Source of the DNA: Gemmatimonadota bacterium
GTDB lineage: Bacteria; Gemmatimonadota; Gemmatimonadetes; Longimicrobiales; Gaopeijiaceae
Assembly: GCA_002718595.1 (NCBI GenBank)
Contig: PBFD01000002.1
Span: 36,748-72,493 of the forward strand
Direction: 5' to 3'
DNA: 35,746 nt
Under the pieces are notes generated by a model, which was not told the DNA's origin, searched no databases, and was given only the letters and a program-made list of their open reading frames with translations. This document shows positions 1 to 35,746 of the stretch, piece after piece. The translations under genes and the position numbers were made by a program. Position 1 is the first letter of the stretch. Every line of letters starts with the position of its first letter.

Positions 1-1667
1 ACGCCAACCACATAAGCGAAACCACTCTCTTCGTTTATCACTACATTATGAGCACTTGCAATGCTACTATAGTGAGCATCGACCTCAAATGTTAGCGGTT
101 CATTGCCTACTTCTCTCAGCCTCGTTAGGTCGAAGATTTGCATTCCGTGAGGCCCAGAACCATCTGCTACAATGAAAGCATGATTCTTATAGACTTTTAT
201 GTCTCTCCAGGAGTTTCCGCGAGCGCCTGTGGTCATGGGGAGGTTGCCAAGATATCGCGGATTAGAAGAATCGGTTACGTCTACGAAAGAAGTGCCATCG
301 TAACGCCCGACCAATGCGTATTCTCTACTTGATGAAGGGTCAGTCCATCCCCAGACATCGTTGAGTTGGACTCCCCTAGTTCCTCCCAAGTCTTCAACCG
401 ATAAAAAGGAGACCATGTCAACCTCATTACAGGTGTATTCCGATGCGGAACCTCCTTCACACCTGACTTCTCCTCCAGTGATTGAAACTAGGCTTTCTGA
501 CTCATTGAAAACTCGTGTTACTTCATCCCAGTGATTTCCAGTTCGTTCGTAAATTGCTACTGTGCCCAGTTGGTAGTCTGCTCCAATAATACCAACTGCT
601 CCAAGATTGCCTTTCACAGCTAACGCGCCTCCGAATTGGTCACCTGAAATCAATTCGCTAGAGCTTAGTTTCCTTGCTTCTACCCAATCTCCAGAGACAG
701 GGTTTTGTGATATGCTGTATATGCGTCCTTGAAAATCTGAAGCTCCAGGGGCACCTAACCATACTTCGCCATCATTAATCTGAATAGCTGCTCCAAATTG
801 AGTGCCAGGATTTCCTTCATCGAAGGCCTTGAGAGTGGAGGACGCATTCCATTCTTTCGATTCTTCTTCATAGTCATAGGTATATGCTATGCCCATACCT
901 TGTTCGTGTGTGGCTGCTCCGACTATCGCTCGTCCATCATGTAGAGCTACCGCTACTCCAAATCCACTGTTGGGGGAAGTACCTGCTCCGCTGAGTTTAG
1001 TTCCTTCTATCCAGTCACCAGTGTTTTGATCAAGCGTGAAAGTGTATACGGATCCGGTTATGTTGTTCTGGCGTGGAGCTCCAATGAGTGCCACTCCATT
1101 TTCAATAGCAAGTGAGAATCCGAAGAGATCGTTCGGCTCAGTGTTACTTCCCATCAGTTTAGCGGATTCACTCCAGAGGTTGGTCTCTTCATCCCTCTCA
1201 AATACATATACGGCTCCACGGGCTTCACTATTGGCTAGAGAACTCATTAGGACGTGATTTTGGTCCGAAGCACTTACCCTCCCAACAAAATCGCCTTCTT
1301 GAGTATCACTCACCTTAATGGCTTGTTGCTCTTCCCATAAGCCGTTTTCATCTTTAGCAAATACATAAATTGTTTCGAGAGTAGTTGCACCAACGAGCAG
1401 GTGTTCTCCAGTGTAAGCGAGAGCCCGTCCGAAGTGATCTCCAACGGTTGAATTGGATGCCTCTAGTCGCTGAGCTTCTGACCATACATTGTTGGCTTCT
1501 TTTCGGTAAATAAAAACGTAACCAGGTGATGATTCGTTTAGGGATTCACCGACAAAAATTTCCGCTTCACCTACTGCCACAGACTGTCCATAGCCCTGTG
1601 CACTGATAGATGAAGGAATAAGTAAACCTGACATCAGTCCTACCCAAAGGATGGTTAATTGTTTCAC
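1..1667 (-). CDS. Secreted FG-GAP / choice-of-anchor B family protein, 3' end outside window
   Basis: The reading frame is open from a GTG at 1667 to the window edge (555 codons), so the C terminus is missing. The GTG start is supported by AGGTGA about 5 nt upstream and by an immediate signal peptide (MKQLTILWVGLMSG..., ending near SISA-Q). About residues 30-390 form roughly six repeats of 55-65 residues with the FG-GAP-like pattern G-D-x-F-G-x-A-(x)n-(L/A)-(L/V)-(V/I)-G-A, each followed by a Y-V-F-x-(R/K) strand and a W-x-E segment, as in a beta-propeller. From about residue 395 the protein matches the choice-of-anchor B domain: two Cys flanking an acidic/small segment, LNDVWGWTDP, a YALVGR-DGTSFVDV block, WRDIKVY, HGMQIFDL, and SAHNVVINEESGFAYVVG at the window edge. 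In this family the far C terminus usually carries a variable sorting or anchor signal, which is not visible here. Function is unknown; an exported, probably surface-associated role is inferred. Confidence 0.85.
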   Translation of the reverse strand, partial: MKQLTILWVGLMSGLLIPSSISAQGYGQSVAVGEAEIFVGESLNESSPGYVFIYRKEANNVWSEAQRLEASNSTVGDHFGRALAYTGEHLLVGATTLETIYVFAKDENGLWEEQQAIKVSDTQEGDFVGRVSASDQNHVLMSSLANSEARGAVYVFERDEETNLWSESAKLMGSNTEPNDLFGFSLAIENGVALIGAPRQNNITGSVYTFTLDQNTGDWIEGTKLSGAGTSPNSGFGVAVALHDGRAIVGAATHEQGMGIAYTYDYEEESKEWNASSTLKAFDEGNPGTQFGAAIQINDGEVWLGAPGASDFQGRIYSISQNPVSGDWVEARKLSSSELISGDQFGGALAVKGNLGAVGIIGADYQLGTVAIYERTGNHWDEVTRVFNESESLVSITGGEVRCEGGSASEYTCNEVDMVSFLSVEDLGGTRGVQLNDVWGWTDPSSSREYALVGRYDGTSFVDVTDSSNPRYLGNLPMTTGARGNSWRDIKVYKNHAFIVADGSGPHGMQIFDLTRLREVGNEPLTFEVDAHYSSIASAHNVVINEESGFAYVVG

Positions 1668-1723
1668 GATGTTCACCTGTTCAAAGAGTTCTCTGTTTCC
1701 TCTAATCTAACACTATATTCCAT

Positions 1724-1762
1724 TGAGTGCTTCATACTATTTTCCGCTCAGACTGGCACTCA
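1724..1762. repeat. 7-bp inverted repeat in divergent intergenic region
   Basis: TGAGTGC (1724-1730) and GCACTCA (1756-1762) are perfect inverted arms separated by 25 nt, between the divergent choice-of-anchor B gene and the hypothetical gene at 1851. A TATACT hexamer at 1781-1786 could be a -10 element for the plus-strand gene. The right arm would then lie on its -35 position, where I see no good -35 hexamer. An operator is possible, but arms this short can occur by chance. Confidence 0.3.
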
Positions 1763-1850
1763 GGGTGTGTATGTTTTTTCTATACTGTTATTATTTGAAA
1801 AACTGATTATTAAGTGAACTAGACTAGCTTCTAGGAGGGAGGATAATTCT

Positions 1851-2357
1851 ATGGAGATAGAATTAAAATTTAGACCTATGTTGACTCCTCCTGAGATGCT
1901 TTCTCTGGGTATTTTCGGGGGCACCTACTTTTCTAGATTGGTTGATCATAGAGACTTCCCTGAAAGTTGGTTTAGAGATCTGGACGAAGCTTTATACTGT
2001 TCAGAAAAATACGAAAGTACGGTTAACCATTTTCGTATCAAAGCTGGTCAGACCCAGGAACAATGGGAAGCGAAAGGATGGATCCATCCAGATGACCCCA
2101 GGGGTTGGTTTGAATGGTATTGCAAATATTTTCTTGGCCGAAGACATTCAGATGACAAAAGGCAGATTAAAAGGTGGTTGGCTTTTTGTGGGCCGAAGGG
2201 AAGATGGAGGACCACTATTTATAGGAAGATTCGTACTGCGGGTGTTGATATAGATCAAGGCAGGATAGTGAGTCCAAGGATCCAGCAATCGCTTCTACAC
2301 TGGTCTTATCTAGTTAATGATAAGGATTACCGAAAGTGGCTACTGGAAGTAAAGTGA
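1851..2357 (+). CDS. Conserved hypothetical protein (168 aa)
   Basis: ATG at 1851 has a strong ribosome-binding region (AGGAGGGAGGA, 1833-1843). The protein is soluble, with no signal peptide or membrane segment. It has a recognisable set of conserved-looking blocks: TPPEMLSLGIFGGTY near the N terminus, FPESWF, a GWIHPDDPRGWFEWYCKYFLGRR block around residues 76-97, DDKRQIKRW, and a C-terminal PRIQQSLLHW. I recognise this pattern from uncharacterised bacterial (and some fungal) proteins, but no function is known to me. The many Trp, Tyr and Arg residues suggest a compact globular or nucleic-acid-binding fold, which is only an inference. It stands alone, divergent from the gene upstream and about 190 bp before the cytochrome gene, so context does not suggest a role. 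Confidence 0.75.
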   Translation: MEIELKFRPMLTPPEMLSLGIFGGTYFSRLVDHRDFPESWFRDLDEALYCSEKYESTVNHFRIKAGQTQEQWEAKGWIHPDDPRGWFEWYCKYFLGRRHSDDKRQIKRWLAFCGPKGRWRTTIYRKIRTAGVDIDQGRIVSPRIQQSLLHWSYLVNDKDYRKWLLEVK

Positions 2358-2362
2358 TAAAG

Positions 2363-2393
2363 AGCCCTTCTGATCCATTATCAGGCAGGGGCT
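2363..2393 (+). other. Imperfect stem-loop after the hypothetical gene
   Basis: AGCCC (2363-2367) can pair with GGGCT (2389-2393) and TGAT (2371-2374) with ATCA (2380-2383), giving a two-part hairpin just after the stop codon at 2357. A second hairpin follows at about 2407-2430 (AGGTCCA...TGGACCT). Neither is followed by a T tract, so a classical intrinsic terminator is not supported. They may delimit the transcript of the upstream gene. Confidence 0.3.
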
Positions 2394-2548
2394 TGACGAG
2401 GTAAATAGGTCCAGATGAACTAGTGGACCTCCTAGCATTTTATGGGTGCACAGTTTGATGGGCTTTACAAGTGACCTTGGAGAGTGTAGTGATTGTTGGT
2501 TGTATTTTTTTTCTAACTGGCTTTGATTTGTTTTTTCAGAGGATTTTG

Positions 2549-3025
2549 ATGGAAAATTTACGTACAAGACTATTGGTGCTGGTGTTGACAGGTGTGTATG
2601 GGTGTGCAGGAGTGACGCCAGCCGAGACTCTTACCAATGAAGAGACGCTAATAGAAGATACTCCCGTCGCAACCGAAGTAGAAGAATCGATGGACGAAGA
2701 AACCGTTGAACCGTCTTCGTTCTACACTGTTGCACAGGCCGAAAGAGGAGAGGATTCATTTCGCGAAACGTGCCTATCCTGTCATTCTTCAAGCGAATTT
2801 AGGGGAAGAAGTTTTCAGCGAGACTGGCGTGGTTCTTCCATGGGGTATCTCTATGAGGAGATTGTCTACTATATGCCAGAGGATAATCCAGGTGGTCTTT
2901 CTACCGATACTTATCTGGATATTATGGCCTATATACTGGATTTAAATGGTTTCCCCGCAGGTGATTCAGAGCTTGTTTCAGACATCGATGCCATGAAAGA
3001 AATTGTACTTTTCCCAAGGGACTAA
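2549..3025 (+). CDS. Lipoprotein c-type cytochrome, single haem
   Basis: ATG at 2549 has AGAGGA five nt upstream and gives a clean lipoprotein signal (MENLRTRLLVLVLTGVYGC, lipid Cys near residue 19). A GTG start at 2471 is also open but would bury this signal, so 2549 is preferred (158 aa). Residues 20-57 are an acidic, Thr/Glu-rich linker with no predicted fold. The haem motif is CLSCH (Cys75, Cys78, His79). Met109 in YYMPEDNPGGLS is the likely sixth ligand, in the M-P-x(n)-P-G-x-L context of class I cytochrome c, and the end of the domain has the YLDIMAYIL helix. This is probably a membrane-tethered periplasmic electron carrier with the haem domain on a flexible tether. The partner oxidase or dehydrogenase is not in the window, and it is convergent with thrC. 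Confidence 0.85.
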   Translation: MENLRTRLLVLVLTGVYGCAGVTPAETLTNEETLIEDTPVATEVEESMDEETVEPSSFYTVAQAERGEDSFRETCLSCHSSSEFRGRSFQRDWRGSSMGYLYEEIVYYMPEDNPGGLSTDTYLDIMAYILDLNGFPAGDSELVSDIDAMKEIVLFPRD

Positions 3026-3079
3026 GACGGCATTCTTATGAATTCCAGACTGGCTTGTGGCACCGCACAAAAATGATTT

Positions 3080-4384
3080 TCAGGTCTCTTTGCTTTCGAT
3101 TAGGAAGTCTCGCAACTCTGAAAGATCAGTACCGATTGATACTACCTGACGTTTTGCTGACAAAACCGATGAAATTATCTCTGGAATTTCCAGTGCGGAA
3201 TCAATTTCTTGTTCCACAGTCTCTCGAAATTTAATAGGGTGAGCAGTCATTAAGAAAGTTGAAGGACCAGCGCCAAATTCTAGGAGACCTGACTCAATCC
3301 CCAGATACCCGACTGCTGAATGCGGGTCTAAGATTTTTCCAGTTGATTTGTAAATTTCTCTGATACAGAGCCTGGTTTCTTCATCGCTGTGTACACTTCC
3401 AACTATGTCCTTTCGAATTCTAGATACATCTCTATTGTACAGGTATTCCATACGAGCAAGATTGCTAGGGTCACCCACATCCATAGCGTTACTGATTGTA
3501 CGGATCGATGGCCTAGTCCTGACGTGTCCAGTTATGAGGTATTCAGGAACAGTATCGTTTATGTTTGTCGCGGCTGAAAACCCTCGGACCGGAAGTCCTA
3601 GTCGTTTTGCGATTAAGCCCGCTGTGAGGTTTCCAAAGTTTCCTGATGGAACAGAAAACAGAGTTGGTTCATTCCCAGGTAGCTGGCCATAAGCATGGAA
3701 ATAATAGAAAACTTGGGGCAGTAAACGTCCAATATTGATAGAATTGGCAGAACCAAGTTTTATTTGGCGGTTGAGTTCAGGATCTAAAAATGCTGACTTA
3801 ACCATGTTTTGACAGTCGTCGAAGGTTCCAGAGACTTTCAGCGCATGAACATTTCTTCCTAGGGTTGCAAACTGACTTTCTTGCAGTGGTGTGACACCTT
3901 CGGAGGGGTAAAGAATAACAGTTTGGACCCCTTCTTTATCGAGAAAACCTTGGGCGACTGCACTTCCTGTGTCACCCGAAGTTGCTACCAAGATATATAG
4001 TGTTTTTCTATTCTTCTTTCGCAGTAAGTCTAGTAAATGTGCCAGGAATCGTGCTCCGACATCTTTGAAAGACAGAGTAGGACCATGGAATAACTCTAGT
4101 CCGAAGACATTTTGTTGGTACTGACAGAGTGGAATCGAAAAATTCAGAGATTTATGAGTCAGTTCATCTAATTCAGCGGATGTAAGATCGTCTCCAAGCA
4201 GATACTCGCTAATGATTCGGGCCACCTGATCAAAGGGAAGGTCTTTTATTTTACTGAGAGTAGTGCTAGGGACTTGTCCGAATTTCTCTGGTAGGTAAAG
4301 TCCTCCGTCGGGAGCAATACCATTGGTGAGGGCTGTGAGCAGATCTGTCGGTGGGCTTTGGCCCGCGGTGCTCAAGTACTTCAA
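3080..4384 (-). CDS. thrC: Threonine synthase
   Basis: This PLP enzyme converts O-phospho-L-homoserine to L-threonine, the last step of threonine synthesis. At 434 aa it has the length of the long (E. coli/yeast-like) class. The N terminus MKYLSTAGQSPP and the APDGGLYLPE block are typical. The PLP lysine is Lys107 in HGPTLSFKDVGARF, followed by the ATSGDTGSA phosphate-binding loop (about residues 133-141). The start is a TTG whose bases overlap the thrB stop (TTGA), implying translational coupling. No other start fits the conserved N terminus. Threonine is also the precursor of 2-oxobutyrate for isoleucine, linking this gene to the ilv genes 10 kb away, although no threonine deaminase gene is in the window. 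Confidence 0.95.
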   Translation of the reverse strand: MKYLSTAGQSPPTDLLTALTNGIAPDGGLYLPEKFGQVPSTTLSKIKDLPFDQVARIISEYLLGDDLTSAELDELTHKSLNFSIPLCQYQQNVFGLELFHGPTLSFKDVGARFLAHLLDLLRKKNRKTLYILVATSGDTGSAVAQGFLDKEGVQTVILYPSEGVTPLQESQFATLGRNVHALKVSGTFDDCQNMVKSAFLDPELNRQIKLGSANSINIGRLLPQVFYYFHAYGQLPGNEPTLFSVPSGNFGNLTAGLIAKRLGLPVRGFSAATNINDTVPEYLITGHVRTRPSIRTISNAMDVGDPSNLARMEYLYNRDVSRIRKDIVGSVHSDEETRLCIREIYKSTGKILDPHSAVGYLGIESGLLEFGAGPSTFLMTAHPIKFRETVEQEIDSALEIPEIISSVLSAKRQVVSIGTDLSELRDFLIESKET

Positions 4385-5346
4385 TTTAAGTCTAAAAGTT
4401 GAGCTCCAGTGCCAGTTTGGGCTATCGGACGGACAAACAGATCAGCCACAATATCCATCTCATGAAAAACTTGCTTCATAGCTTGTCCTGCCCGAACAGC
4501 TTTGGTTTCATCTTGACAGAGGGCGAAAATTGAAGGTCCAGATCCGGAAATGCCGGCGCCGAGGGCACCCGCCGAGACTGCCACAGATCTTACTTCATCA
4601 AGTCCTGGAACGAACTGTTTCCGACTTGGTTCGGCTATCCTGTCTACCAAAACTTTCTTAAGGAGATCCCAATTTTCTTCGAATAGGCCGAGGACAAAAG
4701 ACGAGGCGTCTGCGCACTGTGCCGTTACCTCAGCAAGAGGGATGCTGTCCGGCAGAACAGCTCTCATAGATTTTGTATTTAGTTCTAGTTTGGGGTGTAT
4801 CAAAGCTAGTGACATGCCCCTGGGGACTGGCAAAGGAATAGGATTAGTTGGCTCTTCTGGCCTCATCAAGACTATCCCTCCATGTATGGCGGGAGCTACG
4901 TTGTCTGGATGCATAGATCCTGTCACTAGTTTTTCTCCTTCCAATGCACAAACCATGAGTTCTTGCTTGGACAGCTTGGTGTTCAACAGGGAGTCTGTCG
5001 CTATGGCTGCAGCTACAGAGCTTGCTGAACTTCCTCCCATTCCGCCAGATAAAGGAAGGCCTTTCCAGATCTCTATTTCCAGTCCAGTTTCTGGTTCTTC
5101 TGATCTTTCTAGAACTGCCATAGCCGCTACTCCAGCTACATTTTTTGAAGGATCGGTGGGTATTCCTGAGTCGATACTGTGGATAGATTTGATGATTACA
5201 CCTGTATCTGATCGACTGGAGACTTCTACTGTGTCTCCCAGATGATGATCTGCATTATCTAAGGCCAGTCCTAGGATATCAAATCCACAGATTACGTTAC
5301 CTACTGTTGCACCAGCAAACGCGCGCGCTTTGGTAGGATGCGTCAT
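4381..5346 (-). CDS. thrB: Homoserine kinase
   Basis: This GHMP-family kinase phosphorylates L-homoserine with ATP to give the ThrC substrate. The 321-aa protein begins ARAFAGATVGNVICGFDILGLAL, the usual substrate-binding start of ThrB. The GHMP ATP-binding loop is PLSGGMGGSSASSVAA, a variant of P-x(3)-G-L-x-S-S-A. The C-terminal GAGISGSGPSIFAL glycine motif is also present. The ATG at 5346 is chosen because AGAAGG lies 7 nt upstream; an in-frame TTG two codons earlier lacks suitable spacing. It overlaps thrC by 4 nt and follows sdhB after 64 nt in the same direction, so thrBC may be cotranscribed with the sdh genes. Confidence 0.95.
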   Translation of the reverse strand: MTHPTKARAFAGATVGNVICGFDILGLALDNADHHLGDTVEVSSRSDTGVIIKSIHSIDSGIPTDPSKNVAGVAAMAVLERSEEPETGLEIEIWKGLPLSGGMGGSSASSVAAAIATDSLLNTKLSKQELMVCALEGEKLVTGSMHPDNVAPAIHGGIVLMRPEEPTNPIPLPVPRGMSLALIHPKLELNTKSMRAVLPDSIPLAEVTAQCADASSFVLGLFEENWDLLKKVLVDRIAEPSRKQFVPGLDEVRSVAVSAGALGAGISGSGPSIFALCQDETKAVRAGQAMKQVFHEMDIVADLFVRPIAQTGTGAQLLDLN

Positions 5347-5378
5347 TGGCAAACCTTCTGTTACTCTTGATAATTTCC

Positions 5379-5409
5379 GTTGAATTCCATTGTCCTAATC
5401 TAATTCAAC
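5379..5409. repeat. 8-bp perfect inverted repeat between sdhB and thrB
   Basis: GTTGAATT (5379-5386) and AATTCAAC (5402-5409) flank a 15-nt spacer in the 64-bp gap between sdhB and thrB. In the minus-strand transcript this gives a weak AT-rich stem without a following U tract. It could separate the sdh and thr parts of the transcript or bind a regulator, but chance is not excluded. Confidence 0.3.
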
Positions 5410-5410
5410 C

Positions 5411-6154
5411 TTACTTCTTAGTAACTAACTGCACCAATTTTGTAATGGGATCGTATGCGTCGTCAACCACCCGTTCCTTTAGAGGGATTATGGCGTTGTC
5501 AGTTATAGTGATTCCTTCAGGACATACTTTTGTGCAGCACTTGGTGATATTGCAGAGTCCGACTCCTTTATCCTCTCTGAGTTCTTTCTTCCGTTCTTCA
5601 GTGTCGAGGGGATGCATTTCTAGTGCAGCGCTATATACAAGAAACCTTGGGCCGACAAATTCTTCGTGCATATGATGATCTCTTAGGACATGGCAGACGT
5701 CCTGACACAGGTAGCATTCAATGCATTTTCGGAATTCCTGTATTCTATCAACGTCTGATTGATGCATTTCCCAAGATCCGTCTTCAAAATCAGGTTCCCT
5801 TGGCTTGAACGGTGTAATTTTCTTTTTCACTTCGTAGTTCCAGGAAACGTCTGTAACCAAGTCTTTTATAGGTGGGAAAGCTTTCAATGGTTGGATAGTA
5901 ATGGGTTCATCAGTCGGCAGGTCGCTCATCCTAGTCATACACATTAATTTGGGCATTCCATTCACTTCTGCGGAACATGACCCACATTTACCTGCTTTAC
6001 AGTTCCATCTTATTGCAAGGTCTTGTGCTTGTTCTGCCTGTACTTGGTGCATTGCGTCTAATACCACCATTCCTTCAGAGAGTTCTGTTGTGTATTCCTT
6101 GAACTCTCCGCCGTCGGCATCTCCACGCCAAATATTGAATGTAGCAGTTCTCAT
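5411..6154 (-). CDS. sdhB: Succinate dehydrogenase/fumarate reductase iron-sulfur subunit
   Basis: This is the electron-transfer subunit of complex II, passing electrons from the SdhA flavin to the membrane quinone. The 247-aa protein has the N-terminal ferredoxin domain with Cys52, Cys57, Cys60 and Cys72 for [2Fe-2S]. The 4Fe-4S motif C-x2-C-x2-C-x3-C uses Cys144, 147, 150 and 154, and the 3Fe-4S region is Cys201, 206/207 and 211 (followed by Pro). His rather than Pro follows Cys154. The ATG overlaps the sdhA stop by one base (TAATG), indicating coupled translation. Sequence style and gene order (membrane subunit, flavoprotein, Fe-S) are those of the Sdh1-type enzyme known from mycobacteria and other phyla. 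Confidence 0.93.
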   Translation of the reverse strand: MRTATFNIWRGDADGGEFKEYTTELSEGMVVLDAMHQVQAEQAQDLAIRWNCKAGKCGSCSAEVNGMPKLMCMTRMSDLPTDEPITIQPLKAFPPIKDLVTDVSWNYEVKKKITPFKPREPDFEDGSWEMHQSDVDRIQEFRKCIECYLCQDVCHVLRDHHMHEEFVGPRFLVYSAALEMHPLDTEERKKELREDKGVGLCNITKCCTKVCPEGITITDNAIIPLKERVVDDAYDPITKLVQLVTKK

Positions 6155-7977
6155 TAGCCTTGCTCCTGGATAATCTTTTGGAGTTCTTCTGGGATTTCAG
6201 GAATTGGATTGTGGTGCACTTTCATCTTCCCAGTTTCGTCTTTTCTTAGTCCGATGGTGTGTTTGGCCCAGTGGCCAGTTTCCTTGTCTGGAAAATCAAT
6301 TCTAGAGTGAGCTCCTCGGCTCTCTTTCCTGGCTAGAGCGGAACAGGCGCAAGCCTTAGCCACAGTGAGAAGATGTTTGAGGTCGAGGGCAGTATGCCAT
6401 CCAGGATTGAATTGTTTGTTTCCATCGACAGCTACCATTTCAGCTTTTTCAGCAAGTTTGTCGATCTCTTCACTGGCTTCTTCCAGCGAAGTTTCTTCTC
6501 GAATGATTCCAACCTTGTCTTGTAATAGATCCTGCAGTTCAAACTGTAGTTGATAGGGATTTAGAGTGGTGGCTTGATCCTGCCTCTTGAACGGAGCTAG
6601 GGCTTCCTCTTGGGCTTGGATTATTTGTTCAGGATCCAACTCACCTAGTCCTTTTTCATTAACGAAACTGGCGGCGTATTCCCCAGCTCTCTTACCAAAA
6701 ACAAGTAGGTCCGAAAGAGAGTTGCCACCTAGTCTGTTGGCTCCGTGTAGACCTGCTCCTGCTTCACCAGCTGCGAAGAGTCCAGCAACACTAGACATTT
6801 GGGACTCTGCATCGACTCGAATTCCCCCCATCACATAGTGTGTTGTGGGGCCTACTTCCATGGGTTCCTTAGTTATATCAATTCCAGCCAACTCCATAAA
6901 CTGATGGTACATAGCTGGAAGCTTACGCTTGATATGTTCTTCTGCGTTAGGAATTTTTTCCTTAATCCAGGCAATGTCTAAGAAGACACCCCCGTGAGGA
7001 CTACCACGCCCTTCTTTGACTTCTCTGACTATCGATCTGGCAACGTGGTCGCGTGTGAGAAGTTCGGCAGGCCTTCTGGCTTCTCGATCTCCAGTGACGT
7101 AGCGCCATCCCTCTTCTGGCGTGTCGGCTGTCTGATTTTCGTACAGTGGTGGGATGTCATCATACATAAATCTTTGGCCTTCAGAATTCTTTAGGGCTCC
7201 ACCTTCTCCACGAACACCTTCGGTAACCAGCAAACCTTTTACACTAGGAGGCCATACCATACCAGTAGGATGGAATTGAATGAACTCCATGTCGATCAAT
7301 TCCGCTCCAGCTTCATAACCTAAAGCATGGCCGTCTCCAGTTCCTTCCCAGCTATTTGAAGTAACCTTGAAGGCCCTTCCAATGCCCCCAGTTGCTATGA
7401 TTACTGCTCCAGCTTTGAAAACTCTAAATTGTCCGCTTTCTCTATCATAGCCAAAGGCGCCAGTTACCCTATTTCCATCTTTGAAAAGCTTTGTGACGGT
7501 ACATTCCTGGTAGTCATCCAGACCTTGGTGCACTCCGTGGTCCTGTAAAGTCCGTAACATCTCCAATCCAGTTCGATCTCCCACATGAGCAAGACGTGGG
7601 TAGGCATGTCCACCAAAATTTCTCTGAAGGATTTTACCCTCTTTAGTTCTATCGAATACAGCTCCCCAAGCTTCAAGCTCTTTGACCCTTTCGGGTGCTT
7701 CCTGGGCATGAATCTGAGCCATCCTCCAATTATTCAAGTACTGTCCACCTCTCATGGTGTCCGCAAAGTGGACCTGCCATCCGTCTCTTTCATCAATATT
7801 TGAGAGTGCGGCAGCCATCCCCCCTTCTGCCATGACCGTATGAGCTTTTCCGAGCAGAGATTTAGTCACTAGCCCAACTGATGCTCCCATAGTCGAGGCT
7901 TCAATGGCGGCTCTCAATCCTGCTCCTCCAGCACCGATTATCAGTACGTCATGTTCGTGGGTCGAGTAATCCTCCAC
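6154..7977 (-). CDS. sdhA: Succinate dehydrogenase/fumarate reductase flavoprotein subunit
   Basis: This is the catalytic subunit that oxidises succinate to fumarate with covalently bound FAD. The start is the GTG at 7977: GGAGG lies 8 nt upstream and the GTG overlaps the sdhC stop by one base (TAGTG). Longer in-frame extensions run into sdhC. With this start the protein is 607 aa. It opens with the dinucleotide fold DVLIIGAGGAGLRAA and has His46 in KAHTVMAEGGMAAAL as the covalent FAD ligand. The GVRGEGG block, THYVMGGIRVD and the HGANRLGGNSLSDLLVFG substrate/FAD motif are present, and the usual C-terminal capping helices are complete. Direction (SDH versus fumarate reductase) cannot be read from sequence, but the aerobic context favours SDH. 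Confidence 0.94.
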   Translation of the reverse strand: MEDYSTHEHDVLIIGAGGAGLRAAIEASTMGASVGLVTKSLLGKAHTVMAEGGMAAALSNIDERDGWQVHFADTMRGGQYLNNWRMAQIHAQEAPERVKELEAWGAVFDRTKEGKILQRNFGGHAYPRLAHVGDRTGLEMLRTLQDHGVHQGLDDYQECTVTKLFKDGNRVTGAFGYDRESGQFRVFKAGAVIIATGGIGRAFKVTSNSWEGTGDGHALGYEAGAELIDMEFIQFHPTGMVWPPSVKGLLVTEGVRGEGGALKNSEGQRFMYDDIPPLYENQTADTPEEGWRYVTGDREARRPAELLTRDHVARSIVREVKEGRGSPHGGVFLDIAWIKEKIPNAEEHIKRKLPAMYHQFMELAGIDITKEPMEVGPTTHYVMGGIRVDAESQMSSVAGLFAAGEAGAGLHGANRLGGNSLSDLLVFGKRAGEYAASFVNEKGLGELDPEQIIQAQEEALAPFKRQDQATTLNPYQLQFELQDLLQDKVGIIREETSLEEASEEIDKLAEKAEMVAVDGNKQFNPGWHTALDLKHLLTVAKACACSALARKESRGAHSRIDFPDKETGHWAKHTIGLRKDETGKMKVHHNPIPEIPEELQKIIQEQG

Positions 7978-8786
7978 TAAAAGAGCCTCCAGTCGGTCCA
8001 GATGCCCATTGAACAGAGTCGGACATAAACATCTGAAAATCCGACCCAGAAAAGGCTCATCCAAGCAAAGAGCATGTGTCTACGGTTCAAACAAGTGACA
8101 CAATCATGAGCTGTTCTTCGGATAGGTTTGTCGAAGAGCACATTTAGTTTCCCTCCGATCAAATGTCTAAGAGAGTGACATCCGAGTGTGTAGCCTCCCA
8201 AAAGTATGACATTGATCGCTAGGACGATGGTTCCGATTCCAATGCCCCGACTTTCGATACCTGTTACAGCATCTTCAAAAAAAGTAGCTCTCCAAACGTC
8301 ATATGACAGAAAGACTACAAAGAGCAAAGCTAGATACATGAAATATCTATGAACGTTCTGGAGAATGAGGGGGAAAGATCTTTCTCCCCAATACGATTTT
8401 CGTGGTTCCCCTACGGCACAAGAAGGAGGATCAGCCCAAAAAGCCTTGTAGTAGGCTCCCCGGTAGTAGTAACATGTAAAACGAAATCCACCGGGCGCCC
8501 AGAGAATCAGAAAAGCTGGAGACCAGGGTAGCCAGCTTAACCACCAACTCGGTTTGGGCCCAAAAACAGCGTGGTGACTTTCCCCGAACAGCTCTGGGGA
8601 ATAGAAGGGAGAGAGGTAGTTTCCAAAGTGGTAATGCTCTCCTTGGAAAGCAGCCCAGGTACTGTAGGTAATAAAGAAGCCTAATCCTAGAACAACTGCT
8701 AACGGTTCAATCCACCATTTACCCGGTCGCATAGTTTCGCCGAAAGAAGATGCCACTGGTAGCGAAGTGGTCACATTTTTACTCAT
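7977..8786 (-). CDS. sdhC: Succinate dehydrogenase membrane anchor subunit, Sdh1-like
   Basis: A single membrane subunit replaces the usual SdhC/SdhD pair. The ATG at 8786 has GAGGA five nt upstream and gives 269 aa; an upstream extension to 8906 has no good ribosome-binding site and overlaps the rhodanese gene. About five hydrophobic segments are visible (near residues 28-48, 86-104, 146-167, 184-204 and 238-258). His146 (VHRYF), His204 and His208 (GCHSLRHLIGG) are candidate haem b ligands by position. Cys-rich FTCYYYRGAYYKAFWADPPSCAVGEPR between the second and third helices is characteristic of this long anchor type, similar to the mycobacterial Sdh1 anchor of about 270 aa. Family assignment is confident from context and pattern; the quinone used is not predicted. 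Confidence 0.85.
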   Translation of the reverse strand: MSKNVTTSLPVASSFGETMRPGKWWIEPLAVVLGLGFFITYSTWAAFQGEHYHFGNYLSPFYSPELFGESHHAVFGPKPSWWLSWLPWSPAFLILWAPGGFRFTCYYYRGAYYKAFWADPPSCAVGEPRKSYWGERSFPLILQNVHRYFMYLALLFVVFLSYDVWRATFFEDAVTGIESRGIGIGTIVLAINVILLGGYTLGCHSLRHLIGGKLNVLFDKPIRRTAHDCVTCLNRRHMLFAWMSLFWVGFSDVYVRLCSMGIWTDWRLF

Positions 8787-8899
8787 GCAATTCCTCTTGA
8801 TAGGTCCTGTTGAAGATAATACCGCCTTAGTGTAGAAAAAGGTTCCCAGACAACAAAAAATAAAACTGTTTTTGGACTGAATCTCAAGCGTCAAAGTCC

Positions 8900-9364
8900 C
8901 TACCAAACTGGTTCATATCCTTCAGCAGTGAGTTTCATACCAGGTCCATGAATGTGTACATTTTTGGTAGGCCCTTCGTCGGACATAAGGTCACCATTCA
9001 CATGAGTCCAGCCCAGGATAGCACCCGCCAGGTTATAGGCGTCCCAATCCCCTTGTTCAAGACTCTTGACGAACATTCCACTGCGAACCCCGATCGTACA
9101 ATATGCGACTATCTTACTGCCCCTGTATTGCTCTTGGTGGGCCTTGAAATGTTCAACTGTGATGGCACCAGGAAGCATCGATACTTCCTGTTCTTCATTT
9201 GTTCTTGTGTCGACTATTGTCAGGTTATTTCCAGACTGCATTTTTTGTAATTCTTCAGGAGTTATTTCCTGAATTCCAGGAAAACTGCTTCTCTGGGATT
9301 GGTATATTTTATCTATTTTAGCTCGCTTTGATTCATCAGATTTGTTGAATAGGGAATTAAACAT
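8900..9364 (-). CDS. Rhodanese-like domain protein
   Basis: This is a single-domain rhodanese of 154 aa. The domain spans about residues 30-130, with ITPEELQKM, LTIVDTRTNEEQEVSMLPGAI (CH2A-like region) and the active-site loop CTIGVRSG starting at Cys89, the presumed persulfide carrier. The C-terminal tail ends with PTKNVHIHGPGMKLTAEGYEPVW, an unusual His/Gly-rich extension. It has no signal peptide, so it is probably cytoplasmic. It lies 113 bp upstream of sdhC in the same direction and could lead the sdh transcript. A role in sulfur transfer, for example for Fe-S cluster supply, is inference from context only. Confidence 0.85.
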   Translation of the reverse strand: MFNSLFNKSDESKRAKIDKIYQSQRSSFPGIQEITPEELQKMQSGNNLTIVDTRTNEEQEVSMLPGAITVEHFKAHQEQYRGSKIVAYCTIGVRSGMFVKSLEQGDWDAYNLAGAILGWTHVNGDLMSDEGPTKNVHIHGPGMKLTAEGYEPVW

Positions 9365-9438
9365 GGGTATGGAACTCCGAGTAGTGAAAATAACCGTCTA
9401 AAGTCAAACAAGGTGAATGATATAGGCTTAGAAAAGTA

Positions 9439-9498
9439 TTGGCCAGTGGGGCCTTTGTTAAAAAAATGACAGAGATGGCTACTATGCACTTGGCCAGT
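9439..9498. repeat. 9-bp direct repeat TTGGCCAGT x2 in divergent promoter region
   Basis: TTGGCCAGT occurs at 9439-9447 and 9490-9498, 51 bp apart (close to five helical turns), in the 209-bp gap between the divergent rhodanese (-) and FAD oxidoreductase (+) genes. Each copy contains the palindrome TGGCCA. The spacing and location suggest paired regulator sites; there is no regulator gene nearby. I found no convincing sigma70 promoter here. Confidence 0.35.
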
Positions 9499-9573
9499 TA
9501 CAATGACGATAGTACTGTCCTTTGTCGATGTGAGATGATTTAAATCAACCCAATAAAAAAAGGTTCAATACAT

Positions 9574-10698
9574 TTGTCTTTTGTCCGAGAAGTTGTCCTG
9601 GTTGGCGGTGGTCATACGCACATTCAAACTCTAAAGAGTTTTGCCAGAAAACCACCGAGAGCAACTAGGGTCACAGTGATTGTAGATGAGCCCCAGGCAG
9701 TTTATTCAGGGATGGTGCCTGGTTTTGTTTCGGGGCAGTATCGCAAAGACGAGATAGTGATTGATGTTCATCGGCTATCCCAACTGGCCGATACAAGGTT
9801 GGTCGAGGGGCGTGTGATTGGAGTGGACTCACATGGTCAGAAAATATTGCTGGAAAGCGGTGAGAAAGTTGCCTACGACGTGGCATCCTTTGACATAGGG
9901 TCTACGGTGGCAGGGTTTGATGTACAAGGCGTGCAGGAGTATGCTGTGCCAACTCGTCCTATCGGATATTTGTGCCAGCAAATTGAACAAATTATGCGGA
10001 AACTCAGCAGTGGTAATGACAGGGGGCCAATTAATATCGTGGTGGTGGGAGGTGGCGCCGGTGGAGTGGAGCTAAGCTTCACTCTCGACCAGCGTTTCGG
10101 ATCTATGGGATTAGCTGCAAACGTTAAGATGATTGAGAAAGAACAGGAGCTACTCCTGACCTTTTCGGCGTCGATTCGTAAGCGCATTTATTCCCAGGCA
10201 AAGAAACGGGGGATAAGCGTCATTTGTAATTCAGAAGTTTCTAGGGTCATGAGTGATTCTGTGGTGCTCGAAGATGGTACTAGTCTGAATTTTGACTTAT
10301 TGATATGGGTTGCAGGACCCTGGAGCCAGGAGATATTTAAGGAGTCTGGATTCTCGACAGATTCTAGGGGATTTGTTTTGACGCGTTCGACCTTGCAATT
10401 TGAGGGATACGACAATCTTTTTGGAGTTGGAGATTGTGCAACCTTGAAGGAGGCGCCATTAACTCCTAAGGCGGGAGTCTATGCAGTGCGACAGGGCCCC
10501 TATTTGACACATAATTTGTACAAATGGTTGGAGGGTGGTTCTCTGAAAAGCTATCATCCGCAAGGGGATTTCCTAACCTTGTTGAACCTTGGAAATGGTA
10601 GCGCAGTGGGGGGGAAATGGGGTTGGTCGTTCGAAGGAAGATGGGTAATGAAGCTCAAGGACTATATAGATCGAAAATTTGTGGCTGATTTCAGCTAG
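9574..10698 (+). CDS. FAD/NAD(P)-dependent oxidoreductase, SelD-associated / NDH-2-like family
   Basis: This 374-aa two-dinucleotide-fold flavoprotein has an FAD site REVVLVGGGHTHIQTLK at the N terminus, a second NAD(P) site VVVGGGAGGVELSFTL at about residues 150-168, and a C-terminal FAD-contact motif LFGVGDCATL near residue 283. The GGGHTH start and the Y-S-G-M-V-P-G-F block (about residues 43-51) are those of the pyridine-nucleotide-disulfide oxidoreductase subfamily that also occurs fused to selenophosphate synthetase (SelD); here it is standalone. There is no redox-active CxxxxC motif, as in type II NADH dehydrogenases. The start is TTG at 9574, the only start in frame before the FAD motif. 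The next gene (P5C dehydrogenase) starts 29 bp downstream, so the two are probably cotranscribed. Its electron acceptor is unknown; quinone is plausible. Confidence 0.82.
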   Translation: MSFVREVVLVGGGHTHIQTLKSFARKPPRATRVTVIVDEPQAVYSGMVPGFVSGQYRKDEIVIDVHRLSQLADTRLVEGRVIGVDSHGQKILLESGEKVAYDVASFDIGSTVAGFDVQGVQEYAVPTRPIGYLCQQIEQIMRKLSSGNDRGPINIVVVGGGAGGVELSFTLDQRFGSMGLAANVKMIEKEQELLLTFSASIRKRIYSQAKKRGISVICNSEVSRVMSDSVVLEDGTSLNFDLLIWVAGPWSQEIFKESGFSTDSRGFVLTRSTLQFEGYDNLFGVGDCATLKEAPLTPKAGVYAVRQGPYLTHNLYKWLEGGSLKSYHPQGDFLTLLNLGNGSAVGGKWGWSFEGRWVMKLKDYIDRKFVADFS

Positions 10699-10727
10699 CT
10701 GACACTGAGGATGATCAGGAGATAAAA

Positions 10728-12308
10728 ATGACGGAGAATGCCGAAACCAAGATTACCTATGCCACCCTGGGTGGAGAAGGGATGGAGCAAGTACACAGCG
10801 CGTTGGAAGCACAAATAGACCCAGTGGTTGAGAGTTTTGGTGCAGAGTACGGGATGATTATCGGAGGCAATGAAGTCCTGGCAGATAATAAATTTGAAGA
10901 CTATAGCCCTGTAGATGATAGGATCCTCTTAGGAACTTTTCAGTCTGGGACTGAGGAACATGTTGGTCAGGCAGTTGAAGCTGCTCGTAATGCGTTGCCT
11001 CAATGGAGTGGACTTCCTTGGCAGGAACGTGTGACCTGTCTAAGAGAAGTTTCCCAAGCAATTCGAAATGCAAGGTGGGAATTGTCGGTGATTTTGGGTT
11101 ATGAAGTGGGAAAAAACCGCATGGAGTCTGTGGGGGAAGTCGAAGAGTGTTCCGATTTTATTGATTATTACTGCGATCGAATGGAGGAGCACAATGGGTT
11201 TGTAACATCTTTTGGTGGCGATTCAGAAGAGCAGAGCAGTCTGAGTGTTCTTCGACCTTATGGAGTTTGGTCGATCATATCTCCTTTTAACTTTCCAATG
11301 GCACTCACAGCTGGTCCTGTGGGCGCCGCTCTTGTTACGGGAAACACAGTGATTGTCAAACCGTCTCCGATCACCCCTTTCGCTGTTGCTCGTCTGGCCC
11401 AGGTGTTTGCTGAAACAAGTTTGCCAGAAGGAGTGTTTAATTTCGTCACTGGAAGCAATGAAGTTGTTTCTAGGGGCTTGGTATTAGGATCGGGTATTGA
11501 TGGTGTGGTTTTCACTGGATCTTACCAGATAGGTATGGAGCTTATGCGGGAGTCGTCAACGGGAACAATGCCTAGACCATTTATTGCTGAAATGGGAGGC
11601 AAGAATCCTGCTTTGGTAATGGAATCCGCTGATCTGACCAAAGCGGCTGACGGAGTGAAAAATTCAGCTTTTGGTTTACAAGGACAGAAGTGTTCTGCTT
11701 GCTCACGAGTATATGTTCAGAAAAACGTTAACAACAATTTTGTCGATTTGCTTCTGGAAGAATCCGCGAAAGTTGTCCAGGGTAATCCATTGGATAAGGA
11801 TGTCTGGCTCGGGCCAGTCATTAATGAGGCTGCATTTAAAAGATATACGAAAGCGATAGAGAAAGCGGTTGCTGATGGCGGTAGGGTTCTGACCGGGGGA
11901 TCCCGGCTCAGTGGGGGTATTTTCGACCACGGTTACTACGTTGAACCGACCGTGATCGATGGGTTGCCACTCGACCATGAGTTATTTCGCAAAGAACTGT
12001 TTGTTCCTATTACGGCTGTAGCTGAAGTCAATGATTTAGAACAAGCAATTGACCTAGCCAATGCCACTGAGTATGGCCTCACAGCTGGTATTTTTTCAGA
12101 AGAAGATGCTGAAGTAGACTTTTTCTTCAACCGTATTCAAGCTGGAACCGTCTATGCTAATAGGCGTGCTGGGGCAACTGCAGGCGCATGGCCAGGAGTA
12201 AATCCTTTTGGGGGTTGGAAAGGCAGTTCGTCAGGGGGTACTGGGGCTGGAGGGCCCTACTACCTAAAACAGTTCCTGCGTGAACAAAGCCGACTTAGGG
12301 TCTACTAG
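10728..12308 (+). CDS. pruA: Delta-1-pyrroline-5-carboxylate dehydrogenase (glutamate semialdehyde dehydrogenase)
   Basis: This enzyme oxidises glutamate-gamma-semialdehyde/P5C to glutamate with NAD+, the second step of proline catabolism and a step of arginine/ornithine breakdown. The 526-aa protein belongs to the ALDH superfamily with Asn187 (PFNFP), Lys211 (KPSP), Glu288 (AEMGGKNP) and catalytic Cys322 in GQKCSACSR. The GQKCSACSR motif and the C-terminal PFGGWKGSSSGGTGAGGPYYLKQF block are typical of P5C dehydrogenases. An about 50-residue N-terminal extension precedes the cofactor domain, also usual for this family. AGGAG lies 6 nt before the ATG. No proline dehydrogenase (putA/prodh) gene is in the window. 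A different omega-semialdehyde substrate cannot be excluded. Confidence 0.85.
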   Translation: MTENAETKITYATLGGEGMEQVHSALEAQIDPVVESFGAEYGMIIGGNEVLADNKFEDYSPVDDRILLGTFQSGTEEHVGQAVEAARNALPQWSGLPWQERVTCLREVSQAIRNARWELSVILGYEVGKNRMESVGEVEECSDFIDYYCDRMEEHNGFVTSFGGDSEEQSSLSVLRPYGVWSIISPFNFPMALTAGPVGAALVTGNTVIVKPSPITPFAVARLAQVFAETSLPEGVFNFVTGSNEVVSRGLVLGSGIDGVVFTGSYQIGMELMRESSTGTMPRPFIAEMGGKNPALVMESADLTKAADGVKNSAFGLQGQKCSACSRVYVQKNVNNNFVDLLLEESAKVVQGNPLDKDVWLGPVINEAAFKRYTKAIEKAVADGGRVLTGGSRLSGGIFDHGYYVEPTVIDGLPLDHELFRKELFVPITAVAEVNDLEQAIDLANATEYGLTAGIFSEEDAEVDFFFNRIQAGTVYANRRAGATAGAWPGVNPFGGWKGSSSGGTGAGGPYYLKQFLREQSRLRVY

Positions 12309-12336
12309 AGTTTATTGGCACATACGATTGAAGGCA

Positions 12337-14541
12337 TTATTGCTTTTCTTTTGAAAAGTAGGTTTCATACCAATCGAAAATACGACTCCAATGGTCAAGG
12401 AAATCCTCTTGAGTACCAGCACGTCCAGCTCCGTGTCCAGCTCGCATGTAGTTTACCCAGGTCACTTTCTTACCTAAGCGTCGGAGCGCATAATACATTT
12501 CTCTCTGGTTAGTTTCCGGCACATTCCAGTCATCTTCTCCAGATAACATCAGTAGGGGAGTGTCTATTCTGTCTGCAAACATGATTGCAGAATGGGCAAT
12601 GTATTTCTGAGGTTGTTCCCATAGAGTTGCTCCAATTCGATCTTGGCCTTCCTCTGCAGCCCGATAATTTCGAGTGGTGATTTTCTCACTATCTCCTAAA
12701 AAGCTTATTATGTTCACTTTTCCAGAGATATTAATCGCTGCTGCAAAACGGTCGGTTTGGGTTATAAGTAGGTTGGTTGCGTATCCTCCATAGCTTGTGC
12801 CATGAACGCCCAACTTGTGCTCATCAACTAAGCCACGGTCTATCACTGTATTTATAGCTGTTGTCACTCCTTTAACCCAAGCTTCTCCTGGAAATCCTAT
12901 TTCGAGGTCTACAGATGGTCGAAACCCAAACCATCCCTGGCTAGCTAAAAGGTTCATATTCGCATTAAACCCATTGTCAAAAAATGTCTCATAAATTTCG
13001 GCCACTAGGGGATAAGTCTTCTGCGGATCGTAATCGATTGGGTAGTACAGTATGCCATAAAGCTTTTTGCCATCTACATTTAGATAGGAAATAAGCTCGC
13101 TTTTAGTCAGTTTTACGTTCTTGATCCAGGGATTGAGTTCTGTAAGCTGTCTCGGGTTATTGAAGGAATTATCCGAAACCCATACTTCAGGAGGCACATC
13201 ACCGTTGGTTCTGGTATAGACAATTGTGGACGCATCGTCCGATATAGTCCAGTTTCTGTAAAGATTCTGGTCTAGCACAAGATCCTCTGTCGATTGGGTT
13301 TCAATGTTGTAGCGAAGCAACCCACGTTCCCATCGGTCTGAGGCAGAGTAACTCATGTATAAGTAGTTTCCATCGCCTGTCCAAGACTCGATTTCCAAGT
13401 TGGGTCTTTCTTCCTCTTTCTGCTCAAATCCATAGATCAGATCTATATCCCCAGATTGTATATCAAGGACGTGATAGCCTGCCTCAGAACTGAGTAGCAA
13501 GCCGGTGTTCAAGGGATGCCAGCGAACCATCTCGAATTCGTATTCCTTGGAGTCTGATGTTCTAGAAGGAGTCAGATTTATTAAGGTATCTGCCATGAAG
13601 GAACGAAGGAAAATATTTCCATCATCTGAATAAGCAAACGCATCTATTGGATGATTCCATATTGGGTTGATTCTATTTTCACCACTAGAATGAATGTGCT
13701 CATTCTCTAGACTGGAAAGATCTATTTTGAAGATGTCGTATTCAGTTCCTTCGGACCTAATGTAAGAAGTTCTAAGACGGGTCGCCGTCGTGTAGACTAA
13801 GGTGTTTCCGTCTTCGGAAAATTGAGGAGAAACAACTGGTTGTTCAGGTAAAACTTGCTGTACTGAACCATCCGTTAAATCTACTAAACTCAGTATGATT
13901 TCATCACTAGATTTTCTAACAGCATCCCATGCCAGAAAATCGTTGTCTGAGTCCTGGATTACTATGGGGCCATCAGAGAGATCTAGATAAGCTTGGCGAG
14001 TTTCAGCTTCCCAATCTAGAGATCTAAGTCCCACAACTATATTTTTTCCGTTTGGATTCCATTCTAATGGTGAATTAGAAGCCAAAGAAAGTTCACTGTT
14101 TAGGGTAACTTCTTCAATTTGCCCTGTTTTTACATGGTGGACCATTAGTCGGAAGGCCCCATCCGTGTATCTGAAGAATGCCAATTTTGATCCATCAGGG
14201 GACCAACGTAAATTTCTTACAGGTGCTGGGTTGCCTTCAAAAAGCTGGTACAGACTTCCACTTTCCGTATCTATTATCAATATCTCAGATTTATTGGGAG
14301 AGACATAAGTAGGATCTCCATAGCGCCCGTGGTCAACGTTCAGTCGATCCCCTTGGGTTTGCACTGTCAGCGCCACTTTTCCTCCATCTTTGGACATGTC
14401 TTGAATTGAGGGAGTCCTGACATTGAGAGCATCTTCAGGAGTAAATGATCTTTGCTGTGCTACTGAAATAGAGGGAAGAATTGTAAGTAAAAACGTAGGC
14501 ATGTAATTAATGATTCTGAACGAGCGACTGAGCTTTAGCAT
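12337..14541 (-). CDS. Secreted S9 family (prolyl oligopeptidase/DPP-type) peptidase
   Basis: This 734-aa protein has a signal peptide (MLKLSRSFRIINYMPTFLLT..., cleavage near VAQQ). Residues about 40-450 hold WD40-like/TolB-type propeller strands, such as the RNLRWSPDGSKLAFF and SPQFSEDGNTLVYTT repeats. The C-terminal alpha/beta-hydrolase domain has the nucleophile in GTSYGGYA (Ser583), an Asp in GEDDWNVP (about 671) and His in RAGHGAG (about 703). The catalytic triad is therefore intact. A GGAG site precedes the ATG by 7-8 nt. It probably acts in the periplasm or outside the cell on peptides with Pro or small residues. Its neighbours are on opposite strands, so it is a single-gene unit. Confidence 0.92.
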   Translation of the reverse strand: MLKLSRSFRIINYMPTFLLTILPSISVAQQRSFTPEDALNVRTPSIQDMSKDGGKVALTVQTQGDRLNVDHGRYGDPTYVSPNKSEILIIDTESGSLYQLFEGNPAPVRNLRWSPDGSKLAFFRYTDGAFRLMVHHVKTGQIEEVTLNSELSLASNSPLEWNPNGKNIVVGLRSLDWEAETRQAYLDLSDGPIVIQDSDNDFLAWDAVRKSSDEIILSLVDLTDGSVQQVLPEQPVVSPQFSEDGNTLVYTTATRLRTSYIRSEGTEYDIFKIDLSSLENEHIHSSGENRINPIWNHPIDAFAYSDDGNIFLRSFMADTLINLTPSRTSDSKEYEFEMVRWHPLNTGLLLSSEAGYHVLDIQSGDIDLIYGFEQKEEERPNLEIESWTGDGNYLYMSYSASDRWERGLLRYNIETQSTEDLVLDQNLYRNWTISDDASTIVYTRTNGDVPPEVWVSDNSFNNPRQLTELNPWIKNVKLTKSELISYLNVDGKKLYGILYYPIDYDPQKTYPLVAEIYETFFDNGFNANMNLLASQGWFGFRPSVDLEIGFPGEAWVKGVTTAINTVIDRGLVDEHKLGVHGTSYGGYATNLLITQTDRFAAAINISGKVNIISFLGDSEKITTRNYRAAEEGQDRIGATLWEQPQKYIAHSAIMFADRIDTPLLMLSGEDDWNVPETNQREMYYALRRLGKKVTWVNYMRAGHGAGRAGTQEDFLDHWSRIFDWYETYFSKEKQ

Positions 14542-14771
14542 ATCATTTCTCCATGATTCAAGAGATGTCTGAGAGGTGAGCTTTTCTGGTTTACAATGTT
14601 GTGAAGATAAAGTTAGGCAAGTTTATCATACCTGCTAGAGTGAGAATGATTATCAGATGAAAGTACCTCTGGGGGGAGAACTGTAGTTGTCCTCTTGACT
14701 TGTTCATCCCAGAGATGCCAGATTTGAGGTCCGAAAATAAAAGAAGTATGGATTTTGGGAGCAAAAATTAG
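14542..14771. other. Intergenic region between S9 peptidase and the ilv leader
   Basis: These 230 bases hold the 5' regions of two divergent units. GATAAA (14606-14611) and TTTATC (14622-14627) form a 6-bp inverted repeat upstream of the peptidase gene. A TTGACT at 14695-14700 could be a -35 for the ilv leader, but no good -10 lies 16-18 bp downstream, so I do not call a promoter. A seven-codon mini-ORF (ATG 14748, stop TAG 14769-14771) ends directly against the GTG of the ilv leader peptide. Confidence 0.4.
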
Positions 14772-14879
14772 GTGAAAAAGAATACATCAATCTCGTTAAT
14801 TAGAGTGATTATTTACGACGGGCCTCGAGTGGTGAGTCCCGTCGAGAGGCCCGCGCGCGCTCTGTGGGGGGTTACCTGA
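14772..14879 (+). CDS. ilv operon leader peptide (35 aa, Ile/Leu/Val-rich)
   Basis: A 35-codon ORF starts with GTG at 14772 (GGGAG at 14757-14761, 10 nt upstream) and stops with TGA at 14877-14879. Codons 7-14 read ATC TCG TTA ATT AGA and GTG ATT ATT, so six of eight are Ile, Leu or Val. Two more Val codons (GTG GTG) follow at 20-21. The peptide begins MKKNTSISLIRVII. The codon run ends at 14813, four bases before the first attenuator hairpin arm, where a stalled ribosome would mask that arm. Leader peptides like this control branched-chain amino acid operons by ribosome stalling. It was found by inspection; no homology is claimed. Confidence 0.7.
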   Translation: MKKNTSISLIRVIIYDGPRVVSPVERPARALWGVT

Positions 14880-14952
14880 ACACCCTATAGAAAAAATTAA
14901 GAACAAGCGCCGCGGGTCCTCCGGAGAAATCGGGAGGACCCGCTTGGTTTTT
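14817..14952 (+). promoter_or_regulatory. Ribosome-mediated transcription attenuator of the ilvBNCD operon
   Basis: Four pairing segments are visible. Segment 1 (CGGGCCTC, 14819-14826) pairs with segment 2 (GAGGCCCG, 14846-14853); GACGGG at 14817-14822 can alternatively pair with CCCGTC at 14838-14843. Segment 2 (CCCGCG, 14850-14855, extendable on both sides) can instead pair with segment 3 (CGCGGG, 14911-14916). Segment 3 is also the 5' arm of the terminator whose 3' arm is segment 4 (14933-14943). Inferred logic: with charged tRNAs the 1:2 and 3:4 hairpins form and transcription stops. When the ribosome stalls at the Ile/Leu/Val codons it covers segment 1, 2 pairs with 3, and ilvB is transcribed. 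Confidence 0.7.
14912..14952 (+). terminator. Intrinsic terminator (attenuator) upstream of ilvB
   Basis: GCGGGTCCTCC (14912-14922) and GGAGGACCCGC (14933-14943) are perfect 11-bp inverted arms with a 10-nt loop, followed by TTGG and five T (14948-14952). This very stable GC-rich stem with a U tract lies 98 bp before the ilvB start and after the leader-peptide stop, as expected for an attenuator rather than an end-of-operon terminator. Confidence 0.85.
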
Positions 14953-15049
14953 AGGAATGGAGTGATTTGGAAGAAAATAGCAGTATTGCCACAGGCCAGA
15001 GGGATTGTGAATTAGCATGTTTACATCAACAAAGGTATAGGTAAGAATT

Positions 15050-16786
15050 ATGGTTCGTGTGCCTACAGGGGCCGATCTTCTTTGCGATTTGCTACTGGAA
15101 CATGGTGTGGAAGTACTTTTTGGACACCCTGGCGGTGCCATCCTTCCATTCTATGACGCTCTGCATAGAAAACCTGAACTCCGACACATCCTTATGCGAC
15201 ACGAGCAGGCGGCGGCACATGCTGCGGACGGTTATTCGAGAGCGACTGGGAAAACTGGAGTGTGTATAGCGACCAGTGGTCCAGGAGCTACAAATCTTGT
15301 TACTGGTTTGGCTACGGCTATGATGGATGGTGTACCTCTGGTTGCTATAACTGGACAGGTACCACTCCCAGTTCTGGGAACTGATGCCTTTCAAGAGACA
15401 GACATAGTAGGTGTCACTATGCCTGTAACTAAACATGGATTTCAAATAAATCAATTATCAGACATTCCGGATATGCTGGCCGCAGCTTTTTCACTTGCTG
15501 TGGAGGGAAGACCTGGCCCGGTGTTGATAGATTTTCCTAAAGATATCCAAGCGAGTCTGGTTTCCACGGAATTGGTTACTCAATTTCGTGGGTTCTCAGT
15601 GAAACCCAAGGAAAGTGCTGATCTAGTAACCACTCTGGAAAAGGCAGAATCGAACTCTGATTGCGTCCAGGAGATCAGGGTGCTTCTTGAGATGGCGAAA
15701 AGACCTTTACTTATGGTTGGTAGAGGGGCTGTAGAGGCTGGTGTCACCGAACAAATAAAGGATTTTGCAGAGACAATGGATCTTCCGGTCACTACGACAC
15801 TTCTCGGTATAGATGGATTTCCAGCTGAACACAGGCTTTCTCTAGGTCTTCCCGGGATGCATGGGACAGAGAGAGCGAATATGGGAATTCAGAACGCTGA
15901 CTTGGTCATTGGTTTGGGCTGTAGGTTTGACGACAGAGTAATTGGCAAGGTGGACGAATTCGCTCCCAAAGCAAAAGTGGTGGCTTTTGACATAAATCCA
16001 GGTATGCCAGGCAGAACGATAGAGCCAGACGTTTTTGTTCTGGGAGATCTAAGGGACACTCTTCCTAAACTCATAGAAGGAATTTCAAAGCGAGAATACA
16101 AATCGTGGTTCAACGAGTTAAGTGAGTGGAGTAGGGAAGCAGAACCAACTGTAGACTGCTCGCTAAAACCAGGTCCTCTCGGCGGTAGGCAAGCAGTACG
16201 CTATGTAACTCAGAGAGTGAGTGATTGCGATGGGATCGTTTGTACGGATGTGGGCCAACATCAAATGTGGGTTGCTCAAGAATTGCCTAATGTGATGCCA
16301 CGCTCACATTTGACTTCAGGAGGGCTGGGTACCATGGGCTATTCGTTACCAGCAGCAATAGGCGCAGCTGTAGGTTGCCCCGAACGGACTGTTTGGGTCG
16401 TAGCTGGTGACGGAGGATTTCAGATGAATATTCAGGAGCTCGCAACCGTTGCACAGGAGAACATTGCTCTGCGGATAGCGATTATTAACAACCAGTGTCT
16501 AGGGATGGTAAGGCAATGGCAAGAATCCTTCTACGAGCGCAGATATTCTGCGGTAGCACTTTCTGGGCCAGATCTGGTTAAGGTAGCCAGCGCTTACGGT
16601 ATTGAAGGTTATGTGGTGGAGAAAGCGGAAGATTTGAAAGAAATTTTAGATTCTGTCTCTGAGGAAAAGGGTCCTGTGTTGGTGGATTTGAGGGTCGTTG
16701 AAGACGAGAATGTCTATCCTATAGTACCGACAGGAACGGCCCTTCACGACCTCATAAAGGGACCTGCCCTGCCCACTCAAGTCTGA
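15050..16786 (+). CDS. ilvB: Acetolactate synthase large subunit
   Basis: This ThDP- and FAD-dependent enzyme condenses two pyruvates to 2-acetolactate (valine/leucine) or pyruvate plus 2-oxobutyrate to acetohydroxybutyrate (isoleucine). At 578 aa it is full length. The ThDP-activating Glu52 lies in LMRHEQAAAHAADGY, followed by SGPGATNLVTG. The central FAD domain includes MVGRGAVEAG, and the ThDP/Mg motif GDGGFQMNIQEL...NN with QCLGMVRQWQ lies in the last third. The QCLGMVRQWQ and YPIVPTG segments mark a biosynthetic (anabolic) AHAS rather than the catabolic AlsS type. It is the first gene after the attenuator and overlaps ilvN by one base in a four-base pattern (TGATG). Confidence 0.96.
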   Translation: MVRVPTGADLLCDLLLEHGVEVLFGHPGGAILPFYDALHRKPELRHILMRHEQAAAHAADGYSRATGKTGVCIATSGPGATNLVTGLATAMMDGVPLVAITGQVPLPVLGTDAFQETDIVGVTMPVTKHGFQINQLSDIPDMLAAAFSLAVEGRPGPVLIDFPKDIQASLVSTELVTQFRGFSVKPKESADLVTTLEKAESNSDCVQEIRVLLEMAKRPLLMVGRGAVEAGVTEQIKDFAETMDLPVTTTLLGIDGFPAEHRLSLGLPGMHGTERANMGIQNADLVIGLGCRFDDRVIGKVDEFAPKAKVVAFDINPGMPGRTIEPDVFVLGDLRDTLPKLIEGISKREYKSWFNELSEWSREAEPTVDCSLKPGPLGGRQAVRYVTQRVSDCDGIVCTDVGQHQMWVAQELPNVMPRSHLTSGGLGTMGYSLPAAIGAAVGCPERTVWVVAGDGGFQMNIQELATVAQENIALRIAIINNQCLGMVRQWQESFYERRYSAVALSGPDLVKVASAYGIEGYVVEKAEDLKEILDSVSEEKGPVLVDLRVVEDENVYPIVPTGTALHDLIKGPALPTQV

Positions 16787-17034
16787 TGATAAACAAGTAT
16801 ACTTTATCAGTAGAACTTAAGAATGAGGTTGGCGCTCTAGAACGTGTTCTAGGTGTTTTGAGAAGAAGGGCTATAAACGTAGATAGGTTGACCCTCTCTA
16901 AGAAAACCGAGAAGATTTACGAGGTTATTATGAGTGTCACTGATCAAGTGGTCGAGGCTGGATCGGATAGAGTAGTGAAGGAGCTTACAAGTCTTTTTGT
17001 AGTGGTTTCTGCGCAAGAGATCGAAAGGTTTTGA
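16786..17034 (+). CDS. ilvN: Acetolactate synthase small subunit, short single-ACT form
   Basis: This is the regulatory subunit of AHAS. The 82-aa protein consists of one ACT domain: [34 protein letters not shown], then a second beta-alpha-beta half ending SAQEIERF. The usual IlvN/IlvH is about 160-180 aa, with a second C-terminal domain absent here; the length resembles E. coli IlvM (87 aa). The N-x-V/G-A-L segment that binds the feedback amino acid is kept, so activation of IlvB and possibly valine sensing are expected. Its ATG lies within the ilvB stop (TGATG), implying tight coupling and 1:1 production. Confidence 0.9.
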
Positions 17035-17086
17035 TAGAGAATATCTAGAGTTATGTACTAAGGTTAAGAAAAAAGGAAAGAAGATT

Positions 17087-18091
17087 ATGAGTGAAGAGGG
17101 CCTAAAAGCAACTTTTTTTGAAGAGCACGACGCAGATCCTGATCTTCTTCAAGGACGGCGGGTTGCCATCATTGGATTCGGGAGTCAGGGACATGCGCAT
17201 GCCTTAAACCTGAGGGATAGCGGTGTGCAAGTCATGGTAGGGCTCTATGAAGGGAGCAAATCTGCTGAACACGCACGGAGCGAAGGCCTAGAAGTCACAT
17301 CTGTTGCGGCAGCCAGTGAATGGGCGGACACTATAGCGATTCTCATTCCAGACACCGTTCAAACAGAAGTTTACCATGCAGAAATAGAACCTTATTTAAA
17401 AGATGGGGATGCTCTTCTTTTCGCTCACGGCTTTAACGTTCATTATGACGAGATTAAGCCTCCAGAGACTGTTGATACGATTCTCGTAGCACCCAAATCT
17501 CCAGGAAAAAAAGTGAGAGAACAATATCAGGACGGCAGAGGTGTTCCTGCTTTGATAGGGGTACACCATGATGCGAGTGGAAAAGCTCTAGAATTTACGT
17601 TGGCCTATGCGAATGCCCTCGGATGTACTAGGGCTGGCGTCCTGCAAACAACGTTTGCCGATGAGACTGAGACTGATCTGTTTGGAGAACAGGCTGTCTT
17701 ATGTGGTGGCCTAAGTGAGTTGGTTAAGGCTGGATTCGAAACTCTGGTAGATGCGGGGTACGATCCCGAACTTGCTTATTTCGAGTGCCTTCATGAGATG
17801 AAACTTATAGTTGATTTAGCCTACGCTCGTGGACTTTCAGGAATGAGGGCTGAAGTAAGCGATACAGCAGAGTATGGTGATTATGTCAGTGGTAACCGTG
17901 TGATCGGAGAAGCCGTTAGATCGGAGATGCAAGAAATCTTGAAAGATGTTCAATCTGGCGCTTTTGCTCGTCAATGGATTGCAGAAGCCAAAACGGGCGG
18001 AAAGAATTTTGAGAGAAAGAGGGAAGAAGAAAAACATCACGGTATAGAATCAGTAGGTGTCAAACTACGCTCTCGTATGTCTTGGGTATGA
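17087..18091 (+). CDS. ilvC: Ketol-acid reductoisomerase, class I
   Basis: This NAD(P)H- and Mg-dependent enzyme isomerises and reduces acetolactate and acetohydroxybutyrate to the dihydroxy acids. The 334-aa length fits class I. The Rossmann motif is [17 protein letters not shown], and the cofactor loop reads GLYEGSKS, with the two Ser kept but Tyr where Arg is common. FAHGFNVHY holds the catalytic His, and [14 protein letters not shown] holds the active-site Lys but deviates from the common [26 protein letters not shown] holds the Mg-binding Asp and Glu, [17 protein letters not shown] two further Glu, and SDTAEYGD the Ser. The enzyme should be active; the loop changes may alter cofactor preference. 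It lies 52 bp after ilvN. Confidence 0.95.
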
Positions 18092-18145
18092 TCCTAAAGA
18101 GTAGAATTTCATTCTCATTTGTCGTTTATATCGGAGGATGGTAGG

Positions 18146-19828
18146 ATGAGTGAGCTTCCAAAGAAACTTCCTCTGATTAGCCATCAATTAGTCTTAGGAA
18201 GAGATAGAGCTGCGGCTCGATCTATGTTGCGAGCAGTGGGGCTTGAAGATGAGGATTTTGGCAGACCGCTTATTGGTGTCGCGAATACCTGGACAGACAC
18301 TACTCCTTGTAATAGTCATCTTAGAGAGCTGGGGCAGTGGGTCAAAGAGGGTATCAGAGAGGCTGGGGGAGTGCCCCTCGAGTTCAATACCATTGCGGTT
18401 TCTGATGGTATAACGATGGGTACTTCTGGCATGACCACTTCGCTTATTAGCAGAGAAGTTGTCGCAGACTCGATTGAATTAGTGAGCAGAGGTTATTTTT
18501 TCGATGGACTGGTGACTCTCTCAGGATGTGATAAGACCATTCCTGGCACTGTCATGGGGATGGCCAGGCTCAATCGCCCGTCCCTGATGCTCTATGGAGG
18601 GTCAATTCAACCTGGAAAATACAAAGATCGGGACGTTACCATACAGGACGTATTTGAGGGGATAGGGGCGTGTGCCGCCGGCCGGATAACAGAGGACGAA
18701 CTTGATGAATTGGAGCGTGTAGCTTGTCCTGGGCCAGGATCGTGCGGAGGTCAGTTCACAGCAAACACTATGGCCACAGTCTTTGAAGCTATGGGGGTTT
18801 CGGCCATGGGTAGCGGGTCTGTTCCAGCAGTGGACACAGATAAGGAGAAAGTAGCCCGTGAAAGTGGCAAATTGGTCGTAGATTTAGTCGAAAGAGGACT
18901 AAAAATAAGGGATGTGATGACTCGTGAGAGTTTCGAAAATGGTATTGCAGCTGCAGTGGCTACTGGAGGCTCGACTAATTCGGTACTACATCTTTTGGCT
19001 TTGGCCCACGAGAGTCAGGTAGAACTGACCATAGAAGATTTTGACCTGATCAGTAAGAGGACACCATTAATTGCTGACCTGAAGCCTGGTGGGCGATTCG
19101 TCGCAACTGATTTGCATCATGCAGGTGGAGTTGCATTGGTGTTAAAAGAGCTTTTGGAAGGTGGTCTTCTACATGGGGATGCTATTACGGTTACTGGAAG
19201 AACTCTGAGGCAGGAAGTGGAAAATGCTGAGGAGGCCGAAGGACAAGAAGTAGTAAAAACTTTGTCTGCACCGATCAAAGACCAGGGTGGCCTAGTAATA
19301 CTAAAGGGCAATTTAGCTCCAGATGGCTGTGTCCTGAAAATAGCTGGACATGAAAGGATGTTTCACAAAGGTCCAGCGCGTGTTTTTGACGGAGAAGAAG
19401 AAGCTTTTCAAGCGGTCCAGACTGGATCGATAAAAAAGGGTGACGTGGTGGTGATAAGAGGTGAAGGTCCCTGTGGAGGGCCTGGAATGAGAGAAATGTT
19501 GGGAGTCACTGCGGCTATTGCAGGGGCTGGGTTGGGTGAATCAGTAGGGTTGCTGACTGATGGTCGTTTTTCTGGTGCGACTCATGGCTTGATGGCTGGT
19601 CACGTCGCACCTGAAGCTGTAAGAGGGGGACCAATAGCTGGGATTAGAGACGGGGATGAGATAATCTTCGATATAAAAGCTAGGACCTTGTCGGTAGATA
19701 TTCCTGAAGATGAATTAACCAGACGGGTATCAGACTGGAGTCTACCCCCAAAAGAAGTAGCTTCTGGAGTGATGACAAAATATGCTGCGCTGGTTTCCTC
19801 TGCCGCTCAAGGAGCTACAACCAGTTGA
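18146..19828 (+). CDS. ilvD: Dihydroxy-acid dehydratase
   Basis: This Fe-S enzyme dehydrates 2,3-dihydroxy-isovalerate and -methylvalerate to the 2-keto acids of valine/leucine and isoleucine. ATG 18146 is preferred over an upstream TTG (18119), because GGAGG lies 8 nt before it and the family N terminus is short (560 aa). Cluster cysteines are in [14 protein letters not shown] and [16 protein letters not shown]. The [12 protein letters not shown] and [11 protein letters not shown] active-site blocks are intact. Three cluster Cys are typical of the [2Fe-2S]/[4Fe-4S] IlvD family; cluster type cannot be decided here. It ends 11 bp from the leuD stop, in convergent orientation, with no obvious bidirectional terminator. 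Confidence 0.96.
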
Positions 19829-19839
19829 AGAAGAGAGAG

Positions 19840-20430
19840 TTATAAAAACAGTTGGTTTTCGTAGTTTTTGATATGTTCTTCTAGACTCATTGTATGAGAA
19901 ATTCTGTCCAGACCTTCCATTAGTGAGTCTCTTACAAACGGATCGATTTCGAAGTCTTCCTCCCATCCTTGCCTGTCCGATATTTTTTTTGCCACTAAGT
20001 CCACAGTGACTTTGAAAGCTTTGTGCTCCTCTGCCAGAGTTAGGAGTCTTGCCGTTTGATTCTCGGGGAGTTCCACTGGCAAAAGCCCGTTTTCATAGCA
20101 GTTAGTTTTGAAGATGTCGGCAAAGCTCGATGAAATGACAACTCTGAACCCATGGTCTATTAAAGCCCAAGGTGCGTGTTCTCTCGAAGAACCACATCCG
20201 AAATTCTTACCCGCTACAAGTATGCTTCCATTCTTAAATTTCTTACGATTTAGACAAAATGTTGGGTCAGGAGTACCGTCTTCTTTTCTTCGCCAGTCGT
20301 GGAATAAGAATTGTCCGTATCCTGTGCGTTCGATCCGTTTCAGGAATTGCTTTGGAATTATCTGGTCTGTGTCCACGTCAACTCTATCTAGTGGAACCAC
20401 TTGACCTTCATGCGAAGTAAACGGTTTCAT
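19840..20430 (-). CDS. leuD: 3-isopropylmalate dehydratase small subunit
   Basis: This is the swivel-domain subunit that, with LeuC, isomerises 2-isopropylmalate to 3-isopropylmalate. At 196 aa it matches the bacterial LeuD of the leuCD heterodimer. Conserved blocks are DVDTDQIIPKQFLKRIERTGYGQFLF, ILVAGKNFGCGSSREHAPWAL and SSSFADIFKTNCYENGLLPV. The ATG overlaps the leuC stop by one base (TAATG), a typical coupled pair. It is the last gene of the leuABCD unit and runs toward ilvD. Confidence 0.95.
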   Translation of the reverse strand: MKPFTSHEGQVVPLDRVDVDTDQIIPKQFLKRIERTGYGQFLFHDWRRKEDGTPDPTFCLNRKKFKNGSILVAGKNFGCGSSREHAPWALIDHGFRVVISSSFADIFKTNCYENGLLPVELPENQTARLLTLAEEHKAFKVTVDLVAKKISDRQGWEEDFEIDPFVRDSLMEGLDRISHTMSLEEHIKNYENQLFL

Positions 20431-21821
20431 TAATCAATCCATTCTCGGGCGTCTACAAAGTGTCCTGCTATAGCAGCACCAGCAGCAGTTTCAGGGCTTA
20501 CCAGGTGCGTTCGTCCACCCTTGCCCTGCCTGCCTTCAAAGTTTCGGTTAGAGGTTGAAGCACAGCGCTCACCAGGGTTTAGGATGTCTGGGTTCATTCC
20601 TAGACACATCGAGCATCCAGACTCTCTCCATTCAAAACCGGCATCAACAAAGATTTTGTCCAATCCTAATTCTTCTGCCTCCTTTTTTACGGCCGTAGAT
20701 CCTGGAACAACCATGGCTTTAACGTTTTCATTGACCTTGTTCCCTTTGAGTATAGCGGCCGCAGCTTGGAGGTCGGAGAGTCGAGAATTGGTACAGGATC
20801 CAATGAAGACACGGTCTATCGAAATATTTTGGATTGGAACACCAGGTTGGAGGTCCATATAGGAAAGAGCTCTTTGCATGGCCTGTTTAGCTTCTTGAGA
20901 TGTAGCTTTCTCTGGGTTTGGTATAGACTCGGTAATAGGGATCGACATCTCAGGGTTGGTGCCCCAGGTAACACAGGGTTCCAGTGATCTAGCGTCTATC
21001 TCAATGACACTATCAAATTGACATTCTTTGTCGGATGCTAGATCGAGCCAGCTATCTGTAAGTGATTTTACATCCTCAATGTCTTCTAGAGGGATCTTGT
21101 TCATTAGATAACTAATAGTTGTTGCGTCTGGGGAGATCATCCCAGCTCGTGCACCCGCTTCTATGGACATATTGCAAATGGTCATGCGTTCTTCCATGGA
21201 AAAAGCTTTGATTGTTTCTCCGGTGTATTCGATTACATGCCCCGACCCACCATCAACTCCGATCCGAGAAATGATGCCTAGGATCACGTCCTTTGCGGTT
21301 ACTCCTTTGCTGAGTTTTCCAGAAAGTTTGATTTGCATGGATTTTGGTTTATCCATTGGGAGACATTGCGTCGCTAATACGTGTTCGACTTGTGAAGTTC
21401 CAATGCCAAAAGCCAGTGCCCCGAATGCGCCGTGGGTAGATGTGTGGCTATCTCCACATACAATCGTCATTCCAGGTTGCGTTAGTCCCAATTCAGGTCC
21501 AATAACATGGACAATTCCCTGTTTTTCACTGTCCACATCATAAAGGGTGATCCCAAAATCTCGGGCGTTTTTCTGCAGAGCTGCGATTTGATTTCTTGCA
21601 AGATCGTCATGTATGGGCAGAGATCGATCCGTAGTTGGGAGGTTGTGGTCCACAGTAGCAAAAGTCAGGTCTGGTCGACGAACGTGACGCTTTGCAATCC
21701 TAAGACCTTCAAATGCCTGAGGTGAAGTCACTTCGTGTAGTAGATGCAGATCGATATAGATAAGGTCAGGTCGGTCAATTTGGGTGTGGACCGTGTGTCT
21801 GTCCCAAATCTTATCTAACAT
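20430..21821 (-). CDS. leuC: 3-isopropylmalate dehydratase large subunit
   Basis: This aconitase-family [4Fe-4S] subunit carries the active-site cluster. The 463-aa protein begins [10 protein letters not shown] and contains [18 protein letters not shown], the [22 protein letters not shown] block, and the cluster ligands in [13 protein letters not shown] and [12 protein letters not shown] (three Cys). The C-terminal [19 protein letters not shown] is the family signature. The ATG at 21821 lies 26 bp after leuB; the best GGAGG is more than 20 nt from it, so translation may depend on ribosomes finishing leuB. Confidence 0.95.
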
Positions 21822-21847
21822 TGTTCTGGGAATTTTTCACAACCTCC

Positions 21848-22933
21848 CTATTTTGCTATTTGTGATTCTAAAATATGATGAGATACAGCTGATCCCATAG
21901 TTTCAGTGCCAACAGTAGGTCCTGTTCCTCTATCTAGATCTGGTGTGCGCAGGCCCTTCTCTAGCACTGATTCAACAGAATCTTCAATTGTTCGAGCTTC
22001 TAATTCAAGAGAGTATGTTTGCCGCAGAAGCATGGCTGCTGAGAGAATGGCGGCTAGTGGGTTTGCAGTCCCACTCCCTGCGATGTCTGGTGCTGATCCG
22101 TGGACAGGTTCAAACATGCCTCCTCCATCTTTATTCAGGCTGGCTGAGGCCAGAAGGCCGATGGATCCTACTACTGCCGCTGCTTCATCACTGAGTATAT
22201 CTCCAAACAAATTAGAAGTTAGCAGAACATCTAAATCCTTAGGATTCATTACCAATTCCATGGCGGCCCGATCGACAAACATGTGAGAGCATTCGACTTC
22301 TGGGTATTCCCCAGCAATTTCGTTTACCGTATTTCTCCATAACCTCGAACTAGATAAAACATTGGATTTGTCGACTGAGGTCACTTTTTTCGTTCGATTC
22401 ATGGCCATGTCAAAAGCAACTCTGGCTATTCGGGCGACCTCATCTCGGTGGTACTTCATAGTGTCTATGGCGGCATCACCATTATCTACTATCCCAGAGG
22501 GTTCGCCATAATAAATTCCTCCGGCTAGTTCACGGACGATCACCAGATCTGTGTTCTCAACTATTTCCAGGGAGAGGGGTGAAGCATCGGAAAGACAGGG
22601 GAGCAGACGGGATGGACGTATATTGGCAAAACATCCCAGTTCTTTACGAAGACTTAAAAGTCCTCTTTCTGGTCGCAGGTCAGGGGCCAATTCGTCAGCA
22701 CGTGGGTCGCCTACCGCCCCCAACAGGACCGCGTCGGCCGACTTGCAACCATTGAGAGTACTGTCGGGAAGTGGACTGCCGTAGTTTTCGTAGGCCGACC
22801 ATCCTATGTCATAAAACTCAACATTCAACTCGTGATTAAAGACACTAGCAGTGCTTCGTAATACTTCGACCGCTAGTTTAGTTACTTCTGGTCCGACGCC
22901 ATCTCCAGGAAGCACTGCGATGTTCCACTTCAA
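21848..22933 (-). CDS. leuB: 3-isopropylmalate dehydrogenase
   Basis: This NAD-dependent beta-decarboxylating dehydrogenase oxidises 3-isopropylmalate to 2-ketoisocaproate. The 361-aa protein begins KWNIAVLPGDGVGPEV, and the RPERGLLSLRKELG loop, VRELAGGIYYGEPSG (the LeuB-specific Leu/Tyr region), DKSNVLSSSRLWR and the SNLFGDILSDEAA metal-binding Asp motif are all present. The C-terminal GSAPDIAGSGTANPLAAI block carries the NAD site. The start is TTG at 22933, the only start matching the family N terminus, with a weak ribosome-binding site. It follows leuA by 44 bp. Confidence 0.95.
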   Translation of the reverse strand: MKWNIAVLPGDGVGPEVTKLAVEVLRSTASVFNHELNVEFYDIGWSAYENYGSPLPDSTLNGCKSADAVLLGAVGDPRADELAPDLRPERGLLSLRKELGCFANIRPSRLLPCLSDASPLSLEIVENTDLVIVRELAGGIYYGEPSGIVDNGDAAIDTMKYHRDEVARIARVAFDMAMNRTKKVTSVDKSNVLSSSRLWRNTVNEIAGEYPEVECSHMFVDRAAMELVMNPKDLDVLLTSNLFGDILSDEAAAVVGSIGLLASASLNKDGGGMFEPVHGSAPDIAGSGTANPLAAILSAAMLLRQTYSLELEARTIEDSVESVLEKGLRTPDLDRGTGPTVGTETMGSAVSHHILESQIAK

Positions 22934-22977
22934 TTTATTCTAGGCCCCATATTATCTGATCACTTGTAACAATAGTC

Positions 22978-24528
22978 CTAAAATGCCGATTGATCGGAGC
23001 TAGCAAGTGAGTTTAGGTAAGCGGATTCCAATTGTTCGGATTTGTTAATGGCGTCAAGGTAAGCACGGGCAGCTGCGTTGACTATATCTGTAGAAGCCCC
23101 TTTCCCTGCGAATGTTTTTTCATTGATCATTGCTTGTATATTGACTACTCCCACTGCATCACGCCCAGGTGTGGCAGCAATGATTTCAAATTTCTCTATT
23201 TCAACCCGCTTTTGAGTGACTTCATCGATTGCTGAGAATGTGGCATTTATTGGACCATGGTCTCTGGCGACTCCTTCTTTGGTATTATGATCAAAGGATA
23301 TGCTTACTTTTGCTGTAGACAAGTCATTACCACAAGTCACCACTAAATCAAGCAACTTATACAATTTGTCATCACCTTTTTTGGCGCCATGGCGTAAAAT
23401 CAGCAGAAGGTCTTCATCCAGGACTTCTTTTTTCTGATCGGCGAGGATCGTAAAGAATGTGTAGGCTCGGTCTAGCTCTTCTTTAGTTAATTCACATCCC
23501 AATTCCTGGTAACGATTGTTAAGCCCGTGGCGTCCAGAATGCTTGCCCAAAACCAGTCGAGTTTCAGGTGCTCCTACGAGTTCGGGCATCATTATTTCGT
23601 AGGTGATTTTGTCTTTAAGCATACCGTGTTGGTGAATACCGGCCTCGTGTGCGAAAGCGTTTTTCCCCACGATTGCTTTGTTGGGCTGTGGATGAATTCC
23701 TGTTATTTGGGTTAACAGTTCACTGGTTTTGTAGATAGACTCGCTATGAATATCGGTGTGGTGTTCCGTTAGATCCTTACGAACCTTGAGGGCCATGACA
23801 ATTTCCTCTAGGGATGCGTTGCCAGCTCTCTCTCCTATACCGTTGATGGTGCATTCAACTTGTCTCGCTCCAGCTTGTATCGCAGCGAGGGAATTAGCTA
23901 CAGCTAGGCCCATGTCGTCATGGCAGTGCACGCTGACTACCGCATCATTTAATCCATGGACTTGCTCAAATAGAGTTTTAATAAGGGAGGAGAATTCCTC
24001 GGGGAAAGTATATCCGACAGTGTCGGGGATATTTATGGTTGTTGCCCCTGCCGAAAGTGCGGCACGGATTGCTTCACATAGGAAACTAATATCAGTTCGA
24101 GTTGCATCTTCCGCACTGAATTCAACATCGTCAACCATTTCTCTAGCCAGTTCGACTGCTTTAGTGATCCTTTCTAAACATTCTTCTTGGCCAATTTCAA
24201 GTTTTTTAGCTAAATGGATATCCGAAGTTGCTATGAATGTGTGAATTCTTGGTCTGTCTGCGGATTGGACGGATTTTCCTGCTATTTCAACATCCTTAGG
24301 ATTAGTGCGAGCAAGTGCTGCTATGATAGGACGGCGTACTTTTTTGGAAATCTGAGTGACGCTGGAAAAATCATCATCTGAGGCGATTGAAAATCCAGCC
24401 TCTATAATATCTACTCCCAGGTCATCAAGTTGCATTGCCATGCGCAGTTTTTCGTCCATGGACATGGTGAAGCCTGGAGACTGTTCTCCGTCTCTAAGGG
24501 TAGTATCGAATACTTGTATTTTTGCCAT
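22978..24528 (-). CDS. leuA: 2-isopropylmalate synthase
   Basis: This is the first committed enzyme of leucine synthesis, joining 2-ketoisovalerate and acetyl-CoA. The 516-aa protein starts MAKIQVFDTTLRDGEQSPGF (substrate-binding Arg). It has the SVHCHDDMGLAVANSLAAIQAGA metal-binding HxH-type motif and the GIGERAGNASLEEIVMAL signature. A C-terminal LeuA allosteric domain (from about residue 390) is expected to bind leucine. The IHQHGMLKDK and GKHSGRHG segments separate it from homocitrate synthase. It leads leuABCD on the minus strand. The 188-bp divergent leader shows no Leu-codon-rich peptide, unlike the ilv leader, so control here is probably promoter-level or allosteric. Confidence 0.95.
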   Translation of the reverse strand: MAKIQVFDTTLRDGEQSPGFTMSMDEKLRMAMQLDDLGVDIIEAGFSIASDDDFSSVTQISKKVRRPIIAALARTNPKDVEIAGKSVQSADRPRIHTFIATSDIHLAKKLEIGQEECLERITKAVELAREMVDDVEFSAEDATRTDISFLCEAIRAALSAGATTINIPDTVGYTFPEEFSSLIKTLFEQVHGLNDAVVSVHCHDDMGLAVANSLAAIQAGARQVECTINGIGERAGNASLEEIVMALKVRKDLTEHHTDIHSESIYKTSELLTQITGIHPQPNKAIVGKNAFAHEAGIHQHGMLKDKITYEIMMPELVGAPETRLVLGKHSGRHGLNNRYQELGCELTKEELDRAYTFFTILADQKKEVLDEDLLLILRHGAKKGDDKLYKLLDLVVTCGNDLSTAKVSISFDHNTKEGVARDHGPINATFSAIDEVTQKRVEIEKFEIIAATPGRDAVGVVNIQAMINEKTFAGKGASTDIVNAAARAYLDAINKSEQLESAYLNSLASSDQSAF

Positions 24529-24653
24529 GATTATGGATTCCCATCAATTCTGAGAATGCTTACCCAGTCTACACTAGGGAAAAGGTACTATGGTTTACGT
24601 TTTTTTGTCAGGGTCGACGCCAAAGTTGCTTGTTAAAAGTAGTAACAAAGCTT

Positions 24654-24666
24654 TAGGAATTTCCTA
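24654..24666. repeat. 13-bp palindrome at the leuA / NTPase divergent promoters
   Basis: TAGGAA and TTCCTA flank a single T (24654-24666), a perfect odd palindrome. It lies where the -35 region of the plus-strand extended -10 promoter at 24675-24683 would be, and 126 bp upstream of leuA. An operator or activator site for either gene is plausible. No copy elsewhere was noticed. Confidence 0.4.
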
Positions 24667-24674
24667 GGGTTTTG

Positions 24675-24683
24675 TGCTATACT
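24675..24683 (+). promoter_or_regulatory. Extended -10 promoter (TGCTATACT) for the YchF-like NTPase gene
   Basis: TG-C-TATACT is a good match to an extended -10 element (TGnTATAAT). There is no good -35 hexamer at 17 bp, as is usual for extended -10 promoters. The predicted start near 24690 would give a 5' leader of about 27 nt containing the AGGAG site at 24706-24710 before the ATG at 24717. Confidence 0.5.
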
Positions 24684-24716
24684 TGGATGAGCAGTTTACG
24701 AGAATAGGAGAATGGG

Positions 24717-25757
24717 ATGAAAATAGGATTGGTAGGTTTTGCAGGCTCAGGGAAGACAACCGTTTTTAATGCTATGACGGGCCTGGATATTCCTGTTGGG
24801 TTCGGTGGAAAAATGAGGATGGGTTCAGTACGTGTTCCCGATGAAAGGGTGGATAAATTGAGCAATCTTTTTGAACCCAAAAAAACTACCTATGCTGAGA
24901 TTACTTTTTGTGATGTTCCTGGTGAGCATGGGGCGGCCAAGCAGGGTCTTTCACCAGGCGCATTGCAGCAGATAAGAGAACAGGATGCACTGGGTCTTGT
25001 TTTAAGAGATTTTGTTAATCCTGCACTGGAAGATGATCCTGATCCTCTGGCTGATCTGGAAGCTTTTCACACCGAATCCATTTTGGCGGATCTTGGAATA
25101 GTAGAACGTAGATTGGAGAGGCTGAAAAAAGACAGGTCAGATCTTTTAGAACAAGAAACCTTCGAAAAAATGAAAGACTTGCTGGAGCAAGAGAAACCTC
25201 TGAGGTCATTAAGTGGTAGCGAACTAAATCGTGCTGGACTCAAGGGCTATGGTCTGCTGACAGACATACCAGTGTTAGTGGTATTGAACTGTGAGGAATC
25301 AAGGGCAGGAGATCCTTTGCCGAAAGATATCAAAAATCGCCTAGACGAGTTGTTTGCCGATGGTATTTCATTGTCAGCATCAGTGGAATCTGAAATTGCT
25401 GAGCTGGACGCTGAGGATCAAGAAGAATTCCTTAGTGATCTTGGAGTTACTGAACCCGCTCTTTCAAGGCTAATAAGGACATCGTATGACCTTCTAGATT
25501 TGATCAGTTTTTTTACCGTTGGCACAGATGAAGTAAGGGCGTGGAATATTTTGAAAGGGACGAATGCCTCTGGAGCATCCGGCTGCATTCATACCGATTT
25601 AGAGCGAGGTTTTATTCGAGCGGAGATTACCCCATGTGAAACTCTTCTAGAGCTAGGTTCTGAACAGGCTGTGAAGGAAGCAGGGAAACTGCAGGTCGTG
25701 GGGAAAGACCATATAGTGGAAGATGGGGATATTATGCACGTACGATTCAACGTATAG
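24717..25757 (+). CDS. YchF-like / DUF933-type P-loop NTPase
   Basis: This 346-aa protein of the Obg/YchF class has the P-loop GFAGSGKTT at residues 8-16 and Walker B/G3 DVPG near residue 67. The base-specificity loop reads NCEE (about 197-200), where GTPases have NKxD; NxxE is the YchF-type loop associated with ATP use. A coiled-coil-like helical insertion (RRLERLKKDRSDLLEQETFEKMKDLLEQE) occupies about 122-150, and a C-terminal TGS/DUF933-type domain with FFTVGTDEVRAWNI and GDIMHVRFNV ends the protein. Canonical YchF is about 363 aa and begins GIVGLPNVGKST, so this is a diverged paralogue class. Its role is unknown; ribosome or stress-related binding is inferred from the family. A good AGGAG precedes the ATG. 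Confidence 0.85.
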   Translation: MKIGLVGFAGSGKTTVFNAMTGLDIPVGFGGKMRMGSVRVPDERVDKLSNLFEPKKTTYAEITFCDVPGEHGAAKQGLSPGALQQIREQDALGLVLRDFVNPALEDDPDPLADLEAFHTESILADLGIVERRLERLKKDRSDLLEQETFEKMKDLLEQEKPLRSLSGSELNRAGLKGYGLLTDIPVLVVLNCEESRAGDPLPKDIKNRLDELFADGISLSASVESEIAELDAEDQEEFLSDLGVTEPALSRLIRTSYDLLDLISFFTVGTDEVRAWNILKGTNASGASGCIHTDLERGFIRAEITPCETLLELGSEQAVKEAGKLQVVGKDHIVEDGDIMHVRFNV

Positions 25758-25770
25758 GCTCCCTCTAGTG

Positions 25771-27297
25771 ATGAACTCTATTTCGTTATCTGTAATCGCT
25801 GTATACCTGCTAGGAACAGTTGTCGTAGGAACTCTGATTGCGGGTCGTTCTCGCGAGGAAAATGACTGGACAACTGCCGGAGGGGGAATGTCTGCTCTCG
25901 TTCTAGCTTTTGCTCTAGCTGGAACGAGGATAGGTGGGGCAGGGACATACGGGATTGCAGAATCGGTGGCGACAGGTGGCATTTGGGTAATGTGGTGGTA
26001 TGGGATAAGCAGTTTTTTAGGGATTTTGCTCGTAGGTTTTTTCTTTGCAAGACGTTTCAGGAAACTGGGTATAAAAACAGCGGGCGAAGTCTTTAAGATA
26101 AAGTTTAATTCTGACAGATGCCAAAGATTGACTAGCCTTTGTGTTCAGACTGAAAACGCTGTTATAAATATCATTGAAGCCTATGTGATAGGGATAATTT
26201 TGAGTTCCTTGACTCCTTTGACGATGCTGCAGGGAACCTTGATTGCAGCCTTAGTTTTCGCGACGTATGTCTCTTTCGGTGGGCTTTGGGGAACAGCAAT
26301 AACCAATGTTCAGCATGTCGTTGTAATGTTGATCGCTTTGGCAGCGATAGGTGTGTTAGGCATAAGTGAATCGGGAGGCTGGGTAAATGTGACGGCTTCT
26401 GTAGAATCTCAATTGGCACGCCACTCTACAGCCCCAGAAAGATGGTGGGGCTTTGTCGGAGGAGGCTGGCTAGCTGCAATTGGAATGGTTTTTTCAGCTG
26501 CAGTGCATTCTCCAGCTGCTTCAATTTACCCTAATTATTCTAGTGCTTTGAAGGACGAAAAGAAGCTGCCAGCTACATTTTTTTTGGGGGCCGTGATTGC
26601 ATCCATCATTCCACCACTTGCCGGACTTATTGGGATTTTGACGGTCTCTAGGTATGGTCTAAATCCAGATCTGGAGGGATATAGGAATATCACAGCTATC
26701 GCATCCGAGATAAATCCAATAGCTGGAGGACTGGCCATTGCTGCGATATTAGCAGCGGTGATTTCTTCTGGAGGACCGATTCTCCTGGCCAGTTCTACCA
26801 TGCTGGTCAGAGACTGGTTGAATTCTTTTAGGAACATGACTTCTTCTGATATGTTGGTCGCTTATCGGCGAGTGACGATCGCATACGCTTTCCTGGCAGC
26901 GCTGTTGGCATGGTGGATAGCCACCAGAACCAATTTATCACTGCTTGAATTATTGCTATTTGGTTTCGCCATGGTCGTACCTCCAGCCATTGCTCTGTCT
27001 TATTCTTTTTTTTGGTCCAAAACGACAGAAAAAGGAGTTTTTTGGGGAATGTGTTTGGGGTATGTAGGCGGTATCAGTTGGTTCGCTGCAGCCAAATGGG
27101 CTCTTTGGGTAGACTTACAGGTGTATGAAGGAGCTTCAAGATTTGTTCAGACCGTTGTATTTCTATGGAAGTACAACGGTCAAGGTGTAAACCCTTCACT
27201 CATAACTACATTAGTTCCAGTGGTAGTTATCCCGTTGGTTTCGTTGTACTTATGTGATTCCATTGAGTCGGAAACAACTTTGGCTGAAACTCACTGA
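25771..27297 (+). CDS. Sodium:solute symporter family protein
   Basis: This 508-aa integral membrane protein of the SSS family has about 12-13 hydrophobic segments. ATG 25771 is chosen because it opens directly into the first helix (MNSISLSVIAVYLLGTVVVG). An earlier in-frame ATG (25723) would add 16 polar residues and overlap the preceding gene; neither has a strong ribosome-binding site, so coupling to the NTPase stop 13 bp upstream is likely. SSS features include the RSREENDWTTAGGGMSALVLAFALAGTRIGGAG segment after TM1 (with Na-site small residues), HSPAASIYPNYSSALKDEK between middle helices, and ISSGGPILLASSTMLVRDW in the TM8 region. The substrate cannot be predicted; organic acids, sugars or amino acids are all possible. 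Confidence 0.88.
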   Translation: MNSISLSVIAVYLLGTVVVGTLIAGRSREENDWTTAGGGMSALVLAFALAGTRIGGAGTYGIAESVATGGIWVMWWYGISSFLGILLVGFFFARRFRKLGIKTAGEVFKIKFNSDRCQRLTSLCVQTENAVINIIEAYVIGIILSSLTPLTMLQGTLIAALVFATYVSFGGLWGTAITNVQHVVVMLIALAAIGVLGISESGGWVNVTASVESQLARHSTAPERWWGFVGGGWLAAIGMVFSAAVHSPAASIYPNYSSALKDEKKLPATFFLGAVIASIIPPLAGLIGILTVSRYGLNPDLEGYRNITAIASEINPIAGGLAIAAILAAVISSGGPILLASSTMLVRDWLNSFRNMTSSDMLVAYRRVTIAYAFLAALLAWWIATRTNLSLLELLLFGFAMVVPPAIALSYSFFWSKTTEKGVFWGMCLGYVGGISWFAAAKWALWVDLQVYEGASRFVQTVVFLWKYNGQGVNPSLITTLVPVVVIPLVSLYLCDSIESETTLAETH

Positions 27298-27307
27298 GTA
27301 GGCAATC

Positions 27308-27724
27308 CTACCTAGAAACAGCGTGGATTGCGAACCATTCTTTAACGTAAGCAATCGATTCCTTTGTAGACGTACCAGGGCCAAACAGCCTTCCGATACC
27401 CATGTCTTCTAGCTCTTTGACATCATCTTTCGGGATAATCCCCCCACCCGTGACTAGGACATTATCAGCACCTGCTTGTCCCAATAATTCTTTGACTCGA
27501 GGGAAAAGCGTCATGTGCGCACCTGAAAGTACTGACATAGCCACGACATCTACATCCTCTTGGACAGCAGCACTCACAATCATCTCTGGTGTCTGATGTA
27601 ATCCAGTGTATATCACTTCAAACCCTGCATCACGAAAAGCACTAGCGATCACCTTCGCACCTCTATCGTGCCCATCTAGGCCTGGTTTGGCAACTAATAC
27701 TCTTACCCTGCGTTCTTCGGACAT
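27308..27724 (-). CDS. B12-binding small subunit of acyl-CoA mutase (IcmB/MCM C-terminal type)
   Basis: This standalone cobalamin-binding domain of 138 aa is equivalent to the C-terminal domain of fused methylmalonyl-CoA mutase and to IcmB/HcmB. The lower-ligand motif D-x-H-x-x-G is Asp17, His19 and Gly22 in [27 protein letters not shown] (S-x-L) and [11 protein letters not shown] (GG) complete the B12 signature. [12 protein letters not shown] matches small subunits of the isobutyryl-CoA mutase type. It follows the large subunit by 65 bp in the same direction and is convergent with the symporter gene. The ATG has no clear ribosome-binding site. Confidence 0.92.
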
Positions 27725-27789
27725 AGTTTCACATTTGTTTAGATTCTTAGTTCAGTGAATCGATTATCTAGACATACATTAATCAGACG

Positions 27790-29508
27790 CTAGAAGAAAA
27801 CAGGCTCTTTGTAAGAACCAAAAACTTCCTGCATTACATCACGGATCTCGAATAACGTGCAATACGACCTCGCACATTCCAATATCTTTGGGACAAGGTT
27901 TTCATCTGTCCTACAAGCTTGATGAAGAGCACTGAGACACTCCGACACTTTCGATTCATCTCTAGACTTCTTCAAAGCAACAATCTTGGCAATCTGTCTT
28001 TTTTCTACTTCTTTGTCGATCTTCAGAGTATCGATCTCGATACTTTCAGAACCCTCCGTAAATTGATTAACTCCAACAACCGTGCGCTCTCCCGATTCAA
28101 TTTCATTCTGTTGCCTCATGGCGGAGTGCGCAATTTTTTGCTGAAACCATCCACTCTCTATCCCCGGAACTACACCGCCCAGAGTTTCGATCTCATCAAA
28201 AATAATTTCCGCCTCTCTCTCTATGTTATCTGTTAGTGTTTCCACATAAAAAGAGCCTGCAAGTGGATCAATCGTATTAGGGATTCCCGATTCATATGCC
28301 AAGATTTGCTGTGTTCTTAAAGCTATTCGAGCAGCCTTTTCAGTTGGAAGAGCTAACGTCTCATCCATAGAATTAGTATGTAGGGACTGAGTTCCTCCCA
28401 AAGACGCCGCCATCGCCTGGTAAGCTACTCGTACAATATTATTCTCAGCTTGTTGAGCTGTTAAGCTGACTCCCGCGGTTTGACAGTGCGTTCTGAGTCT
28501 CCAGGAAGCAGGGTTCTTCGCTCCATACACTTTTCGCATTCTGCGAGCCCATATTCTCCTCGCAGCTCTAAGTTTTGCAATTTCCTCAAAAAAATCATTG
28601 TGTACATCAAAGAAAAACGAGAGTTGAGGTGCAAAAGAATCAATATCCAATCCGCTTTCAAGTCCTTTTTCCACATACTCGAACCCATTAGCCAAAGTGA
28701 AAGCAAGTTCCTCGACTGCTGTCGCACCAGCTTCCCGTATGTGGTATCCCGAAATAGAAATAGGATTATATTTTGGGGTGTTTTCACTGCACCAATCAAA
28801 CATATCGACAATACATCTCAGAGCGGGATTAGGGGGGAAGATCCAAGCATGCTGTGCTTGATATTCTTTTAAAATATCATTTTGAATAGTTCCTCGTAGG
28901 ACTCGTGTATCAACGCCCTGCTTTTCTGCTGCTGCTATGTAGAAGCAAAATAGAATTATCGCGGGTCCATTTATCGTCATAGACACTGAAACTTTATCTA
29001 GTGGGATTCCTTCGAATAATTCTTCCATATCAAGTGTCGATGATACGGCCACACCACAAACTCCTACTTCCCCTAGTGACCTAGAATGATCGGAATCAAA
29101 ACCCATTAGCGTAGGGAAATCAAAAGCTACACTCAGTCCAGTTTGACCGTGGTCAAGTAGATATTTGTATCTGGCATTTGTGTCTTCTGCTGTTGCAAAG
29201 CCCGCAAACTGACGCATAGTCCACAACTTGCTTCGATACATCGTCGCATATGGACCACGAGTGTACGGGTAATTTCCTGGCAACCCAAGTAATCCCGGAT
29301 CCGCTTCGGCTCGATCCAGGTCCGTATATAAAGGACTTATTTCTGTTCCAGAACCTGAATTGAAAACAGCTTTTCTCTTGTTAGCCCTCTCATAGGTAGA
29401 TTCCCATTTAAGAAGCTTGGCCTTCAAATCACTTATTTCTTGATCACGCTCTGACAACGCTTTGACAACTTCAGAAATATTAGGGACATCTTTTTCTCGA
29501 ATCGTCAT
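27790..29508 (-). CDS. icmA: B12-dependent acyl-CoA mutase large subunit, isobutyryl-CoA-mutase-like
   Basis: This is the substrate-binding TIM-barrel subunit of the methylmalonyl-CoA mutase family, 572 aa, without a fused B12 domain. Family blocks are clear: YPYTRGPYATMYRSKLWTMRQ, GLSVAFDFPTLMGFDSDH, RGTIQNDILKEY, SISGYHIREAGAT (His256, the catalytic His244 equivalent) and SLHTNSMDETLALPTE. The specificity positions matter. The residue after WTMRQ is Phe101, where methylmalonyl-CoA mutase has Tyr89, and the position of the carboxylate-binding Arg207 is Gln219 (EYQAQHAW). Phe/Gln is the known isobutyryl-CoA mutase pair (2-hydroxyisobutyryl-CoA mutase has Ile/Gln). It probably interconverts isobutyryl-CoA and butyryl-CoA; automated annotation would say methylmalonyl-CoA mutase. 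GGAG lies just before the ATG, and meaB is upstream. Confidence 0.85.
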   Translation of the reverse strand: MTIREKDVPNISEVVKALSERDQEISDLKAKLLKWESTYERANKRKAVFNSGSGTEISPLYTDLDRAEADPGLLGLPGNYPYTRGPYATMYRSKLWTMRQFAGFATAEDTNARYKYLLDHGQTGLSVAFDFPTLMGFDSDHSRSLGEVGVCGVAVSSTLDMEELFEGIPLDKVSVSMTINGPAIILFCFYIAAAEKQGVDTRVLRGTIQNDILKEYQAQHAWIFPPNPALRCIVDMFDWCSENTPKYNPISISGYHIREAGATAVEELAFTLANGFEYVEKGLESGLDIDSFAPQLSFFFDVHNDFFEEIAKLRAARRIWARRMRKVYGAKNPASWRLRTHCQTAGVSLTAQQAENNIVRVAYQAMAASLGGTQSLHTNSMDETLALPTEKAARIALRTQQILAYESGIPNTIDPLAGSFYVETLTDNIEREAEIIFDEIETLGGVVPGIESGWFQQKIAHSAMRQQNEIESGERTVVGVNQFTEGSESIEIDTLKIDKEVEKRQIAKIVALKKSRDESKVSECLSALHQACRTDENLVPKILECARSYCTLFEIRDVMQEVFGSYKEPVFF

Positions 29509-29595
29509 TGCTGCTCCACGATGTTCTCTATTGTCGGCAATAGAATTTACTAAGTTTTAAGTAAAGTCATAGTGGATAAAGACCCCTAGCAATAA

Positions 29596-30657
29596 CTACT
29601 GGTCTTTTTCCAAAAATTGGTCTACTAACTCCATAGCAACAGAATATGGCGTTGCATGTCCTGAAAGAACTGCCTCAACTCTTTTCGTCAAGATTTTGTT
29701 CACGGTGCGCGAGGCAATCGACCGATTCACCAACTCACGGTGCATGACTTCTCTTATACGAACTTCCGTTCTCAGTTTTCTTCTCTTTTGGAGTTCACCA
29801 CTCCCCTGGATCCACTCTTCGTGGGACTCAATGGCCTGCGTGAGTTCTTGGATGCCTTCGCCTGTTAGTGCGTTTGTCTTCAATACGAGAGGTTCCCATC
29901 CCAGTTCGTCATCTAGTTCGTTTAGTTCGGCGGTATCATGAACCTCAATCACAGGCCCATGATGCCCAGCGAATCCCTTAAAATTATGACCTGAACGGAG
30001 ATGTATAGCTTGCCTTACTTCCTTAACCAGTTTATCAGACCCAGGCCTGTCTGCTTTATTCACGATAAAGATATCCGCAATTTCCATTAGTCCCGCTTTC
30101 ATTGCCTGAATCGAATCACCCGATTCGGGCACTAAGACAACAACGACTGTGTCTACGGCTCTAGCTATCTCAAATTCTGTCTGTCCGACACCCACTGTTT
30201 CGGCTAACAATCTGTCGAAACCGAAGCAATCCATCAGATCCAGGATTTCCTTAGTAGTTGCAGCTAATCCCCCTAGAGAACCTCTTGTAGCCATGGATCG
30301 AATAAAAACATTTTCGTCGATTGCTATATCATTCATACGGATTCGATCACCAAGCAAAGCTCCACCTGTTTGAGGTGACGTTGGATCAACCGCTAGCACA
30401 CCTACTCTTTCTCCTTGGCTGATATAGAACTCCGTTAACAATGCCACTAAACTAGATTTTCCGGCTCCAGGTGGTCCGGTAAGGCCAATCCGGCGTCCTT
30501 GGAGCTTCGTTTGCATTGCAGCATGTAAGAATGCTTCAAATCCATCTCTCTGATTTTCAACAATCGATATCCCCCTAGAAAGAGCTGCAGGTTTGCCAGC
30601 CTTAAACCGTTCAAGTACTTCATTCATACTCGTCGAAGTCAGTCGAGATTCATCCAT
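29596..30657 (-). CDS. meaB: MeaB/ArgK-type G-protein chaperone for the B12 mutase
   Basis: This 353-aa G3E-family GTPase loads and protects the adenosylcobalamin mutase. The Walker A motif is GPPGAGKSS (residues 61-69). VLAVDPTSPQTGGALLGDRIRM is the MeaB switch segment, ETVGVGQTE the G3 region and VNKAD the guanine-specificity loop. The C-terminal helical dimerisation arm (RRKLRTEVRIREVMHREL) is present. It lies 87 bp upstream of the mutase large subunit on the same strand, matching the known meaB-mutase gene pairing. The ATG at 30657 lacks a Shine-Dalgarno and overlaps a short upstream ORF. Confidence 0.93.
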   Translation of the reverse strand: MDESRLTSTSMNEVLERFKAGKPAALSRGISIVENQRDGFEAFLHAAMQTKLQGRRIGLTGPPGAGKSSLVALLTEFYISQGERVGVLAVDPTSPQTGGALLGDRIRMNDIAIDENVFIRSMATRGSLGGLAATTKEILDLMDCFGFDRLLAETVGVGQTEFEIARAVDTVVVVLVPESGDSIQAMKAGLMEIADIFIVNKADRPGSDKLVKEVRQAIHLRSGHNFKGFAGHHGPVIEVHDTAELNELDDELGWEPLVLKTNALTGEGIQELTQAIESHEEWIQGSGELQKRRKLRTEVRIREVMHRELVNRSIASRTVNKILTKRVEAVLSGHATPYSVAMELVDQFLEKDQ

Positions 30658-30685
30658 GGGAATATATTTTGGAAAAAATTTTCAT
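30650..30685 (-). CDS. Possible upstream mini-ORF overlapping the meaB start
   Basis: ATG at 30683-30685 begins an 11-codon ORF (MKIFSKIYSHG) ending in TGA at 30650-30652, overlapping the first codons of meaB in another frame (ATGGATGA). The only good Shine-Dalgarno of the region, GAGGAG at 30688-30693, sits two nt before this ATG and 30 nt before the meaB start. It may couple meaB translation to the mini-ORF, or simply be chance. Confidence 0.3.
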   Translation of the reverse strand: MKIFSKIYSHG

Positions 30686-30709
30686 AGCTCCTCATTCAGG
30701 TGTCTATTC

Positions 30710-30737
30710 AGTATACGGCACTGATCGGACGAGTAAA
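30710..30737 (-). promoter_or_regulatory. Candidate sigma70-type promoter for meaB-mutase unit
   Basis: On the minus strand, TTTACT (30732-30737) and TATACT (30710-30715) are separated by 16 bp. The -10 is a 5/6 match and the -35 only 3/6. Transcription would begin near 30703, giving a short leader that includes the mini-ORF and the GAGGAG site. Confidence 0.35.
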
Positions 30738-30814
30738 ATAGGATTGGTTAGGGAATTACTTGCCAACTAGCATTGGTAATTCGGTTCTGAGAGATGAGTC
30801 TAGTTTTTGATCAT

Positions 30815-31549
30815 TCAATTCATCAAGGCTTTTGATAAGAGTATTATGCCTGTCGTGATAAGCAGTAACTCTAAGCCAGTGCGATATCTTTGAGAATCAA
30901 ACTTGGGGAATAAATAGTTTTCAGTAAGCCAGAAGGTGATAGCTCCGGTGAGCATGAGTCCCACCCCTGTAGCCTTGCTTACTTGCCAATTGTCTCCAGC
31001 CAAGGTTAAAACGGCAAGCTGAATTATGGCGAAAAGCGTGTAGCCAGCTACTACGGTAGCTCTAGAAATGTGACGGTCCAAACCCTTCCCAAAGGCCAGT
31101 GCTGTCAACATAGAGCCACCCAGATTAGATGCTCCATGGACGAGGCCCATGATGACGATGTATGAGCGTTGAAATTTAAGCAACTGGCGAAGTGAACGCC
31201 TTATAAAATCCAACCGGTCTTGTAGAGAGAAAGTGAGGACTATAATGGCTACGATTATTTCTAATGGTGGTGACCAGCGGGTGGACATCCACAGAGCTAC
31301 TCCGATGGCAGGCAGGCAAAAGAAAATGATTTCACGGAGGATCGATTGATCTACGTGCTGGTGACATCCTTTTAACTGGAACAGACTGATCGTAAGGGAG
31401 ATTGGCAGTAGCAGTTGGAGTGTAGCTGTGAAATCCATTCCCAGCATAAGCATCCAAGGAGTGCCCAGAAGTAGCACGCCCACGCCAAAGAGCGATTGGA
31501 TTAAGGATGCTACTAGAACCGCAGGATAGATGTATTCTAATGGAGGCAA
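30815..31549 (-). CDS. TauE/SafE-family membrane transporter
   Basis: This integral membrane protein of 244 aa has seven or eight hydrophobic segments. The two-fold pattern of the family is visible: an N-terminal SLFGVGVLLLGTPWMLMLG helix pair and a second-half GLVHGASNLGGSMLTALAFGKGLD, both with the small-residue turns typical of TauE/SafE (sulfite/organosulfonate exporter) permeases. The start is uncertain: TTG at 31549 is the first start after an in-frame stop and has no evident ribosome-binding site. Substrate is unknown; anions such as sulfite are only a family-level guess. It stands about 180 bp downstream of the serine hydrolase gene on the same strand. Confidence 0.78.
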   Translation of the reverse strand: MPPLEYIYPAVLVASLIQSLFGVGVLLLGTPWMLMLGMDFTATLQLLLPISLTISLFQLKGCHQHVDQSILREIIFFCLPAIGVALWMSTRWSPPLEIIVAIIVLTFSLQDRLDFIRRSLRQLLKFQRSYIVIMGLVHGASNLGGSMLTALAFGKGLDRHISRATVVAGYTLFAIIQLAVLTLAGDNWQVSKATGVGLMLTGAITFWLTENYLFPKFDSQRYRTGLELLLITTGIILLSKALMN

Positions 31550-31726
31550 GGCGCTGTCAGTCTCTGTAAGTTATTAGGAAGGAGAAATTTGCTAGGTCTT
31601 GATTGGTCAAAAGTGAATAATCTAGGCGTAGCATAGCGTATGTCTCCCTAATCAGTTCCTATTTGTTTATAACCAGTTCTTCAACATAGGAAACTAAAAC
31701 TTCCTCATTTGTTTTCTAGACTATGA

Positions 31727-33031
31727 TTAGTTGTATTCCCTGGGAAGCCTTAAGTCAGAAGTAAGAGTCTGCAAAAGTTCCTGTTCCAGTGCTGCCAGTT
31801 CTGCATAGCGACCGTTTCCGGTCAATCCTTTATTCTGGCGATTGGTGAGAAGCACAATAGACAGTCGTTCTACAGGAGCAGACGCGACGAACGTTCCCGT
31901 GAAGCCACTATGTGAAAATATGACTGTATTTGAAATTTGAGATTTCTGCCAGCCTAGGGGTCGCTTATGAGAGTGCCAAAACATTTCCACGGTTCCAACA
32001 TCTAGATAGCGTTTTCTGCCATAGGCCCCATTGTGATTCAAAAGATTTAGCAAGCGATTCAGATCTTCCGCATTAGAAAAAAGACCTGCGTGTCCAGCCA
32101 CGCCGGAAAATGCATGATAGGAATTACCGTCGTTCACCTCCCCAGTGAGAGTATACAATCTCCAGTCATTCCATTGGTTTGGGTCTCTCTTGTAGGTGTA
32201 ACCGAAATCAAGATCATGCACCATTCTGTGTTCATAAGGGTTGCCGTGGGAAGTAGAGGCGAACTCGACACCTTGTTCCCCCTTATTTTCCAGTGGTTTG
32301 GGAATGAAACCAGTACTCGTCAATCCAAGCGGAGAATAGAGTTGGTCGGCCAAGTAATTGTCGAGACGATCCCCAGTGACTTCCTGGACGATCATCCCTA
32401 AAAGCATAAAACCTAGATCCGAGTAGTGGTAACCTTCTCCTACTTTCCATTCTAACGGAAGATTACGGATCACTTCGTAACTTTCTTGGGGATTGGAAGC
32501 CTGGTAATAGATCGGCTGCCATTGCTGTAATCCAGATCGATGGGTCAGCAAGTGTCGGGCGGTTATGTGGTCTTTTTCTTTACCACGAAAATCTTCCAGG
32601 TAAGTAAATATAGGAACATCTAGATCTAAGAGGCCCTGATCCACTAGTAACATCACAGCAAATGTAGTTGCCATGACTTTGGTTACGGAGGCCAAATCAA
32701 AGCGAGTATTAGTCAACATTGGAATAGGTACATCCAGTTTCTGGAGGCTATTTGGGGTAGGCGAGTTGTCTTTGTACTGACCTTCTCCATATGAAAACAA
32801 CTGAGACCATCCGTATGCCTTGTGTAATAGAGTCTCTCCACTTTTACTCACCAACAGGACGGCGCCTGGAATTATCTCAGAGTCCACCCATGAACTGACC
32901 AATGAGTCAGCTCCATGAAGTTGGTATTCCAGTTCTTCAGATAAATCATTGGATGATTCTGGGTGATCTTGTGCTGACACAGGATTGGCCAGGAGAAAAA
33001 TAAGTGTAGGCAGTGTTGTGAAGGATCGCAT
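31727..33031 (-). CDS. Secreted serine hydrolase, beta-lactamase/class C PBP fold
   Basis: The 434-aa protein starts at ATG 33031 with a classical signal peptide (MRSFTTLPTLIFLLANPVSAQ). A start at 33106 is open but would put 25 extra residues before the signal, and neither has a Shine-Dalgarno. The active-site S-x-x-K is SVTK (about Ser115, Lys118) in FDLASVTKVMATT. YHYSDLGFMLLG supplies the Y-x-D/N motif, and HSGFTGTFV near the C terminus is the H-x-G (KTG-equivalent) motif. This set places it among beta-lactamase-related esterases, peptidases and PBP4-like proteins; resistance activity should not be assumed. A periplasmic location is expected. Confidence 0.88.
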   Translation of the reverse strand: MRSFTTLPTLIFLLANPVSAQDHPESSNDLSEELEYQLHGADSLVSSWVDSEIIPGAVLLVSKSGETLLHKAYGWSQLFSYGEGQYKDNSPTPNSLQKLDVPIPMLTNTRFDLASVTKVMATTFAVMLLVDQGLLDLDVPIFTYLEDFRGKEKDHITARHLLTHRSGLQQWQPIYYQASNPQESYEVIRNLPLEWKVGEGYHYSDLGFMLLGMIVQEVTGDRLDNYLADQLYSPLGLTSTGFIPKPLENKGEQGVEFASTSHGNPYEHRMVHDLDFGYTYKRDPNQWNDWRLYTLTGEVNDGNSYHAFSGVAGHAGLFSNAEDLNRLLNLLNHNGAYGRKRYLDVGTVEMFWHSHKRPLGWQKSQISNTVIFSHSGFTGTFVASAPVERLSIVLLTNRQNKGLTGNGRYAELAALEQELLQTLTSDLRLPREYN

Positions 33032-33195
33032 ACCAATGTAATAGCAAGATTTTACCAGACTGGATAGTTTTACTTCCGAAAATCTGTTTAAATTCTGGAC
33101 TCTCATTGAAATATGGACAGTCTGGGTTGATCACGCGATGTTATTGTGGATGAAGCAGACGTATGAATAGCTGACAAACTTTAAAGGGAACATCC

Positions 33196-34749
33196 ATGAA
33201 AGATATTCTGAGTAGTTTGGGTCTGGAGCAGAGTAATTCTGGGGGATTTTGTGGGGAATGGACGGGATCAGGTTCAACGTTGGAAGTCATCTCTCCAATA
33301 GACGGCTCAGTGATATCAACCGTACAACAGGTTACGGAAGAAGAATATGATAGGATAGTTGATAAAGCTCATGAAGCCTTCCTCCAATGGAGGTCAGTAC
33401 CAGGGCCTCATCGCGGGGAATTGGTCAGGAAACTCGGGAATCGACTCCGCGATAAGAAATCGGAATTGGGAGCCTTGGTCAGTCTGGAAATGGGTAAAAT
33501 CCATATGGAAGGTGAAGGGGAAGTGCAGGAAATGATCGACATCTGCGATTTTGCTACCGGACTTTCTCGCCAACTCTATGGACTTACGATTGCTTCGGAA
33601 AGGCAGGATCATCGTATGATGGAGCAATGGCATCCGCTCGGAGTGGTGGGTGTAATTAGCGCTTTCAATTTTCCTGTTGCAGTGTGGAGCTGGAATGCAG
33701 CAATCGCAGCTGTATGTGGTGATGCAACACTGTGGAAGCCAGCCAGCCAGACTCCTTTAACTGCTATTGCAGTGACTAAAATTGCTCAGGAGGTCTGTGA
33801 AGAGAACGATGTTGATCCGGCGATTTTTTCATTGACTATTGGACAAGGTTCCAAAATAGGAGACCGGCTATTGCATGACAGAAGGATCCCCCTGGTCTCC
33901 GCAACAGGTAGCTGTGCAGTGGGCTATCGTGTAGCACAAGTCGTTGGAAAGCGGTTGGGACGCACGATTCTAGAGTTGGGAGGAAATAACGCTATTATCG
34001 TGACTCCTAATGCAGATCTGGATTTAGCACTTCCTGGGATATTGTTTGGGTCCGTAGGGACAGCGGGACAACGTTGTACCAGTACTCGACGCATTATCGT
34101 GCACGAATCGATTCGCGAAGAATTGGTGAGTAGGCTCACTAAGGCCTACGAGGGAGTACGTATAGGAAATCCACTAGAGGAAGGCACGCTCATGGGGCCA
34201 CTTGTCAATCTAAATGCTGTGGAAGACCTGCAAAATGCGATCAAACGGGTTCAGGAAGAAGGTGGTGAGATCCTTTATGGAGGAGAATGCCTTGAGGGAG
34301 ATGAATATCCAGGTGGTCACTACGTAAAGCCATGTATTGCTTCGGCTGAGAACAGCTTCGACATCGTACAGGAAGAAACATTCGGGCCAATTTTGTACAT
34401 CATCTCCTACGGGAACGGTTCATCTTCACGAGCAGAATCCGTCGATGAACTCAGTGAAGCGCTGGCAATTCATAATGACGTTCCGCAAGGTCTGTCGTCC
34501 GCGATTTTCACTGAAAACGTTAGGGAAGCGGAGCATTTCCTTTCCGCTCGTGGAAGTGACTGTGGAATTGCGAACGTGAATATCGGCACCAGCGGTGCTG
34601 AGATCGGCGGTGCATTCGGAGGAGAGAAAGAAACTGGTGGAGGTCGTGAATCAGGGTCCGACGCATGGAAAGCATACATGCGAAGACAGACCAACACGGT
34701 GAACTGGAGTAAGGAGCTACCACTGGCTCAGGGAATTGAATTTTCCTAG
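33196..34749 (+). CDS. amaB: Aldehyde dehydrogenase, ALDH7 type (L-2-aminoadipate-6-semialdehyde dehydrogenase)
   Basis: This 517-aa aldehyde dehydrogenase of the antiquitin/ALDH7 class has Asn158 (FNFPVAVWSWN), Lys181 (WKPASQTPL), Glu260 (LELGGNN) and catalytic Cys294 in GTAGQRCTSTRR. The C terminus ESGSDAWKAYMRRQTNTVNW with LPLAQGI is diagnostic of ALDH7, which oxidises alpha-aminoadipate semialdehyde (in equilibrium with piperideine-6-carboxylate) to alpha-aminoadipate in lysine breakdown. The gene faces a sarcosine/pipecolate-oxidase-like flavoenzyme with only 3 bp between stop codons. Pseudomonas amaA-amaB are an analogous pair. Some ALDH7 enzymes accept betaine or other aldehydes, so substrate is a strong inference rather than proven. 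Confidence 0.85.
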   Translation: MKDILSSLGLEQSNSGGFCGEWTGSGSTLEVISPIDGSVISTVQQVTEEEYDRIVDKAHEAFLQWRSVPGPHRGELVRKLGNRLRDKKSELGALVSLEMGKIHMEGEGEVQEMIDICDFATGLSRQLYGLTIASERQDHRMMEQWHPLGVVGVISAFNFPVAVWSWNAAIAAVCGDATLWKPASQTPLTAIAVTKIAQEVCEENDVDPAIFSLTIGQGSKIGDRLLHDRRIPLVSATGSCAVGYRVAQVVGKRLGRTILELGGNNAIIVTPNADLDLALPGILFGSVGTAGQRCTSTRRIIVHESIREELVSRLTKAYEGVRIGNPLEEGTLMGPLVNLNAVEDLQNAIKRVQEEGGEILYGGECLEGDEYPGGHYVKPCIASAENSFDIVQEETFGPILYIISYGNGSSSRAESVDELSEALAIHNDVPQGLSSAIFTENVREAEHFLSARGSDCGIANVNIGTSGAEIGGAFGGEKETGGGRESGSDAWKAYMRRQTNTVNWSKELPLAQGIEFS

Positions 34750-34752
34750 AAC

Positions 34753-35746
34753 TTAGTCGTTGCTGCGCGCTGCATCTGTAAGGGGCTTGGAAACGGAACG
34801 TCTCCGGAAACGATAGGCCCATGGATTGCTTTTCTGTTCAGCTACGTCAGCGATGATTTCTCCCAATATAGGTCCGAATTTGAAGCCGTGCCCACTACCC
34901 CCAGTTGCGATGACCAAATTCTTTCGTCCAGCATCGTGGTCGATCCAGAAATCCCCGTCGAGACTGTCGCAGTAGAAGCAGAGTCGACGTTTAACAATGG
35001 GAGCGTCTCTCAGTTCTGGGAATGAACTACTTAGGAAATCTCTGAATTTTCTATCCATTTCAGGGAATACCGATTGGTCATCTCCGAAATTCATGGGAAT
35101 ACCACGACCGTGGTGGGCTACCTTTAGTATCCCTTCCTGCTGAGCTGGAAATCCATACCAGCCAGTTTCCGATACGTTCGCTCCCCACTGAGGAAATTGT
35201 GTTCCCTGGTAGGCTGAGGGGTCAGCAACTTGGAAATGGTACACGGGCTGGGCGACCGATCGAAGAGTCTCGGTCATCCAAGGTACGAGTCTAGGTGTCC
35301 AGGCTCCTGTCGCTATAATAACGAGGTCAGACCGGTGTTCATTGCCATCTTGGGTGATGATGCCTTCGACTTGACCTGCATGCTCTAAAAGCCCAGTCAT
35401 TCCGTTATTCTGTTGCAGGATGACCCCTTCTTCTGCAGCTTTTTCGAGTAACCATGCCACGGTGCTGGTACTCTTGGCCCAACCACCTCTTCGGTTATAG
35501 TAGCCGTGTGAGTATCCAGCCTCTTTCCACTTGGGGAACCGTTCTTGGATCTCTGGTTTGCCCAGTGGTTCTATTGGATAATTGAGATCTGATAAGACTC
35601 GATAGCTCTCAAATTCGAACTGGCCTTGTGTCATTGATTTTGGGGTCAGCCACAGGTTGCCTGTTTCCTCATAGAGTATTTGGCCAGATTCTTCGTTCCA
35701 TTGGTGCCAACCTGTGATGGCCTCCGTGGCTAACTGGGCATAGAAG
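34753..35746 (-). CDS. FAD-dependent amine oxidase, sarcosine/L-pipecolate oxidase family, 5' end outside window
   Basis: The frame is open to the window edge (331 codons), and the N terminus with the FAD-binding GxGxxG is missing. The visible part matches the monomeric sarcosine oxidase/pipecolate oxidase family: NLWLTPKS, GGWAKSTSTVAWLLEKAAEEGV, a DLVIIATGAWTPRLVPW FAD-domain return strand, the KRRLCFYCDSLDGDFWIDHD block with a Cys where the family attaches FAD covalently, and the ATGGSGHGFKFGPILGEIIAD end motif. Such enzymes oxidise secondary or N-methyl amines with O2, giving H2O2. The neighbouring ALDH7 gene suggests L-pipecolate as substrate (product piperideine-6-carboxylate), but sarcosine or N-methyl amino acids remain possible. 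Confidence 0.83.
   Translation of the reverse strand, partial: FYAQLATEAITGWHQWNEESGQILYEETGNLWLTPKSMTQGQFEFESYRVLSDLNYPIEPLGKPEIQERFPKWKEAGYSHGYYNRRGGWAKSTSTVAWLLEKAAEEGVILQQNNGMTGLLEHAGQVEGIITQDGNEHRSDLVIIATGAWTPRLVPWMTETLRSVAQPVYHFQVADPSAYQGTQFPQWGANVSETGWYGFPAQQEGILKVAHHGRGIPMNFGDDQSVFPEMDRKFRDFLSSSFPELRDAPIVKRRLCFYCDSLDGDFWIDHDAGRKNLVIATGGSGHGFKFGPILGEIIADVAEQKSNPWAYRFRRRSVSKPLTDAARSND

Follow-up and report, generated by a model that had tools for sequence, protein, structure and literature searches.

A predicted leader-peptide attenuator before ilvBNCD in a Gemmatimonadota bacterium and its relatives across the phylum

The ilvBNCD genes of this Gemmatimonadota bacterium (host genome of 2.0 Mb) are very probably preceded by a ribosome-mediated transcription attenuator. 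In the window, i.e., the whole stretch of 35,746 nucleotides that was analysed, ilvB-ilvN-ilvC-ilvD are encoded on the forward strand (15050-19828) and face leuD-leuC-leuB-leuA on the reverse strand. On its 5' side, ilvB is flanked by a divergent gene (12337-14541). Positions 14542-15049 are thus the 5' region of ilvB, and the terminator found there, between a short leader ORF and ilvB, does not serve the upstream gene. A ribosome-stalling attenuator had been proposed at this place from the sequence of the window alone (hereafter the original prediction). Its core, i.e., a ribosome-stalling attenuator for ilvB, was upheld by the ORF, its codons and the covariation, whereas a conserved four-segment layout and an additional mini-ORF were not. 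The features of the locus are given in Table 1.

Table 1. Features of the ilvB 5' region and of the ilvBNCD genes, in positions of the window.
Feature	Position	Strand	Support
Probable promoter region, TTGACT -35-like, block CTCTTGACTTG..ATCCC...GATGCCA.ATTT	14695..14725	+	Block conserved in three congeners
GGGAG, Shine-Dalgarno-like, of the leader ORF	14756..14761	+	TTGGGAG invariant in three congeners, 10 nt before GTG
Leader ORF, 35 codons, GTG start	14772..14879	+	Homologous leaders in G001, G002 and g35
P1 hairpin, 14816-14822 with 14838-14844 and 14824-14827 with 14833-14836	14816..14844	+	Inside leader ORF; covariation
Segment 2, GAGAG-type, antiterminator 5' arm, within leader ORF	14844..14860	+	CGAGAG invariant in first six leaders; pairs with terminator 5' arm
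Small hairpin with leader stop codon, in antiterminator loop	14861..14891	+	Predicted in 6/6 ilvB leaders
Segment 3, antiterminator 3' arm, overlapping terminator 5' arm 14912-14922	14907..14922	+	Folding and covariation
Intrinsic terminator, 11-bp stem 14912-14922 / 14933-14943, then TTGGTTTTT	14912..14952	+	Stem kept in relatives
ilvB, acetolactate synthase large subunit	15050..16786	+	TIGR00118 above cut-off
ilvN, acetolactate synthase small subunit, ACT domain	16786..17034	+	PF01842 and PF22629 above cut-off
ilvC, ketol-acid reductoisomerase	17087..18091	+	TIGR00465 above cut-off
ilvD, dihydroxy-acid dehydratase	18119..19828	+	TIGR00110 above cut-off

The leader ORF (GTG at 14772, TGA at 14877-14879) would encode the peptide VKKNTSISLIRVIIYDGPRVVSPVERPARALWGVT. 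As originally predicted, it has 35 codons, carries six Ile, Leu or Val (I/L/V) codons among codons 7-14 and continues through segments 1 and 2. The six are codons 7, 9, 10 and 12-14 (codons 7-14 read I S L I R V I I), and a further Val-Val pair (codons 20-21) lies inside the P1 loop. Six such codons out of eight have a binomial probability of 0.003 for one such stretch against the local background. Over the whole part of the leader preceding segment 2 the count is 9 of 23 (p = 0.07), a modest bias; the case for an attenuator leans on the relatives. Translation of the leader is predicted from its start codon and ribosome-binding site (GTG and TTGGGAG), both kept in three congeners. The seven-codon mini-ORF that abuts the leader (ATG at 14748) overlaps this conserved TTGGGAG. 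Both congeners have TTG in place of its start, with no stop, and we rejected it as a meaningful element. Further upstream, the TTGACTTG block at 14695 is a conserved stretch of the ilvB 5' region and probably contains the promoter. Its -10 box is not clear, and TTGAC is also found upstream of the g35 leaders and of many leuA leaders.

The leader region folds far more stably than dinucleotide shuffles (4.9 s.d. below their mean, with none of 200 shuffles as stable), in agreement with the structured leader that had been proposed, and the 11-bp terminator stem with its T tract is present as described. The proposed 2:3 helix is possible between CCCGCG (14850-14855) and CGCGGG (14911-14916), one of two close registers available in the window. 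GGGCCTC (14820-14826) can pair with GAGGCCC (14846-14852) to form the 1:2 helix as an alternative fold, but this helix does not appear to be a conserved feature. The hairpin that is conserved is P1 (CGACGGG.CTCG/TGAG.CCCGTCG), which uses the same 5' arm with a different 3' partner. Across 31 leaders the 1:2 pairing is weak and variable (mean z of -1.0; z of -0.55 in the window; strong in G002 and in part of g35). We rejected it as a general feature, and a conserved four-segment switch is not supported. In the window, the antiterminator is the first structure predicted to arise if a transcript is not translated.

The elements of the leader recur in close and more distant relatives. The phylum assignment follows from G147, a genome of the same order, whose IlvB shows no difference from that of a MAG labelled Gemmatimonadetes (L082) over the length compared. 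In the congeners G002 and G001, whose IlvB proteins are about 80% identical to that of the window, the leaders are VDKSTVISMVVMIMGGGSRVTSPAERDRACVFWGVA and VDKSTVMSVIKVIIFGGARVSSVAEIGPAYALRGVA, respectively. Alignment of the congeners shows conservation of the promoter block, Shine-Dalgarno sequence, leader, P1 and terminator. The stretch from the terminator to ilvB is poorly conserved and provides an internal negative control. A second genus (g35), with IlvB 57% identical, keeps the leader before ilvB (33 codons, e.g., LVSSLVLIVLLTLSGLGLILGLRRERAVRFGHD), and there the terminator lies directly 5' of ilvB. The genomes of g35 (L137, L159, L160, L161) carry two attenuators that differ from each other, at ilvB and at leuA, and the leuA leaders end in EGAP(S/C)..LTG. 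At one locus (L117, in G120), the frame of the ilvB that follows the leader shifts partway, probably because of an assembly error in this MAG.

Covariation was assessed on an alignment of six ilvB leaders made without structural information and trimmed to start at P1 (in an untrimmed MAFFT alignment of whole leaders P1 was misaligned, which trimming at P1 cured). With their ends set at P1 and before arm 4 of the terminator, all six leaders fold into the same P1 and antiterminator. The latter starts at the invariant CGAGAG and pairs with the 5' arm of the terminator; the stop-codon hairpin lies in its loop. In the structure-free alignment both sides have changed in ten pairs, compared with 4.8 in shuffles (0/500) and at most two in slid registers. 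The share of paired cells is 92.9%, compared with 33-48% in slid registers. Five of the 11 pairs of P1 have such changes in this alignment, and all 11 do in an alignment of 33 sequences that was fitted to the model and in which pair counts are inflated. The original prediction held that segments 2 and 3 should show compensatory changes and that relatives keeping the hairpins should also keep the leader ORF and its codon run; both are found. Covariation thus supports an antiterminator that is exclusive with the terminator. It is a better test than duplex energies: owing to the GC-rich segment 2, only some of the leaders stand out from mononucleotide shuffles by that measure (the antiterminator of G002 taken alone is no better than shuffles, p about 0.12).

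To delimit the family, covariance models of six (R1) and 14 (R2) leaders were run on 395 Gemmatimonadota genomes. At E < 0.001, R2 gave 27 matches: 25 before ilvB or leuA and two before a homocysteine-synthase gene (TIGR01326). Fourteen of these are outside the training set, 12 directly before leuA and the same two before the homocysteine-synthase gene. Adding leaders from the order search and from inspection to the model matches gives a total of 33 (nine before ilvB, 22 before leuA and two of Met/Cys type), and relatives were found in 27 Gemmatimonadota genomes. The layout had been suspected to be lineage-specific; it is not confined to the genus and recurs over the phylum, mostly before leuA. 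Although leuA is the commoner site, the facing leuABCD unit of the window lacks a leader, as originally predicted. The ilvB flanks of 80 named loci from many phyla gave no match to R2. Weak matches (L122-L125, L152, L157, L162-L164, L166, L167) were rejected, being inside genes, near unrelated genes or devoid of a cognate leader.

These data bear on one alternative, i.e., an ordinary terminator with hairpins that regulates nothing and a leader ORF present by chance. Short ORFs are common and the codon enrichment in the window is modest, as this alternative would have it, but the upstream gene is divergent, which leaves nothing to terminate. In addition, different genera share the structure, which covaries, and the ORF, and both consistently precede leuA or ilvB. 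We regard such a chance arrangement as extremely unlikely.

In several genomes outside the genus (e.g., G073, G149, G147, G141, G140, G153), a leader before leuA is followed by ilvB within about 3-7 kb, so that a single leader probably heads a joint leu-ilv operon. The genus of the window has a leader on ilvB and none on leuA, and g35 has leaders at both. We infer that the ilvB leader arose by splitting of the joint operon or by duplication of the leader.

Some leaders depart from the branched-chain type. Two of them (L149 and L150, in G420 and G162, from another family of the class; MNTFALNLMCRISPCGSPQGETDRRVRARCTSA) have Met and Cys codons replacing I/L/V and show the same layout before a gene for O-acetylhomoserine aminocarboxypropyltransferase/homocysteine synthase; judging from these codons and this context, they are likely to be Met/Cys attenuators on the same chassis. 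A terminator-bearing leader with a Cys-rich ORF (MSFQVQQAMCCRSVCCGRSVESAHGGRAVFTIPCPC) precedes a porin-like gene in another genome (L165, in G407; 1501-1654, reverse strand) and is possibly cysteine-responsive. One leuA leader ORF (L158, in G072; MTTILLSVFLSILLEQAR) is shorter than the rest of the family and ends before P1, and may offer a natural test of the through-translation layout. As for other amino acids, no Trp-rich leader ORF was found in the 330 nt upstream of trpE in five genomes. Five genomes of two genera (G000, G001, G002, G089, G093) gave no hisG (TIGR00070), with 13 of 14 controls positive; histidine auxotrophy or a divergent hisG are possible.

The position of the codons relative to segment 2 gives information on the mechanism. 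In the 32 leaders with an assigned ORF, the latter is 29-38 codons long. The distance from its stop to the terminator arm is 17-37 nt except in two leaders, where the script apparently mis-called the arm. In the window and nearly all of these relatives the stop is beyond segment 2. Among branched-chain leaders, I/L/V make up 47% of the codons before segment 2 and 15% of those after it, with a background of 23%. Counted from segment 2, these codons fill the stretch from -19 to -4, and from 0 to +2 their share is 0-4%. In the leuA matches outside the training set, I/L/V account for 42.5% of the codons that precede the modelled region, compared with a background of 23.3% (p = 3e-9), a figure free of model bias. 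We then masked the RNA covered by a ribosome (from -17 to +14 nt of the A-site, an assumed footprint size). The modelled antiterminator is available with the ribosome at codons up to -5 and is cut from -4/-3 on. The run of regulatory codons thus stops at the point from which a stalled ribosome would obstruct segment 2. In the window, a mask at codons 13-14 leaves an antiterminator probability of 0.95-0.98 even in the full transcript, and a mask at codons 23-29 brings it to 0.

We propose the following sequence of events, in which promoter use, leader translation, kinetic order and amino-acid response are all predicted. RNA polymerase would start near 14700-14740 and a ribosome would start the leader at 14772. 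With scarce charged Ile, Leu or Val tRNAs, it would stall at codons 7-14, or at the Val pair within P1, leaving segment 2 free to pair with segment 3; this antiterminator would preclude the terminator, and the operon would be transcribed. With plentiful tRNAs, the ribosome would pass P1 and segment 2 while segments 3 and 4 are being made; its presence over segment 2 would block the antiterminator, the terminator would form and transcription would stop. As the reading frame of the leader extends across segment 2, it is probably the moving ribosome itself that blocks the antiterminator. On balance, and with moderate confidence, we take this to be the standard attenuator of Gemmatimonadota: a leader of 29-38 codons running through the hairpin and the antiterminator arm, where the ribosome, and not a 1:2 hairpin, acts as the anti-antiterminator, and a chassis refitted by its codons (Ile/Leu/Val at leuA or ilvB, Met/Cys at the homocysteine-synthase gene).

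A leader operated by the ribosome could also act mainly through translation or through polymerase pausing or Rho instead of intrinsic termination. The 97 nt between terminator and ilvB in the window, the interrupted T tract (TTGGTTTTT) and the potential of P1 to be a pause hairpin would fit such a scheme. It is nevertheless very unlikely, given that most relatives have the arrangement of stem and T tract, often directly before the gene, and that segment 3 is shared by antiterminator and terminator and not with the Shine-Dalgarno sequence of ilvB. The leader could instead sense tRNA or a ligand, with a terminator and an incidental short ORF. T-boxes and riboswitches control ilv and leu genes elsewhere. 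For instance, ppGpp riboswitches are mentioned before ilvB (PMC10272879). Against a sensor of this kind, which we consider very unlikely, no Rfam family matched the window leader at gathering score (at E up to 10 there were only chance-level matches to unrelated families, the best with E of 1.1, and none to T-boxes), and searches of seven relatives gave nothing of note. Furthermore, an ORF of near-constant length with I/L/V codons is kept in 30 of 31 branched-chain leaders.

Transcription attenuation by a ribosome on a cognate-codon leader is thus the reading that we retain, and its principle is known. Like the enterobacterial trpL, ilvL, ivbL and leuL, the leaders described here combine an ORF with cognate codons, exclusive antiterminator and terminator, and a biosynthetic operon downstream. 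In the classical enterobacterial attenuators, the leader does not usually extend beyond the start of segment 2, which is protected by the 1:2 hairpin. Here, in contrast, the 1:2 pairing does not appear to be conserved and the ORF passes the hairpin and segment 2 to stop in the antiterminator loop; a trp-type ending before or at segment 2 is not what is found in the window or nearly all its relatives. The ilvB-II / ilvBNC attenuator of Corynebacterium (PMC10272879, PMC11857589) is similar in that an I/L/V-rich uORF covers most of a P1 stem and is followed by a terminator and ilvB, with an antiterminator overlapping the base of the terminator. Yet its uORF usually has 15-17 codons (range 10-24) and is described only in Corynebacterium (PMC10272879), whereas leaders of 29-38 codons are outside this range, and no sequence relationship was shown. 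The ilvB-OMG motif, compared by description only, is likewise located before ilvB, in several phyla; its uORF is BCAA-rich and attenuation has been proposed, but its peptides are described as highly variable in length and also Thr-rich (PMC10272879). In Actinobacteria, ilvB, leuA and leuS leaders have short ORFs with runs of I/V/L codons, which at ilvB overlap the terminator; the authors did not decide how ilvB is regulated (Seliverstov 2005, PMC1262725). The leuA gene of this phylum carries a LEU pseudoknot element, unlike the leaders here (PMC1262725).

A survey of 2010 reported leader-peptide attenuators as known only in Proteobacteria and Actinobacteria and added Firmicutes (PMC2965389). 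We found no description in Gemmatimonadota in the open-access literature. With ilvB-OMG compared by description only, the Gemmatimonadota family and its layout are without a match in Rfam or in the literature found. The results extend leader-peptide attenuators to Gemmatimonadota with evidence from covariation and codons, and provide an RNA family, missing from Rfam, with which leuA and ilvB operons of largely uncultured bacteria can be annotated. Through-translation differs from the classical model in one prediction: a stop codon introduced immediately upstream of segment 2 should raise read-through. Given the codon profile of the family, in which I/L/V codons end where a stalled ribosome would reach segment 2, shifting the codons a few positions would be a direct test of the mechanism.
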